A stretch of 58,808 bases of DNA from Candidatus Saccharimonadota bacterium (GTDB lineage Bacteria; Patescibacteriota; Saccharimonadia; Saccharimonadales; Saccharimonadaceae), in NCBI GenBank assembly GCA_017460065.1, contig JAFUBT010000007.1:1-58808 (forward strand). Direction: 5' to 3'. Of the stretch, positions 1 through 58,808 are shown one piece after another. The stretch's first letter is position 1, and every line of letters begins with the position of its first letter. A program made the position numbers and the translations under genes. The notes under the pieces are model-generated. The model worked only from the letters and a program-made list of their open reading frames with translations, had not been told where the DNA came from and searched no databases.

Positions 1-27
1 AGACCTGCAGGAACTCCTCTCGTAGAA

Positions 28-56
28 TTGCACCACCGCAAGTTTTATGCTAATAT
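28..56 (+). promoter_or_regulatory. Promoter of tRNA-Tyr
   Basis: A -35 box TTGCAC (28-33) is followed after 17 bp by -10 TAATAT (51-56) with an extended TGC just before it. Transcription would begin about 62-63, just ahead of the tRNA at 67. Confidence 0.75.
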
Positions 57-66
57 ACTGGCAGCT

Positions 67-152
67 GCTGGGATAGCGATGTGGTCAAACGCATCAGACT
101 GTAAATCTGCCGGCTTCGGCCTTCGTAGGTTCGACTCCTACTCCCAGCACCA
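67..152 (+). tRNA. tRNA-Tyr (anticodon GTA)
   Basis: The acceptor stem GCTGGGA (67-73) pairs with TCCCAGC (142-148), followed by discriminator A and an encoded CCA (150-152). The anticodon loop reads CTGTAAA, giving anticodon GTA. A long variable arm makes this a class II tRNA, as expected for bacterial tRNA-Tyr. The T arm contains GGTTCGACTCC. It has its own promoter and terminator, so it is a monocistronic tRNA gene. Confidence 0.95.
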
Positions 153-164
153 CGCCGTAATTCC

Positions 165-187
165 AGACCCCATCAGGGGTCTTTTTG
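165..187 (+). terminator. Intrinsic terminator of tRNA-Tyr
   Basis: GACCCC (166-171), loop ATCA, GGGGTC (176-181), then a T run. It lies 13 nt after the tRNA. Confidence 0.85.
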
Positions 188-260
188 GTGGGGGAGTAGG
201 AGGAGAACCTTGGTTCGAACGTTTTATCTGGTATAATAAATTGTAAAGAACGGAGGTATA

Positions 261-1022
261 ATGTTTAACTTAGAAAACCGCATTGCTGTCGTTACCGGAG
301 CATCTAGTGGACTCGGCCAACAAATCGCCCGCGCCCTCGCCAAACAAGGCGCCAACCTTGTGATTATGGCGCGTCGTTTCGAGCGACTCGAAGCTCTCAA
401 AACCGAAATCGAACAAGATTACCATGTTCAAGTCCTTCCCGTTAAATGCGACGTCACAAGCAGTGCAGACATTGACGCCGCCGCACAGACCGCTGCCGAC
501 ATTTTTGGCCGCGTCGACATTCTTATCAACTGCGCCGGCGCCAGCAAAGACGCCGGTGTTCTCGAAATGACCGACGAACAGTGGGACTTCACAATCGCCA
601 CCGACGAAACATCCGTCTTCAAAATGACTCGCGCCTTTGGCAAAGTCATGAAACAGCGCAATTATGGTCGCATTATCAACATCTCTTCCATGTATGGCCT
701 TGTTGGCAATACTAAAATTCCGACCATTGCCTACCACGCCTCGAAGGGCGCAGTCGTCAATTTCACACGCGCGACAGCCGCCGAACTCGCCCAATTCGGC
801 ATCACCTGCAACTGTATCTGTCCAGGCTATTTTGAGACCGAGCTCACTAAAGCTGTTCTCGACACGCCAGACTTTCAGAATTTTGCCCAGCAAATGGTAC
901 CAATGGGACGCTACGGCAAAGAAGGCGAACTCAATGCCGCTATTGTTTTCTTAGCGAGTGAAGAAGCCAGTTATGTTACTGGCGCGATTATCCCGGTGGA
1001 TGGTGGCTACACCAGTATTTAG
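261..1022 (+). CDS. SDR-family NAD(P)-dependent oxidoreductase
   Basis: A 253-residue classical short-chain dehydrogenase/reductase. The cofactor motif TGASSGLG is at residues 12-19, NCAGAS lies near residue 90, and the catalytic Ser with YHASK (Tyr/Lys) lies near residues 140-160. The C-terminus PVDGGYTSI is typical of FabG-like or gluconate-5-dehydrogenase-like members. The substrate cannot be read from the sequence; FabG (3-oxoacyl-ACP reductase) is one possibility, but no fatty-acid genes are nearby. The start at 261 is supported by GGAGG at 252-256. A TATAAT at 232-237 gives a short leader of about 20 nt. The next gene begins 2 nt after the stop, so the two are probably one transcript. 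Confidence 0.9.
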   Translation: MFNLENRIAVVTGASSGLGQQIARALAKQGANLVIMARRFERLEALKTEIEQDYHVQVLPVKCDVTSSADIDAAAQTAADIFGRVDILINCAGASKDAGVLEMTDEQWDFTIATDETSVFKMTRAFGKVMKQRNYGRIINISSMYGLVGNTKIPTIAYHASKGAVVNFTRATAAELAQFGITCNCICPGYFETELTKAVLDTPDFQNFAQQMVPMGRYGKEGELNAAIVFLASEEASYVTGAIIPVDGGYTSI

Positions 1023-1024
1023 AT

Positions 1025-1756
1025 ATGGCGCAACGGTGGTACAACGGCCTCAAACTATGGCTAGAAGATTTTAAGCGACTTAGTCAAATCGATTGGCACT
1101 GGCTAAGTGTCTGGCTGTCGCTCTATCTTAGCTTTTTACTACTCGACATCATTGCACCACAATTTAGCGGCTCCGCACTCATCAAGTATCTCGGGATTTT
1201 TCTCTGCCTAGTCTACGCTATCCAAAAATACCGCAAAGATCACCTTTTAAATATCGCCATCCTTCTCACATTTGTTGCTGACACTATTTTGGTCTGGACC
1301 AATCACGAAGCATCCGGTGTCTTCGTGTTTTGTTTTGCGCAAATGTTGCACCTGAGTCGTCTGACACGCAGTAATGGACACATTGTCTGGTATTATGCCA
1401 TAGCCATCGCGCTTGTCTTGATTTTCATCATACAGCTCGGCGACGTCCTGCCAATTTATGCCGCGACAGCCATCTATGCTTTTCTATTGTGCGCTAATCT
1501 CGTGCTATCGCTACGCAATTATCAGCGTCATCAAAACAACTTTCGCGCCCGTTGCTGCTTCTATGCATTCCTGTGTTTTGTCTGCTGCGACTGCTGCGTA
1601 GCCGCACGCCACCTGATGCTTGACGGTCTCATTGCGACGCAGTTCTTACCATTAGTATCTTATCTCGTCTGGGTCTTCTACTATCCATCGCAAGTTCTCA
1701 TGGCTAACAGTTCGCTCCTGCCAGATGCGCCAACCCGCCGCAAAATTGCAAAATGA
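1025..1756 (+). CDS. Multi-pass membrane protein, possibly YhhN-like
   Basis: A 243-residue protein with about seven or eight hydrophobic segments, starting near residue 28 (WLSVWLSLYLSFLLLDII) and running to about residue 220. The spacing of short helices and the segment FVADTILVW recall the YhhN/TMEM86 lysoplasmalogenase fold, but the match is weak and I would call the family only tentatively. A Cys-rich stretch (FVCCDCCVAA) lies in one of the later helices. It starts 2 nt after the SDR stop and lacks its own promoter, so it is co-transcribed. It ends with TGA, one of the stops showing that UGA terminates in this genome. Confidence 0.6.
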   Translation: MAQRWYNGLKLWLEDFKRLSQIDWHWLSVWLSLYLSFLLLDIIAPQFSGSALIKYLGIFLCLVYAIQKYRKDHLLNIAILLTFVADTILVWTNHEASGVFVFCFAQMLHLSRLTRSNGHIVWYYAIAIALVLIFIIQLGDVLPIYAATAIYAFLLCANLVLSLRNYQRHQNNFRARCCFYAFLCFVCCDCCVAARHLMLDGLIATQFLPLVSYLVWVFYYPSQVLMANSSLLPDAPTRRKIAK

Positions 1757-1781
1757 CCGCCCATAAGGTAAACTCATTATC

Positions 1782-2279
1782 ATGAATGGGAATTCCAAAC
1801 CTTATGCTATCCTTGTTTTCGGTGCGCCCATGAGCGGCAAGAGCAGCTTTGCGCAACAGTTCAGCAAGCGCTTTAGTGCTCCGTTCCTCAATATCAGCGA
1901 GCTACACGCAGAGTCGCGCATCAGCCGCAAAACCGCCATGAAGCTAGCAGCCGAAATCGCCAAGAGCAAGCAAACCATGATTGTCGAAGGCGGCCTTGAC
2001 ACCGAAAAACAACGCAACGAGATGAAGCGACTCTTCCTCTCCGCTGGCTATCTGCCAGTGCTCATTTGGGTGCAGACTGATTTGGCCGCCATCAAGCACC
2101 GCATGCGCCAAAAATACAGCAATCTCGCCGATGCTAAAGCCGCCCTTGAATCGTCATATAACAAGCTCGAAGCCCCCGCCGACTCCGAAAACGCCATCGT
2201 CATTTCCGGCAAACATACTTTCCAGACTCAGTGCAAGAACGTCCTCAGCGGCATCTCCGAGCGCAGTGGCGCCAAATAA
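1782..2279 (+). CDS. Small AAA/P-loop NTPase or kinase
   Basis: A 165-residue P-loop protein. The Walker A motif GAPMSGKSS is at residues 14-22, preceded by a hydrophobic strand AILVF. A second strand with MIVEGGL near residue 67 could act as the Walker B-like region of a nucleotide or small-molecule kinase, and a Lys/Arg-rich LID-like segment (HRMRQKY) follows. The substrate is unknown. A -10-like TAAACT ends 7 nt before the ATG and there is no Shine-Dalgarno site, so the mRNA may be leaderless. The next gene follows with no gap (TAA then ATG). Confidence 0.7.
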   Translation: MNGNSKPYAILVFGAPMSGKSSFAQQFSKRFSAPFLNISELHAESRISRKTAMKLAAEIAKSKQTMIVEGGLDTEKQRNEMKRLFLSAGYLPVLIWVQTDLAAIKHRMRQKYSNLADAKAALESSYNKLEAPADSENAIVISGKHTFQTQCKNVLSGISERSGAK

Positions 2280-2825
2280 ATGATTATCTCAGACAAAGAA
2301 TTTGGCGAAGTAATCGTCCGTAAAAGTGCCTGGGTGACAAACCCAAAGTTTTCCGTCTCGACTTCGGGCCGCCTCGCCATGTCTGTTCCCGCCCACACCA
2401 GTGAGTTCTTAGCCAAACGTTGGCTCAACGCCAGTCGTAAACAAATTCGCGATAAACTCCCCATCAATGATCCTGCCACCCAACGCGCGCGCGACGCCCA
2501 AAAGAAAATTCTTAGCAAAAAGGCTCGTGACTACCTACCATATCGTCTTGAATTTTGGGCGCAAAAATACGGTTATCAATACAGCGGCCTGCGTCTCTCG
2601 CATGCAAATACCCGCTGGGGTAGCCGCTCAAGTACCGGCACTATCTCGCTAAATATCGGCTTAATGAAAGTCCCCGAAGCACTACGCGACTACGTCATCA
2701 TTCACGAACTTGCCCACATCAATCACATGGATCATTCCGACGCATTCTGGGCCGAAGTCGCTGCACACGACCCGCACTATAAGCGTCACCGCAAACTATT
2801 AAAGCAATACTCGCCCGGCGTATAG
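2280..2825 (+). CDS. YgjP/M48-type zinc metallopeptidase domain protein (DUF45)
   Basis: A 181-residue protein with the zinc motif HELAH in IIHELAHINHMDHSDAFW near residue 140. This motif plus the downstream H and F-W pattern is typical of the YgjP-like (DUF45, SprT-related) metallopeptidase family. The preceding segment NTRWGSRSSTGTISLN is also characteristic of the family, which carries WGS followed by a strand before the HExxH helix. The physiological substrate is unknown. The ATG directly follows the TAA of the upstream P-loop gene, so translation is coupled. Confidence 0.85.
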   Translation: MIISDKEFGEVIVRKSAWVTNPKFSVSTSGRLAMSVPAHTSEFLAKRWLNASRKQIRDKLPINDPATQRARDAQKKILSKKARDYLPYRLEFWAQKYGYQYSGLRLSHANTRWGSRSSTGTISLNIGLMKVPEALRDYVIIHELAHINHMDHSDAFWAEVAAHDPHYKRHRKLLKQYSPGV

Positions 2826-2839
2826 TGTAAAATATAGGC

Positions 2840-3193
2840 ATGAACAGTATCGCCGCCATCATTGGGCCAATTTATCAAAAACTTCTACAGATTTGCGAAA
2901 AACGCCAAATCTCTCTTAATCTTGACCTCGAAAGGCCATCCCTCAAAATCCGCCAAGAACAATTACTGCGCGATTTTCTTCAAGATAGTCTCAGCTGTTC
3001 CATTAAATGTTGTAAAAAACACAACAAAATCACCATCTCTCAGAGCATCGACGAGCAGCGCAAAATACGTTTCAGCATCAAATCCGACGGCGACATCTTC
3101 GGCGACGACGTAAAAGCTAAATTGACCGAACACGGCTACCACGTCCGCTCGCGTTTTGGCTACGGCAACACAATTTCGGTCGAGCTCAATTAG
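2840..3193 (+). CDS. Degenerate stand-alone HATPase-like domain protein
   Basis: A 117-residue protein resembling the ATP-binding half of a sensor histidine kinase: a helix where the N box belongs (LLRDFLQDSLSCSIKCC), a strand (KITISQS), a second strand (KIRFSIKSDGD) and a C-terminal pair (HVRSRFGYGNTISVEL) matching the end of HATPase_c domains. The N-box Asn and a clear G1/DxGxG box are missing, so ATP binding is doubtful. There is no His-phosphotransfer domain or membrane segment. TAAAAT (2828-2833) ends 6 nt before the ATG, suggesting a leaderless mRNA. The assignment is by eye; it could be an unrelated small fold. Confidence 0.5.
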   Translation: MNSIAAIIGPIYQKLLQICEKRQISLNLDLERPSLKIRQEQLLRDFLQDSLSCSIKCCKKHNKITISQSIDEQRKIRFSIKSDGDIFGDDVKAKLTEHGYHVRSRFGYGNTISVELN

Positions 3194-3203
3194 CCGGTCC
3201 CAG

Positions 3204-5168
3204 TTATTGCTTACGCAATCGAATCGCAAAACCACCGCCAGGCGCCATGTACATCTCAATGCGATCGCCTTGACGAATCACTTTTTCTTCAATCACGTAG
3301 CCTAATTGATGGTCACGATAATGCGCATCCTCCGAATCACGGTAAATGGTCGCCGTATAGTTGACGCCCGGTTCCAGAAAATCAATATACAGCTCCACCC
3401 GGCGCCCCTCCTCATTCGTCACGCCTCCAATATACCAGTTGGGACTATCCCATTCTTGCCGCGCCACCACGAAGCACTTACCTACCTCCCCCATAAGTGG
3501 AATAGTACGCTCCCACGTCAAAGGCACATCCTGGATAAACTCATACAAATCATGGTAATTGACCTCATAAATCTGCGGCCGATCAGAAGCCATCTGCATC
3601 GACGAATAAATCGTCACATAATAAGCCAACTGCCGTGTAATTGTCGTCGCCATCCGTTTGGCATAGTTCGTCACATCCAGAATCCCTGGCGTGTAGTCCA
3701 TACCACCCGCCAGCATGCGCGTAAACGGTAAATAACAAGCGTGCGACGGCGCCAAAGCACCACCCTCATACTCCTGCCCACGCGCCCCCTCGCGCGTCAT
3801 TAAGTTTGGCCAAGTTCGCTCGATCCCCGTGCCCTTAATCGGCTCATGTACGTCAAGCATAATACCATACCGCGCCGCAAGTTCTACTACCTTTTGATAA
3901 TGCAATACACCCAATTGCGAGTGATGGTATTCGCGCTGGCCATTAATTGTCATTTTCGAGCCAGCATAGCCGGTCTTAACATAACGAATCCCCAAGCTTT
4001 TATAAAACTTAAAGGCATCCTCCATTTGCTCTTCATAGTTATCGATAAAACCTACCGTCTCGTGATGTCCAACAATCTCCACTCCGTTCGCTCGACCATA
4101 TTCGGAGACAATCTTCATGTCAAAATCCGGCGTCGATTCCAAAAACTTATTACGTTCGCCGTTTTCCAGCCAGTCCCCCTCCCAGCCGTCATTCCAACCC
4201 TCTACCAGTAGGGCAGGAATGCCAAGGTTGCGGCACGAATCGATGTATTGCATGGCGTGGTCAGTCGTGGCTCCGTGTCGCTCGCCGAGCGCCCAAGTCC
4301 ATTCGCCCACATACATTGCCCACCAAATTCCCATGAACTTCACGGGTTCTACCCAAGAAAAATCACCACGTGGAGCATCATTTAGATTCAAAATCATCCG
4401 ACTAGTCGTCAAATCCAACATATCGTGCGCAATGATGACCGTCCGCCAAGGCGTCGAAAAGGGCAGTTCAACATAGGCGCGCATGCCGTCTGACAGGGGA
4501 GTAATGTCTGCCTTTAGCACTGGGCCACTCATTTTAAGCGTCATACTACCGTAGTTGTAAAGCGCCGCTTCGTGAATCGATAGACAAACCGCCCCCGTAT
4601 CTATCGTCAATGGCGTGTGAACTGCATCGGTCAGTTGGCCGACCGGCATTTCGCTATAGTTATATTCATAGCGATCCGGCTGGTAAGCCGGGATGCTCCA
4701 AGATCGCGCGCTCGTGTCAACCGCAAATTCCGTCAATTCATCAGCAATTACTAACTTGTCCATTTCGGGTTGCGCTGGAATTTCGTAGCGAAAAGCAACA
4801 CCGTCATCATAGGCGCGAAATCGCAAAGTTAGCAAACGATTGGGCTTTTCTACCTCTGCGAGATAAATTGCCGTTTCGTTGTAATGATTACGGACGATGT
4901 GTTGTTCGCCCCAATGCGCCTTCCAGGTTTCGTCAAAAGTCTTCGTATAAGCTCGCACCAAGCCAAAATTTTCCACTAGCGGAGCCGCATCCTTTAGGGC
5001 AATACCTAATTTGGATTGCCGCAATACCAAACGTTCGTCCTTTTTGACAAAATAAGACATTCGGCCGCGATCCAAAATAAAAGTCGCCACCACCCGGCCA
5101 TTTGGAGATTTTATCTCATATACAGCGTCTGTCTTGTTCTTTTTAAACAGTTCGCCTAAAAAACTCAC
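3204..5168 (-). CDS. Glycoside hydrolase family 97 (alpha-glucosidase type)
   Basis: About 654 residues with the GH97 layout: an N-terminal beta-sandwich, a central (beta/alpha)8 barrel and a C-terminal all-beta domain. GH97 motifs include LLVEGWNDGWEG, VEIVGHHET, YVKTGYAGS, DVHEPIKGTGIERTWPN and MTREGARGQEY. In the family, three Glu residues act in the inverting SusB-like branch, and all three equivalents appear present. The retaining branch has an Asp nucleophile where this protein has Gly (KTGYAG). I therefore infer an inverting alpha-glucosidase. The longest frame opens at 5204, but TACAAT (5195-5200) lies inside it. GTG at 5168, 8 nt after an AGGA, is the better start. No signal peptide is visible, so it probably acts in the cytoplasm. 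It is divergent from the CotH gene. Confidence 0.85.
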   Translation of the reverse strand: MSFLGELFKKNKTDAVYEIKSPNGRVVATFILDRGRMSYFVKKDERLVLRQSKLGIALKDAAPLVENFGLVRAYTKTFDETWKAHWGEQHIVRNHYNETAIYLAEVEKPNRLLTLRFRAYDDGVAFRYEIPAQPEMDKLVIADELTEFAVDTSARSWSIPAYQPDRYEYNYSEMPVGQLTDAVHTPLTIDTGAVCLSIHEAALYNYGSMTLKMSGPVLKADITPLSDGMRAYVELPFSTPWRTVIIAHDMLDLTTSRMILNLNDAPRGDFSWVEPVKFMGIWWAMYVGEWTWALGERHGATTDHAMQYIDSCRNLGIPALLVEGWNDGWEGDWLENGERNKFLESTPDFDMKIVSEYGRANGVEIVGHHETVGFIDNYEEQMEDAFKFYKSLGIRYVKTGYAGSKMTINGQREYHHSQLGVLHYQKVVELAARYGIMLDVHEPIKGTGIERTWPNLMTREGARGQEYEGGALAPSHACYLPFTRMLAGGMDYTPGILDVTNYAKRMATTITRQLAYYVTIYSSMQMASDRPQIYEVNYHDLYEFIQDVPLTWERTIPLMGEVGKCFVVARQEWDSPNWYIGGVTNEEGRRVELYIDFLEPGVNYTATIYRDSEDAHYRDHQLGYVIEEKVIRQGDRIEMYMAPGGGFAIRLRKQ

Positions 5169-5250
5169 AATGCATTCCTCATTGCCATAAGCATATTGTA
5201 GCATACAAAAACACCGTCATTTTTCCGCAAAATATGGCACAATATAAGTA

Positions 5251-7224
5251 GTGAAGAGGGTTATATACGCAATCGGTCTCATTTGCTTTTTTGCTATTTT
5301 TGGCTATCATGACGTCGCCGCCGACAATGGCATTCCTAGTATCTCCATCGCACTCAACGGCACAACCATAGATATTATTCATGCAGGCACCAAAGACATT
5401 AAATATCCCGACAATTTTCTGACCGTAACAGATTTTGACCATATCGACTCTTACGCCGGCGTTGAAATCAAGGGCCGCGGCAACAGTACTTGGGCTGCCG
5501 ATAAACGCCCTTACCAGATAAAATTCGCACATACCACGGATCTGCTTGGCCTCGGCGCCAGTAAAAAATGGGTTTTACTTGCGGACTACCTAGACGACAG
5601 CCATCTGCGTAATCATTTAGCCTTTTATCTTTCTTACTTACTAGACATGCCTTATCGTGGCCACGGCCAACACGTCGATCTCTACATCGACGGCGAATAC
5701 CGTGGGCTTTACTACCTTTGCCACAAGAACGAGATCAGCCAACGCTCAGTCTACCTTCAAGACCCACGAGGTGTTTTAGTTGAAATGGATAACCTCTGGG
5801 AACCGGACGATGATTTTTTTGTCAGCGATTACGACAAAAATCGCCTGTTATTCAAGGACGTCAAGACCGACGACCCCGAACTCGCTGCCACAGCCTTTGC
5901 AGATTTTCGCCAGGCCTTCAATCGTTTCGAACGCGCTCTTTACGCCAGTGATTGGAATGGCGTCAAACAAGAAATTGACCTCGAATCATTTGCGCAATAT
6001 TTCCTCATGACCGAATTAAGCGTCGACGTTGACGGCTTCGCTTCGAGCGTCTTTTTCTACAAAGATGGCCCGCATGATCTCATTCATGCCGGACCCGTCT
6101 GGGATTATGATTTCGCTTTTGCAAATTTCCGCTGGAGTATCGACGGTCCGACTCTGTCGCCACACCGTAGCTGGGCACAACGCGGCACTCGCCGAGGCGA
6201 CTTTGCCGTGCAAGACAGCACACTATGGCAACATTTAATGGATTTTCCCGAGTTTCGCGACCAGGTTCGCCAAATCTATCAAAACAAAATTTTTGGGCAT
6301 GCCGCCGAAATTGACGAGTATCTACTTGCCAACGCCGACTATCTTCAAGATAGCGCAAGCCGCGATAACGCCACTTGGTGGCGCGAGAACTTTCGTCTCA
6401 GCGTTGATCTGTTACGCGACTGGGTGCAAACGCGCCTGGCCTACCTCGATCAACTATATGCTCAGCCCGACCAAGTCACTAGCGGCACCTACCGCATCAA
6501 CGGCTACGATGATATTGTTAACCGCAAATTCTTTACCGGCGAATTCTTCCTCCAAGCCCAAGACGACGGCAGCTATAAAATCCTCGACACAGCCACATCT
6601 TACGCATTGAGCGTCGTAGAACTCAACCAGTTTAACGAAACCGGCAATCAAGTATATTTTCAACGTAGTCGCCTCGACGATAGCCAACGTTGGTACCTCA
6701 TTCAAAAAAACGATCAGCAGTTTTATCTTGTCGCCAAAAGAAATGGCTTATTTCTCAGCTGCAACCAGGGCCAGCTCGAACTCCAAGAATATCGCGGCGA
6801 TGACGCGCAAAGCTTCAATTTATTCTATAAAATGCAAAAACTCATCCACGCCAATCGGCCAATCTATTATCGCCTCCAAAATAATTTCGGCCCCAGTGTA
6901 CAACTCTCCAACAGGGGAGGACAGCTCATGCTCCGTAGCCCACGTAGTCTTGACAGCGGCATTTTTCTCGTCGAGCGCCAAACCAACGGCAGCTATGTCT
7001 TCATCGATCGCAACGCCCAACGCAGCCGCCCCTGGATTATCCAAGAAAACCCTAACGGCAGCCTAAAACTCATCGATAGCCAAGGGCTCCGCGCCCTCAG
7101 TCGCCAGCGGCAGCACGTAGTATTTACTGAACTCGCCGAAACTCCCGACCAAGACTGGCTCCTACAAGAGTTACGACTACCGCAATTCGCCGACCCACGT
7201 ATCATCGTTTATCCTGCGCAATAG
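5251..7224 (+). CDS. Secreted CotH-family protein with C-terminal ricin-like repeats
   Basis: A 657-residue protein starting at GTG. Residues 1-24 form a signal peptide (KRVIYAIGLICFFAIFGY, then VAAD). Residues about 70-390 match the CotH kinase-like fold: RGRGNSTW-type segment (KGRGNSTWAADKRPYQIKF), W-x-L-L-A-D-Y-x-D-D-S-x-L-R-N, and VWDYDFAFANF carrying the DxD of the active site. The C-terminal third has repeated RWYLIQ, FNLFYK and DWLLQEL segments like ricin-type beta-trefoil QxW repeats, suggesting carbohydrate binding. CotH proteins phosphorylate secreted proteins in Bacillus; here the substrate is unknown. A CACAAT box ends 7 nt upstream of the GTG, so the message is probably leaderless. 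Confidence 0.8.
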   Translation: MKRVIYAIGLICFFAIFGYHDVAADNGIPSISIALNGTTIDIIHAGTKDIKYPDNFLTVTDFDHIDSYAGVEIKGRGNSTWAADKRPYQIKFAHTTDLLGLGASKKWVLLADYLDDSHLRNHLAFYLSYLLDMPYRGHGQHVDLYIDGEYRGLYYLCHKNEISQRSVYLQDPRGVLVEMDNLWEPDDDFFVSDYDKNRLLFKDVKTDDPELAATAFADFRQAFNRFERALYASDWNGVKQEIDLESFAQYFLMTELSVDVDGFASSVFFYKDGPHDLIHAGPVWDYDFAFANFRWSIDGPTLSPHRSWAQRGTRRGDFAVQDSTLWQHLMDFPEFRDQVRQIYQNKIFGHAAEIDEYLLANADYLQDSASRDNATWWRENFRLSVDLLRDWVQTRLAYLDQLYAQPDQVTSGTYRINGYDDIVNRKFFTGEFFLQAQDDGSYKILDTATSYALSVVELNQFNETGNQVYFQRSRLDDSQRWYLIQKNDQQFYLVAKRNGLFLSCNQGQLELQEYRGDDAQSFNLFYKMQKLIHANRPIYYRLQNNFGPSVQLSNRGGQLMLRSPRSLDSGIFLVERQTNGSYVFIDRNAQRSRPWIIQENPNGSLKLIDSQGLRALSRQRQHVVFTELAETPDQDWLLQELRLPQFADPRIIVYPAQ

Positions 7225-7234
7225 TTGTGTTTGA

Positions 7235-7263
7235 TTGACAGTTTACATGGTATGTGCTATAAT
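7235..7263 (+). promoter_or_regulatory. Strong consensus promoter
   Basis: TTGACA (7235-7240), a 17 bp spacer, TATAAT (7258-7263), with TGTGC before the -10. It drives the 84-residue gene at 7335. The roughly 65 nt leader contains a perfect hairpin GTCGCC-AAGT-GGCGAC. Confidence 0.9.
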
Positions 7264-7334
7264 AAACAAATAGGGTGCAAAAACACCCCAATTGTCCCTT
7301 GTCGCCAAGTGGCGACCGCACCTTAGGAGGAAGC

Positions 7335-7589
7335 ATGAAAACGCAGCACAACGCCGAACTAGTGGAAGCTTTTTTCCAACTATCGAACGCTCTCGCCGCC
7401 ATTGAGAGCCGTCTAAATTGGGATATACGCTTTGCACTCAAACACACCAAGGAGGCGATCGAAGAAGGCGATGCCGACGGTATTCGCTACCACAGCGCGC
7501 AGCTCGTCGCTGCCACCCAAGCAATGCCACTGCGCACTGCCAGCATCTGCGAGGCGACTCGCAACCTGTCAATCCAACTCAATAGCTAA
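7335..7589 (+). CDS. Small helical protein of unknown function
   Basis: An 84-residue protein with no family I recognise. It looks wholly alpha-helical, with a central acidic segment (KEAIEEGDADGIRYH). The start at 7335 is fixed by TTAGGAGG at 7323-7330. The combination of a perfect -35/-10 promoter, a leader of about 65 nt with a hairpin, a strong ribosome binding site and a long terminator points to an abundant, independently regulated product. This architecture is shared by the small genes at 17092, 37432 and 39464. Confidence 0.8.
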   Translation: MKTQHNAELVEAFFQLSNALAAIESRLNWDIRFALKHTKEAIEEGDADGIRYHSAQLVAATQAMPLRTASICEATRNLSIQLNS

Positions 7590-7596
7590 CTCCAAC

Positions 7597-7625
7597 GCGC
7601 TTGCCCTCGGGCAAGCGCATTTTTT
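7597..7625 (+). terminator. Intrinsic terminator
   Basis: A perfect 10 bp stem GCGCTTGCCC / GGGCAAGCGC with a 2 nt spacer followed by ATTTTTT. It ends at the 3' end of convergent rlmH. Confidence 0.95.
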
Positions 7626-8052
7626 AGGCATGATGATAGGGGCGACCAAGATTAATTTCCTGCGCTCGATATAGCTGCTCAACCAAAACCAACCGACACA
7701 GCTGATGGGGCAGCACCATCTTTGACAAGCTCAATACCAAATTTGCTCGCGCCTGCAACGCTGGCGAAAAATGCCCAAAGGCTCCACCCAAAACAAACGC
7801 TACTTCGCGCCCCGCCTCGAAAGCCGACTCTAGCCGCTCCGCCAATTCGGGCGAAGTTAGCAGCTCGCCGCGCTCGTCAAGTAGCACCACCAGCACATCG
7901 CGCGACAAAGCCGTTACTTTCGCCTCTAACTCCGCTTCATCCACAAACTGCCAACTCAACACGTATGGCTTGCGCAAGCGTTTTTCGTATTCGCCGCAGG
8001 CCTCCGCCAGCCACGCTCGGTTCTTTTTACCGCCCGCTATAATTCTAATCAT
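7624..8052 (-). CDS. rlmH: 23S rRNA pseudouridine(1915)-N3 methyltransferase RlmH
   Basis: A 142-residue SPOUT-class methyltransferase. It begins MIRIIAGGKK, has VVLLDERGE in the centre, and carries the SAM-binding knot FVLGGAFGHF followed by LSLSKMVLPHQLCRLVLVEQLYRA, the RlmH hallmark. The C-terminus GRPYHHA is the usual family end. RlmH methylates pseudouridine 1915 in helix 69 of 23S rRNA on assembled 70S ribosomes. The frame could be opened at 8058 (TTG), but TATAAT (8060-8065, minus strand) ends exactly 7 nt before the ATG at 8052, so I take that leaderless start. It is divergent from the rplJ-rplL operon and overlaps its promoter. Confidence 0.95.
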   Translation of the reverse strand: MIRIIAGGKKNRAWLAEACGEYEKRLRKPYVLSWQFVDEAELEAKVTALSRDVLVVLLDERGELLTSPELAERLESAFEAGREVAFVLGGAFGHFSPALQARANLVLSLSKMVLPHQLCRLVLVEQLYRAQEINLGRPYHHA

Positions 8053-8081
8053 TTGCAATATTATAGCATTTTTGTTATAAT
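8053..8081 (+). promoter_or_regulatory. rplJ-rplL promoter, overlapping the rlmH promoter
   Basis: TTGCAA (8053-8058), 17 bp, TATAAT (8076-8081) on the plus strand. The rlmH -10 (8060-8065, minus strand) lies in its spacer, so the two ribosome-related units may compete for polymerase. Confidence 0.8.
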
Positions 8082-8088
8082 TACCCCA

Positions 8089-8150
8089 GTTACCAAAGAC
8101 AGCGGCGACTCGTTCCGAGTTTAATCATGCCGCCGAGGCAAATCTTTCTT
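8089..8150 (+). promoter_or_regulatory. Ribosomal protein L10 leader
   Basis: The leader contains the L10-leader elements CCAAAGACAGCGGCG and, 19 nt on, TAATCATGCCGCCGAGGCA, which can pair as GCGGC/GCCGC. In other bacteria the L10-L12 complex binds this element and represses its own operon. A CAGATT/AATCTG hairpin follows at about 8184-8200. Confidence 0.8.
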
Positions 8151-8235
8151 GCAAATTGGTGACGTTTTCTGGCCTTTCGGGGTGCAGATTTTAACAATCT
8201 GGCTATTTTATAACACCAAAAGGAGATTCCTATCT

Positions 8236-8760
8236 ATGGCAATTAGCAAAGATAAGAAACAACAATTGGTTGCCGACTTAAACGAGTTGCTCAGCGACGC
8301 CAAAATGACCGTTTTTGCAAAATACCAAGGCCTCTCGGTCGCAGAAATGCAAGAACTCCGGGCCGCCGCGCGCGAGCACAACGTCAAAATCAAAATCGTC
8401 AAGAACCGCCTCGTGCGTGTCGCGATGGGTGCTATCGCTGTTTACAAAAACACCGATACCAGCGCACTTGAAGGGCAGTTACTTTATGCCGTCTCTAACG
8501 ACGACGAAGTCGCCCCTGCTCAGGTCCTGGCCAAATTTGCCAAAGATCACGCCGCCCTTGAGCTCAAAGGCGCATTCAGTGGCGAAGGCGCTAATCTCAG
8601 CGAAGACGACGTCAAGGCGCTCTCTCAGCTCCCCAGCAAAGAGCAGCTCATTGGCGAGGTCGTGGATATGCTCCTCAGCCCAGTCAACGACGTTACGAAT
8701 GGTCTTTCTGGCAACTTGCACGCCTTACTTGAAGGCGTTGCCGACAAAGCAACCAATTAA
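8236..8760 (+). CDS. rplJ: 50S ribosomal protein L10
   Basis: 174 residues. The N-terminus MAISKDKKQQLVADLNELL and the core TVFAKYQGLSVAEMQELR with VKIKIVKNRLVRVA are diagnostic of L10. The C-terminal helix that holds L7/L12 dimers is present. L10 is the base of the ribosomal stalk. The start at 8236 is set by AAAGGAGA at 8218-8225; the frame is open further upstream, but that part lies in the leader. It is followed after 28 nt by rplL, as in most bacteria. Confidence 0.97.
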   Translation: MAISKDKKQQLVADLNELLSDAKMTVFAKYQGLSVAEMQELRAAAREHNVKIKIVKNRLVRVAMGAIAVYKNTDTSALEGQLLYAVSNDDEVAPAQVLAKFAKDHAALELKGAFSGEGANLSEDDVKALSQLPSKEQLIGEVVDMLLSPVNDVTNGLSGNLHALLEGVADKATN

Positions 8761-8788
8761 TTATTAAATTTAAATAAAGGAGTCTAAT

Positions 8789-9166
8789 ATGGCTGCTGAT
8801 GTAAAGAAAATCGCAGAGGAATTGGTCAAGCTCACCGTCCTCGAAGTTAACGAGCTAAAGAATGTCCTCAAGGACGAATACGGCATTGAACCAGCTGCAG
8901 CTGCTGTTGCAGTTGCTGGCCCTGCCGCTGATGCCGGCGCTGCCGCCGAAGAGAAGAGCGAATACACCGTCGTTCTGAAAGACGCCGGTGCTCAGAAGAT
9001 CGCCGTTATCAAGGCTGTCAAGGAAGCCACTGGTCTTGGTCTTGGTGAAGCCAAAGCTCTCGTCGACGAAGCTCCATCCAACATCAAAGAAAAAGTCGCC
9101 AAAGATGAAGCCGAGGCTTTGAAGAAAGCCCTCGAAGACGCAGGCGCAACCGTCGAACTCGCTTAA
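8789..9166 (+). CDS. rplL: 50S ribosomal protein L7/L12
   Basis: 125 residues. It has an N-terminal dimerisation helix ([21 protein letters not shown]), an Ala/Pro/Gly-rich hinge (about residues 38-52), and the C-terminal domain [20 protein letters not shown] with [12 protein letters not shown], the factor-binding surface. The hinge [20 protein letters not shown] is typical. AAAGGAG precedes the start by 8 nt. A terminator follows at 9201-9237, closing the operon. Confidence 0.97.
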
Positions 9167-9200
9167 GTTCTATTAATCCAATGGCCAGATTAACATATCG

Positions 9201-9237
9201 CAAAAATAGCCCTTCTGTCGAGGGGCTATTTTTTTGC
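9201..9237 (+). terminator. Terminator of the rplJ-rplL operon
   Basis: AAAAATAGCCC, a 10 nt loop, GGGCTATTTTT continuing into a T run. Confidence 0.9.
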
Positions 9238-9360
9238 TTATACCTACTATCCAATATTTCACGCAACGCACTAAACTGCCCGCAAAAAGTCAATGGTAAA
9301 AAATACAACATTTTGCAGCCGACTCCTGTTTTTGCTGTGGAAAAAATCTTTTTTCTATCA

Positions 9361-9395
9361 TTGACAATCAATCCGACTTTTTTATATCATATACT
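9361..9395 (+). promoter_or_regulatory. Probable promoter of the 9428 gene
   Basis: TTGACA (9361-9366) with TATCAT about 18 bp downstream (9385-9390). The -10 choice is uncertain because TATATC and TATACT overlap it. The 250 bp between rplL and this gene otherwise hold only the rplL terminator and one TGTGGAAAA DnaA-box-like word near 9337. Confidence 0.55.
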
Positions 9396-9427
9396 TAATA
9401 AACACATAAACAGACGGGATGCGAGGT

Positions 9428-9946
9428 ATGTCTGAATTACCAGAAAAACAAATAAAAAGGCTACGCAGTCTTCTTACCGAAGCGGAGACAAATCTTTCTG
9501 CTGCCAAAGAATTACTAACTTCCATGCTAGGCGATGGCGATATTATTACCGCTCCGGCCAGCACCGTGTCCGAAAGCCCAGAGGGCAAAGTCATTGAAGG
9601 CGTCTTTGACGGTCAAATCATGATTGGCCCCGACGGCAAGAACTATCCTGTACCCGCCAACTACGCCAGCAAGTCCAAGCTAGTCGAGGGCGACATTCTC
9701 AAGCTCACCATTGGCGACAACGGCAAATTCCTATACAAACAAATCGGCCCGGTCGAACGCCGCACCGTCATCGGCACGCTTACCAGCCACGACGACCAAT
9801 ATTTTGTCGAAGTTAATGGCAAAGAATACAAAATCCTCTATGCATCAGTCACTTACTTCCGCATTAAGGTCGGCGATCAGGTTACCGTCATTATTCCGGC
9901 CGACAATGAAGACGCCACTTGGGCGGCCGTCGAAGCCAGTCTTTAG
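9428..9946 (+). CDS. Conserved CPR-type hypothetical protein
   Basis: About 172 residues (an alternative ATG at 9419 adds three). The N-terminal 35 residues form a helix (LPEKQIKRLRSLLTEAETNL). The rest is all-beta, with KVIEGVFDGQIMIGPDGKNY, PVPANYASKSKLVEGD and a C-terminal small barrel (EYKILYASVTYFRIKVGDQVTVII). The PVPANYASKSKLVEGD block looks like a strongly conserved patch, and I believe similar proteins occur across CPR genomes, but I cannot check this. The function is unknown; the two small beta-barrels could bind RNA or the ribosome, which is inference only. It lies just after the L10/L12 operon but has its own promoter. Confidence 0.75.
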   Translation: MSELPEKQIKRLRSLLTEAETNLSAAKELLTSMLGDGDIITAPASTVSESPEGKVIEGVFDGQIMIGPDGKNYPVPANYASKSKLVEGDILKLTIGDNGKFLYKQIGPVERRTVIGTLTSHDDQYFVEVNGKEYKILYASVTYFRIKVGDQVTVIIPADNEDATWAAVEASL

Positions 9947-9961
9947 TTTCTCTACTTGTCT

Positions 9962-10327
9962 TTATTCAAGTACACCAGATACAACTGCTGCTTCTACTAG
10001 TGAAACAACTAAGTAAAATACCGCCGTCAAAGCGACTAAACTTAGTGGAATGACCACCTGAAGACTCGAAGCTTTGTACCGCAACATATCGTACAACGCC
10101 ACGCCAAGGGCGCAAATCGCTAGCGCTATCGCAATTACAATCGACACGTAGTCCACATCGTCCCAGCCGCCAGTGATAATTAAGACAAAGTTGAAAAACA
10201 CCACCGCAATCGATACGCCAATCAAAAACATGCGTAGAATGCGCAAAATACGCCGCATATGCGCAATTTGCTTCTTAGTCCTTCTGGATTTTCGGAGGTG
10301 TTTTTTGATCGTTTTGGTTTTTGCCAT
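9962..10327 (-). CDS. Small membrane protein with basic N-terminus
   Basis: A 121-residue protein. Residues 1-30 are very basic (KTKTIKKHLRKSRRTKKQ), followed by three hydrophobic segments (about residues 33-52, 60-80 and 90-112). The family is not recognised. A minus-strand TAGAAT lies 12 nt before the ATG, which would leave a leader of only about 5 nt, so this is a near-leaderless start. It is convergent with the 9428 gene and 16 bp apart. Confidence 0.65.
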   Translation of the reverse strand: MAKTKTIKKHLRKSRRTKKQIAHMRRILRILRMFLIGVSIAVVFFNFVLIITGGWDDVDYVSIVIAIALAICALGVALYDMLRYKASSLQVVIPLSLVALTAVFYLVVSLVEAAVVSGVLE

Positions 10328-10416
10328 GAGCTAACCACCATTCTAGCATAAAATACGCTTATGGTAAAGATATAGACCGCCACATTTTACCTGCAAAAAT
10401 GCTACAATAGACATAG

Positions 10417-11859
10417 ATGAAGGCATTATATCGTCGATATCGGCCGAAGACATTAAGCGAGGTGGTCGGACAAAAACAAATTACCGACGTGCTGGAGCGC
10501 GCTATCCAGAACGACAGAATTGCGCATGCTTATCTTTTTATTGGCCCGCGTGGCACCGGCAAAACCTCTGTAGCACGTATCTTAGCTCACGAGGTTAACG
10601 GCTTTCCCTACGAACTTGAAGACGACTACATCGATATTATCGAAATCGACGCCGCTAGCAACACCGGAGTCGATAATATCCGCGAGCTACGCGAAAAGGC
10701 CAACATTGCCCCCGCTAAAGGCAAGTATAAAGTCTATATTATTGACGAAGTCCATATGTTGTCTAAAAGCGCTTTCAATGCTTTACTCAAGACCCTCGAG
10801 GAACCGCCCGCCCACGTTATCTTTATCATGGCTACTACCGAAAAACACAAAGTTCCTGTTACTATTTTGTCGCGCAGTCAGGTATTTCAATTCCGCCTAG
10901 CCGACCCCGGCACGATGTTCGACCACCTCAAACATATCTGCAAACAAGAGCAGCTCGACATTGCCGACGATGCGCTTCAGCTAGTCGTCCAACGCGGCGG
11001 CGGGTCATACCGCGACTCTCTCTCGTTGCTCGAACAAGTCTCGACGCTCAGCGAGCAAACTGTCACTGCCGAAATTATCACCAATGCGCTCGGCCTGCCA
11101 CAACACGAAGCTCTCCAACAATTACTTTTCCATTACAAGAACAACAATATTCTCGAAGTTCGCAACCATATCGCCGAGCTCGCCAATCAAGGCGTCAAAG
11201 CCGAATTAGTCGCCGAAGAACTCATTCGCGCCATTACGGCCGACCCCGAACCAGCCCTGCTGCCGTTGCTAGATCGGCTCACTAAAATCGAGCCCAACAG
11301 CAGCTACGCCGAAGTCAAGCTACTACTTGCACTCAGTCAGTTTAGCCGCACGGACACGCAGAACAATTTCACGCCCCCCGTTCAATCCGCCGCAACTCCA
11401 ATTATACAAACCAAGACCAGTGCCGCTTCGGCTACAGCCGGCCCAACAATCAGCGCCCCCCTTCCTGCCACACGGCCAGCCGCTACGCCTACTACGCCCA
11501 CGGCCACTACCAACAAGCAGCCTGCAACAACCGCAGCTCAAAACTCCGCCCCCATCAAAACCAATGCTAGTGGCGCCGAAATCTGGCAGCAAATCCACCA
11601 GGCCATCGGCAACCAAGCCAAACAACTCAATAGTTTTCTCAAAAATTCCGATTACGTTCTCAAGGACGGCGTTTTCAAAATCTACACGCGCAGCGACTTT
11701 AAAAAACGCCAATTTGAGAAAAAGCGCGACATTATTGCCGCAGTTATCCCAGAACAGTATAAACTAGAAATAAGCGACGAAACCCTCGAACGCGACTCCG
11801 AGCTGGCCGCCATCGCCGATTTAATGGGTGGGGGAGAGGAGATAGAAATTAATGAGTGA
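10417..11859 (+). CDS. dnaX: DNA polymerase III subunit gamma/tau, zinc module absent
   Basis: 480 residues. The clamp-loader AAA+ module contains the Walker A GPRGTGKTS (residues about 44-52), DAASNTGVDNIRELRE, the Walker B YIIDEVHML, LLKTLEEPP and sensor 1 IMATTEKH. A Pro/Thr/Ala-rich linker (about residues 325-375) precedes a short C-terminal domain. The four-Cys zinc module that normally sits between Walker A and DAASNxGVD is missing: the segment LAHEVNGFPYELEDDYID has no cysteine and is shortened. TACAAT ends 8 nt before the ATG, so the message is probably leaderless. The 3' end overlaps dnaB by 8 nt. Confidence 0.95.
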   Translation: MKALYRRYRPKTLSEVVGQKQITDVLERAIQNDRIAHAYLFIGPRGTGKTSVARILAHEVNGFPYELEDDYIDIIEIDAASNTGVDNIRELREKANIAPAKGKYKVYIIDEVHMLSKSAFNALLKTLEEPPAHVIFIMATTEKHKVPVTILSRSQVFQFRLADPGTMFDHLKHICKQEQLDIADDALQLVVQRGGGSYRDSLSLLEQVSTLSEQTVTAEIITNALGLPQHEALQQLLFHYKNNNILEVRNHIAELANQGVKAELVAEELIRAITADPEPALLPLLDRLTKIEPNSSYAEVKLLLALSQFSRTDTQNNFTPPVQSAATPIIQTKTSAASATAGPTISAPLPATRPAATPTTPTATTNKQPATTAAQNSAPIKTNASGAEIWQQIHQAIGNQAKQLNSFLKNSDYVLKDGVFKIYTRSDFKKRQFEKKRDIIAAVIPEQYKLEISDETLERDSELAAIADLMGGGEEIEINE

Positions 11860-13198
11860 GCCCAAGCGCAACGAGCGTGTTAGCCCCCACGACACAGAAG
11901 CCGAAAAATCCCTCCTTGGCGCCATACTAATTACCGATGAAGTACTCGCCGATGTTACCGAAATTATCAAGCCAAAAGACTTCTACGATGAGCGTCATCG
12001 ACATATTTTTGACGCTATGTGGTCGCTTTATGAGCGCCGTCGGCCAGTCGATTTGCTAACCGTTAAAGATGAGCTCAAACGCAAAAAAACCACCGAAAAA
12101 GCCGGTGGCGCCGCCTATCTCACCAATCTCGCCAGCTATGTTCCCACAGCTGCGCACGCCAAAGCTTATGCCGAAATTATTAATGACGCCGCTTTACGTC
12201 GCCGCCTCATCGGTGCCGCAGCCGAAATCAATGAACGCGCCTACGACACCGAACATGAAATCGTCGAAGTTGTCGGCCTAGCCGAAAAAACCCTTTTTGA
12301 AGTTTCACAAGATAACATTCGTAGCGACTTGGTGCCAATTTCTGACCTCTTATCCGAAACTTTCGACCGTCTCGAAGAGCTTAACGAAAACAAGGGCTCA
12401 ATTGCCGGCCTGAAAACCGGCTACCCAGACATCGACCGCACAACTGCCGGTCTCCACCAATCCGACCTATTAATTCTGGCCGCCCGCCCAGCAATGGGTA
12501 AAACCGCCTTAGCGCTCAATATGGCCCGCAACGTAGCGCAAATCAACCAAAAAGCCGTCCTCATCTTCTCGCTCGAGATGAGCAAGGAGCAGCTCGTCAA
12601 CCGCATGCTATCAGACATCTCCGGCGTCGGCGGCTTCAAGCTCGAAACCGGCAATTTCGACGATAGCGATTTTGAAAAAATCTCCGAAGCCATGAACGAG
12701 CTCTCGCAGCTGCCTATCTTCATCGATGATACGCCAGGTATGACTATTATGGAGATGCGCACTAAGGCGCGCCGCGTTGCTCACGAACACGACCTCGGCA
12801 TGATCGTAGTTGACTACCTGCAGCTAATGTCCGGCTCCTCTAAACGTTCCATGGACAACCGCGTCCAGGAAATCTCCGAAATCTCCCGTGGCCTCAAGCT
12901 CATCGCGCGCGAACTCAAGGTGCCAGTCATCGCCTTGTCGCAACTCTCGCGTAGTGTAGAAAGCCGTGAAAGCAAAATCCCGATGTTGTCCGACTTACGT
13001 GAATCCGGCTCTATCGAGCAAGACGCCGATATCGTTATGTTCTTGTACCGCGAGGACTACTATGACAAAGAGACCGAACGGCAAAATATCGCCGACCTTT
13101 TCATCGCCAAGCATCGCCGTGGTGCCACTGGCCAAATCGAACTCTACTTCGACAAAGAGCGCGTCCGCTTCATGTCACTCGATAACAAGCACCAATAA
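11852..13198 (+). CDS. dnaB: Replicative DNA helicase DnaB
   Basis: 448 residues. The N-terminal helical domain starts RVSPHDTEAEKSLLGAIL, the primase-interacting DnaB signature. The RecA-like motor carries Walker A RPAMGKTAL (near residue 212), FSLEMSKEQL, Walker B MIVVDYLQLM and the H4 region DLRESGSIEQDADIVMFLYR. The helicase unwinds DNA at the replication fork. Its start overlaps the dnaX stop by 8 nt, so clamp-loader and helicase synthesis are translationally coupled. No intein is present. Confidence 0.97.
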   Translation: MSEPKRNERVSPHDTEAEKSLLGAILITDEVLADVTEIIKPKDFYDERHRHIFDAMWSLYERRRPVDLLTVKDELKRKKTTEKAGGAAYLTNLASYVPTAAHAKAYAEIINDAALRRRLIGAAAEINERAYDTEHEIVEVVGLAEKTLFEVSQDNIRSDLVPISDLLSETFDRLEELNENKGSIAGLKTGYPDIDRTTAGLHQSDLLILAARPAMGKTALALNMARNVAQINQKAVLIFSLEMSKEQLVNRMLSDISGVGGFKLETGNFDDSDFEKISEAMNELSQLPIFIDDTPGMTIMEMRTKARRVAHEHDLGMIVVDYLQLMSGSSKRSMDNRVQEISEISRGLKLIARELKVPVIALSQLSRSVESRESKIPMLSDLRESGSIEQDADIVMFLYREDYYDKETERQNIADLFIAKHRRGATGQIELYFDKERVRFMSLDNKHQ

Positions 13199-13239
13199 GC
13201 AGCTAGAACAATCATGGCAATTATGCTAATATGAGTGCA

Positions 13240-14769
13240 GTGAAAAAACGCACAAAACAATCCTTTTTGTATCGCAATCGTTTCATTATTGGCTATACTT
13301 TGTTGATTTTTGCCTTCTTTTCACTATTGAGTATCTTACCAAATATCGCTCCGCACGGGCTCAGTGCCGCCGAAATGGACTCTGTCGTTCAGGCTAGTGA
13401 AATCAAGGCAAATTTTATCTCCGAGGGTGAAGTCGTTAATTTACCATATCTGCTCATTCAAAAAGCCTCCATCAGCTTACTCGGACTTTCACTTTATTCC
13501 ATCAAACTACCGTCTATCATCTTTGCCACTTTTGCGGCATTTTTCATTATTCTATTACTCAACCGCTGGTTTAAGTCGGATGTCGCCGTCATTGGCTCTA
13601 TCTTCACCACCTTGTCTACGGCCTTTTTGTTCCTCGCAGGCAGCGGCACGCCCGCTATTATGTATATTTTTTGGCTTGCACTGATTTTGTGGCTTGGCTC
13701 CAAAATTGTCGGCAATCGACACATCCATCCATTATTGGTCGTGTCATTCGTGATAGCCGTCGCTCTTTCAATCTATACCCCGCACATGTTCTACGTCGCA
13801 CTATGCATCGCGTTAGCCGGCCTCATTCACCCACATCTACGCTTCTCACTCAAACAAATCAAAACCCACCAATTGATTATCAACATTGCTATTGCCACCG
13901 TCCTGCTTGCGCCACTCGTAATTGCCTGCTGTTTTAAGCACAGCGTTATCGCCGATCTCATCTTCATGCACGATTTCAGCCTGCGCGCCATCACCGAAAA
14001 TATTTCGACCGCTTTTGCGCCGTTCTTTTCGTTTAGTATGGCTTATGACAGCATCTATCTGGCGCCACTATTCGGCCTTGCGACTGTTGCCCTGATGCTT
14101 ATCGGCGCGCTTGCATCGGTTGGCAAACTGTTTACCTCGCGTAATACCGTCGTTAGCCTACTAATCATCTTCGCCATCATCTTCTCGGGGCTAAATCCAT
14201 CCATTGCTATTTCCATCATCATGCCATTTGCAATTTTGAGCTCAGCCGGCATCGAGTCGATCATTGAAAAATGGCACTCCCTCTTTCCCGAAAACCCGTA
14301 CGCACACGCCCTAGGCACATTACCGGTAGTTGTTGTGGTGGCGATGATTCTGGTGTCTGGCCTGTCGCATTTTATCAACGGCTACCGTTATTCACCACGC
14401 GTTGCTAATAATTTTAATAACGACATCAGTTATATCAAAGACAATCTTGATAGCGGCTCGGTGCTTATCGTCAAAGCCGAAGACCGCAACTATAGCTTCT
14501 ATAAGCTCCTCGAAGACTACAACAGTATTACCGTCTTAACAGAACTACCTAATCGCAACGACCTCACCGTTGCATATTTAGGCCAGTCCGCCTCCGATGA
14601 CGAACTGGAGTTACAGAGAATCATCACGTCGCCAAAATCACGGAATTCTGATAGACTATACATATATCACAAAATCACTAAAGAAAAATCGGGAGAACAC
14701 ACAGATGGGTCAAGCGATGGATCAGATGAAAATGCTGAATCAGGCGCGCAAGCTCCAGAAGGAACTTAA
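13240..14769 (+). CDS. Multi-pass membrane glycosyltransferase-like protein
   Basis: About 509 residues with an N-terminal membrane helix and roughly ten further hydrophobic helices, ending in a soluble domain (residues about 400-480) and a low-complexity tail. The first loop (AEMDSVVQASEI) and the helix pattern resemble the GT-C/ArnT-PMT superfamily, though the DE motif is not clear, so I call only the superfamily. An ATG at 13231 is in frame, but TAATAT (13227-13232) overlaps it and ends exactly 7 nt before the in-frame GTG at 13240; by the leaderless rule GTG is the start. The last 65 nt overlap ybaB in another frame. Confidence 0.7.
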   Translation: MKKRTKQSFLYRNRFIIGYTLLIFAFFSLLSILPNIAPHGLSAAEMDSVVQASEIKANFISEGEVVNLPYLLIQKASISLLGLSLYSIKLPSIIFATFAAFFIILLLNRWFKSDVAVIGSIFTTLSTAFLFLAGSGTPAIMYIFWLALILWLGSKIVGNRHIHPLLVVSFVIAVALSIYTPHMFYVALCIALAGLIHPHLRFSLKQIKTHQLIINIAIATVLLAPLVIACCFKHSVIADLIFMHDFSLRAITENISTAFAPFFSFSMAYDSIYLAPLFGLATVALMLIGALASVGKLFTSRNTVVSLLIIFAIIFSGLNPSIAISIIMPFAILSSAGIESIIEKWHSLFPENPYAHALGTLPVVVVVAMILVSGLSHFINGYRYSPRVANNFNNDISYIKDNLDSGSVLIVKAEDRNYSFYKLLEDYNSITVLTELPNRNDLTVAYLGQSASDDELELQRIITSPKSRNSDRLYIYHKITKEKSGEHTDGSSDGSDENAESGAQAPEGT

Positions 14770-15007
14770 GAACGAAATTGTCGAAGTTGAAGCCGGCGAT
14801 GGCGCCGTAGTTATTCAAATTACCGGCGAGCTAAAAATCAAAAAGGTCAGCCTCGACCCAGAAAAAATCGATTTTGACGACATGCCAGAGCTCGAACGCT
14901 GGATTGAAAATGCTTTTCGCGACGGCTACGCCAAAGCACAGGAAATTGCTACCGACAAAATGAAGCCCCTCATGGGTATTCTCGGCGGTGGCGGCTTCGG
15001 AATGTAA
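14705..15007 (+). CDS. YbaB/EbfC family nucleoid-associated protein
   Basis: 100 residues. MLNQARKLQKELKNEIVEVEAG followed by VQITGELKIKKVSLDPEKID is the YbaB/EbfC pattern, and the Gly/Met-rich end GGGGFGM is typical. Dimers of this family bind DNA and bend it. GGGAGA at 14691-14696 supports the ATG at 14705. Its 5' part lies inside the end of the membrane-protein gene, and recR starts 3 nt after its stop. The ybaB-recR pair is conserved widely, often downstream of dnaX, as in this neighbourhood. Confidence 0.93.
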   Translation: MGQAMDQMKMLNQARKLQKELKNEIVEVEAGDGAVVIQITGELKIKKVSLDPEKIDFDDMPELERWIENAFRDGYAKAQEIATDKMKPLMGILGGGGFGM

Positions 15008-15010
15008 GTT

Positions 15011-15616
15011 ATGCTCCCCGAAGCTCTGAACGATTTGATTGAAGCGCTGGGGCGCTTGCCAGGCGTCGGCCCGCGCACGGCCGAGCGTTACGCCTATTTT
15101 TTGCTAAAGTCCGATCAGAGCATCGCATATAATTTAGCCGCCGCACTGAGCGTCCTACACGACAGCGTCAAAAACTGCCCCAAAACTTTTGCCATTATGG
15201 ATGCGGCAGAAGAGTTTTCGCCTTTATATACCGACCCCAGCCGCGATAAAACCACCGTCATGGTCGTCGAAGAGCCACTCGACATTTATGCTATCGAACG
15301 CACCAAGTCTTTTGCTGGCACTTACCACGTACTAGGCGGAGCCATTTCGCCCATGGACGGCATTACGGCCGATAAATTACATATCACCGAGCTAATCCAG
15401 CGCATCGCCGATGACGACGTTGACGAAATCATCATCGCCACCAACCCCTCCGTAGAGGGGGAATCTACCGCCGTTCTACTCGACAAACTTTTGCACGATA
15501 AATACCCAACGCTAAACATCACACGTTTAGCGCGTGGTCTGCCGTTGGGCGTTTCGCTCGAATACGCCGACCAAATCACCCTTACCTCGGCGCTCAAAAA
15601 CCGCACCCAGCTCTAA
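15011..15616 (+). CDS. recR: Recombination protein RecR, zinc finger lost
   Basis: 201 residues. The helix-hairpin-helix LIEALGRLPGVGPRTAERYA is at residues 7-26. The Toprim domain contains MVVEEPLDIYAIERT, YHVLGGAISPMDGI and ATNPSVEGESTAVLL. The Walker-like C-terminus ARGLPLGVSLEYADQITL is intact. Normal RecR has a four-Cys zinc finger (CxxC..CxxC) between HhH and Toprim; here only one Cys remains (NCPKTF) and the others are replaced (IMDAAEEFSPLYTDPSRD). RecR loads RecA at gaps with RecO/RecF. It starts 3 nt after ybaB. Confidence 0.95.
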   Translation: MLPEALNDLIEALGRLPGVGPRTAERYAYFLLKSDQSIAYNLAAALSVLHDSVKNCPKTFAIMDAAEEFSPLYTDPSRDKTTVMVVEEPLDIYAIERTKSFAGTYHVLGGAISPMDGITADKLHITELIQRIADDDVDEIIIATNPSVEGESTAVLLDKLLHDKYPTLNITRLARGLPLGVSLEYADQITLTSALKNRTQL

Positions 15617-15618
15617 GC

Positions 15619-16959
15619 CTAAGCTGCGCCACCTGGCAGGGGGAAGCGCAGAGCCAACGCGCGCACTTCTTCGCGCAGTACAGCATATTCCGCTACATCG
15701 CGCCGCCCAACGCAAATCTCGGCACATTTTTGTAGCCAATCGGCAATTTGCTCCATTTCAGCTGGGCTCAAACCGCGCGTCGTCAGCGCCGGCGTCCCCA
15801 AACGCACGCCCGACGGCTCAAAAGCCTTCCGCGTATCGTTCGGAATCGCGTTAGCATTCAAGGTCAAGCCAATTTTATCTAAGCTCCGCTCGAATGTTTT
15901 GCCGTCTATGCCGTAAGATTCAATCATATTTATCAATATTAGGTGGTTTTCTGTACCGCCGCCAATTAACTGGAAGCCCCGCTCTTGCAGCGCAATCGCC
16001 AAACTCTTAGCGTTCGCAACCACACGCCGCGCATAATCTTTGAATTCGGGTTGTAAAGCCTCGTGGAACGCGACTGCTTTGGCGGCAATAACATGCTCCA
16101 GAGGACCGCCTTGCGTCCCCGGAAAAACCGCGCGGTCGATTAAAGTCGGGATATTCTCCAAGCGGTATTCTGGTCGCCGTAATGGGTTACTAACTTTCCC
16201 CTTGCTCAGAATCAGTCCGCCCCGTGGGCCACGCAGCGTCTTGTGCGTCGTCGTAGTCATCACATGAAAGCCGAAATCGAGCGGATTCGGATGCACGTCA
16301 CCAGCAATTAACCCAGCCACGTGCGCCATATCCGCCATCAATAAACACTGCGACACCTGCCGACCAATCTCGACTACCCGAGCAAAATCCGGCAACTTCG
16401 TAAAAGCAGAGTATCCTACTAGAATAATCTTCGGCCGATGCTCCTGCGCCAAGCGCGCTAACTCGTCGTAATCGATATCGCCGTCCGCTCGTGTATGGTA
16501 ATTCACGAAATGATAAATTCGCGCGCTCTGCGTCACGGCTGCGCCATGCGTCAAGTGGCCACCGTGCCCCAAGTCCATCGCCAGCACCGTGTCGCCTGGT
16601 TCTAGCCATGCATGATAAACCGCATTATTCGCCTGCGCACCAGAATGCGGCTGAACATTCGCATGATCCGCGCGGAACAACCGCCGCGCCCGCGCAATCG
16701 CTAAACGCTCTATTTTATTAACATTCTCTTGTCCGCCATAGTATCGGAAGTCGGCACCCGTTGCATCCACCACTGCGTCATCGCTCCCATCCAGGGCGGC
16801 AAAGTTCGGATAACCTTCAGAATACTTATTCGTCAGGACCGAAGCCATGCTATCGAGCACCTGTTGCGACACGTAGTTTTCACTCGGGATCAATTCTAAG
16901 CCTTCACATTGACGCTGGTATTCGGCTTTTATCAAATTAGCCACAATCTTATCTGTCAT
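15619..16959 (-). CDS. glyA: Serine hydroxymethyltransferase
   Basis: 446 residues. It has ENYVSQQVLDSMASVLTNKY, GYPNFAALDGSD, the folate/PLP region HSGAQANNAVYHAWLEPGDTV, and the PLP-lysine motif TTTTHKTLRGPRGG. It interconverts serine and glycine and supplies one-carbon units on tetrahydrofolate. The usual YPxxR signature region reads GYPNFAALDGSDDAVVDATGADFRYYGGQ, a slightly altered stretch compared with the common family text (GYPGxRYYGGC). TATACT on the minus strand ends 10 nt before the ATG at 16959. The gene is convergent with recR, with only 2 bp between the stops. Confidence 0.95.
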   Translation of the reverse strand: MTDKIVANLIKAEYQRQCEGLELIPSENYVSQQVLDSMASVLTNKYSEGYPNFAALDGSDDAVVDATGADFRYYGGQENVNKIERLAIARARRLFRADHANVQPHSGAQANNAVYHAWLEPGDTVLAMDLGHGGHLTHGAAVTQSARIYHFVNYHTRADGDIDYDELARLAQEHRPKIILVGYSAFTKLPDFARVVEIGRQVSQCLLMADMAHVAGLIAGDVHPNPLDFGFHVMTTTTHKTLRGPRGGLILSKGKVSNPLRRPEYRLENIPTLIDRAVFPGTQGGPLEHVIAAKAVAFHEALQPEFKDYARRVVANAKSLAIALQERGFQLIGGGTENHLILINMIESYGIDGKTFERSLDKIGLTLNANAIPNDTRKAFEPSGVRLGTPALTTRGLSPAEMEQIADWLQKCAEICVGRRDVAEYAVLREEVRALALRFPLPGGAA

Positions 16960-17019
16960 AATTCACTTTAGTATAAAACATAATTACAGTTTTAGCCATC
17001 TGGGGGCAGGGCAGTAATC

Positions 17020-17048
17020 TTGCTTTTTCCATGTTTTTGTGATATAAT
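17020..17048 (+). promoter_or_regulatory. Promoter of the Gly/Pro-rich protein gene
   Basis: TTGCTT (17020-17025), 17 bp, TATAAT (17043-17048). The leader is about 37 nt and carries GAGGAGGGG. Confidence 0.8.
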
Positions 17049-17091
17049 AAAGGAATTAGTCATTCCGTATTGTGTGAGAGGAGGGGATCGC

Positions 17092-17535
17092 ATGGAAAAG
17101 GCTATGCACCAAAACTTGCTATTTTTTGGCCCTGGTGGGGGACCTGGCGGACCAGGTGGGCCAGGCGGATTCGGCCACGGGCCTGGACCGGGCGGACCGG
17201 GCAGAGGTCCGTGGGGTCCTGGTGGACCGTTCGGTTTTCACTTTGGTCCAGGTTTTGGCCACGGCCCAGGCGGTCGCCCACCTTTCGGCGGGCCACCACC
17301 CGGCGCACCACACTTTGGCTGGTGGGGCGGCTACGGCTGGCATTACCCACGCAGCTGGATGGGTGGCTGGTTCGGCCTGTTTCCTTACAGTATGCCGCCG
17401 CATGGTCGCCACACTCCGCCTAGTGCTCAAACCAACATCAGCCAAAAAATCAGCAATGGCGATTATATCTATCGGCTGCGCGCACCGCGTCGCAGCCTCT
17501 TGGATAAAATCGCCGACTGGTGGGACACTATCTAG
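17092..17535 (+). CDS. Gly/Pro/His/aromatic-rich low-complexity protein
   Basis: 147 residues. Residues about 13-100 are almost only Gly, Pro, Phe, His and Trp in PGG, GFGHGPG and GPGGPF units, followed by a Trp/Tyr-rich patch (GWWGGYGWHYPRSWMGGW). The last 35 residues are an ordinary charged segment (YIYRLRAPRRSLLDKIADWWDTI). It has no signal peptide or membrane helix. No family is recognised; repeats of this type are usually disordered. The start at 17092 follows GAGGAGGGG. A consensus promoter and a perfect terminator make it a separately expressed, probably abundant protein. Codon bias in the repeat is toward GGT/GGC/CCA. Confidence 0.75.
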   Translation: MEKAMHQNLLFFGPGGGPGGPGGPGGFGHGPGPGGPGRGPWGPGGPFGFHFGPGFGHGPGGRPPFGGPPPGAPHFGWWGGYGWHYPRSWMGGWFGLFPYSMPPHGRHTPPSAQTNISQKISNGDYIYRLRAPRRSLLDKIADWWDTI

Positions 17536-17543
17536 CCAGTCAC

Positions 17544-17568
17544 GCCGCCTCAAACGAGGCGGCTTTTT
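17544..17568 (+). terminator. Intrinsic terminator
   Basis: GCCGCCTC-AAAC-GAGGCGGC followed by five T. Confidence 0.95.
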
Positions 17569-17630
17569 CCTGCATTTCGCCAAGCAGGATACAAAAAACT
17601 ACCTACTCAATGTTTTTTGACCATAAAAAA

Positions 17631-17706
17631 TGGTGGTTCCGGCTGGACTTGAACCAGCGACACAAGGCTCTTCAGGCCTCTGCTCTACCAACTGAGCTAC
17701 AGAACC
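17631..17706 (-). tRNA. tRNA-Phe (anticodon GAA)
   Basis: On the minus strand GGTTCTG pairs with CGGAACC. The anticodon loop CTGAAGA gives GAA, and the T arm is CTGGTTCAAGTCCAG. CCA is encoded (17631-17633) and followed by a T-rich stretch that could end transcription. Confidence 0.96.
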
Positions 17707-17764
17707 ATCCCCTGTAGTATAGCATAGCTGCCACTAAAATGCGAATATCTGTTAAAATATAGTC

Positions 17765-19060
17765 ATGAAAAAAATCAATACGTCGCCCCTCAGCGGGATG
17801 CAGGAATTACTACCAAACGAGCAGGCTTTGTTTGACCAACTCAAACATGGCATCAGCGACGTATACCATCGCCATGGCTTCCTAAATATTGAGACTCCAA
17901 TAATCGAACGTAGCGAAGTCATCTTCGCCAAGGCTGGCGGCGACACCGAAAAACAAATCTATCTCGTTCACAAAACTGGCGAAAGCGCCGACGCTGCCGA
18001 CCAGGCCCTCCGCTTCGACCACACCGTACCGCTCGCACGCTACGTCGTCGAACATAACGGCCAACTTAGCTTCCCGTTCCAGGTCAGCCAAATCAACCGC
18101 AATTTCCGCGGCGAACGCGCCCAGCATGGCCGTTTCCGCGAGTTCTATCAGTGTGATATTGATATTATTGGCCGCGAACAGCTACCGCTCGCCTATGACG
18201 CCAAAGTCATTGGCTGCGTTTACGAAGCGTTACAAACGTTCAATCTGCCAAATATCCTAGTCCGCATTAGCAACCGCAAAATTCTTGCCGCATTTTTGGC
18301 CGCTCTCAATCTCAGCGAATATAGTACACAAATTTCCAGCATTATCGATCATGCCGAAAAAGTCCCTTCCGAGCAGAGCAAGACAGCCCTGCACGAGCTC
18401 GGCCTCAGTGACCAGCAAGTCAATCAAGTCTCTGATTTCATGTTCACGCACGGCAACTACGCCGAAGTCACTACGCGCCTCGGCGAAATCCTTGGCGACC
18501 TCACGCCACTACAAGATGGCCTAGCTGAGCTAAAAGCCGTGACCGAATTACTTGACCTCACCGGGGAAGTTAACTACACAGTCGACTTCATGATTATCCG
18601 CGGCCTCGACTACTATACTGGCACCGTCTTCGAAACTATCCTCGAAGATTATCGCGACCTCGGTTCAATTGCTTCTGGCGGCCGTTACGACAACCTCTGC
18701 GGTACCTTTAGCAACCAGAGTTTTCCTGGCGTCGGCGGCTCCATCGGCCTCACCCGGCTCTTTACGGTCTTCCGCGAACGTCAACTACTTGACGCTCCAG
18801 CCCAACATTCTGTCGACTACGTACTCTTGCCACTCAGCGCTCAAGAATATGCCGCCACGTTCCAACTCGCCGCTCAACTCCGCAAAAGTCAACACTCCGT
18901 CGACATAGACTTCTCCGAGCGCAAACTCGGTGACCGTTTTAACCGCGCCAGCCAAATCGCCGACTTCGCCATCGTCGTCGGCGCCAACGAAGTTGCCAGC
19001 GGCCACTATCAAGCCAAAAACTTAACGACTGGCGAACTACACGACGTCACCGCCCAATAA
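17765..19060 (+). CDS. hisS: Histidyl-tRNA synthetase
   Basis: 431 residues, a class II synthetase. It has motif 1 near the N-terminus (SGMQELLPNEQALFD, then GFLNIETPIIE), motif 2 FDHTVPLARYV with FRGERAQHGRFREFYQCDIDIIG, the His-specific loop RGLDYYTGTVFE, and motif 3 ASGGRYDNLCGTF. The C-terminal anticodon-binding domain runs from about residue 340. TAAAAT (17753-17758) ends 6 nt before the ATG, so the mRNA is probably leaderless. ung follows after 1 nt. Confidence 0.96.
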   Translation: MKKINTSPLSGMQELLPNEQALFDQLKHGISDVYHRHGFLNIETPIIERSEVIFAKAGGDTEKQIYLVHKTGESADAADQALRFDHTVPLARYVVEHNGQLSFPFQVSQINRNFRGERAQHGRFREFYQCDIDIIGREQLPLAYDAKVIGCVYEALQTFNLPNILVRISNRKILAAFLAALNLSEYSTQISSIIDHAEKVPSEQSKTALHELGLSDQQVNQVSDFMFTHGNYAEVTTRLGEILGDLTPLQDGLAELKAVTELLDLTGEVNYTVDFMIIRGLDYYTGTVFETILEDYRDLGSIASGGRYDNLCGTFSNQSFPGVGGSIGLTRLFTVFRERQLLDAPAQHSVDYVLLPLSAQEYAATFQLAAQLRKSQHSVDIDFSERKLGDRFNRASQIADFAIVVGANEVASGHYQAKNLTTGELHDVTAQ

Positions 19061-19061
19061 C

Positions 19062-19709
19062 ATGCACGAATCCTGGAAGCCAATCCTTCAACACGAATTT
19101 CAGCAAGATTATTTTCGGGCACTTTCGCAATTTCTTACCGCCGCTTATAACGCAAAGACCATTTACCCACCCAAACAACAAGTTTTTTCCGCCTTCACGA
19201 CCGATCTAAATGACGTCAAAGTCGTCATCATTGGTCAAGATCCATACCATGGTCCAGGACAAGCTAATGGCCTCGCATTTTCCGTCCACTCAGGCATTCG
19301 TATCCCACCGTCACTGCAAAATATCTTCAAAGAAATTCACGACGATGTTGGCTCGCCTATACCAAACACCGGCGACCTCACCCGCTGGGCCAAACAAGGC
19401 GTTTTACTGCTAAACAATACTCTCACCGTTGAAGCACACCATGCCGGCAGCCACCGCGGTCAAGGCTGGGAAATCTTTACTGAACACATCATTCGTTACC
19501 TAAACGACCAGCGTCCGCATCTCGTTTTCATCCTTTGGGGTAGGGATGCGCGTAGTAAAAAAACTATGATTGATAAGTCAAAACACTGCATCATTGAGTC
19601 CGCTCACCCATCGCCACTATCTGCCCACAACGGCTTCTTCGGTTCACGCCCCTTTAGCCGCTGCAACCAGCAACTGCGCGATTGGGGTCTAACAGAGATA
19701 AAATGGTAA
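19062..19709 (+). CDS. ung: Uracil-DNA glycosylase, family 1
   Basis: 215 residues. The water-activating loop GQDPYHGPGQANGLAFSV contains the catalytic Asp, LLLNNTLTVE binds uracil, and HPSPLSAHNGFFGSRPFS carries the conserved His and Leu-intercalation loop. The enzyme removes uracil from DNA to start base excision repair. It starts 1 nt after the hisS stop and shares its transcript. Confidence 0.97.
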   Translation: MHESWKPILQHEFQQDYFRALSQFLTAAYNAKTIYPPKQQVFSAFTTDLNDVKVVIIGQDPYHGPGQANGLAFSVHSGIRIPPSLQNIFKEIHDDVGSPIPNTGDLTRWAKQGVLLLNNTLTVEAHHAGSHRGQGWEIFTEHIIRYLNDQRPHLVFILWGRDARSKKTMIDKSKHCIIESAHPSPLSAHNGFFGSRPFSRCNQQLRDWGLTEIKW

Positions 19710-19736
19710 ATTTTAGCCATTTTCACTAAAATATAC

Positions 19737-19830
19737 TTGACTTTTTGGCAAATCTATGCTACAATACAAACATTAGGTTAACCAAACGCAGATGCATCGC
19801 TACCAAGCGATGCATTTCCGTTTTCTGGAC
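19737..19830 (+). ncRNA. Candidate short RNA: consensus promoter plus hairpin
   Basis: TTGACT (19737-19742), 17 bp, TACAAT (19760-19765) with TGC before it make a strong promoter. About 20 nt after the expected start comes a perfect 9 bp hairpin ATGCATCGC-TACCAA-GCGATGCAT (19792-19815), then TTCCGTTTT. A transcript of about 50-60 nt is likely. A 60-codon reading frame runs through the hairpin but looks like a shadow. It could instead be a leader for the gene at 20089 with an attenuator. Confidence 0.45.
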
Positions 19831-19854
19831 TTTTCTAACAACTTTCCCGCACGG

Positions 19855-19885
19855 TTTTCCACATAGATACCTGATTTTATCCACG
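19855..19885 (+). other. Two DnaA-box-like 9-mers
   Basis: TTTTCCACA (19855-19863) and TTATCCACG (19877-19885) each differ by one base from the DnaA box TTATCCACA. They are 22 bp apart, two helical turns, on the same strand. They may be a DnaA regulatory site; a replication origin is not supported by this pair alone. Confidence 0.35.
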
Positions 19886-19942
19886 CTATTTTGCAGACAA
19901 AACCACCCCATTTCAAGACTACCATAAGCAATATTGAGCCCG

Positions 19943-20088
19943 TATAATAAAAGTACGACATCAAACTTCGGTCACTGAATGTCGCTTGCGCAAGTCGTCC
20001 GTATTTCGTCATTGTACGGGTGGCACTGAGCCGAACACCATGGCTCACATAAATGACTCCAGAAATCTAATCATTTAAGGAGTAATTT
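19943..20088 (+). promoter_or_regulatory. Structured 5' leader with a 12-codon upstream ORF
   Basis: TATAAT (19943-19948) precedes a leader of about 135 nt. It contains hairpin GACATCA/TGAATGTC with a CTTCGG-containing loop, a palindrome CTTGCGCAAG, CCGTA/TACGG, and TGAGCC/GGCTCA. A small frame ATG (20040) to TAA (20078) encodes 12 residues (MAHINDSRNLII). Its stop overlaps AAGGAG, the ribosome binding site of the gene at 20089. AAATGA/TCATTT in the uORF can fold just ahead of that site. Regulation by translation of the uORF is inference. Confidence 0.45.
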
Positions 20089-20349
20089 ATGAAAAATATT
20101 AACAAAACAGTCCAAACAGGCGAAAAAGTCGAGGTCATGGCACTCTTCAACTATAGTCGAGTACCACGCCAACCGCTCTATTTTCGCAAGAGAGGAGAGG
20201 AAGAGGTCGAAATCACCGAGACCATCAGCGAACGCATCAAGTTCGCCGGTAATTCCGCCAAGCACATCTTCCAGTGCATGGTCGGCAAGTTGCATTACCA
20301 ACTTGAGTTCGACGCAACTTCCCTTGCCTGGACTCTATACGAGAACTAG
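20089..20349 (+). CDS. Small protein, paralogue of the 37849 gene product
   Basis: 86 residues of unknown family. It aligns by eye with the 94-residue protein encoded at 37849: VEVMALFNYSR...QPLYFRKRGEEEVEITE versus IEVDATFSRNI...RPIAFRNTSGREVRISE, then HIFQCMVGKLHYQLEFDATSLAWTLYE versus TIFAFDVTDGTTDYRLCLDSENLNWYLEFE. Both are beta-rich with no signal peptide. Both sit behind long hairpin-rich leaders. The second is coupled to a Y-family polymerase, which hints at a DNA-damage role for the family, but this copy has no enzyme partner. AAGGAG at 20077-20082 sets the start. Confidence 0.75.
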   Translation: MKNINKTVQTGEKVEVMALFNYSRVPRQPLYFRKRGEEEVEITETISERIKFAGNSAKHIFQCMVGKLHYQLEFDATSLAWTLYEN

Positions 20350-20350
20350 G

Positions 20351-21955
20351 CTATGGCCCCTCTCGTGGACGCTCGCCCTTTTGGGGGCGGGCGTCTTTTT
20401 TGTGGCGCACCCGTTCTAGTAAAACCGCCACGGCCGCCGCGAACAAAATCATGATTGGCGCCACGCCAAAGATTACGCCAGTTCTTACAACGTCCTGTCG
20501 TACAGTCTCCGGCTCTGGATCTCGCACCCGATCCGCTCGTAACCTTACCGGCTCATCGCCACCATCACCCCGTTCCGACAAATTGCTCCACTCAACCTTG
20601 GCCAGTTGAGCCTGCGACGCAGTAATTCGATATTCCTCGCCCACGTTGTATTCGGCATCCATCCAGGCAAAGGATAGCACCTCATCATCGCCCAAATACA
20701 AATCGCTGATTTGCAAAATATTGTTAAAAACCACATAACCCAGGTCGTAGCCATTCAGACGTACGAGTAAATACACCGCACCAGTCGGCGCTTCCACGCC
20801 TCTAGCATACACCACGCCCGCCGCATCGCGCACAAGCTCAATCTGCGGTGCCGGCAGTTTTGTCTCGGTCGGCATCCCCATGTGTACCCGTGTTGACGTT
20901 TCGGCCTGGACGCCATACGCATCCGTCACACGCAAGCGTACTAATCCATCCGCCGCAAAACTCCGCTGCATTTGAGCCACCCCATCTTGCCACCCATCCC
21001 CAAAATCCCATTCATAGCGCAAATCGCTACCTTGTACGCTAAAACTATGGCTCGCGTCGAATACTAGTTCCTCGCCGACCTGTGCATAATAGTCCTCCAT
21101 CGGCAAAATCGCCCACACCACATTCATCTCGTCCGCTAACGTCGCCTGGCGTTTAGCTAGCCGATGTTTTGGCAAGCGTTGCGCCACTATCTCACCAAAC
21201 CAGTTAATTCCCACTGCCGCATAATTGCTATGTCCAGAATTACGCAAAGGATTCTTGGAACTACCACAAATATAATCATTACTAGCACACCATAAACCAT
21301 ATTTGCCGCTTAGTTCGCCATATTCATAAGGATTACGCTCACCGAGTGAACCGTCATCAGTCTGACAATTTGGTACATAGATACGGTATTCCGACAGGTT
21401 TTTCCCTCGGCATGCGTCCGGATGCCAACCTTTCCCCTCCGGCAAACTTAGCTCTGGATCGCCAAACAGCCCAATATATACTACGTCGCGCGCAGCAAAA
21501 GCCTTGACTGCCTCGCTCACCACCATAGCGCCCTGCGAATAGCCGGCAAGCACCCACTGCGTCCCCCTACATAGCGCCGACCAAGTCGCATAATATTCGC
21601 GCAATTGCCGCACTCCAGCATTCACGCTCCTGCCAAACTCGTAATATTTGCCCGCTGAGATGTATGCGCCTAGCAATGTCTGAAAATCTGCTACCGATAC
21701 CGCGGGGTAGGGCAAATCTATAATTTCCGCGCCGTAACCTTGCCGCTTTGCGACTGCAGCCATTTTAGCCGCAAAAGCCTTTCACTCTGCCTCTTCATTA
21801 CGCTGCTGTCCAGAACCTCGTGCAAATACAACCTGCAAGTCTGCGCACCCATCCCCTCTCTCCGAATAGTAATCCTCGGCCGCCGCAGCCGCGCTAAGCC
21901 GTACGCCACCGAGCGCCATTCACAAACACGCCAAAACCAGTCATAACTTTTTCAT
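20351..21955 (-). CDS. Cutinase/PKD surface protein with three in-frame UGA codons
   Basis: The uninterrupted frame is 20351-21763 (470 residues), but its natural start is ATG at 21955. From there the frame reads MKKL*LVLACL*MALGGVRL, a clear signal peptide. CADLQVVFARGSGQ follows, the start of a cutinase-type alpha/beta hydrolase, then a third UGA (EEAE*KAFAAK). The UGAs are at 21941-21943, 21920-21922 and 21782-21784; no UAA, UAG or frameshift is present. Downstream are the nucleophile motif AGYSQGA, a PKD-like domain (YEWDFGDGW), and a membrane helix with basic tail. A CATACT box ends 6 nt before the ATG. Either a recent pseudogene or UGA read-through at Trp positions; the remaining ten Trp codons are all UGG. 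Confidence 0.7.
20368..20401 (+). terminator. Terminator inside the 3' end of the convergent cutinase gene
   Basis: An 11 bp stem GACGCTCGCCC / GGGCGGGCGTC (one G-T pair), followed by six T. It ends the 20089 transcript. On the minus strand the same DNA encodes the charged last residues of the cutinase-like protein. Confidence 0.85.
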
Positions 21956-22065
21956 GCCGCCAGTATGCCAAAACCTGACAGCCAATAAAAGCACGAGTGC
22001 AATGTTTTTTGCAGCCAACCCCACCGCAGCTACCAAAACCACCTGTAAAATGCTAAAATACAGAC

Positions 22066-22791
22066 ATGACAGATTTTGTAGAAATAAAGGATTTCCGTAT
22101 TTCCTTCGCCGGCAAAACCGTCATCAAAAAGTTGTCCTTTTCCGTCAAAAAAGGCGAGATTTTTGGGCTACTTGGCAGCAACGGCTCCGGCAAAACCACC
22201 ACTATCCGCACCCTCCTTGGCATCTACAAGGCAGACCGCGGCCAATTATTAATTAACGGCAAACCCTTCGACCAGAACTCCGACATTAAAGTCGGCTACC
22301 TGCCAGAAGAGCGCGGCCTCTACAAAAAAGAAAACGTCATCGACACTATGGTATATTTCGGTCGCCTGCGCGGCCTAAAAGACCCCAAGGGCTGGAGCAT
22401 GAAATACCTTAAACGTGTCGACATGGCCGACTACGCCAAGACCAAAGTCGAAAAGCTCTCTCAGGGCATGCAGCAGAAAATCCAAATCGGCATTACCATT
22501 ATGGGCGACCCCGATCTACTTATTCTCGACGAGCCCACCAAGGGCTTTGACCCGGTCAACCGTCGTCTCTTAATGGATATCATCGAAGAACTCCATACTA
22601 AAGGCAGCACAATCATCCTGATTACGCACTATATGGACGAGGTCGAACGTTTCTGTGACCGCATTCTACTACTTAAAGACGGCGTCGCCCGCGCCTATGG
22701 CACCATCAACGAAGTTCGCAATAAATTCCACCGCCGCTCCATCGATCAAATTTTCATCGACGTCTACGGCGCCAAAGAGGAGACCGCATAA
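22066..22791 (+). CDS. ABC exporter ATPase, NatA/ABC-2 type
   Basis: 241 residues. Walker A is GSNGSGKTT (near residue 40), the Q-loop region reads GYLPEERGLYKK, the signature motif is LSQGMQQK, and Walker B is LLILDEPTKGFDP. A C-terminal segment of about 30 residues resembles DUF4162. It powers export with the permease encoded next. TAAAAT (22054-22059) with TGC before it ends 6 nt ahead of the ATG, so the mRNA is probably leaderless. The last base of the stop codon is the first of the permease ATG. Confidence 0.93.
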   Translation: MTDFVEIKDFRISFAGKTVIKKLSFSVKKGEIFGLLGSNGSGKTTTIRTLLGIYKADRGQLLINGKPFDQNSDIKVGYLPEERGLYKKENVIDTMVYFGRLRGLKDPKGWSMKYLKRVDMADYAKTKVEKLSQGMQQKIQIGITIMGDPDLLILDEPTKGFDPVNRRLLMDIIEELHTKGSTIILITHYMDEVERFCDRILLLKDGVARAYGTINEVRNKFHRRSIDQIFIDVYGAKEETA

Positions 22792-24050
22792 TGTCCAGTA
22801 AAACTTTCCAAGTCGCTCACTTCGAAATCGTCCGCAATCTCAAGAAAATCAGCTTTTGGCTTGCCGCCATCGCCGTACCAATTGCCATGGCGCTCTACAT
22901 CGCTTTCGTAGCTTTAATTGGCGCCACCACCAACGAGCAAATCAGCGCCAACAACAACACCTCCGATCTTAGGCTCGGGCTCTACGATGCACTGGGCTAC
23001 GTGCAGCAATACAGCTTCATCAACGCCGACGAGCAAGAACAAACCGTTGCAAAAATCGCTTCACGCGAGCAGGGTCTCCAGGAGATTACCGATAATCACC
23101 TCGACGTTCTATATATTATCCCTGACAATTTCGCTACCGAGCATAGAGTAGAAGTCCACGTCAAAAACGGCGAAACAAGTATTTTCGATAACTACTCGGC
23201 GCCAATCAAACAACTACTTAACAACGAAGCCGCCAATCAAGTTGATGCCGTCAATTATGCCGTTATCGCACAGACCATCAATTACCAATCAGTCAATTAC
23301 GACCAAGAAGACAATCACATTATCGATCCGTCCGAGACCATCTCACGCATGGCTGCCCCAATTGCTGCTACGGTGTTGTTCTATCTCATCATCATTCTCT
23401 TTGGCAACCGCCTCTCCACCGCTATGGTCGAAGAAAAAGAAAACCGCATTAGTGAGCTGCTACTCACTAGCGTTAAACCAGGCCAGTTGATTGCCGGTAA
23501 AACCATTTCACTCATCGTCCTGGGCGTCATCCAGCTGATTGTACTCATCGTACCGGTCGTCCTTATGCTCATTATTGCCAATAACTACCATCTCTTACCC
23601 ACCAACTTCGTCATCGCGCCTAGTCTTGCGAGTATTCTCAGTAGCCTTTTGTTGCTATTTTGCGCCTTCTTCTTGTTCGCTTCTATTTGTGTTCTCATCG
23701 GCGTTGTCTCGCCCACCGCGCGTGATGCTAGCTCCTACGCCGGCATTCTCGTATTTTCCGTCGTAATTCCTTTCATGTTCTTTGGGCAAATGAACGCTAA
23801 TCCGGTGAATGCAATCGGCTACGTCTTGACCTACTTCCCGTTGTCGACACCGGCCGCGATGATGTTGCGAAGCATCTTCGGCAACCTCCCCACTTGGGAA
23901 TACTGGCTCGGCTTGGGTGAAATTGCGTTAGTTAGCTTCTTGTCGCTCCGACTTGCTGCCTACATTTTTCGCCGCAATGCCATTAGCTTTACTGCCAAAA
24001 TTAATCTGAAAAAACTCTTAGGGAAGCCCCGCAAAGCATGGAAAAACTAA
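22791..24050 (+). CDS. ABC-2 permease, NatB-like
   Basis: 419 residues with an N-terminal membrane helix (residues about 20-42), a large extracytoplasmic domain (about 45-180), and five or six helices from residue 185 on. VEEKENRISELLLTSVKPGQLIAGK is the ABC-2 permease signature. The family exports sodium, drugs or peptides, but the substrate is not evident. It overlaps the ATPase by 1 nt and murT by 13 nt, so exporter and cell-wall genes form one operon. Confidence 0.92.
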   Translation: MSSKTFQVAHFEIVRNLKKISFWLAAIAVPIAMALYIAFVALIGATTNEQISANNNTSDLRLGLYDALGYVQQYSFINADEQEQTVAKIASREQGLQEITDNHLDVLYIIPDNFATEHRVEVHVKNGETSIFDNYSAPIKQLLNNEAANQVDAVNYAVIAQTINYQSVNYDQEDNHIIDPSETISRMAAPIAATVLFYLIIILFGNRLSTAMVEEKENRISELLLTSVKPGQLIAGKTISLIVLGVIQLIVLIVPVVLMLIIANNYHLLPTNFVIAPSLASILSSLLLLFCAFFLFASICVLIGVVSPTARDASSYAGILVFSVVIPFMFFGQMNANPVNAIGYVLTYFPLSTPAAMMLRSIFGNLPTWEYWLGLGEIALVSFLSLRLAAYIFRRNAISFTAKINLKKLLGKPRKAWKN

Positions 24051-25273
24051 GCATCGCTCTCGGCAAAATCGTCCAAAGCGCCACCCGTTTGCGCGGTGGT
24101 GGTGGCTCTGCGCTGCCTGGACTTGTCGTAGAACGGAGCAATCCAGATTTTCTCAAAAATACTCTCAGTAAACTCAAGCACGGGCTCATCGTCGTGTCTG
24201 GAACAAATGGCAAGACCACCACCACCAAAGTCGTTAGCGAATTGCTCGCCAAGCAAGGGCTCAGGGTCTTTACGAACAAAACTGGCAGCAATTTCGTCCG
24301 CGGCGTCATTTCCGAGATTCTTGCCAATATTAAGCTGAACGGTAAGTTCGACTACGACATCGCCGTATTAGAACTCGATGAAGCGCACGCCGTCAAATTC
24401 TGCGAAGTTTGCCCCATCGACTACGCGCTCATCCTCAATGTTCAGCGCGACCAGCTTGACCGCTTTGGCGAAATCGACCACACCGCCGCATTACTGCAAA
24501 AAGTCGCCGACCATGCCCGCCGCGCCGTCGTGCTTAATCGCGAAGACCCCCGCGTACGCAAAATTAAGAGCCAACACGTCTACTATTTCGGCCTGTCCGA
24601 CCAACTCATTCAAGCTTTTCCGTCCGACGACAATCTGCTCGATGCAAACCAACGCCATGCCTCCAAGCTGTCCGCCCACTGCGTCCTTGAGTCACTTGAT
24701 GGCCAGACCGCACAATACAAAATTAACCGTCATAGCTACCAGTGCCAGCTGAGTCTCAAGGGCATCTACAATGCCTATAATGCCGCTGCTGCACTCGCAC
24801 TATGTCGCGTCGTCATGCCCGAACTTGCCCCCGCCAAACTTGTTGCCGACCTGGCCGACATCAACTCGGCCTTTGGCCGAGGCGAGAGCTTCCAAATCAA
24901 CGGTAGCGAAGTAGAATTGTTATTGGTCAAGAACCCCTCCGCCTTTCAGCTCAGCCTCAACTCTTTCGTCGACCGCAAGCACGACTATATGATTGCTATC
25001 AACGACAATGTGGCCGATGGCCGCGACGTCTCCTGGCTCTGGAATGTCGACTTTAGTAAGCTACAACACGTTGAAGTAGTCAGCGGCATCCGCGCCACCG
25101 ACATGGCTCTTCGTCTCAAGTATGATACTTGCAGCGTGGATACCGTCGAAGAAGACCTCGCACGTGCCCTCAAAGTGTTCGCTCATAGCAGCGACAAGCC
25201 CAAACGTATTTTTGCAACTTATACTGCCATGCTCGAAATCCGCAAAATCATATCTGGAAAGAGTATTTTATGA
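24038..25273 (+). CDS. murT: Lipid II isoglutaminyl synthase subunit MurT, zinc ribbon lost
   Basis: 411 residues. The Mur-ligase ATP loop VVSGTNGKTTTTKVVSELL lies at residues about 52-70, LELDEAHAVKF and NVQRDQLDRFGEID in the central domain, and the MurT-specific C-terminal DUF1727 block NDNVADGRDVSWLWNVDF near residue 325. With GatD it amidates the D-Glu of lipid II. Characterised MurT proteins have a Cys4 zinc ribbon inserted in the central domain; here that region (residues about 190-240) has no CxxC pair and is short. It overlaps the permease by 13 nt and gatD by 4 nt (ATGA), and ends with TGA. Confidence 0.92.
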   Translation: MEKLSIALGKIVQSATRLRGGGGSALPGLVVERSNPDFLKNTLSKLKHGLIVVSGTNGKTTTTKVVSELLAKQGLRVFTNKTGSNFVRGVISEILANIKLNGKFDYDIAVLELDEAHAVKFCEVCPIDYALILNVQRDQLDRFGEIDHTAALLQKVADHARRAVVLNREDPRVRKIKSQHVYYFGLSDQLIQAFPSDDNLLDANQRHASKLSAHCVLESLDGQTAQYKINRHSYQCQLSLKGIYNAYNAAAALALCRVVMPELAPAKLVADLADINSAFGRGESFQINGSEVELLLVKNPSAFQLSLNSFVDRKHDYMIAINDNVADGRDVSWLWNVDFSKLQHVEVVSGIRATDMALRLKYDTCSVDTVEEDLARALKVFAHSSDKPKRIFATYTAMLEIRKIISGKSIL

Positions 25274-25989
25274 GTGATTTAACAATCTTGCATCTATACC
25301 CAAAAGAGATGAACCTTTACGGCGATCACGGCAACATCTTAGCCCTAAAGCGGCGCGCCGAGTGGCGAGGCTATCAAGTTAAAGTCATCGAGCATCATCT
25401 CGGCGACACTATCCCCAAGCATGTCGATATTGTTTTCGGTGGGGGAGGGCAAGATTCTGGGCAGTCAAAAATCGAACAAGACCTCCGCAACAATGCCGCG
25501 CACATCAAAGAGCTTATCGATCAAGGCACGCCAGGACTGGTCGTCTGCGGTCTCTACCAATTATTCGGCGAATACTTCCAGACCAATGACCAACAAAAAA
25601 TTCAGGGCATCGGTGCACTCCGCTGCCACACTATTGCCGGTCCCACGCGCCTCATCGGTAATATCGTCATCAGCTCGCCCGAATTTGGCGAAATCGTTGG
25701 CTACGAAAACCATTCCGGTCTAACGCAACTCGCCAAAGATAGCCGTCCCTTCGGCACCGTCGTACAAGGCGCCGGCAATAATGGCACCGATCTAACCGAA
25801 GGCATCCTGTACAAAAACTTCATCGGCACCTATCTGCACGGCCCGATTTTGCCAAAAAACCCACGTGTTGCCGACTTCCTCATCCTCAAAGCACTGCAGC
25901 GCAAAGACCCCAGCATCAAACGGCTCAAGGCCTTAAACGACAATGTCGAACTCCACGCCCACAGCGTTGCTGCCAACCGGCCACGCTAA
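25270..25989 (+). CDS. gatD: Lipid II isoglutaminyl synthase glutaminase subunit GatD
   Basis: 239 residues, CobB/CobQ-like class I glutamine amidotransferase. It has LYPKEMNLYGDHGNILAL at the N-terminus, VFGGGGQDSGQ, the nucleophile Cys in GLVVCGLYQLFG, and the catalytic His in GTYLHGPILPKNP. It supplies ammonia to MurT for amidation of peptidoglycan stem peptides. The ATGA overlap with murT couples the two subunits. Confidence 0.95.
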   Translation: MSDLTILHLYPKEMNLYGDHGNILALKRRAEWRGYQVKVIEHHLGDTIPKHVDIVFGGGGQDSGQSKIEQDLRNNAAHIKELIDQGTPGLVVCGLYQLFGEYFQTNDQQKIQGIGALRCHTIAGPTRLIGNIVISSPEFGEIVGYENHSGLTQLAKDSRPFGTVVQGAGNNGTDLTEGILYKNFIGTYLHGPILPKNPRVADFLILKALQRKDPSIKRLKALNDNVELHAHSVAANRPR

Positions 25990-27237
25990 TTACTGACCCA
26001 AAGCACGCATCGTCTCATCCCACCGCAGTCGCTGCGCTAGTTCCGCCTGTTCGACCTCACTCGCGCGCCGCGTGATACGATCGCCGGCAGAAGTTGTTGC
26101 AATAAAACCGAACTCATATTTATACTCCGGTCGCTGCAACTTGGCAGCCTGAATCTTCTCCAAGCAATCTGCCTTGTTCAGCAAACATTGCTGCCCCAAA
26201 GCATCCCAGGCCACTAAATCCACCTCTGCCAAATTCGCCAGCTCCAGCTGAACCGTGATGGCCGCCGAACGCGACACTTCCTTACTATCGGTCTGGTCGA
26301 ACATAAAATTCCCCATCGAATAGACAATTAACTTGCCGTTGTACGCCTCCGTATCCTGCGTCCAGTGTGGATGGTCCGCTATTACCATCTCGACGCCATA
26401 ATCAATCATCTTGCGGTACAAATTCTGTCGCAGAGTATCGTGCACCGCCTGATACTCGGCGCCCATGTGCGGCATCGCAATGGTGGGCGCAATTCCAGCA
26501 TAAGCCTTCATACGGTCTAAATAATCTTGCCCAGGCACGCCATATACGCCATGTGCGCTGCAAAACGCAAAAGGCATTTGGTACGTCTGCGCGCTATCGT
26601 CGTCAAAGCTTACTTTCATCGGTAAAACGACTATGCCGCAGTTATCAATGTTTTCATCATCGTTGGGATATTCTGGGTCCGTCGTATCATGCGCCGTCCG
26701 CTTAGGTGTGCCAAAATATTGTATGCCGTACTCGTCCAGATGCTGACGCGTTTCCGCCAACCCAGCCTTGCCTTGGTTGCCTGCATGATTATTGCCCAGC
26801 AAAAAAGCCGTAAAATAGTTTTTCGCCTCAGGCAAATAATCTGGGTCGCAATTAAATTTAAAGATCTTCTCTTCCTCGGCACTATTATGTACGCCACCTT
26901 TCTCCACCAAAGGGCACTCTAGCCCCGCTATCCAGGCGTTGTATTCATCCCGATTGAGGCTATCTAGTTGTGAAAAAGGATATTTTACACCAAGTTCTGA
27001 GGCGCGCGCCATAATATTCGTCCGACGCCCCCAGAAAGTCGTCCCCGCAAATAAGTATTTCGCCGACGCCGCCACAATCTGCGGCTCACTTTTAGCCACC
27101 TCCGCCGTCGACTCTTGCTTTTGTTCGCTAATCTTCGGCTTCAAATAAATCAAAGCCACACAAGTTATCACCGCAATCGCCAACACCGCCAGCAAAACCA
27201 GCACAGTGCGCGAAAGCCATTTCCCCAGCTTTTTCAT
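25990..27237 (-). CDS. CapA-family metallophosphatase-like protein, membrane anchored
   Basis: 415 residues. Residues 13-33 form a membrane helix (TVLVLLAVLAIAVITCVALI). The rest matches the CapA/PGA_cap domain: NAWIAGLECPL, FTAFLLGNNHAGNQGKAG, IAMPHMGAEYQ and MVIADHPHWTQDTEAYNGKLIVYSMGNFMFDQ, carrying the His/Asn metal ligands. Members occur in poly-gamma-glutamate capsule synthesis, but many are of unknown role; no other capsule gene is nearby. The start at 27237 follows GGAGG. It is convergent with gatD, the stops abutting. Confidence 0.88.
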   Translation of the reverse strand: MKKLGKWLSRTVLVLLAVLAIAVITCVALIYLKPKISEQKQESTAEVAKSEPQIVAASAKYLFAGTTFWGRRTNIMARASELGVKYPFSQLDSLNRDEYNAWIAGLECPLVEKGGVHNSAEEEKIFKFNCDPDYLPEAKNYFTAFLLGNNHAGNQGKAGLAETRQHLDEYGIQYFGTPKRTAHDTTDPEYPNDDENIDNCGIVVLPMKVSFDDDSAQTYQMPFAFCSAHGVYGVPGQDYLDRMKAYAGIAPTIAMPHMGAEYQAVHDTLRQNLYRKMIDYGVEMVIADHPHWTQDTEAYNGKLIVYSMGNFMFDQTDSKEVSRSAAITVQLELANLAEVDLVAWDALGQQCLLNKADCLEKIQAAKLQRPEYKYEFGFIATTSAGDRITRRASEVEQAELAQRLRWDETMRALGQ

Positions 27238-27312
27238 TGCGTCCTCCTTGTTTCTATTCTACTACAGCCCGGCAAGAAAAAAGACCGCGACCGCGGCTTT
27301 TGACATATGACA

Positions 27313-27389
27313 TGGTGGAGCATAAGAGACTCGAACTCTTGACCTCCTGCTTGCAAAGCAGGCGCTCTAGCCAACTGAGCTAATGCCCC
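27313..27389 (-). tRNA. tRNA-Ala (anticodon TGC)
   Basis: GGGGCAT pairs with ATGCTCC with one G-U. The anticodon loop TTTGCAA gives TGC, the T arm is AGAGTTCGAGTCTCT, and CCA is encoded (27313-27315). Confidence 0.96.
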
Positions 27390-27412
27390 AATTCGCCCCC
27401 AGATACACAAAA

Positions 27413-27440
27413 GAGGCAAATCGGGGGGGCGATTTGCCTC
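27413..27440 (-). other. Perfect hairpin in the tRNA-Ala leader
   Basis: An 11 bp stem GAGGCAAATCG / CGATTTGCCTC around a six-base run of C (minus strand), followed on the minus strand by TTTTGTG. It lies 23 bp upstream of the tRNA and looks like a terminator or attenuator placed ahead of tRNA-Ala. Confidence 0.6.
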
Positions 27441-27483
27441 GAAGCTCATAATAGCACAAGTAACGCCGAAAGGCAATAGGGGC

Positions 27484-27502
27484 GTGAAATATCATATTTC
27501 AC
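27484..27502. promoter_or_regulatory. Perfect palindrome at the corA promoter
   Basis: GTGAAATA-TCA-TATTTCAC, 8 bp arms, ends 4 bp before the corA -10 TATAAT (27507-27512). It covers the spacer and -35 zone, the usual place of a repressor operator. No regulator gene is adjacent. Confidence 0.55.
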
Positions 27503-27518
27503 GATGTATAATTTTTGT

Positions 27519-28457
27519 ATGCAGAAAATCTATAAAACCAACCTCGCCAAGAAGAATATCGAAAAACTCCGCCAAGTCGAGACCGATTGCTGGATATCCC
27601 TCGTCAACCCCTCCGAAGCCGAAATTACCCATACTGTAGCCGCTACCGGCGTCGACGTCGACCTTATCACCAAAATGCTCGACGACGACGAGCTGCCGCG
27701 TGTCGAAGTCTCCGGCAATGCCACCCTGGTCGTCATCGACATTCCAGCGCACGATCAAAGTGACGACAAATACACCACCTACCCACTTGGCATCATTATT
27801 ACCAAAACCGGCTACATTATTACAATTTCGCTTAATAGCCCAGCCATTTTACAAGATTTCGCCAATAACCGCATCCGCGACTTCCGCACCGCCAAGAAAA
27901 CTCGTTTTCTCATTCAGATTATCAACGCTGCTGCCGCTCAGTATATCAAAGTCCTCGACGACATCTACCGCCAAATCCAAAGCGCCGAAGAATCGCTCAA
28001 AAAGAACACACGCAACGAGAATCTCATTGAAATGCTCAGCATCGAAAAAACCTTGGTTTACTTTACCGCCTCACTTAAAGAAAACGACGTAGTGCTTGAA
28101 CGCCTCAGCAAAGGCATCGTGTTGCCACTTTTTGACGACGACGCAGACATGCTCGAAGACGCCATCATCGAAAACCGTCAAGCCATCGATATGGCTACCA
28201 TTTACCGCGATATTTTATCATCCATCTCAACCACTTACGGCACGGTTATTAATAACAATCTGAACTACGCCATGAAATTCCTTGCTGGCGCAACGATTGT
28301 GCTATCCATTCCGACTATTATCTCGTCTTTCCTAGGCATGAACGTCCCCTTTGGCGAAGTCGGTACCGACAGTCATGCCGCCATTATCATCTTTGTGCTC
28401 TCGATTATTGCCTCTTTAATCGTGGCACTTTGGCTCCGTCGTAAAGGATTATTGTAA
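27519..28457 (+). CDS. corA: CorA-family magnesium transporter
   Basis: About 312 residues. A long cytoplasmic N-terminal domain is followed by two C-terminal membrane helices with the CorA signature in SSFLGMNVPFGE (GMN plus the following loop), then a short basic tail LRRKGLL. CorA forms a pentameric Mg2+/Co2+ channel. The frame opens at 27504, but TATAAT (27507-27512) lies inside that extension and ends 6 nt before the ATG at 27519, so the start MQKIYKT and a leaderless mRNA are preferred. A palindrome covers the promoter. Confidence 0.92.
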   Translation: MQKIYKTNLAKKNIEKLRQVETDCWISLVNPSEAEITHTVAATGVDVDLITKMLDDDELPRVEVSGNATLVVIDIPAHDQSDDKYTTYPLGIIITKTGYIITISLNSPAILQDFANNRIRDFRTAKKTRFLIQIINAAAAQYIKVLDDIYRQIQSAEESLKKNTRNENLIEMLSIEKTLVYFTASLKENDVVLERLSKGIVLPLFDDDADMLEDAIIENRQAIDMATIYRDILSSISTTYGTVINNNLNYAMKFLAGATIVLSIPTIISSFLGMNVPFGEVGTDSHAAIIIFVLSIIASLIVALWLRRKGLL

Positions 28458-28475
28458 AAATCTGCAAAAAAGTCC

Positions 28476-28504
28476 TTTACAAAGCATCGCCAATCCTGTA
28501 TGCT
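28476..28504 (+). promoter_or_regulatory. Promoter of the candidate ncRNA
   Basis: TTTACA (28476-28481), 17 bp, TATGCT (28499-28504) preceded by TG. The match of the -10 is modest. Confidence 0.5.
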
Positions 28505-28510
28505 TAGACA

Positions 28511-28612
28511 GTTACGTTGCTTCGCTGCGGGCGTGTTGAAGGCGGATAAGGTTTCAGCCTATCATGGCAACAAGACAACACTTAAAGTAACACCCCCGGG
28601 TGTTATTTTTTT
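28511..28612 (+). ncRNA. Candidate structured RNA with pseudoknot and terminator
   Basis: About 100 nt between corA and the next gene, with its own promoter and a strong terminator (TAACACCC-CC-GGGTGTTA, 28588-28605, then six T). Pairings visible by eye are GTTGC (28516-28520) with GCAAC (28567-28571), GTGTTG (28533-28538) with CAACAC (28576-28581), and GATAAGG (28545-28551) with CCTATC (28558-28563). The first two cross, giving a pseudoknot. There is no reading frame with a ribosome site. It matches no RNA family I know; the next gene has its own promoter after the terminator, so it is not a simple leader. Confidence 0.55.
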
Positions 28613-28636
28613 AGCGTAAAAGCTATAATTGACTCC

Positions 28637-29797
28637 ATGAGAAGTCAAAGACGCTTCAGCGAAGATATTATTGATTACATTAAATGGCGAGGCGACATCA
28701 AGATTACCGAAGAGTACTCTATCAACGAAGCCGATTATCTCATCCTAGCTCGCATCGCATATTTTCCATTTCAGCATATTGCGCTCGCTCCACGCGAAAG
28801 CGTTAAAAGTTTTAGCGACAAAATGCTCGCACTACGCCGCAACTACTTTAATATCGCCGGCGATCACGACCTGGTGGTAGCCATTAGTCAAGCCCCACGC
28901 TACCAAAACATCATCGTCACCGATTACGTTAACCGCAGTGACCGCGAAGTCGAAAAACAATTTGGCGCCGCCACAATTCATCTCCCCAACAACGAAATCT
29001 GCGTTTCTTACCTTGGTACCGATGCCACCTTGGTCGGTTGGAAAGAAGATTTCAATATGACCTTTATTCCCACTATCCCGTCCCAAGAAATGGCGCTAGA
29101 GTATCTTGAGCGCATCGCCGCCAAATATCCCAGCCACAAAATTCGCATCTGCGGTCACTCCAAAGGTGGCAACATTGCCGTTTTTGCCGCGCTCAGCGCC
29201 AAGCCCGAACTCCAAAAACGCATTATTGACGTCATCAACTTCGACGGCCCGGGCTTTGTGCCGGATTTCGTTCGCGTCAAATTTCACCGCAGCGCCGAAA
29301 TGCTGGCTAAAGTGCACAATTACATCCCGCAGGGCTCCATGATTGGCCGCCTCCTTCAACAAGATGGCGATCGTACGGTAGTTTTCAGTCGCGAGGACGG
29401 CCTATATCAGCACGACATCTACTCCTGGCAAATCTCGGGCACCGAAATTGTCCGTGCCGCCAAAACCAGCGACTCGAGTGAAATCTTTAACCAAGCCACC
29501 ATCGATTTGCTCAAGGCTCGCAGCCTCGAAGAGCGTCGCATCTTCATTAATACCGTTTATGACATCATTTGTGGCGCCGACTTTAGTACGATGGACGACC
29601 TCCGTAGTTCATGGCTAAAAAAACTCCCTAATCTTATCAAGAGTTATCGCGACGTCAAACCAGAAGATCGCGACCTCGTCCTTAAGATCGTCCGCCAAAT
29701 TATTTCACTGTATTTCGGGACACGCCGGCAATATCTCGACAACAAAAAGCCCACTCGCCGCCAAAAGAGCAGAGCCATCAAAGCCAACAAAAAATAG
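28637..29797 (+). CDS. DUF2974 (Mbeg1-like) alpha/beta hydrolase
   Basis: 386 residues. It has SINEADYLILARIAYFPFQ at the N-terminus, a nucleophile elbow ICGHSKGGNIAVFAAL (Ser in GHSKGG, near residue 175), and VINFDGPGF, the typical DUF2974 features. The family is related to class 3 lipases; the substrate is unknown. The last 30 residues are strongly basic (RRQYLDNKKPTRRQKSR), and no signal peptide is present, so it probably acts in the cytoplasm. TATAAT (28624-28629) ends 7 nt before the ATG, so it is likely leaderless. Confidence 0.88.
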   Translation: MRSQRRFSEDIIDYIKWRGDIKITEEYSINEADYLILARIAYFPFQHIALAPRESVKSFSDKMLALRRNYFNIAGDHDLVVAISQAPRYQNIIVTDYVNRSDREVEKQFGAATIHLPNNEICVSYLGTDATLVGWKEDFNMTFIPTIPSQEMALEYLERIAAKYPSHKIRICGHSKGGNIAVFAALSAKPELQKRIIDVINFDGPGFVPDFVRVKFHRSAEMLAKVHNYIPQGSMIGRLLQQDGDRTVVFSREDGLYQHDIYSWQISGTEIVRAAKTSDSSEIFNQATIDLLKARSLEERRIFINTVYDIICGADFSTMDDLRSSWLKKLPNLIKSYRDVKPEDRDLVLKIVRQIISLYFGTRRQYLDNKKPTRRQKSRAIKANKK

Positions 29798-29816
29798 CCC
29801 TATGGGCTCTTTCTTG
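29790..29816. terminator. Bidirectional terminator
   Basis: AGCCC-TAT-GGGCT flanked by AAAAAAT on one side and CTTTCTT on the other. It serves the DUF2974 gene on the plus strand and tRNA-Gln on the minus strand. Confidence 0.75.
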
Positions 29817-29818
29817 AT

Positions 29819-29893
29819 TGGCTGGACCGGCAGGATTCGAACCTGCGAATGCTGGGACCAAAACCCAGTGCCTTACCACTTGGCGACGGTCCA
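29819..29893 (-). tRNA. tRNA-Gln (anticodon TTG)
   Basis: TGGACCG pairs with CGGTCCA (U1-A72 as usual for tRNA-Gln). The anticodon loop TTTTGGT gives TTG, the D arm is TCGCCAAGTGGTAAGGCA, and CCA is encoded (29819-29821). Confidence 0.96.
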
Positions 29894-29930
29894 ACGCAGC
29901 TTTTATTTTAGCACATCTCTGTACGTTTAA

Positions 29931-30026
29931 CTAGTCACCGCAGGCAAAAAGCTCTTCGGAGTCATCATCGTCGGCTACATTGAGTTGCTCTTCGAGGATA
30001 CGCTCGTCTTCTGTCGTCTCGTCCAT
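29931..30026 (-). CDS. 31-residue acidic microprotein
   Basis: ATG at 30026 to TAG encodes 31 residues starting MDETTEDERILEEQ, with 15 Asp/Glu and a C-terminal LFACGD. TATAAT on the minus strand (30033-30038) ends exactly 6 nt before the ATG, the leaderless spacing used by many genes here, which is the main reason to believe it. tRNA-Gln follows 38 nt downstream on the same strand, so the two may share a transcript. The function is unknown. The frame is too short to be sure it is translated. Confidence 0.55.
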   Translation of the reverse strand: MDETTEDERILEEQLNVADDDDSEELFACGD

Positions 30027-30058
30027 AACCCTATTATAGCGAATGGTATAATATATGT

Positions 30059-30844
30059 ATGTCAAAAAACGTGATTCTTAGCACGCGCGGTTTGCGCAAA
30101 ACTTATGGCAGAGGAGACAGCCGTTTTGAAGCCCTCCGGGGCATCAACCTCGAAATCATCGAAGGCGAATCGGTCGCTATTATCGGCAAGTCCGGGTCCG
30201 GCAAGTCCACCCTCATGCATCTATTAGCCTTACTAGACAAACCCACCAAAGGCAATATCGCACTCGACGGCGAAAACACTAGTAAACTTCGTCAGAGCAA
30301 ACTCAATAAATTACGTAACAAGAAATTCGGCTTCGTTTTCCAGTCGTTTTTCATGAATGCTAACGACAGCGTCCTAAATAACGTCATGTTGCCGCTCAAG
30401 ATTGCTGGGCTTGGCGCTCGAGCTCGCCGTCGTAAAGCCATGCACGCTCTACGCATTGTCGGCCTCGACGACAAGGCCAAGAACAAAGCCAACGACCTAT
30501 CCGGCGGCCAAAAACAGCGCGTCTGCATCGCACGTGCCATCGTCAATGACCCAGAGATTATCTTTGCCGACGAACCGACCGGCAATCTCGATTCCGCCAC
30601 CGGCGAAAAAATCATCAACATTCTTTTCCGGCTCAATCGCGAAAAAGGCATTACTTTAATTATCGTTACGCACGACCCCGAACTCGCCGCCAAATGCGAC
30701 CGTCAAATCCGCATCTCCGACGGGCATCTAGCGTCCGAGCCAAGCAAGACGCCGCCTACTCAGCTTCCGCCTACCTACTACGAGCACAATTCCGGCGACA
30801 CCGACGCCGACGGCATGTTAGATATTATGGAGGAACAAGCCTAA
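30059..30844 (+). CDS. ABC transporter ATPase, MacB/LolD type
   Basis: 261 residues. Walker A is GKSGSGKST (near residue 43), the Q-loop is FVFQSFFMNAND, the signature is LSGGQKQRV, Walker B is IIFADEPTGNLDS, and the H-loop is IVTHD. The sequence is typical of MacB/LolD/FtsE-type ATPases. A C-terminal tail of about 35 residues is rich in Pro and Asp. TATAAT (30047-30052) ends 6 nt before the ATG; the divergent microprotein promoter is 8 bp away. The permease ATG overlaps its TAA by one base. Confidence 0.93.
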   Translation: MSKNVILSTRGLRKTYGRGDSRFEALRGINLEIIEGESVAIIGKSGSGKSTLMHLLALLDKPTKGNIALDGENTSKLRQSKLNKLRNKKFGFVFQSFFMNANDSVLNNVMLPLKIAGLGARARRRKAMHALRIVGLDDKAKNKANDLSGGQKQRVCIARAIVNDPEIIFADEPTGNLDSATGEKIINILFRLNREKGITLIIVTHDPELAAKCDRQIRISDGHLASEPSKTPPTQLPPTYYEHNSGDTDADGMLDIMEEQA

Positions 30845-32151
30845 TGAAAATCTTCGACATCATCAAAGACGCCAACCAAAACCTGCTACGCAACAAGTTA
30901 CGCACTTTTTTGACTATTTTAGCGATTTTTATTGGTTCATTTTCGATTATCTCAACTTCCGCTATCCAAGCCGGCGTGAACGATTTTATCGACAGCCAAG
31001 TCGACAGCTACGGCGGCGACGGCTATCTCGCCATCGTATCGCAAGATTCCTTTGACGCACTCGAGGGACTCCAAGGTAATATGGGGAACAACAATAGCCC
31101 AACCGAATACAACCCAGAAAAAATCCAGACCGGCATGTCCCCCATTACTGACGAACAGCTCCAAAAAGTCAAACAAATCGACGGCATTGATGCAGACAGC
31201 GTTGTTGAACAAAAAAGCCTCAGCATTAGTTATGTTTCCAGCGATAAAACCGAACAGAAGTATCTGCTGAGCGCTGAGGCTCTTCCGCCAGGGAACATCA
31301 AAGTCGACCTCGAGGCCGGCAAGCAGCTCGATTTACGCGCCGATGAATATCAAATTCTCCTCGAATCCAGATACGCCGATGCTCTCGGCTATACGACCGA
31401 TAATATTATCGACCAACAAATTCACCTCGTTGTAGTTGATGAATACACCCAAAAAGAAAAATCCTTCGATGCCACCGTAGTAGGCGTCATCGCACCGGGC
31501 GTCGTTTCGATGGGGCAACAATACGTCAACAATAAGCTCGCCGACGACATCTACGCCGAAAACACTAAATACTACCCAGAGGCAGTCAAATCTCAAACTT
31601 TCGCGCTGGCCGCAAACTATGACTACGAAAAATACAGCGCCGATGACATTAAAAAATCACTCACAGAGATCGGCCTGTCCGCCATGACTATCCAGGATAT
31701 TATTGGCCAAATCAAGACCTTTTTCGATGTCATCCTGACAGTCTTCAAGCTCTTTGGCTTCATTGCCTTACTGGCTGCCGCCATCGGCATTATCAACACT
31801 TTGTTTATGTCCGTCCAAGAACGTACCCGTGAGATTGGCCTGGATAAAGCTCTAGGGATGTCGTCCGGCCACGTCTTCTTAAGCTTCAGCCTCGAAGCGA
31901 TTGCGCTCGGTTTCTGGGGCTCAGTTTTCGGTATTATCGTCTCGGTCATTATCGGCAATTTAGTTAATGCCGCTTTTCATGCTGACGGCAGTTTCTTAGC
32001 AGCCTTCCCGACCTTCAATCTAGTTTCCTATACTATCCCAGATATCCTCAGCGTCATGCTGCTGATTATCGTCATCGCTTTCCTCGCTGGTACTCTACCG
32101 GCCCGTAAGGCTGCCCATAAAAACCCAATCGACGCTCTACGCTACGAATAA
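30844..32151 (+). CDS. ABC transporter permease, MacB/FtsX type
   Basis: 435 residues. The N-terminus IIKDANQNLLRNKLRTFLTILAIFIGSFSII is the MacB signature with membrane helix 1. A periplasmic-type domain (about residues 45-300) follows, then three helices, with the FtsX motif in SVQERTREIGLDKALGMSSG. The end ARKAAHKNPIDALRYE is the usual family C-terminus. In a monoderm this pair would export a peptide or lipid, or act as a mechanotransmitter; the substrate is unknown. It overlaps the ATPase gene by 1 nt. Confidence 0.92.
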   Translation: MKIFDIIKDANQNLLRNKLRTFLTILAIFIGSFSIISTSAIQAGVNDFIDSQVDSYGGDGYLAIVSQDSFDALEGLQGNMGNNNSPTEYNPEKIQTGMSPITDEQLQKVKQIDGIDADSVVEQKSLSISYVSSDKTEQKYLLSAEALPPGNIKVDLEAGKQLDLRADEYQILLESRYADALGYTTDNIIDQQIHLVVVDEYTQKEKSFDATVVGVIAPGVVSMGQQYVNNKLADDIYAENTKYYPEAVKSQTFALAANYDYEKYSADDIKKSLTEIGLSAMTIQDIIGQIKTFFDVILTVFKLFGFIALLAAAIGIINTLFMSVQERTREIGLDKALGMSSGHVFLSFSLEAIALGFWGSVFGIIVSVIIGNLVNAAFHADGSFLAAFPTFNLVSYTIPDILSVMLLIIVIAFLAGTLPARKAAHKNPIDALRYE

Positions 32152-32154
32152 GCC

Positions 32155-33309
32155 ATGTCTGAAGTCCGTGTCGAAAAACTTGTTCCCGGTGGTCAAGGCT
32201 TGGCCACGCTCGCTGATGGTCAGAAAATCTTTCTCTGGAACGTCTTACCAGGCGAACTAGTAGAATTCGATATTACGAAACGTAAACGCCGCTATTGCGA
32301 AGCTATCGCCACCAATATCATCGAAAGCTCCCCGCAGCGCGTCACTGCCCGTGACGATTGCTATCTCGCCACCAGCCCTTGGCAAGTTTTCGATTATGAC
32401 TTCGAACTGCAACAAAAAGCTCAACTCGTGCAAGAATGTTTTCGCCAGCAGAAGCTAGACGTCACGGTATTACCGACCATCACAGACGGGCATGATTTTC
32501 ATTACCGCAACAAAATGGAGTACTCACTATACTGGGACAATAATGACGACCAAATCTACCCAGCTTTCCATCTCCGCGGCACTCATCGCAAAATACCTAT
32601 TCAGCAGAGTTCAATCGAACGCCCCGAAATTTTTCAAGCAGCCCAGCAAATCATTACCGAGCTCAATGCTAGGCAGGCCGCTGCACGCGATTACCAATCA
32701 CTCCTTATCCGCTGCGACCAGCAGGGCAGAGTCAGTAGTGCTTTATTTGAAAAGGGTAAGGCGCATCCAATAATGCCCCAGCTACAAGATTCCCTCCTAG
32801 GCCACACATACAGCTATTCGCCTAACGGCTTCTTCCAAATTAACCTACCGGTTTACGAGTTAGTATTGCAAAATATTGCCGCTCAAATTCAGACCGACCA
32901 AGTCCTCGATCTCTATGCTGGCGTAGGGAGTATCGGCCTATCAGTTGCTCACGACAAGCAGCTCACGCTCGTCGAAGTTAATGCCGCAGCTTATGCCGAA
33001 ATGCAAAACAATGCTCGGGGAACTACGGCGCACTGCATCCTTGCCAAATCCGAAGAAGTTACCGACTATATTACGCCAAATTGTACGGTTATTCTTGATC
33101 CGCCCCGCGCCGGCTGCGACACCAAACTTATCGCTAAGCTACAGCAAATTCGCCCTGCAAAAATCATTTATTTGTCCTGCAACCCCATCACTCAAGCTCG
33201 CGATGTCGCTACGCTAGCTGCAGATTTCACCATCTCGGCGCTTCAGCCCTATAATTTCTTCCCCCGCACTCCACATATCGAAAACTTGCTTTTCCTGACA
33301 CGTAAGTGA
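32155..33309 (+). CDS. TrmA/RlmD-family RNA (uracil-C5) methyltransferase without FeS cysteines
   Basis: 384 residues. An N-terminal TRAM domain (VEKLVPGGQGLATLADGQKI) is followed by the insertion and the Rossmann methyltransferase: FFQINLPVYELV, LDLYAGVGSIGL (SAM loop), ILDPPRAGCD and the catalytic Cys in YLSCNPITQARD. It methylates a uridine in 23S rRNA or tRNA; the target is not readable. RlmD-type enzymes bind a 4Fe-4S cluster through a CxxxxxCxxC motif. Here the equivalent region DDCYLATSPWQVFDY keeps one Cys, so the cluster is absent. It starts 3 nt after the permease stop and ends with TGA. Confidence 0.9.
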   Translation: MSEVRVEKLVPGGQGLATLADGQKIFLWNVLPGELVEFDITKRKRRYCEAIATNIIESSPQRVTARDDCYLATSPWQVFDYDFELQQKAQLVQECFRQQKLDVTVLPTITDGHDFHYRNKMEYSLYWDNNDDQIYPAFHLRGTHRKIPIQQSSIERPEIFQAAQQIITELNARQAAARDYQSLLIRCDQQGRVSSALFEKGKAHPIMPQLQDSLLGHTYSYSPNGFFQINLPVYELVLQNIAAQIQTDQVLDLYAGVGSIGLSVAHDKQLTLVEVNAAAYAEMQNNARGTTAHCILAKSEEVTDYITPNCTVILDPPRAGCDTKLIAKLQQIRPAKIIYLSCNPITQARDVATLAADFTISALQPYNFFPRTPHIENLLFLTRK

Positions 33310-33331
33310 CGCTTATGCTAAAATACTCAGT

Positions 33332-34108
33332 ATGAAAATTACGATTCTCGGCGCAGGCGCTTTTGGCAAAGCCATCGATAAAATTCTCACCGATAATCAT
33401 CACGAAACCAGTTTTTATGACCCTCTAGTTTTCCCCGAACAAAGTCTTGAAGCCGCTGCTCACAATAGTGTCGCCGTCGTCATCGCAATTCCGTCGCACA
33501 TTTTACCAGACTTCCTCCTGGATTATCCGGCACGGCTCAAAAAACTTCCCACAATTCTCACTAGCAAGGGGCTGTTCGACTTAGATTTGTTTCAAGACTT
33601 TCCGCAGTTTTCTGTTTTGTCTGGGCCAGCTTTTGCTGAAGAAATTCTCGCCAACAAAGCCACAACTATGACCGCATCCAGTGCTTTCGCGATGGGGATT
33701 TTCCAAAATCAGCAGATTTCGATTGAGCTCTGCCATGACGCACTGGGCATCCTGCTGTGCGGCGCCCTCAAAAACATTTACGCCATCGGCGCCGGCTATT
33801 ATAGCGAATCCGAAGACAATTTTGCCAACTTTCTCCAAAACGCCCACCTCGAAACCAAACAATACCTCGCCGACCACGGCGCGCAGGCCGATACCGCCGA
33901 ATTATCTTGTGGTCTTGGCGATCTAATACTCACTTGCACCAGCCAACGCTCACGCAACTTCCTTTGCGGTCGCTTACTGCGGGAGGGCCGCAGCCTAACC
34001 GAAATCCAGCAAGAACTACCAACCATCGAAGGACTCAATGCCCTCACCCGCGCCGACTACGAGCCATATCCGCTGCTCAGAAGTATTCGCGACCTCGTCC
34101 AGGCTTAA
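33332..34108 (+). CDS. gpsA: Compact NAD(P)-dependent glycerol-3-phosphate dehydrogenase
   Basis: 258 residues, clearly shorter than the usual 330 or so. It has the N-terminal Rossmann loop ILGAGAFGKAI, VVIAIPSH, the Lys motif TSKGLF, LSGPAFAEEI, GALKNIYAIGAGY and GLGDLILTCTSQRSRNF, all GpsA hallmarks. It makes sn-glycerol 3-phosphate for phospholipids. The shortening is mostly in the first domain (between residues 30 and 80) and at the C-terminus. TAAAAT (33319-33324) with TGC ends 7 nt before the ATG, so it is likely leaderless. Confidence 0.9.
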   Translation: MKITILGAGAFGKAIDKILTDNHHETSFYDPLVFPEQSLEAAAHNSVAVVIAIPSHILPDFLLDYPARLKKLPTILTSKGLFDLDLFQDFPQFSVLSGPAFAEEILANKATTMTASSAFAMGIFQNQQISIELCHDALGILLCGALKNIYAIGAGYYSESEDNFANFLQNAHLETKQYLADHGAQADTAELSCGLGDLILTCTSQRSRNFLCGRLLREGRSLTEIQQELPTIEGLNALTRADYEPYPLLRSIRDLVQA

Positions 34109-34145
34109 GGTATTATCGAGCTTTTTTCTCGTATATAATATTAGT

Positions 34146-37100
34146 ATGGATTTTGAGCAAGCATATAAGCGATTAAACGACCAACAACGTGCCGCTGTTG
34201 ATTATATTGACGGCCCACTATTAGTCATTGCCGGCCCTGGTACCGGCAAAACACAACTATTATCCGTGCGCGTTGCCAACATCCTCAAGCAAACCGACGT
34301 CAACCCCGAAAATATTCTTTGTCTCACTTTTACCGAAACTGGCGCCAGTAACATGCGCCATCGCTTAACCGACTTCATTGGCCCTGAAGCCTATAAAGTA
34401 CAGATTCAGACTTATCACGCCTTCGGTTCATATATCCTACAAGAGCACCGCCCCGACCTCAAAAACGCCATCGACGAACTCGAACAATTCACCATCGTGC
34501 GCGATATTCAGGCTAGCCTTCACCCCCGCGACCCACTCAAGCCGGAATATCTCACCAAAAATCTTATTCAAGCAATTAGCGACGTCAAGTCCGCCGCTTT
34601 ATCTGTTGACGACTTACACAAAGTCGTCAAACGCAACAAGCTCGACCAAGACGCTATTCTCAGTACCATCTCCGAACAAGTTAACGAGATTTTTAGTGAA
34701 ACTTTTAATAAGAAGACCGTTCTGCCAAAATATTTCGCCTTACTCGAAAGCCTCAAAAGCTTCGTCGATCATGCGCCAGAATACATCGTTGGTAAAATTG
34801 AGCCCCTAGCACGCGTGTATTATCGCAGTCTTGCAGACATCTTATTAAAAGACGACGGCAAAAGCCCTGCCACGCCACTTCGACGCTGGCGCGAGCAACA
34901 CTTCCGCAAAGACCGCCACGACCGCTGGGTGTTCAATACACTACCGACCATGCGCCTCGAAAGCCTTGCTAACATTATCGAGCAATACCAAAATCACCTC
35001 AAATCTGCCGGCCTGTTCGACTATAATGATATGATTTTGACCGCCATTGATTTACTGAAAAACGACGACGAAATCCGCTACAACACCCAAGAGCGTTTTC
35101 AGTATATATTACTCGATGAATTCCAGGACACCAACGATGCTCAGGCGCAACTGGTCGCACTTTTGACCGATAGCCCCAGCAACGAAGGCCGTCCTAACAT
35201 CATGGCGGTTGGCGATGACGACCAAGCAATCTACGGCTTCCAAGGCGCCAATAGCTCCAATTTCTTCGACTTTGACCAAAAATACCACCCCCAGCACATT
35301 TTTCTCAATCAAAACTATCGCTCGAGCGCCGACATCCTCAGCTTTGCTCACGAAGTTATTGAACAGGGCATTGACCGCTTCTGCAAAGCCGACAACGTCA
35401 ATATCGACAAAAATATCATCGCCGCCAACCCGCCCGCTCAGAGCGCAATTGAGCTACGCGAATTCCAATCATATCAAGCCGAATACTCTTATGTTGCCCA
35501 ACAAATCAAACACCTTATCGATCAGGGTATCAGCGGCCGAAACATCTCGGTCATCGCTCCGAAGCACAAATATCTTTTGTCGATTTTGCCATATTTGCAT
35601 ACGCTGGGCCTCAAAATTTCCTACACAAAGCGCGACAATATTCTGGATGACCCTAAGATTCAGAGCCTGCTAGAGTTCAGCGAATTACTCCTGGCACTCA
35701 ACAAACACCCCCGCGATGCCGATCCGTATTGTTTCCGCATTCTATCTTTGCCGTGCTGGCAAATCCCACCCGCAGAAGTCCTCACTATCGTCCAAAATGC
35801 CCGCGCTGCCAAGACCAGCATTATCGAAGAGCTCATCAAGCACGAAGACTACCGTGATTTTACCAATTTCGTCACCGACCTCGCCGCCAAAACCGAAACT
35901 TTCTCGGCGGAATACATCATCGCCGAAATCAGCAACCGCATCTTTGCCGACGAGGACAATTACGATTACTACGGCAAACTCAACACCTTACGTGACATGC
36001 TCATCGGCAAAGACAATCACCGTGCCAAAAAAATACGGCTCGCCGAGTTACGCGATATTCTCCGCGCTTATGAAGCAGCCGAAATTCAGATTCTTGACCG
36101 CTCACCCTATCGCGAAAGCGACGACGCCATCACTCTACAAACCGTTCATTCCGCCAAAGGTCTTGAGTACGAATACGTCTTCCTCATTGCCGCCGACAAC
36201 AAAAACTGGAGTGACGCCAGCGGCAACCGCGACCGCCTCTCACTACCACGCAACATGGAATACACTCACCACAGCGGCGATAGCCTTGATGAAAAACTTC
36301 GCGTCTTCTTCGTTGCTATCACGCGCGCCAAATCCCATCTGGTTCTGAGCTATAGCCTTTCCGACTTTGCTGGCAAAAAGGCCGACCGCCTCAAATTCCT
36401 CGACACCCGCGAAAGCGACGACGCCTCCATCGTCAGCCGCGTCCTGCCAGATAATTTTGCTACCGTTATCCCGAGCGATCAAGCCGCGCTCAATCCCGAC
36501 GACCTGTCACCCAACCAATGGTTCGACCGCTACCGTCCCGACGACGAAACTAAGCGAAATTTGCTCCTGCCCAAAGTCGAGCATTACCGCCTCTCGCCCA
36601 CTCATCTTAATACTTTTATCGATCTAGACTATGCCGGCCCCGAGGAATTTCTCAAACGCTACATCATCGGCGTCAGCGGCACCAGCTCGGCCGCTCTCAA
36701 TTACGGCAACTACGTCCATGACTTAATGGACCGCGTCAACAAAGAGCAACTCAGCAACGACGACGCAATGGCCCTATTCTACAAAATGGTTGACGAAGCC
36801 GATGCTACCGCCGAAGAAAAGCAAGAGCTTCGCCTCCGCGGCGACAGCGAGCTCCAACAGTTCCTAGCAGAGCGGGGCGATCAGCTACGCGCCACGCACG
36901 CCGAATCTGAGCGCGGCTTCTTCACGGAAAACATCATGCTGGGCGACATTCCTCTAACCGGTAAAATCGATCGCATCGAAATTGACGACGAGCATAAAAC
37001 CATTACCGTTGCCGATTTCAAAACTGGCCGTGCTCATCATCAGTGGAAGACCAATGATTCAACTTTCAAATACAAAATCCAACTGTATTTTTATAAGTTT

Positions 37101-37358
37101 TTGCTCGAAAACAGCCGCGAATATCGTAATTATAAAGTCACCAAGGGGCGCATCGACTGGATTGCCCCAGATGATTACGGCGACACCATCACCTTAGAGC
37201 TAAACTTCAACGATAAAGAAGCCGCCCAAATCAAACGGCTCATTGCGACAGTCTTCCATCATATCAAAACGCTCGACCTGCCAGACACTACCCAAGCCAC
37301 CACCGCCAGTGCACCTACCAAGGCCTTCTTCGATCAGCTACTGGCCGAGTCAGCTTGA
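34146..37358 (+). CDS. UvrD-family helicase fused to a RecB-like nuclease domain
   Basis: 1070 residues. Superfamily 1A motifs are LLVIAGPGTGKTQLL (I), LCLTFTETGA (Ia), YILLDEFQDTNDAQ (II), VGDDDQAIYGFQGA (III), LNQNYRS (IV), LQTVHSAKGLEYEYVFLI (V) and LRVFFVAITRAKSHL (VI). The C-terminal 250 residues form a PD-(D/E)XK nuclease domain with GKIDRIEID...ITVADFKTGR and the downstream Q-Y pattern. It resembles AddA/AdnB-type break-processing enzymes or PcrA. The frame opens at 34038, inside gpsA, but TATAAT (34134-34139) ends 6 nt before the ATG at 34146, so I use that start. It ends with TGA, inside the next promoter's -35 box. Confidence 0.92.
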   Translation: MDFEQAYKRLNDQQRAAVDYIDGPLLVIAGPGTGKTQLLSVRVANILKQTDVNPENILCLTFTETGASNMRHRLTDFIGPEAYKVQIQTYHAFGSYILQEHRPDLKNAIDELEQFTIVRDIQASLHPRDPLKPEYLTKNLIQAISDVKSAALSVDDLHKVVKRNKLDQDAILSTISEQVNEIFSETFNKKTVLPKYFALLESLKSFVDHAPEYIVGKIEPLARVYYRSLADILLKDDGKSPATPLRRWREQHFRKDRHDRWVFNTLPTMRLESLANIIEQYQNHLKSAGLFDYNDMILTAIDLLKNDDEIRYNTQERFQYILLDEFQDTNDAQAQLVALLTDSPSNEGRPNIMAVGDDDQAIYGFQGANSSNFFDFDQKYHPQHIFLNQNYRSSADILSFAHEVIEQGIDRFCKADNVNIDKNIIAANPPAQSAIELREFQSYQAEYSYVAQQIKHLIDQGISGRNISVIAPKHKYLLSILPYLHTLGLKISYTKRDNILDDPKIQSLLEFSELLLALNKHPRDADPYCFRILSLPCWQIPPAEVLTIVQNARAAKTSIIEELIKHEDYRDFTNFVTDLAAKTETFSAEYIIAEISNRIFADEDNYDYYGKLNTLRDMLIGKDNHRAKKIRLAELRDILRAYEAAEIQILDRSPYRESDDAITLQTVHSAKGLEYEYVFLIAADNKNWSDASGNRDRLSLPRNMEYTHHSGDSLDEKLRVFFVAITRAKSHLVLSYSLSDFAGKKADRLKFLDTRESDDASIVSRVLPDNFATVIPSDQAALNPDDLSPNQWFDRYRPDDETKRNLLLPKVEHYRLSPTHLNTFIDLDYAGPEEFLKRYIIGVSGTSSAALNYGNYVHDLMDRVNKEQLSNDDAMALFYKMVDEADATAEEKQELRLRGDSELQQFLAERGDQLRATHAESERGFFTENIMLGDIPLTGKIDRIEIDDEHKTITVADFKTGRAHHQWKTNDSTFKYKIQLYFYKFLLENSREYRNYKVTKGRIDWIAPDDYGDTITLELNFNDKEAAQIKRLIATVFHHIKTLDLPDTTQATTASAPTKAFFDQLLAESA

Positions 37359-37383
37359 CTTTTAATATAGAATTTGGTATAAT
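37355..37383 (+). promoter_or_regulatory. Promoter with -35 overlapping the helicase stop codon
   Basis: TTGACT (37355-37360) contains the TGA stop of the helicase gene. After 17 bp comes TATAAT (37378-37383). Confidence 0.9.
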
Positions 37384-37431
37384 AAAAGTAATTCGCAGAA
37401 ATTTTTTGTACCTTTCAAGGAGGTGAATTAG

Positions 37432-37647
37432 TTGGCGACCTATCAAGCCTGCAAGCATTGCGGTCGAGTCCGCATGTGTGAAGGCGGCTATTGCACGGAC
37501 TGCCGTATGTACCTAGGCGCCACCGGCACTCCAACTGCACGAGGCTCCGGCATAAGCTGCCCCTATTGTGGGGGAACTGGCAAAAAGACCCACATCTTAG
37601 GTCCGGCAACGCCATGCCCGCAATGCGACGGTACCGGACGGCTCTAA
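37432..37647 (+). CDS. Small zinc-finger protein with DnaJ-type CxxCxGxG repeats
   Basis: 71 residues. The N-terminal half has CKHC (7, 10) and CTDC (21, 24), a Cys4 zinc ribbon. The C-terminal half has CPYCGGTG (43-50) and CPQCDGTG (62-69), the two repeats of a DnaJ-type zinc knuckle. There is no J domain. It starts with TTG, compensated by a full-length Shine-Dalgarno site AAGGAGGTGA (37418-37427). The strong promoter and terminator suggest high expression. It may bind RNA, or act as a stand-alone redox or chaperone module; nothing nearby decides this. Confidence 0.8.
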   Translation: MATYQACKHCGRVRMCEGGYCTDCRMYLGATGTPTARGSGISCPYCGGTGKKTHILGPATPCPQCDGTGRL

Positions 37648-37664
37648 TCGGGCCACCTCAAAAC

Positions 37665-37720
37665 GACTCGCCCATTTAGCCTTAAACCCTGCAGTTTAAG
37701 GCCGGACGAGTCTTTTTTTT
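37665..37720 (+). terminator. Large intrinsic terminator
   Basis: Outer stem GACTCG/CGAGTC and inner stem CCTTAAAC/GTTTAAGG, then eight T. Confidence 0.95.
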
Positions 37721-37848
37721 GCCAGACAAAAACCTAAATGCTACAATAGTAGTATCAAGCCACGCTTCGGCCCCTGGCTTTGATTCATAAATTCCGACGC
37801 CAATAATTGCGTCACCATTCAACATCAACGCATTTGCAAAGGATTTTT
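37719..37848 (+). promoter_or_regulatory. Promoter and structured leader of the Y-polymerase operon
   Basis: TTGCCA (37719-37724, beginning in the previous T run), 17 bp, TACAAT (37742-37747) with TGC. The leader of about 95 nt opens with a strong hairpin ATCAAGCCA / TGGCTTTGAT with a CTTCGG-containing loop (about 37753-37784), then GACGC/GCGTC. The first hairpin matches in position and loop the one in the leader of the paralogous gene at 20089. Confidence 0.6.
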
Positions 37849-38133
37849 ATGGATCAAGCTACTTATACCCGACAACACCATTTACATCAGAACATCGAAG
37901 TCGATGCAACCTTCTCGCGCAATATTTTAGGCCACTGTCGGCCGATTGCCTTTCGCAATACATCTGGCAGAGAAGTCCGCATCAGCGAAATTGGCCTTGT
38001 TCACCCTAAGTACGATGGGCTCAAAACAATTTTTGCTTTCGACGTCACTGACGGCACCACCGACTACCGGCTCTGCCTCGACAGCGAAAATCTGAACTGG
38101 TACCTCGAATTCGAAGGAGATGCCGATGCCTGA
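37849..38133 (+). CDS. Small protein coupled to a Y-family polymerase
   Basis: 94 residues, beta-rich, paralogous to the product of 20089 (see there). It has HCRPIAFRNTSGREVRISEIG near the middle and NLNWYLEFEGDADA at the end. AAGGA lies 6 nt before the ATG. It overlaps the polymerase gene by 8 nt, so the two are translated together. In Firmicutes a small protein (YolD-like) also precedes UvrX-type Y-family polymerases; I see no sequence similarity to YolD, but the arrangement is parallel. A role as accessory or regulator of the polymerase is inference. Confidence 0.75.
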   Translation: MDQATYTRQHHLHQNIEVDATFSRNILGHCRPIAFRNTSGREVRISEIGLVHPKYDGLKTIFAFDVTDGTTDYRLCLDSENLNWYLEFEGDADA

Positions 38134-39373
38134 TTATCTTCCGCCACACCCCAGCAACGACACTATGTACATCGACCTCAATTCCTGCTTTGCCACTATC
38201 GAGCAGCAAGCACGTCCTATGCTGCGCGGCCGCCCTGTCGCCGTCACTAATCGCATTACCCCCAACGCCACTATTATCGCCGCCAGTTACGAGGCCAAGG
38301 CCTTCGGCGTCAAAGTCGGCATGCAGCGCTTTGCGGCCGAAGAGCTTTGCCCGCAACTAATTTTTGCCGAAACCGAGCCTAGCAAATATATCTTCGTCCA
38401 CCATAAGCTCCGTCGCATTATGCAAGATTACTCACCCAGCGTCACAATGAAGTCTATCGACGAGGGCGTACTTGATTTACACCAAGCGCCAGCGCGCATC
38501 CGTCAAATGCCCCATGCACAACTCGCCGCCGAAATTAAAGCACGTTTGCGCACCGAAATCGGCTGCTGGATGCGCTGCAATATCGGCATTGCCAGTAATC
38601 GTTTTTTGGCCAAAACCGCCGCTGAGCTACATAAGCCAGACGGCTTTGATGAAATTACCACCACCAATCAGCGCGCAATTTTCGCCCAACTTAAACTACT
38701 AGACCTACCCGGCATCAATGTCCGCATGCAGGCACGCCTCAATGCGGTCAATATCTTCACGCCCCTTGACTTGCTTGACGCCAGCGAAGACACGCTCGTC
38801 CGACTAGTCTGCCGGAGTATTGACGGCAGCAAATGGTATCGCCGCCTCCGCGGCATCGAAGTCGACCAAGCCGATCGCCCCATCCGCAGTATTGGCCGCC
38901 AATACGTACTTGAGAGCAAACAGCTCAGCCGCAGCGACATAGAAGCTCGCCTGATGCACCTTGCCGAGGACGTCGGTTATCGCCTTCGCAGCAAACAACT
39001 TTATGCCCGCGGCGTTTATCTTTGGGCATATGGCTACGACGGACAAAAACTCCACTATACCAAACTCGCTCCACGGGCCTTTAATACCGACCAGGCCATT
39101 CTAGCGCAAGCTAAAGCTCTATTCGCCCATGTCCCTACGCCGCAACGCATTATCGGCATTACGCTCTACAAGCTCCAAGCCACGGCCGACGCGCAACTCA
39201 GCTTCGAGCAATCAACTATCGACGCCCAGGAGCAGCTTTGTCTCGCCGCAGACCAAATCAACCTCCGCTTCGGCAATCGCAAAATCCACTACGCCGATAG
39301 CTGTAGCACCGACCACGTTAAGACTAAAATTCCTTTTGGCTCAACCCGCTATCTCGACCACTCCATCTCTTGA
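38126..39373 (+). CDS. Y-family DNA polymerase, UmuC/UvrX-like
   Basis: About 415 residues. The palm has MYIDLNSCFATIEQQ with the first catalytic Asp, and SIDEGVLDL with the Asp-Glu pair. IAASYEAKAFGVKVGM is the finger segment that follows, and IGIASNRFLAKTAAELHKPDG is the family signature. A helix-hairpin-helix (LKLLDLPGINVRMQARLN) and a little-finger domain complete the protein. The form SIDEGVLD and the small overlapping partner gene are closer to UmuC/UvrX than to DinB. GGAG 7 nt upstream favours the ATG at 38126 over the one at 38120. It ends with TGA inside the next -35 box. Confidence 0.93.
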   Translation: MPDYLPPHPSNDTMYIDLNSCFATIEQQARPMLRGRPVAVTNRITPNATIIAASYEAKAFGVKVGMQRFAAEELCPQLIFAETEPSKYIFVHHKLRRIMQDYSPSVTMKSIDEGVLDLHQAPARIRQMPHAQLAAEIKARLRTEIGCWMRCNIGIASNRFLAKTAAELHKPDGFDEITTTNQRAIFAQLKLLDLPGINVRMQARLNAVNIFTPLDLLDASEDTLVRLVCRSIDGSKWYRRLRGIEVDQADRPIRSIGRQYVLESKQLSRSDIEARLMHLAEDVGYRLRSKQLYARGVYLWAYGYDGQKLHYTKLAPRAFNTDQAILAQAKALFAHVPTPQRIIGITLYKLQATADAQLSFEQSTIDAQEQLCLAADQINLRFGNRKIHYADSCSTDHVKTKIPFGSTRYLDHSIS

Positions 39374-39398
39374 CTACAATGTTTTTTAATGTTACTAT
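39370..39398 (+). promoter_or_regulatory. Promoter with -35 overlapping the polymerase stop codon
   Basis: TTGACT (39370-39375) includes the TGA of the polymerase gene. After 17 bp comes TACTAT (39393-39398). The arrangement repeats that at 37355. Confidence 0.75.
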
Positions 39399-39463
39399 AT
39401 GAATTACCTCTACTGTCCCGTAGGGGAATACGCACTTTTCGTCAGGTCCGAAGGAGGTCCACT

Positions 39464-39778
39464 ATGTCCGTAGATTTAAGAAAGACCCTCATCCACGCCC
39501 GTACTGGTAAGACCGAGCTTGATGAGCTGGCACATTGCGTTGGCGAACAACTTCCCGTTGACTGTAACGCAACCGATATCGCCACAATTGCATGCAACAC
39601 CTTGGTTGGTCTTAAACATTACAAAAACCAACCAAACATGCAAGCGCTTACGGCTTACCTTGCACAAGGCGGCAACCCACTCCAATTGGGGGCCCAATTA
39701 GTCGACGTGTTCCAGCAAGATGCGCCAGATTTCGCCCAAGAATATGCCGCTACTAGCAAATTATTCTTTGGCGTATAG
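39464..39778 (+). CDS. Small helical protein of unknown function
   Basis: 104 residues, predicted all-helical by composition, with LDELAHCVGEQLPVDCNATDI and ALTAYLAQGGNPLQLGAQ. No family is recognised. The leader is about 59 nt and carries AAGGAGG at 39451-39457. With its consensus promoter and perfect terminator it belongs to the same class of independently expressed small genes as 7335, 17092 and 37432. Confidence 0.75.
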   Translation: MSVDLRKTLIHARTGKTELDELAHCVGEQLPVDCNATDIATIACNTLVGLKHYKNQPNMQALTAYLAQGGNPLQLGAQLVDVFQQDAPDFAQEYAATSKLFFGV

Positions 39779-39809
39779 GATCAATAGGACACGGCCACAT
39801 CCAAGGCAA

Positions 39810-39838
39810 GGCCGCCCACCTGGGCGGCCTATTTTTTT
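39810..39838 (+). terminator. Intrinsic terminator
   Basis: GGCCGCCC-ACCT-GGGCGGCC followed by TATTTTTTT. Confidence 0.95.
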
Positions 39839-39844
39839 AGAATC

Positions 39845-40171
39845 TTATTTTCCCTTCCGAAGTACCTTCGAACCCCTCTCCGTGCAGATGCCGCCATTCG
39901 CCCAAAAGCCTAATAACACTAAGAGAAACACTAGACTAAACCCAAAACACATTAAGCGCTCAACCAGCAACACTCCCTCATTGATAGCATCTAAGGTACC
40001 AAACCGCATCTCGCACTCGTCACGAGACAAATTATTATAGCCGCGGTCGCAAATTGTTTGCATCATGTTCGCTCGTCCATCTAACTCCTGATTCAACCCC
40101 AATCCCAACAATAGGGCGCCGCAGGACAATATCACGGCGACAAGTGTAAAAATGATTTTCTTCACATTCAT
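39845..40171 (-). CDS. Small two-helix membrane protein
   Basis: 108 residues. Residues 1-24 form a hydrophobic helix (KKIIFTLVAVILSCGALLLGLG), either an anchor or a signal with a weak lipobox-like ILSC. A short outside loop has two Cys (ICDRGYNNLSRDECEMRF) that could pair. The second helix is near residues 70-92 (LMCFGFSLVFLLVLLGFW). The start MNVKK at 40171 has an AGGA about 9 nt upstream; the frame is open to 40210 but without support. No family is recognised. Confidence 0.6.
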   Translation of the reverse strand: MNVKKIIFTLVAVILSCGALLLGLGLNQELDGRANMMQTICDRGYNNLSRDECEMRFGTLDAINEGVLLVERLMCFGFSLVFLLVLLGFWANGGICTERGSKVLRKGK

Positions 40172-40313
40172 GTTTGTTTTTCCTATTTGACTTTTGATAA
40201 CGATCATCATTTTTATATTATTCTATTCCGCAATGCCAGAGTCACAAAAAATACAAGCTCATCTCTTCTCGCGCAAGCCAGCCAACATCTGGTATTTTTT
40301 GTATAATATATCC

Positions 40314-42746
40314 ATGGATTTCCAGGATAACCTCACCATCATCGACGGCAAAAGTGTATTTTATCGCGGCTATTACGCAATGGGGCATCTGTCGTTACCG
40401 GACGGAACACCGACTGGCGGCGTTTACGGCTTTGCCGCTATGTTAATCGAAATTATTGAAAAACTCCAACCAGAGTATATCGCGGTAGCCTGGGACAAAA
40501 GCAAAACTAACATTCGTCGTCGTCGCGCAATTTACGCTGACTACAAAGCAAATCGCAAACCAGCACCCCCAGATTTTTATGCCCAAATTCCATATTTAAT
40601 GGACTTATTAAAAGCCTTCAACATTCCGCTATACGAATTCGATGACTACGAGGCCGACGATATTATTGGTACGCTGGCGCGCAGTGCGCAGAGCAAAGGA
40701 GTGCGCGCGGAAATTATTTCCGGTGACCTCGATATGCTGCAAATCGTCGACGAGCACATCAAGATGTACCAAATGAAACGCGGGTTTACCGACGTAGCCG
40801 AATTCGACATTGCCGCGGTCGAGGCCAAATACGGCCTGCACAAGGACCAGTTCCTCGACCTCAAAGCCATCAAAGGCGACTCGTCAGACAACATCCCCGG
40901 CGTACCCGGTATCGGTGAAAAAGGCGCCGTTAAACTACTGCAGGATTACGACACTCTCGAAAATCTCTATGCGCACATTGATGAAATCCCCGGCGCCGTC
41001 GGCAAAAAGCTCCGCGAGGGCAGGGAGCTTGCCTTTATCAGCAAGCAACTCTCCTCAATCCAATTTGACGCCCCCGTCGAGTTCGATCCTAATCAATCCA
41101 AATTGGCGGATTTTCGGCCCGCTAACGTCGTAGCCGAGCTCAAAAAGCTCCAATTTACTTCGCTGATTCGCAAGCTAGCCAAACTTTACCCACTCGACCG
41201 CAAAACCCTCGCCACCCCAGCTGCCGCGGCAGCTAAACGGCCATCGTCCACTACGGTCACTACACCCACCGACATCTTGCCACCACCAGCAGATATTTCC
41301 GTTGAGCTACCAGATAATCTCTATTTAAGCCATCACGTCAAGGCCGACATGCATGACAACCCCCAATTAGCGCAAGATATTCTCGCCGGACGACCGTTCT
41401 GGGACTTGGGCCAAGTCAACTTTTTGCTTGACCCGCTTGCACGCAAAACCGGCCAACTCGATTTGCTAGAGCAGAACGACTTGCGCGCAGAATATATCGC
41501 GCAGCGTCGCCAATTGGCCACCCTACCCAAAATCGCCAGCATCGCTCAAGATTTCGATTTACCCCTAATCCCCGTGCTCTACCAAATGGAGCAAAATGGC
41601 CTCAAAATCGACTCAACTCGCTTCCAAGTGCTCGAGCAGGAATTTTCCGCCGAACTCACCGCCATCGAACAAGAAATCTACACCCTAGCTGGTCACGAAT
41701 TCAATACTAATTCCCCCATGCAGCTATCCCAAGTACTATTCGACGAACTTGGTTTGCCGACTCAAGGCATCAAGAAAACCCAACGCGCTTATTCTACTGG
41801 CGCCAAAGAACTCGCCAAGCTGCGCGAGTTGCACCCCATCATTGGCAAAGTCGAGCGTCTCCGCGAAATCAGCAAACTCCTCAGCACCTACATCCTGCCA
41901 CTGCCTAAACTTGCCGACGACAACTATCGTATCCACAGCACTTTCACGCAAGATGTTACTGCCACTGGCCGCCTCTCAAGCGTTAACCCAAATCTCCAAA
42001 ACATCCCCGTCCGCAACGAAGACGGCAAACGCATCCGCAATTGCTTTGTTGCTGAGCAGGGCAACTGTTTCGTAGCGGCCGATTACGCTCAATTTGAATT
42101 ACGTTTGGCGGCCGCCCTTGCCAAAGACCAAGCCCTCATCGCCGACTTTAATGCTGGGCTCGATATCCATACCAAGACCGCCGCTGACGCTTTTCATGTA
42201 CCAATGGAACAGGTCACCAAACGCCAACGCCGCGCCGCTAAGGTCATCAACTTTGGTGTACTATACGGCATGAGTCCAAAGGGACTCTCCGATGCTACTG
42301 ACATGAGTTTCGGCGAGGCCAAATCGTTTATCGCGCGCTACTTTGAACTTCGTGCCCCTATCCGCCGTTTCCTCGACCAGACGCTCGCCGATGGACGCAG
42401 CAAAGGCTACGTCGAAACCCTGTATGGCCGCTGGCGCCCCACGCCAGATTTAGCTGCCAAGAACTATCTCGTCCGTAGCGCCGCCGAGCGCGCCGCCGCC
42501 AACATGCCAATTCAGGGCACCGAAGCCGACCTCATGAAAAAAGCCATGATTGCCGTCCAGGCTGCGCTGCCGCCAGACGCCAAATTAGTCCTGCAGATTC
42601 ACGACTCGCTCATGGTCGAATGCCCCACTGCACAAGCATCCGCTATCGCCAAACTACTCAAAACCAAAATGGAAGCCGTTGCCCCAGACCTACCAGTCAA
42701 ACTCGCCGTCGATGTCAGTACGGGACACGACTGGGGGGTATTATAG
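40314..42746 (+). CDS. polA: DNA polymerase I, proofreading domain degenerate
   Basis: 810 residues. The N-terminal 5'-3' exonuclease (residues 1-300) has AWDKSKTNIRRR, DDYEADDIIGTLA and IKGDSSDNIPGVPGIGEKGA. The polymerase domain has motif A VAADYAQFELRLAAALA, motif B RRAAKVINFGVLYGMS and motif C LQIHDSLMVE. Between them the 3'-5' exonuclease region is short and lacks the DEDD residues, so no proofreading is expected. It fills gaps and removes RNA primers. The frame opens at 40194, but TATAAT (40302-40307) ends 6 nt before ATG 40314, the likely leaderless start. Confidence 0.95.
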   Translation: MDFQDNLTIIDGKSVFYRGYYAMGHLSLPDGTPTGGVYGFAAMLIEIIEKLQPEYIAVAWDKSKTNIRRRRAIYADYKANRKPAPPDFYAQIPYLMDLLKAFNIPLYEFDDYEADDIIGTLARSAQSKGVRAEIISGDLDMLQIVDEHIKMYQMKRGFTDVAEFDIAAVEAKYGLHKDQFLDLKAIKGDSSDNIPGVPGIGEKGAVKLLQDYDTLENLYAHIDEIPGAVGKKLREGRELAFISKQLSSIQFDAPVEFDPNQSKLADFRPANVVAELKKLQFTSLIRKLAKLYPLDRKTLATPAAAAAKRPSSTTVTTPTDILPPPADISVELPDNLYLSHHVKADMHDNPQLAQDILAGRPFWDLGQVNFLLDPLARKTGQLDLLEQNDLRAEYIAQRRQLATLPKIASIAQDFDLPLIPVLYQMEQNGLKIDSTRFQVLEQEFSAELTAIEQEIYTLAGHEFNTNSPMQLSQVLFDELGLPTQGIKKTQRAYSTGAKELAKLRELHPIIGKVERLREISKLLSTYILPLPKLADDNYRIHSTFTQDVTATGRLSSVNPNLQNIPVRNEDGKRIRNCFVAEQGNCFVAADYAQFELRLAAALAKDQALIADFNAGLDIHTKTAADAFHVPMEQVTKRQRRAAKVINFGVLYGMSPKGLSDATDMSFGEAKSFIARYFELRAPIRRFLDQTLADGRSKGYVETLYGRWRPTPDLAAKNYLVRSAAERAAANMPIQGTEADLMKKAMIAVQAALPPDAKLVLQIHDSLMVECPTAQASAIAKLLKTKMEAVAPDLPVKLAVDVSTGHDWGVL

Positions 42747-42748
42747 CC

Positions 42749-43531
42749 TTGCGTATCGGTATCATTTCGGACATCCACAGCAATATTGACGCTTTTCGCG
42801 CCGTCCTGCGCGAATTTGATTATCGTGGTGTCGATAAAATCATCTGTCTCGGCGACATCATCGGCCTCGGGGCTCATCCTGACGACTGCGTGCAGTTACT
42901 CGAAGAGCTACTAAGCCAAGACCGCATCCTGTCAATCGTCCGCGGCAACCACGAAGATTACCTCCTGCAAGATTTACCCGTCCATAATCACAACGACCAA
43001 AATAAGCCCAAATTGCCGCAGGCCATTCTCGACCTTTTCCTATGGAATCATAGTCAAGTCAGTGGCCATTCCGCTGCCGTACTTAGTCAATTTCCACGTC
43101 AAGAAATTATCAATGTCGGTAAAATCAAAATCTTCGTTTCACACTATCCCATCAACCGCACCGGCGATTTTATGCCATTTTTCATGAAACCTAATCTACG
43201 AGAATGTCGGCGCATTTTTCGCTATGCGCGCGCCAATGTTTATCTATATGGACACACGCACGTTCGTAACTTGTGGGTAGGACGCCGCGGAGACTTCTTT
43301 ATCAACCCCGGCAGCGTTGGCTGCCCAATTGGTACCGAATCGGCCTCAGCCGGCATCCTCCACCTCAAAGGGCGTCGCATCACTTACGAGCAGCTCGATA
43401 TCGACTACAATATCGACCGCGCCATCAGCGAAATGATGAGCTACAACGACGAATATCCCGCAATTAGCTATACGATCGACCAATTCTACCACTCACTCGA
43501 CAACTACCATCCTGGCAACACCGAAGACTAA
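42749..43531 (+). CDS. YfcE/calcineurin-type metallophosphoesterase
   Basis: 260 residues. The metal-binding blocks are IISDIHSN (residues 5-12), CLGDIIGLG, VRGNHEDYL, VSHYPINRTGD and YGHTHVRNLW, followed by FINPGSVGCP, all diagnostic of the YfcE-like phosphodiesterase family. The substrate is unknown. I place the start at the TTG at 42749, three bases after the polA stop, because no ATG fits the N-terminal strand. A run of six G about 10 nt before could serve as ribosome site. It is probably translated from the polA transcript. Confidence 0.88.
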   Translation: MRIGIISDIHSNIDAFRAVLREFDYRGVDKIICLGDIIGLGAHPDDCVQLLEELLSQDRILSIVRGNHEDYLLQDLPVHNHNDQNKPKLPQAILDLFLWNHSQVSGHSAAVLSQFPRQEIINVGKIKIFVSHYPINRTGDFMPFFMKPNLRECRRIFRYARANVYLYGHTHVRNLWVGRRGDFFINPGSVGCPIGTESASAGILHLKGRRITYEQLDIDYNIDRAISEMMSYNDEYPAISYTIDQFYHSLDNYHPGNTED

Positions 43532-43554
43532 AGCCCTTATGCTATAATCAGAGC

Positions 43555-45399
43555 ATGCACAGGGTTACAATTGTCGGCAATGTCAGTAAAGACATCTACC
43601 TGCGCCTCGACAAACGCTCCAACCAATTCGAGACCGACGCTCGGCAAGTCGAGTGGCTAGACTTGGCTTTTGACGGCAGCACCCACAACTACTATTCGCG
43701 CGTCGCCATCTACGGCGGGGCCAGCATTAGCCTAGAAGTCCTCACGCGTTTCGGTCTACAGGCCAACATCTCCGGCACTGAGGCCAGTTTTCAGGACGGC
43801 ACTTTCGTCTCACGCGGCGCAACCACCACTTATCGTTACCTGCTCTGTAAAGACGATGCAGTCAGCTATTTCGTCCCCAAGCAGAGTAGTCCAACCCAAT
43901 GGCAGCGCCCCGAGTCTGAGCATCCCGACTGGCTCTATATCGACTGCTCAGCCAATCTCACATCACAGCTCAGCGACGATATCCTTGATTACCTCAACGA
44001 ACACCCCAGCTGCAAGCTCGCCATGTTTGTATGCACCAATAGCAATCAATACGCCTTACACACGCAAAAACTCGCTCAATGCGCCGATTTTATCATCACT
44101 AACACCGTGCTGCGTCAGCCGCACCCACACGTCGCTACCATCAGCCAAGATCACATCGACTATAATGGCAAACGGATCGACTGGTCTCTAAACGAAAAAG
44201 GTCAGATTATCACCGATTTTAGCTCACGCCTCGCCATTGGGGCTAGTCTACTTGCCGCCATTATTCTCGGCAAAAGCCCCACAGAAGCACTTCTACTCGC
44301 CAAAGCCAACGTCGAAAGCGCGCGCCTGAGCGGCACCTGCAATCTCGACACACTTAACAATGCTATTTGCGGCAACGATTACCAAGTACAAAATCACAAG
44401 GAAACCAATACAATGTCCGAAATCGAACAAAACGCCAAACAACTCATGACGCGCGGCAAAGGCATCCTTGCCGCCGACGAATCCGGTGGCTCCATCCATA
44501 AAAAATTCGAAAGCATGAACATTCCCGACGACGAGCGACATCGCCGCGACTATCGTAACATTTTCTTTACTACGCCTGAGCTCGAGCAATATATCAACGG
44601 CGTCATCTTGTTTGACGAAACCGCTCGCCAACACGCCGACGATGGCAGTACTTTTATCGAATTCTTGCGTCGCAAAGGTATTCTCGCTGGCATTAAGGTC
44701 GATCAAGGCCTCGTAAATTTTGACAATTCCGCCGAGAAATACACCCAAGGACTTGACGGGTTACCAGAACGGCTCCAAGAATATTATCAAATGGGCGCTC
44801 GCTTCGCTAAATGGCGCGCCGCTTTTGAAATGAACCGTGAGCTCAAACCCAGCGATATGGCCATCACTAAAAACGCCGAAATTCTTGCCCAATATGCTCA
44901 CGACTGCCAGACTGCCAATATCGTGCCGATCGTCGAGCCCGAACTCGTCTATGACGGCTACTATACCATCGAAGAGAACGCCAGCTATACCGGTAAAATT
45001 CTCGACGCACTTTTTGCTGCCATGCACGACCAAAAAGTCCAACTTTCTGGCGCCATTTTGAAGGTCAACATGATACTAGCTGGCAAACAATTCGAGCAAC
45101 AATCCAGCCCAGAAGAAGTCGGCCATGCCACGGCCGAAGTGTTTCGCCAGCATATCCCACGCGACCTCGCAGGCATCGTCTTCTTAAGCGGCGGTCAAAG
45201 CGTAGAGCAGGCCACTGCCAACCTTCGGGCCGTCACCAACTGTGGCCCCTTCCCTTGGCCAGTCACTTTCTCTTACGCGCGTGCGTTACAAGACCCCGCA
45301 CTACATGCTTGGCAGGGCAACAATGACAACGCTGATGCCGCGCGCGCTGCGTTCAAAGAGCGCCTTATCGCCAATTGTGCCGCCCTTCACAAACAATAA
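43555..45399 (+). CDS. Fusion: degenerate PfkB-like domain plus class I fructose-bisphosphate aldolase
   Basis: 614 residues in one frame. Residues 1-285 have the ribokinase/PfkB layout: VTIVGNVSKDIYL, YGGASISLEVLTRFGLQANISG, then LAIGASLLAAIILGKSPTEALLLAKANVE. The catalytic GAGD is replaced (DFSSRLAIGAS) and GGN reads GGA, so kinase activity is doubtful. Residues 287-614 are a full class I aldolase: LMTRGKGILAADESGGS, FARKW-like FAKWRAAFE, IVPIVEPELVYDG, the Schiff-base Lys in LSGAILKVNMIL, and FLSGGQSVEQAT. An internal ATG at 44413 with AAGGA 10 nt upstream could give free aldolase as well. TATAAT (43543-43548) ends 6 nt before ATG 43555. Confidence 0.88.
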   Translation: MHRVTIVGNVSKDIYLRLDKRSNQFETDARQVEWLDLAFDGSTHNYYSRVAIYGGASISLEVLTRFGLQANISGTEASFQDGTFVSRGATTTYRYLLCKDDAVSYFVPKQSSPTQWQRPESEHPDWLYIDCSANLTSQLSDDILDYLNEHPSCKLAMFVCTNSNQYALHTQKLAQCADFIITNTVLRQPHPHVATISQDHIDYNGKRIDWSLNEKGQIITDFSSRLAIGASLLAAIILGKSPTEALLLAKANVESARLSGTCNLDTLNNAICGNDYQVQNHKETNTMSEIEQNAKQLMTRGKGILAADESGGSIHKKFESMNIPDDERHRRDYRNIFFTTPELEQYINGVILFDETARQHADDGSTFIEFLRRKGILAGIKVDQGLVNFDNSAEKYTQGLDGLPERLQEYYQMGARFAKWRAAFEMNRELKPSDMAITKNAEILAQYAHDCQTANIVPIVEPELVYDGYYTIEENASYTGKILDALFAAMHDQKVQLSGAILKVNMILAGKQFEQQSSPEEVGHATAEVFRQHIPRDLAGIVFLSGGQSVEQATANLRAVTNCGPFPWPVTFSYARALQDPALHAWQGNNDNADAARAAFKERLIANCAALHKQ

Positions 45400-45436
45400 A
45401 AAGCATCCCCCCAACGAAGGGAGGTGTTTTTTACGT
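45396..45436. terminator. Weak terminator-like region between convergent genes
   Basis: An AAAAAGCATCC...GGAGGTGTTTTTT imperfect inverted repeat lies between the aldolase stop and the uvrA stop; it could serve both strands. Confidence 0.5.
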
Positions 45437-45437
45437 T

Positions 45438-48299
45438 TTACAAGATTTTGCGTAAATATTCACCCGTAGCAGATTTACGGTTTTTCGCCACATCTTCGGG
45501 CGTACCGGTTGCGATAACTTTGCCACCATTGGCGCCACCTTCTGGCCCCATATCGACAATCCAGTCGGCACTCTTTATCACGTCCAGATTATGCTCAATT
45601 ACAATCATCGTATTTCCGCCGTCCACCAAACGTTGTAAAATTGACAACAATCGCTTAACGTCGTCAGTATGTAGGCCAGTCGTTGGTTCGTCTAATACGT
45701 AGAGCGTCCGCCCAGTCGAACGGCGCGACAACTCAGTCGCCAACTTAATCCGCTGCGCCTCGCCGCCCGAGAAGGTCGTGGCCGGCTGACCTAGACGGAT
45801 ATAACCCAAGCCAACTTCTTGTAAAGTGCGTAATTTACCTGCAATTAGCGGCTGGTTTTCGAAGAATTCCACCGCTTCATCCACGGTCATTTCCAATACA
45901 TCCGAAATCGTCTTATCTTTGTAGCGCACTTCCAGAGCTTCGCGGTTGTAGCGTTTGCCATGACACACATCACAAGTTACAAAAACATCTGGCAAGAAGT
46001 GCATTTCTATCTTCAGCACGCCGTCACCTTGGCATTTTTCGCAGCGGCCACCCTTAACATTGAAAGAAAAGCGTCCCGCCTTGTACCCCCGCACCTGCGC
46101 CTCGGGTTGGCTAGCGAACAATTCGCGGATGTTATTGAAAATCCCCGTATAAGTTGCTGGGTTAGAGCGCGGCGTCCGCCCAATTGGCGACTGGTCGATC
46201 ACGATAATCTTATTCAAATTCTCGATGCCATCAATTCGCTCGTGCGCACCAGAAACCGTCTGGGCACGATTCAAACGAGCCAGTAATTCATTGGCCATAA
46301 TATTGTTCACCAGGGTAGACTTACCCGAACCAGACACGCCAGACACTACCGTCAAGAGTCCCAAGGGGAATTTAACGTCGATGTTCTTAAGATTATTCTC
46401 GCGCGCTCCGATTACTTCGAGATACTTCGTTCGCTCATTCACTTTACGCCGCTTTTTGGGTGTTGCGATTTTCTTTGCGCCAGACAGATACTGGCCAGTA
46501 ATTGAGCCTTTCGCCTTGGCCACTTCCGCCGGCGTCCCTGCTGCCGTGACCTTACCACCTTTCACGCCAGCGCCCGGCCCAATATCTATCAGATAATCCG
46601 CCGCTCGAATCGTGTCTTCATCGTGTTCTACCACAATGACGGTGTTTTTTAAGTCGCGCAAGTGTCGCAAAGTCGCAATCAAACGGTCATTGTCACGCTG
46701 ATGCAAGCCAATCGACGGTTCATCCAGCACATAAAGCACGCCTTGCAGTCCCGAGCCAATTTGCGTAGCCAGCCGAATCCGCTGCGCCTCACCACCCGAC
46801 AGTGTCGCCGCCGAACGGCTCAATTCGAGATAATTCAGCCCCACATCGCGCATGAAACCGACTCGTGCCCGAATCTCTTTCAGAATTGGCGCTGCAATCA
46901 TCGCCTCGTTTTCCGACAAACCTAAATCGCCGTCGAGCACCTCGATTGTTTGGTCGACGTCCATTGAGCACATATCCATAATGTTCAAATCGTGCACCGT
47001 CACCGCCAAAACTACTGGCTTCAAGCGGGCTCCATGGCAAGTTTGACACACTCGCTCACGCATAAACCGCTCGATATCTTTGCGAATAAACTCAGACTCA
47101 GTTTCCTTGTAGCGACGCTCCAGATTTGGGATAACACCCTCATAAACTGCATCGTAAGTATAGCCGTTGCTGAGCTTCACACGGTATTTTTCTTCGCCCG
47201 TACCATAGAGAATCTTCTGGATTACCTCATCAGACAACTCACGAATCGGCTGACGCACTGAAAAACCATGCTTTTCACCCACCGTCGTCAGGCGCCGCAG
47301 CCACCAAGAATCTTGATTAATGCGGTTGTAGGGGCGAATGCCGCCTTCGGCAATCGTTAAATTCGGATTCAATACCAAATTGGGGTCAATCTCCATCCGC
47401 GTGCCCAAACCCGTACAAGTTGGACAGGCCCCCTGCGGGGCATTAAATGAAAATAAGCGCGGTTCCAGTTCGGGGATTAATTCGTCGGGATGGTCAGGGC
47501 AAGCGTAACGCTGCGAATAGCTCAACACCTCAGCATCATCCGTCCGAATATTATTCTGTCCAAGTGCGGTGGTCGTGTCGTTAATCTTCAAAATCTGCAT
47601 CAAGCCATTGCCGAAATCGAGCGCCTGCTCAACCGACTGGGAAATCCGACTTTCCATCCCTGGCCCCATCACAAAACGATCCACAATAATCTCGATATCA
47701 TGCCGCAAGTTCTTATCCAGTTCTGGCCATTCATCGAGCGCATAAACGATGCCGTCAACGCGCGCCCGCGCAAAGCCTTTCGCTAGATACTGTTCACCAA
47801 TATGAGAAAATGAACCCTTTTTCTGCGAAACAATCGGCGCCAAAACCATCAACTTCGCCGCCACCGGCAAAGACATTACCTGGTCGATAATGTCCTGTAC
47901 CGTACGACGCGCAACTTCTTTATGACAAACCGGGCAATGCGGCACGCCAATCCGCGCGAATAGCAGACGCAAATAGTCATAAATTTCCGTCACTGTCGCC
48001 ACTGTCGAGCGTGGATTACGCGAGGTGGATTTCTGATCAATCGAAATCGCCGGCGACAAACCAGTAATCATATCGACGTCCGGCTTATCCATCACGCCCA
48101 AGAACATTCGCGCATAACTCGACAGAGACTCCACGTAACGACGTTGCCCCTCGGCGTATAGAGTATCAAAAGCTAACGATGACTTGCCCGAGCCAGACAG
48201 ACCGGTAATCACGACAAGTTTGTCGCGCGGTATATCAAGGTCAATATTCTGAAGGTTATTGGCCCGAGCACCGCGTATCTTTATCAAGTCACCATCCAT
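45438..48299 (-). CDS. uvrA: Excinuclease ABC subunit A
   Basis: 953 residues with two ABC modules. Walker A motifs are [14 protein letters not shown] (near residue 35) and [13 protein letters not shown] (near residue 645). Signatures [12 protein letters not shown] and [12 protein letters not shown], and Walker [15 protein letters not shown] and [14 protein letters not shown] are present. Zinc-binding pairs are retained: CPVCH, CPTCTG, CQTCHG and CEKCQG...CDVCHG. UvrA finds bulky DNA damage and loads UvrB, encoded at 51977. TATAAT on the minus strand (48308-48313) ends 8 nt before the ATG. Confidence 0.97.
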
Positions 48300-48399
48300 A
48301 AGCGTTTATTATACACCAAAAACCCCAAAAAGTCAATAAGCATAGCCCTTTTGGCTCCTCGGCATGCAGAATGCTCGCCAGAGTGGTAAAATAAAGCTA

Positions 48400-50031
48400 A
48401 TGGCCACATCAATTGAAGAATGCAAAAAATACATTGAAGCGACCGTTCGACAGTCCAAAATTACCGTCGCAAGCTACGACGACATCGTCGAACACTGCTG
48501 GCGCGCCGTCTGGCCAATTATCGAAAAAAACGCCGGCCGCCTAGATTGGGTTGCGCAAAACGACCCCGAATTCAATGCTCAAGCCGGACTTGTTCTGCAG
48601 GACTATCTCGATCAGCAGAAAGATTTCGACACCCGCGACCGCTACGCTCTACGCAAAAAATACCCCGAATTCATCTTCGAATCTTTCAGCGTGCAGCGCC
48701 ACCCCGATGGCATCCGCGCCCGTTATCACTACCGCCTCGGCGAGCATAGTTTCCAACCAACCGTTTTTATTAAACTCGAAGACATCACGTCCGTAGCGCA
48801 AGGCTTCATTGACGACGATTTTCTCAATTATCTTTTCTTTAATTTTGGCATCATCAATGCCATCAACTACTACAAGCTCAGTTTTTCGCCCAAATTCATC
48901 ATTCAGGCCGGCGAACTTTTGCCAGAGCAGTGCACATTCTTTAAGAAACTCTTCTACCACGGGCTAGAAGAATGCATGTACCGCAACGAATTGCAGTTTG
49001 ATTTCGACGATTTTCTTGATATCAGCTGTGCCGCGCCTAACCTGAAGCCACATTTCACACTGCCAGACGAATTTCACGGCAACCTTATCCCAATTGGCGG
49101 CGGCAAAGATTCCGTCGTTACACTCGAGGCACTTCGCCCCATGAAAGACGACAATCTCTGCCTGCAATACAACCGCGACATTTACCCACAAAACACCGCC
49201 GCACTCAGCTGCATTAAGCTCGGCGGTTACTCGCTCGACCAAACCGTCGACTTCAACCTCACACTTGACCCGCATATGCTCGAGCTCAACCAACAGGGCT
49301 TCTACAATGGCCACATTCCTTTCTCATCGTGCTTGGCTTTTGCGGCCGTCATTATGGCCTATCTCAATCGCAAAAAATACATCGTTCTATCCAACGAAGC
49401 TTCCGCTAATGAGGGTAATATCATCGGCACAACCATCAACCATCAATATTCCAAAAGCTACGAATTTGAACAAGATTTCGAACACTACCTACAAACTTTT
49501 GTCACGGATAAAATCCACTACTTTAGCCTCTTGCGCTGTCTTAACGAATACGAAATCGTCCAACGTTTTATTGATCACCCACTTTACTTAGATGTATTCC
49601 GCAGCTGCAACGTTGGCACCAGAGAAAACAAATGGTGTAGCCACTGCGCCAAGTGTCTCTACGTTTATATTATGCTGTATCCATTTGTATCGGATGTTAA
49701 GCTTTGGCAAATTTTTGGTCGCAATATGCTTGAGGACGAATCACTACTCGACGTTTTCATTGGCCTTATCCAACCAGACAGTACCAAGCCCTTCGAATGC
49801 GTTGGCACACGCGAAGAAATCAGCTACTCCATCGAGAAGGGGCTCCAGTTGAAGCCTACCCAAAAACCCGCACTTTACAATTATTATCTTAGCCATTTCC
49901 GCAAAGACGTCAGCGCCTACCAAGTTGCGGGCTATTTCAACCCCGAACACAATATCCCCCCCGAATATCTCGATATGCTAATGCACCCCGAAAACCATAA
50001 ACACCCTGAAGCCAACAAGGAGCAAGCATGA
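48400..50031 (+). CDS. murL: UDP-MurNAc-L-Ala-L-Glu epimerase MurL
   Basis: About 543 residues. The PP-loop-like motif PIGGGKDSVVTLEAL (near residue 233), VLSNEASANEGN, NHQYSKSYEFEQDF and SCNVGTRENKWCSHCAKCLYVYIML match the MurL family. MurL inverts the terminal L-Glu of UDP-MurNAc-L-Ala-L-Glu to D-Glu, replacing glutamate racemase when MurD adds L-Glu, as described in Xanthomonas. murD follows with an ATGA overlap, which fits that pathway. The frame opens at 48364, but TAAAAT (48387-48392) ends 7 nt before ATG 48400, the preferred leaderless start. It ends with TGA. Confidence 0.9.
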   Translation: MATSIEECKKYIEATVRQSKITVASYDDIVEHCWRAVWPIIEKNAGRLDWVAQNDPEFNAQAGLVLQDYLDQQKDFDTRDRYALRKKYPEFIFESFSVQRHPDGIRARYHYRLGEHSFQPTVFIKLEDITSVAQGFIDDDFLNYLFFNFGIINAINYYKLSFSPKFIIQAGELLPEQCTFFKKLFYHGLEECMYRNELQFDFDDFLDISCAAPNLKPHFTLPDEFHGNLIPIGGGKDSVVTLEALRPMKDDNLCLQYNRDIYPQNTAALSCIKLGGYSLDQTVDFNLTLDPHMLELNQQGFYNGHIPFSSCLAFAAVIMAYLNRKKYIVLSNEASANEGNIIGTTINHQYSKSYEFEQDFEHYLQTFVTDKIHYFSLLRCLNEYEIVQRFIDHPLYLDVFRSCNVGTRENKWCSHCAKCLYVYIMLYPFVSDVKLWQIFGRNMLEDESLLDVFIGLIQPDSTKPFECVGTREEISYSIEKGLQLKPTQKPALYNYYLSHFRKDVSAYQVAGYFNPEHNIPPEYLDMLMHPENHKHPEANKEQA

Positions 50032-51317
50032 AGGACGCATTAGCCGATTTTCTGCGCAATCAGCGTATTCTGATTTTAGGTTTTGGTCGCGAAGGGCAGA
50101 GCGCGCTACGCTTTATTCGCCAAGTTTTACCCGACGCTAACATTGCCGTAGCCGACCAAAAGCCGCTCGGGCTCAATGATATTACCTGTTTTTCCGGCCC
50201 AGACTACCTCAGCCAAATTGATAATTACGACATAATTATCAAATCACCTGGCATCGCCCTGAAAGACCAGCTCACTGACGCGCAACGCGCCAAAATCAGC
50301 TCGTGCACCGACCTGTTCTTACGTTTCTGCCCCAATCCGATCATCGGCGTTACAGGCACCAAAGGCAAAAGTACTACTACTGCTCTAACGCATCACATCC
50401 TCGTCAATAATGGCCGCCACGCTAGCATCGCCGGCAATATCGGCAAACCTTGTTTCGATATTATCGACGAATTACATGACGATTCGATCGTCGTGCTCGA
50501 AATCTCCGCTCATCAACTTGAATACGTTCAAGCCAGCCCCCAAGTCGCTATTCTGCTAAATCTTTACGAGGAACATTTCGACCACTTCGCACGCCCCGAC
50601 GATTATTTCGCCGCTAAGCAGCACATCTATCGCTATCAAAGCGCCGACGACCTCTTAATTTACGGCGATATTTTTCAACACGCCAACCACCACGAAATCG
50701 ACCAACTACCTATGCACAAAATCGACCTTTATCGCGACCACGTTGTTGATTTTGCGAAAATCCACAGCCACTTACTGGGCGAGCATTATCGCTACGATAT
50801 TGCTGCCGCGATTGCTGCTTGCGAATTCTTTGGTCTTAGCGAAGCCGAGTGCCTAGACGCCGTAGCGAGCTTCCGCGGCCTACCACATCGTCTTGAGTTT
50901 ATCGGCGAATTTCGTAATATCAAATTCTACAACGACTCCATTGCGACCGCCCAAGAAGCCACCTTGGCCGCGCTGCGCGCCGTACCCGATACAGATACGA
51001 TTATTCTGGGTGGTATGGATCGCGGTATAGATTACCGCCAACTAGTGGACTACCTCCGTCATAGCCACGTCCGCAACGTCCTCTTACTGCCTGATACCGA
51101 CATGACTATCCAGCGTATTTTTGACGAAGCGCCATACTCGCAGAATATCCTCCACGTCGCCGACCTCGAGCAGGCCGTTCAAATTGCCTACCAAGCCACC
51201 GCTGAACAGCACAGTTGCCTATTATCGCCGGCTGCCGCCAGTTATAATCAATACAAAAACTTCGAGGAACGCGGCAATGCTTATCGCCAGCTTGTCCAAA
51301 GATATGCTACATTATAA
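50028..51317 (+). CDS. murD: UDP-MurNAc-L-alanine glutamate ligase (MurD, probably L-Glu-using)
   Basis: 429 residues. The N-terminal domain begins ILILGFGREGQSALRFI. The ATP loop is IIGVTGTKGKSTTTAL (near residue 108), followed by SAHQLEYVQASPQVAILLNLYEEHFDHF and the C-terminal GLPHRLEFIGEFRNIKFYNDSIATAQEATLAAL block. It ligates glutamate to UDP-MurNAc-L-Ala in the cytoplasm. Because murL overlaps it by 4 nt, I infer that it is the MurD2 type that accepts L-Glu. Specificity cannot be read from sequence by eye. Confidence 0.93.
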   Translation: MKDALADFLRNQRILILGFGREGQSALRFIRQVLPDANIAVADQKPLGLNDITCFSGPDYLSQIDNYDIIIKSPGIALKDQLTDAQRAKISSCTDLFLRFCPNPIIGVTGTKGKSTTTALTHHILVNNGRHASIAGNIGKPCFDIIDELHDDSIVVLEISAHQLEYVQASPQVAILLNLYEEHFDHFARPDDYFAAKQHIYRYQSADDLLIYGDIFQHANHHEIDQLPMHKIDLYRDHVVDFAKIHSHLLGEHYRYDIAAAIAACEFFGLSEAECLDAVASFRGLPHRLEFIGEFRNIKFYNDSIATAQEATLAALRAVPDTDTIILGGMDRGIDYRQLVDYLRHSHVRNVLLLPDTDMTIQRIFDEAPYSQNILHVADLEQAVQIAYQATAEQHSCLLSPAAASYNQYKNFEERGNAYRQLVQRYATL

Positions 51318-51341
51318 ACATAATAAGAAAGGTTTTTAATT

Positions 51342-51917
51342 ATGTTTAGCACCCTTTTCGCCATCGCGACCATCGTCGCTACATGGAAACTCTTCGAGAA
51401 AGCCGGCTATGACGGCTGGAAGGCACTCATCCCAGTCTACAACCTCTATATCCTCCTAAAAATCTGCCGCTTTGCCGATTCGGCTATTCTTTGGATTCTA
51501 ATTGCAGTATTCTGCCTACCCATTGCCTCGGTCATGATTATCGCCAGCGCTTTCGCTGTCGGTGCAGCATTCGGTGGCGGCGCCATCGGCTATGTCGCAA
51601 TCCCCACATTCTTATCCATATCGCTAATTGCACTGCTGCCAATCGCCTCCTTTGCGTTGCATATTTACATCATGGCCCGGCTCGCCAAAGCCTTCGGACA
51701 AAGCGACGCCTTCGCAGTAGGCCTCGTGCTCTTGACGCCGATCTTTATCATGATTCTCGGTTTCGGCGAGGCCAAATACCAAGGCTTATCTCAATCAACC
51801 GCCATGGACAGCACACAGACAGCTATGCCCAAAGACGGGCCCCAAACTTCGAACAAGTCTAAGTCCACCCCAAAAACTCAACCAAAAATCGGCGACGACT
51901 GGGTTAATGGCAAATAG
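51342..51917 (+). CDS. DUF5684-like small membrane protein
   Basis: 191 residues with four membrane helices and the segment FEKAGYDGWKALIPVYNLYILLKI, characteristic of DUF5684-type proteins (GxxGW..(I/L)IP.YN). A Gly/Ala-rich helix (IASAFAVGAAFGGGAIGYVA) lies in the middle. The hydrophilic tail (residues 150-191) is rich in Ser, Thr, Lys and Pro. TACATT overlaps the murD stop region about 28 nt upstream, leaving a short leader with AAGAAAGG. Function unknown. Confidence 0.75.
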   Translation: MFSTLFAIATIVATWKLFEKAGYDGWKALIPVYNLYILLKICRFADSAILWILIAVFCLPIASVMIIASAFAVGAAFGGGAIGYVAIPTFLSISLIALLPIASFALHIYIMARLAKAFGQSDAFAVGLVLLTPIFIMILGFGEAKYQGLSQSTAMDSTQTAMPKDGPQTSNKSKSTPKTQPKIGDDWVNGK

Positions 51918-51930
51918 TGCTTTCAAAAAA

Positions 51931-51958
51931 TACCCGCTCTCTACTGGGCGGGCTTTTT
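51931..51958 (+). terminator. Intrinsic terminator
   Basis: CCCGC, a loop of about 10 nt, GCGGG, then CTTTTTG. Confidence 0.7.
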
Positions 51959-51976
51959 GTTATATAATATAAAGCA

Positions 51977-53950
51977 ATGAATTTCAAATTACACAGCAAA
52001 TACCAACCGACTGGCGATCAACCTCAAGCCATCAAAACCCTTGTTGACGGCCTCCGTGCTGGCTACAAAGAGCAGACCCTCCTTGGCGTTACCGGCTCCG
52101 GCAAGACCTTTACTATGGCTAATATCGTTGAGCAGTACAATCGCCCCACCTTAATTTTAGCGCACAACAAAACTCTTGCTGCTCAATTATATTCAGAATT
52201 TCGTGAGTTTTTCCCCGAAAACGAAGTACATTACTTCGTCAGCTATTTCGATTATTATCAACCAGAAGCTTATATTGCCAGCACCGATACTTACATCGAA
52301 AAAGACAGCGCCATCAACGAAGAAATCGACCGTTTGCGTCACGGTGCCACCGAGGCTTTATTGACTCGTCGCGATACCTTAATCGTTGCTTCGGTTTCCT
52401 GTATTTACGGCATTGGTTCACCCGAAAATTACCGCAAAATGGCCGTTCGCCTTGCGCCTGGCCAGATGTATGATTTTAACGAATTTCTCCATACCCTAAC
52501 CGAAATTCAATATCATCGCAATGACATCGCTTTCGAACGTGGCAATTTCCGTGTCCGCGGCGACGTAGTGGATATTTTTCCTGCTTCCGGCGAACATGCT
52601 TATCGTATCGAGTTTGGCTTCGACGGCATTGAGCGCATCAAAGTTATCGACCCGCTGACGGCCGAGGTTATTTCCGAACCAGACGAAATCGGCATCTTCC
52701 CCAACACCCACTATGCTACGCCAAAGGAATCACTCGACCGCGCCATCGCTAGCATCCGCGCCGAATACAAGGACCGCCTCGCGTTCTTTAACCAGCACGA
52801 AAAATACCTCGAGGCCCAACGCCTCAGCCAGCGCATCAAATACGACCTCGAAATGCTCGAGCAAACCGGCTTCGTCAAGGGCATCGAAAACTACTCTCGT
52901 CACCTTGATGGACGGCTCATTGGGCAGCCACCCGCTACTTTGCTAGACTTCTTTCCTGAGGACTTTTTGATGATTATCGACGAATCGCATATGACCCTGC
53001 CGCAAGTTCGCGGTATGTACAATGGCGACCACGCCCGCAAAGAAACACTCGTCGAATACGGCTTCCGCCTACCCAGCGCCCTCGATAACCGGCCGCTCAC
53101 TTTTGCGGAATTTGACCGCCACATCAACCAAGTTATTTACACCAGCGCCACTCCTGGCGAATACGAACTCGCGCATAGTCCTAAACCGGCCGAGCAAGTC
53201 ATCCGCCCAACCGGTCTACTAGACCCCGAAATCGAAATACGCCCCAGCGATAATCAAATTGACGACCTCATCGAAGAAATCGACCAACGCATCGCCAAGG
53301 GGCAGCGCGTTCTCGTCACGACTCTTACCAAACGAATGGCCGAAGACCTCTCCGAGCATCTCAAGGAACTCAACGTCAAAACCGCCTATATTCACAGCGA
53401 CATCGACACGCTCGAGCGCGGTGACATTTTACGCGATTTGCGTACTGGCGTTTACGACGTGCTGGTCGGCATTAATCTTTTGCGCGAAGGCCTCGATTTG
53501 CCAGAAGTCTCCCTTGTTGCCATTCTTGACGCCGATAAAGAGGGTTTTCTGCGCAGCGAATCAGCTCTCGTACAAACCATTGGACGAGCCGCTCGCCACG
53601 AAGAGGGCAAGGTTATTATGTACGCCGACAATATGACCGGCAGTATGCAGCGCGCCATCGAAGAAACCTACCGTCGCCGCGAAATCCAGCAGGCCTACAA
53701 CACCGAACATGGCATTACGCCGAAATCCGTCGCCAAAGAAATTAGTCAAGGCCTGCGCGCTATCATCCCCGAAAAAGCGAAGAGCAATAAGCTAGATTTG
53801 CGCAAGATTCCGCGCGAAGAGTTGCCGCAAATTGTCAAAGAATTATCCTCGCAAATGCAGCTCGCCGCCGCCAACCTAGAATTCGAACGCGCCGCCGAAT
53901 TACGCGACCAAATTGAAGACATTAAAGCCGCCCTCGCTGCGCACAAATAA
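51977..53950 (+). CDS. uvrB: Excinuclease ABC subunit B
   Basis: 657 residues. Walker [14 protein letters not shown], the beta-hairpin [41 protein letters not shown], the SF2 helicase motifs [13 protein letters not shown] and [19 protein letters not shown] with QTIGRAAR, and a C-terminal UVR motif ([13 protein letters not shown]) for UvrA/UvrC contact are all present. TATAAT (51963-51968) ends 8 nt before the ATG. UvrC is not in this window. Confidence 0.97.
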
Positions 53951-53982
53951 CTTATCGCATCTAAAGTGTTATAATCTTAAAC

Positions 53983-55422
53983 ATGAAAACAGTTACGCGT
54001 TTTGCGCCATCGCCAACTGGCTACATCCATATCGGCAATGTCCGTTCGGCAATTTATCCTTATCTCATCGCTAAACAAAATCATGGCACTTTCATTTTGC
54101 GCATCGAAGACACCGACCAAGCCCGTTACGTCGAGGGCGCCACTGAACTCATCAAAGACACCCTGCAATGGCTCGGCCTCGACTGGGACGAAGGTCCCGA
54201 CAAGAGCGGCGAGCATGGCCCATATTTCCAGAGTCAACGCCGCGATATCTACCACGGATGGGCGCAGCGCCTCATTGCGGCTGGTCGCGCCTATGCCGAC
54301 CCCACGCCCAGCGACACTGTTGCCAGCTATCGCGCCGAAGCTAATAGAAACAAACAAGCCTTTCTGTATCGCAACTACCGCCCCGCCGACACGCCCGATT
54401 GGCAACCCGGCATACCGCTTCGCTTCAAAGCCATACCCAAAGCCTACGACTACCATGACGAGGTTTTTGGCGACCTTCACCTTGGTCCAGAAACTCAAGA
54501 CGACATCATCTTAATTAAGGCCGACGGTCTGCCCACTTATAACTTTGCACACATCGTTGACGACGCCATGATGGGAGTAACACACATACTGCGCGGCCAA
54601 GAATACCTCCCCAGCATGGGCAATTATCTTGCCCTCTACGAGGCACTCGGCTTAACACCTCCCAAATTTGTCCACTTGCCGCACATTCTTGCGCCCACCG
54701 GCAATAAAAAGCTTGGCAAACGCGACGGCGCCAAATCTGCCGACGATTATCGCCGTGACGGCATTTTGCCCGAAGCCATGCTTAACTTCCTTGCCTGCCT
54801 CGGCTGGAATGACGGCAGCGAACAAGAGCTCTACAGCAAGCAAGAACTCATCGACAAATTTGACGTTAGCCGCATTCAGCGCGCTGGCGCTCGCTACGAC
54901 GAGCAGAAGCTCATCTGGCTCAACGGACAATGGATCCGCCGCCTTTACGCCGAAGACCCCGAAAGTCTCTTTGCTCGTAGTGCCGCTTTCTGGCCCAAGC
55001 AAGCCACCAACGATACGCTCAAGCGCCAAGTCTTTAGCATTATCTATGACCGCCTCAAAACCTTCAATGACCTCAAAACAATGACTAGTTACTTCTTCGC
55101 CGACCCAACCGTGGACCTCGACATGATTACTAGCAACAAAGCTCTCAAAAAACTCTCCGAAACTGAGCTCTGCAACCTGTTACACCAAAGCGTCGCCAAA
55201 CTACAAACTATCGACGATTGGTCGGCGACAACGCTTCAAGATACTCTCAACGAATTATTGGCTGAAAGCGGTCAAAAACCAATGGTACTTTTCGGGCTCA
55301 TTCGCCTTGGCGTCAGCTTTGCTGCTTTTAGTCCCGCTTTGCACGATACTCTAGCCGTGCTAGGCAAAAATACCACGCTAGCCCGCCTCAATGCCGTAAT
55401 TGCCGCATTTGGCCGCGACTAG
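53983..55422 (+). CDS. gltX: Glutamyl-tRNA synthetase
   Basis: 479 residues, class I. The HIGH motif appears as HIGN in APSPTGYIHIGNVRSAIYPYL, LRIEDTDQARYVEGA follows, DGLPTYNFAHIVDDAMMGVTHILRGQEYL, and the KMSKS loop reads KKLGKRDG. The C-terminal helical anticodon-binding domain is present. TATAAT (53970-53975) ends 7 nt before the ATG, so the message is likely leaderless. Whether it also charges tRNA-Gln (non-discriminating) cannot be told; no glnS or gatCAB is seen in the window, which includes a tRNA-Gln. Confidence 0.95.
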   Translation: MKTVTRFAPSPTGYIHIGNVRSAIYPYLIAKQNHGTFILRIEDTDQARYVEGATELIKDTLQWLGLDWDEGPDKSGEHGPYFQSQRRDIYHGWAQRLIAAGRAYADPTPSDTVASYRAEANRNKQAFLYRNYRPADTPDWQPGIPLRFKAIPKAYDYHDEVFGDLHLGPETQDDIILIKADGLPTYNFAHIVDDAMMGVTHILRGQEYLPSMGNYLALYEALGLTPPKFVHLPHILAPTGNKKLGKRDGAKSADDYRRDGILPEAMLNFLACLGWNDGSEQELYSKQELIDKFDVSRIQRAGARYDEQKLIWLNGQWIRRLYAEDPESLFARSAAFWPKQATNDTLKRQVFSIIYDRLKTFNDLKTMTSYFFADPTVDLDMITSNKALKKLSETELCNLLHQSVAKLQTIDDWSATTLQDTLNELLAESGQKPMVLFGLIRLGVSFAAFSPALHDTLAVLGKNTTLARLNAVIAAFGRD

Positions 55423-55468
55423 CGATATCTTAAAACTAAGCTAAAAACGCTTATGTTATAATATTTTT

Positions 55469-56749
55469 ATGGATAGTCGCAACAATACTCTTAGGGGAGA
55501 GGAAAGCGCGGCCGAAGCCGCTTTTCTCGATGACGAGCAGAGCATATCTGCCAACGAGGATTTGGCCAAATACCTCGAAAAAACCAAGTCCAAGGACGCC
55601 GCCGACGTCCCCGAAAAAACTGACAAAAAAACTCGCCGCAAAAAGGCCGCCAAAATTCGTCACGACAAGTCTAAGCGCCGTCTCAAGATTATCCTAATCT
55701 GTATCTTTATCGTCGCCGTTCTCGGCTCCCTTTGCTTCTTCATTTTGCGACCCATTATTACCGAACAATTACTCGAGCAAAGTACCCTTAAGCAACCTGA
55801 GTCCGATAAAATCTACTACTCCACGCTTACCGGTCTAGAAGTTGCTAATCAAGAAACCGTTAACGCGGCCGCCACCTGCGTAATGATCGAAAATAGCCCC
55901 GACGCCCGCCCCCAATCTGGCCTCGCTGAAGCCGGCGTGGTTTACGAAGCCGTTGCCGAAGGCGGCATTACACGCTTCATGGCAATTTTCCAAGAAGCCA
56001 AACCGCAACTCATCGGCCCCGTCCGTAGCCTCCGCATCGCCTACGCCGAAATGGCCAAACCCTATCACTGCTCGCTCCTACACATGGGCGGAGCAGATAA
56101 CGCCATCGGCCTTGTACGCAACAACTCAGAATTCCGCGACCTCGAGGGCATGTGGTACGAAAACAAATGGGTCTGGCGCCAAAACAGCCCAATTGCCGGC
56201 AAACGTCGCTATGCGCCCCACAACGTCTATACCAGCTTCGAAAAGCTCGACCAACTTAACTTCGACAAGGGCTACAACACTTCGAATTTTAGTGGCTTTA
56301 GCCGAGTTAGTCCCGACGCACCGCCAGCCGAAGTCGAACAAAATGCCACTACCGTCCGCATCAAGATGTCCTCCGACTTATATAACCCAATCTTCACCTA
56401 TAACGCCGACAGTAACACTTACACCCGCGCTCACACGAATGGTGGCCCGCACCTCTCTATTGCCAGTAGTGGGCAAGCACTCAATATTACGCCAAAAGTT
56501 GTCGTCGCTATGAAAGTAAATGGCTACACTCGCCCCGGCCCCGATCGCTACACCGACTACACTACCGTCGGCGAAGGCGAAGCTTACGTCTTCCAAAATG
56601 GCAGCGTCACAATCGGTAAATGGCAACGCGCCGACGCTAATGCCGAACTAAAATTCGTCGACAATGAAGGCCAGACCATCAAGCTCAATCGTGGTCAAAC
56701 TTGGATTAGTCTCTACCCCAGCGGGCAGGGCAGCGTCAGCTGGGACTAA
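55469..56749 (+). CDS. DUF3048 (YerB-like) membrane-anchored protein
   Basis: 426 residues. An N-terminal cytoplasmic charged segment (about 70 residues, many Lys/Asp/Glu) is followed by a membrane helix IILICIFIVAVLGSLCFFIL (about 72-92) and an extracellular DUF3048 domain: CVMIENSPDARPQSGLAEAGVVYEAVAEGGITRFMAIF, PVRSLRIAYAEMAKPY and LLHMGGADNAIG. YerB-type proteins are surface proteins of unknown activity. TATAAT (55457-55462) ends 6 nt before the ATG. It ends just before a composite terminator/promoter element. Confidence 0.9.
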   Translation: MDSRNNTLRGEESAAEAAFLDDEQSISANEDLAKYLEKTKSKDAADVPEKTDKKTRRKKAAKIRHDKSKRRLKIILICIFIVAVLGSLCFFILRPIITEQLLEQSTLKQPESDKIYYSTLTGLEVANQETVNAAATCVMIENSPDARPQSGLAEAGVVYEAVAEGGITRFMAIFQEAKPQLIGPVRSLRIAYAEMAKPYHCSLLHMGGADNAIGLVRNNSEFRDLEGMWYENKWVWRQNSPIAGKRRYAPHNVYTSFEKLDQLNFDKGYNTSNFSGFSRVSPDAPPAEVEQNATTVRIKMSSDLYNPIFTYNADSNTYTRAHTNGGPHLSIASSGQALNITPKVVVAMKVNGYTRPGPDRYTDYTTVGEGEAYVFQNGSVTIGKWQRADANAELKFVDNEGQTIKLNRGQTWISLYPSGQGSVSWD

Positions 56750-56758
56750 CCAAAGCCG

Positions 56759-56795
56759 CCTCCTGCTGATACAATAAAGTCAGTAGGAGGTTTTT
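56759..56795 (+). promoter_or_regulatory. Composite element: terminator, promoter and ribosome site in one hairpin
   Basis: An 11 bp stem CCTCCTGCTGA (56759-56769) / TCAGTAGGAGG (56780-56790), one G-U pair, then TTTTT: a terminator for the DUF3048 gene. Its 10 nt loop is TACAATAAAG, whose TACAAT (56770-56775) is a -10 box. The right arm is the AGGAGG ribosome site of the next gene. Read-through RNA would hide the ribosome site, while RNA started from the loop promoter would expose it. Confidence 0.65.
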
Positions 56796-56796
56796 G

Positions 56797-58341
56797 ATGT
56801 ATACGAACGACAAAATTTTAATCGGCAAAAGCGAAGAGCGCGAGCTTTGCATTTTACCCAAAATGGCCAACCGCCACGGCCTCATTACCGGTGCCAGCGG
56901 CTCAGGCAAAACTATCACCCTTAAAGTTATGGCGGAAAGCTTCTCCGATGCCGGTGTGCCAGTCTTTCTGGCGGACGTTAAAGGCGATTTAGCCGGCACC
57001 GCATTGGCTGGCGAGCTGAATGAAAATATCGAAAAACGCCTCAATAAACTTGCCATTACCGACTTTACTTGCAAAAACTTCCCCGTTCGTTTCTGGGATC
57101 TCTATGGCGCAGACGGTCACCCAATTCGCGCCACCATCGACAGCGTTGGCCCAGACGTGCTCTCGATGATGCTCGGCCTCTCCGAAACACAAGAGGGCAA
57201 CCTAGACATCGTCTTCGAGATTGCCAAAGACGAAGGTCTTGAGCTAATCAATCTCGCCGACTTACGCTCGACTCTGCAATACGTCTCGGAAAACCGCACC
57301 AAATACATCGCCAAATACGGCAATATCACCACCCAAAGTCTTGGCGTTATCCAACGCAGCCTGCTCGCCTTGCAGAAACAGGGCGCTGACCACTTCTTTG
57401 GCAAACCAATGCTCGACGTCAAAGACTTCTTCGCCCAAACCGACGACCAGCGCGGCGTCATTAATATCCTCCATGCCGTCAAACTTTTCCAGAGCCCAGA
57501 TCTCTATGCTTCCTTCTTGCTATGGTTGCTCAATACGCTCTTTGCCACTTCGCCCGAAGTTGGCGACCTCGACAAACCCAAGATGGTCTTCTTCTTCGAT
57601 GAGGCACATCTGCTGTTTAACGGCATGCCGAGTTACCGCCTCAAGCGCATTGTGCAGGTCGTCAAACTCATTCGCTCGCGCGGTATTGGCCTTTATTTCA
57701 TCTCACAGAAGCCTACCGATATACCCGATGACGTCCTCGCCCAGCTCAGCAATCGTGTCCAGCATGCTCTCCGTGCCTACACGCCCAGCGAGCTCAAAGT
57801 CGTCAAAGTCGCTGCTGATACTTTTCGCGCCAATAAGGCCTTCGATACCGCTACCGCCATCAGTGAACTCGGTACCGGCGAAGCACTAGTTTCCTTCCTC
57901 GACGAGAAGGGTACGCCAGAAATCGTCGAACGCACCACCATCTTGCCGCCGCAAAGCAATATGGGCACCATCAATGACGGCACACGCCAACGGGTTATCA
58001 ACAACAGCCCCCTGTGCGGCAAATATGACGAAACTGTCGATAGCGAATCGGCTCACGAAAAAATCGCCAAACTACAGACGCACGACGCCCCAACAGGACA
58101 GGACTCCGCCGGCACGTCACCCGCCGAGCCTCAACTTTCTAAGGCCGAAACCAAGCAACAACAGGCTATCCAGCGCGAGCAAGAGCGTCTTGCCGCCAAA
58201 AAAGCCGCCGAAGCCGAAAAACAGAAGCAAAAATATCAAAAACGGGCCGAAAAATACGCCGATCGCTTTGTTGGTAATTTTATTGGTAAGCTGGGCACGA
58301 AAGTTGCAGACAAAATTTTCAAAAAAATACTCAAATCCTAG
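56797..58341 (+). CDS. HerA/FtsK-like ATPase of the DUF853 (YjgR) family
   Basis: 514 residues. Walker A is GLITGASGSGKTITLKVMAE (near residues 30-45), then FLADVKGDLAGTA, FWDLYGADGHPIR, Walker B KMVFFFDEAHLLFNG, LIRSRGIGLYFISQKPTDIPDDVLAQLSNRVQHALRAYTP, all DUF853 hallmarks. The C-terminal 90 residues are a charged Lys/Glu/Ala-rich coiled-coil segment. It is probably a hexameric DNA- or protein-translocating motor; its partner is unknown. AGGAGG at 56785-56790 sets ATG 56797; a TTG 3 nt upstream is ignored. Confidence 0.92.
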   Translation: MYTNDKILIGKSEERELCILPKMANRHGLITGASGSGKTITLKVMAESFSDAGVPVFLADVKGDLAGTALAGELNENIEKRLNKLAITDFTCKNFPVRFWDLYGADGHPIRATIDSVGPDVLSMMLGLSETQEGNLDIVFEIAKDEGLELINLADLRSTLQYVSENRTKYIAKYGNITTQSLGVIQRSLLALQKQGADHFFGKPMLDVKDFFAQTDDQRGVINILHAVKLFQSPDLYASFLLWLLNTLFATSPEVGDLDKPKMVFFFDEAHLLFNGMPSYRLKRIVQVVKLIRSRGIGLYFISQKPTDIPDDVLAQLSNRVQHALRAYTPSELKVVKVAADTFRANKAFDTATAISELGTGEALVSFLDEKGTPEIVERTTILPPQSNMGTINDGTRQRVINNSPLCGKYDETVDSESAHEKIAKLQTHDAPTGQDSAGTSPAEPQLSKAETKQQQAIQREQERLAAKKAAEAEKQKQKYQKRAEKYADRFVGNFIGKLGTKVADKIFKKILKS

Positions 58342-58412
58342 AACTGCTGGCGTGATTACCATACAGCACAACCATTATTGCATGGCCACCCTCGCTAACA
58401 TCTTTTTCGCAC

Positions 58413-58457
58413 GGCTAAGCCTTTTTGGTCAGGAATCCTGACCAAAAAAGCTTAGCC
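58413..58457. repeat. 45 bp near-perfect inverted repeat
   Basis: GGCTAAGCC...TCAGGA and its complement form 22 bp arms with one mismatch around a single central A. The inner part GGTCAGGA-A-TCCTGACC is flanked by T5 and A6, so it can act as a terminator on both strands. Confidence 0.75.
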
Positions 58458-58512
58458 ACTCCACGGGGGAGGTGCCGCCTCGTCCACTACACCCCTAAAA
58501 GCCACAAAAATA

Positions 58513-58531
58513 GCCCGGCTCGGGCGTTTTT
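58513..58531. terminator. Bidirectional terminator-like hairpin
   Basis: GCCCG-GCT-CGGGC with GTTTTT on one side and AAAAATA on the other. On the minus strand it would end a transcript entering from beyond the window. Confidence 0.6.
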
Positions 58532-58534
58532 GCT

Positions 58535-58808
58535 AAATAATCTACAGTGGAATGGTGAACCTTGTCCAATCGAATTGGAATATCCTCATAGAGGACTTCT
58601 ACCGAGTGAGAGGTATTATCAGTATTTTATATCCTACAAACTATATCCCCGGCCTCAGTAGAACTAATGAATATACAACCCAAAGCATGAGCAACCCGGA
58701 CAAGTAGTAGAGCTACCGACGCCAATGCAAAAGCTCTACTTAAGAGCTTACAATGTTAATGTAGGGTATTCGCCATAGAGCTTACGTGACTATTTCTCAA
58801 AAATGAAA
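58535..58808. other. Intergenic tail without a supported gene
   Basis: This more AT-rich stretch has frequent stops in all frames. Short inverted repeats such as TCCAAT-CGA-ATTGGA (58568-58582) suggest structure. A 78-codon plus-strand frame across 58425-58661 has no promoter or ribosome site, and starts inside the inverted repeat. It may hold the 3' part of a minus-strand RNA or gene starting outside the window. Confidence 0.4.

Follow-up and report, generated by a model that had tools for sequence, protein, structure and literature searches.

Sense UGA codons in a cutinase gene and in competence and surface genes of a Saccharibacteria genus: a possible codon of two meanings

Saccharibacteria are tiny parasitic bacteria, and the genus considered here comes from the gut. 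In Gracilibacteria and Absconditabacteria (code 25) UGA is read as glycine throughout the genome; the genus resembles them as another CPR lineage with sense UGA, but the amino acid there is a different one and the change is genome-wide. In Escherichia coli and the Q-beta coat cistron, as appears likely here, near-cognate tRNA-Trp(CCA) competes with RF2 and a following A favours read-through. There the product is a minor extension or noise, whereas in this genus UGA stands early or internally in several conserved chromosomal genes, so that all of their full-length product would need read-through. UGA is also read as tryptophan in other reduced bacterial genomes, those of Mycoplasma (code 4) and of the Patescibacteria family JAKLIH01, and in JAKLIH01 the change is genome-wide, RF2 has been lost, UGA is no stop and a UCA tRNA was found in two of four genomes (PMC13092985). 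The present genus, by contrast, keeps RF2 and uses UGA as a stop, and the tryptophan meaning appears limited to a few gene families.

Competence regulons such as those of ComX/SigH and ComK co-regulate comEC, dprA, comF and DNA-processing genes via a promoter box; the box in this genus differs from theirs, and there is an apparent additional gate at translation. Cultured Saccharibacteria are naturally competent, with ComEC, DprA and ComFC named among the core com genes (PMC10633639). Conserved in-frame stops without decay, as seen here, have been described as widespread in prokaryotic genes, and the excerpted text of that study mentions neither competence, sortase nor Saccharibacteria and describes no regulon of such a kind (PMC7918605). 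In searching the literature we came upon no previous account of UGA as tryptophan confined to such a gene set.

A cutinase gene interrupted by UGA

The window (the whole 58,808-nt stretch of DNA analysed, which is contig C3 in a 652,520-base Saccharibacteria genome) carries on its minus strand a gene whose product is predicted from sequence to consist of a signal peptide, a cutinase domain, a PKD domain and a C-terminal membrane anchor:

20351..21955, minus strand: cutinase/PKD surface-protein gene of 534 codons when UGA is taken as Trp; orthologues in 38 of the 44 other genomes of the genus
21987..22003, minus strand: promoter box ATTGCACTCGTGCTTTT (consensus ATTGnACTYRTGCTTT), with 31 nt between box end and ATG
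21962..21970, minus strand: extended -10-like element TGGCATACT, 6 nt upstream of the ATG
21941..21943, minus strand: in-frame UGA, codon 5 (signal peptide), next base C
21920..21922, minus strand: in-frame UGA, codon 12 (signal peptide), next base A
21782..21784, minus strand: in-frame UGA, codon 58 (E-UGA-K), conserved, next base A
21215..21847, minus strand: cutinase domain PF01083 with the GYSQG nucleophile motif (Pfam and fold match)
20888..21085, minus strand: PKD domain PF18911 (Pfam match)
20390..20461, minus strand: C-terminal helix followed by basic residues, a predicted membrane anchor (sequence and model)

Read from 21955 to 20351 the frame runs MKKL*LVLACL*MALGG...EEAE*KAFAAKM..., and its internal stops are exactly three, all TGA; it holds no UAA, UAG or frameshift. 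This bears out the original prediction that the signal peptide and the start of the cutinase are in frame with the 470-codon uninterrupted ORF, which begins at 21763. The ten TGG and three TGA codons that it counted recur on re-examination, and the CATACT that it placed near the true ATG lies at 21962-21967, a position occupied in relatives by TGGCATACT or TGGGATAT. When TGA is read as Trp the Pfam Cutinase score rises from 38 to 51 bits and the match reaches the domain start; at 50.6 bits against a curated cut-off of 25.9 the protein belongs to PF01083, and its GYSQG region (G138-G142) is invariant. A model of the protein built with the same reading matches cutinases and acetylxylan esterases in Foldseek, and residue 58 opens a helix (56-71) in a confident region (block pLDDT 89). 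PxTG-like motifs precede the C-terminal helix in relatives, and proteins of this type are possible candidates for sortase substrates. The divergent neighbours at 22066-25989 are an ABC-2 transporter and MurT/GatD-like peptidoglycan amidation genes.

Counting the window's own, 39 of 45 genomes of the genus have a cutinase match. At the codon-58 column, one of the three sites that the original prediction had put forward for comparison with orthologues, UGA stands in 14 genomes, UGG in 9 and Y, F or L in the remainder; at the codon-5 column UGA is shared with three others (G026, G001 and G036) and G009 has UGG. Other conserved Trp columns of the cutinase show TGG 21, TGA 4 and nothing else; TGG 31, TGA 1; TGG 19, TGA 2; and TGG 10, TGA 1. 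Across the family in the genus there are 45 in-frame TGAs, including a few true terminators, against a single TAG, an excess beyond chance, since as trinucleotides TAA and TAG jointly outnumber TGA. The single TAG lies in the cutinase of G020 (L015), whose sister has Tyr there. Some genomes of the genus have no UGA in the cutinase at all, and some 50 cutinases from other genera of the same order have no in-frame stop.

Codons upstream of the codon-58 UGA have a dN/dS of about 0.1, and the mature N-terminus shows zero non-synonymous changes among four close genomes. Because the cutinase strand encoded upstream of that UGA is under purifying selection, we take the long frame to be real and reject the idea that translation starts anew at the conserved Met that follows codon 58. 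Of the options raised in the original prediction, read-through is the one that the orthologues support, with UGA falling on conserved Trp columns, and decoding of UGA as tryptophan in these genes is well supported by the alignments, to the point of being very probable.

Gene families, base context and promoter box

An unbiased all-against-all read-through comparison over 2.1 Mb from seven genomes aligned 3017 TGG, 17 TGA, 2 TAA and 1 TAG with Trp. Antisense ORFs and gene ends had made the early scans noisy, and frame dominance was used to filter them; inspection of the 17 TGAs by eye left about 10 as genuine, with the others on antisense or upstream frames. The genuine ones all fall in the cutinase, the pilin/sortase operon, comFC and comM/yifB, and targeted looks added dprA, comEC and a UvrD-type helicase:

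L122:14704-16938 (genome G000, contig C2): UvrD-type helicase with UGAs at codons 2, 164 and 318, found by the box scan

The earlier idea that suppression of UGA limits secretion of a surface esterase is supported as regards read-through but was too narrow in scope: competence genes, pilin, sortase and helicase appear to use UGA in the same way. In the clade with the pilin operon, 8 of 8 pilins retain one UGA directly after the signal peptide, and in the sortases one of two Trp sites (IA-W-L, DD-W-xIYN) is UGA while the other is UGG. Two species have UGA at one Trp site of dprA (L-W-x-G-x-LP), and the UGAs of comM and comFC also fall on Trp sites. The presence of in-frame TGA in comEC had been predicted beforehand; it was found in 11 of 45 genomes, with no in-frame TAA or TAG. 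The one comEC sequence read, that of G010, has three in-frame UGAs, and G000 and G029 have none within the comEC domain. In NCBIfam and Pfam the read-through products come out as DprA, YifB, ComF, ComEC and a class B sortase, in some cases with scores under the curated cut-off. A conserved UGA with conserved protein on both sides of it, as in programmed UGA read-through, is found at cutinase codon 58 and in pilin, dprA and comFC; overall, UGA positions differ among species. Two further genes were seen with single in-frame stops. A family 2 glycosyltransferase of G029 (L186:9571-10290) has one UGA at FIDSDD-UGA and is apparently truncated downstream; it was left out of the gene set, with its UGA counted among the 33 non-cutinase contexts given below. 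A translation GTPase-like gene of G009 (L135:15696, motif DGKMGVEAQSETVWR*ADKYGIP) has one in-frame TAA at a position that is Gln in a relative.

A or C comes next after 68 of the 73 sense UGAs: in cutinases 40 of 40 (A 35, C 5, G 0, T 0) and elsewhere 28 of 33 (A 21, C 7, G 3, T 2). After TGG in the cutinase genes A or C follows in 165 cases and G or T in 151 (52% A or C), a contrast with sense UGA of P = 8e-11 by Fisher's test in which, however, the species are not independent. Terminal UGAs have no such bias, about half being followed by A or C. Sense UGAs thus stand in a leaky context, as in programmed UGA read-through; in E. coli, UGA followed by A is especially prone to misreading by tRNA-Trp, according to a passage of PMC5289835 citing Engelberg-Kulka 1981. 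In E. coli, read-through of UGA is 12% in the wild type (PMC9481147), and in one sequence context stress has raised it to as much as 80% (PMC11126739), rates that come from outside this genus and that would make a gate at UGA feasible.

In almost every cutinase orthologue within the genus the box ATTGnACTYRTGCTTT lies about 30 nt before the ATG, with a -10-like element downstream of it that is often TGGGATAT or TGGCATACT. The box also precedes dprA, comEC, comM, the pilin operon, topA, ftsK and rpsF and, in weaker form, comFC, and scanning for it led to the three-UGA helicase of G000. At a loose cut-off the scan is uninformative (212 matches against 179 in reversed sequence), so that top scores and positions relative to gene starts are what count. 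The distribution of the box suggests that the genes behind it are co-transcribed. Because topA (three genomes), ftsK and rpsF have the box and no UGA (L128, L165, L150, L122:961, L130:436), box and UGA appear to be separate layers.

Decoding of UGA and competing explanations

UGA is a normal stop elsewhere in the window, as originally predicted: 9 of the 40 clear ORFs of at least 200 codons end in TGA, against 22 in TAA and 9 in TAG. Of 1411 long ORFs in 2.1 Mb from the genus, 173 terminate in TGA, and in each of the seven genomes sampled TAA and TAG are both commoner as terminators. RF2 (prfB) is intact in G000, with its SPF and GGQ motifs, and most of the 45 genomes have two release-factor genes; no in-frame TGA occurs among the release-factor matches listed or among the more than 150 tRNA-synt_1 matches listed. 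A Y-family polymerase gene at 38120-39778 of the window terminates in TGA and another ORF continues in frame, and Pfam gave no sign of a read-through fusion of the two. A single tRNA-Trp, with the anticodon CCA, was found in G000. The 30 tRNA-Trp copies read across the genus are identical but for one T-arm base and have a 5-bp anticodon stem, A9 and G24, on which grounds an altered tRNA-Trp was rejected. Separately, G001 has an 86-nt tRNA-Trp match of 83% identity (C4:17950-18035) that looks as if it had an insertion of about 14 nt.

Our explanation, which we hold to be probable as a whole, is that UGA would have two meanings in this genus, a stop for ordinary genes by way of intact RF2 and tryptophan in a small set comprising comEC, dprA, comFC, comM/yifB, the UvrD-type helicase, the pilin/class B sortase operon and the cutinase-PKD protein. 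The set would be transcribed from promoters sharing the -35-like box, and at an early UGA followed by A or C either RF2 would terminate or ordinary tRNA-Trp(CCA) would read through to give the full-length protein, so that the fraction read through would set the output of the whole set. We infer the occurrence of read-through from sequence, and competition of tRNA-Trp(CCA) with RF2 is its likely means. Cell state could switch the set through the level of RF2, the charging or A37 modification of tRNA-Trp, or stress. MiaA, which in E. coli modifies tRNA-Trp adjacent to the anticodon, is present and might be one place where such control acts.

With modest confidence, we see the best single account of conservation, context, gene set and promoter in a regulatory gate on competence and surface display. 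Several points weigh against the explanation as a whole: several UGAs per gene, three in the window gene, would multiply losses; UGA sites vary by species and some genomes have none in the cutinase or the comEC domain; the box also stands before topA, ftsK and rpsF, which lack UGA; and related species share ancestry, so that site counts are not independent.

The main rival, which we consider unlikely, is that leaky UGA lets UGG-to-UGA changes survive in dispensable or little-needed genes with no regulatory role. Com genes made no significant contribution to fitness in Tn-seq of cultured Saccharibacteria (PMC10633639), both sites and numbers of UGAs vary between species, and selection for leaky A or C contexts would be expected under such drift too. 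Against it, 14 genomes retain the same UGA at codon 58 and all of the eight pilins keep theirs, UGA alternates between the two sortase Trp sites, the other gene families in the 2.1-Mb scan lack UGA, and a promoter box is common to the UGA genes.

A genus part-way to genome-wide UGA = Trp is decidedly improbable. The rarity of UGA as a terminator fits such a course, and one Patescibacteria family has completed it (PMC13092985), but intact RF2, the two release-factor genes of most genomes, the 173 long ORFs ending in UGA, the failure to find a UCA tRNA and the freedom from UGA of housekeeping genes (the synthetase and release-factor matches listed) all speak against it. Completed reassignment (code 4) was rejected, with RF2 present, UGA in use as a stop and no UCA tRNA found.

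Decoding by a missed suppressor tRNA with a UCA anticodon, or by a selenocysteine-type system, is more improbable still. The original prediction had raised a UCA tRNA, which did not turn up among the 43 tRNA matches of G000 (ARAGORN) or in a pattern search of 13 genomes; what favours a miss is that G000 is 89% complete and that the pattern covered tRNAs with a short variable loop only. The residues aligned with the cutinase UGAs are Trp or aromatic rather than the Cys expected of a selenoprotein.

Pseudogene decay and strain mixture, both entertained in the original prediction, are refuted for the family together with sequencing error, for despite the one TAG of G020 the sites are common to independent assemblies, in-frame stops are almost all TGA, purifying selection acts before the UGA and the window gene has no frameshift.

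Significance of a possible two-meaning UGA

In this genus the genes for comEC, dprA, comF, pilin, sortase and cutinase are cut short or overlooked by standard gene callers. If UGA is indeed a stop for most genes and tryptophan for the competence and surface set, nature would offer here, within a standard-code bacterium, a codon whose two meanings are divided according to what the genes do. Whether DNA uptake and host attachment form a termination-controlled regulon, switched on together when UGA read-through rises, we regard as evenly balanced; if they do, termination fidelity would be linked to natural transformation and to the cell surface of these epibiotic Patescibacteria.
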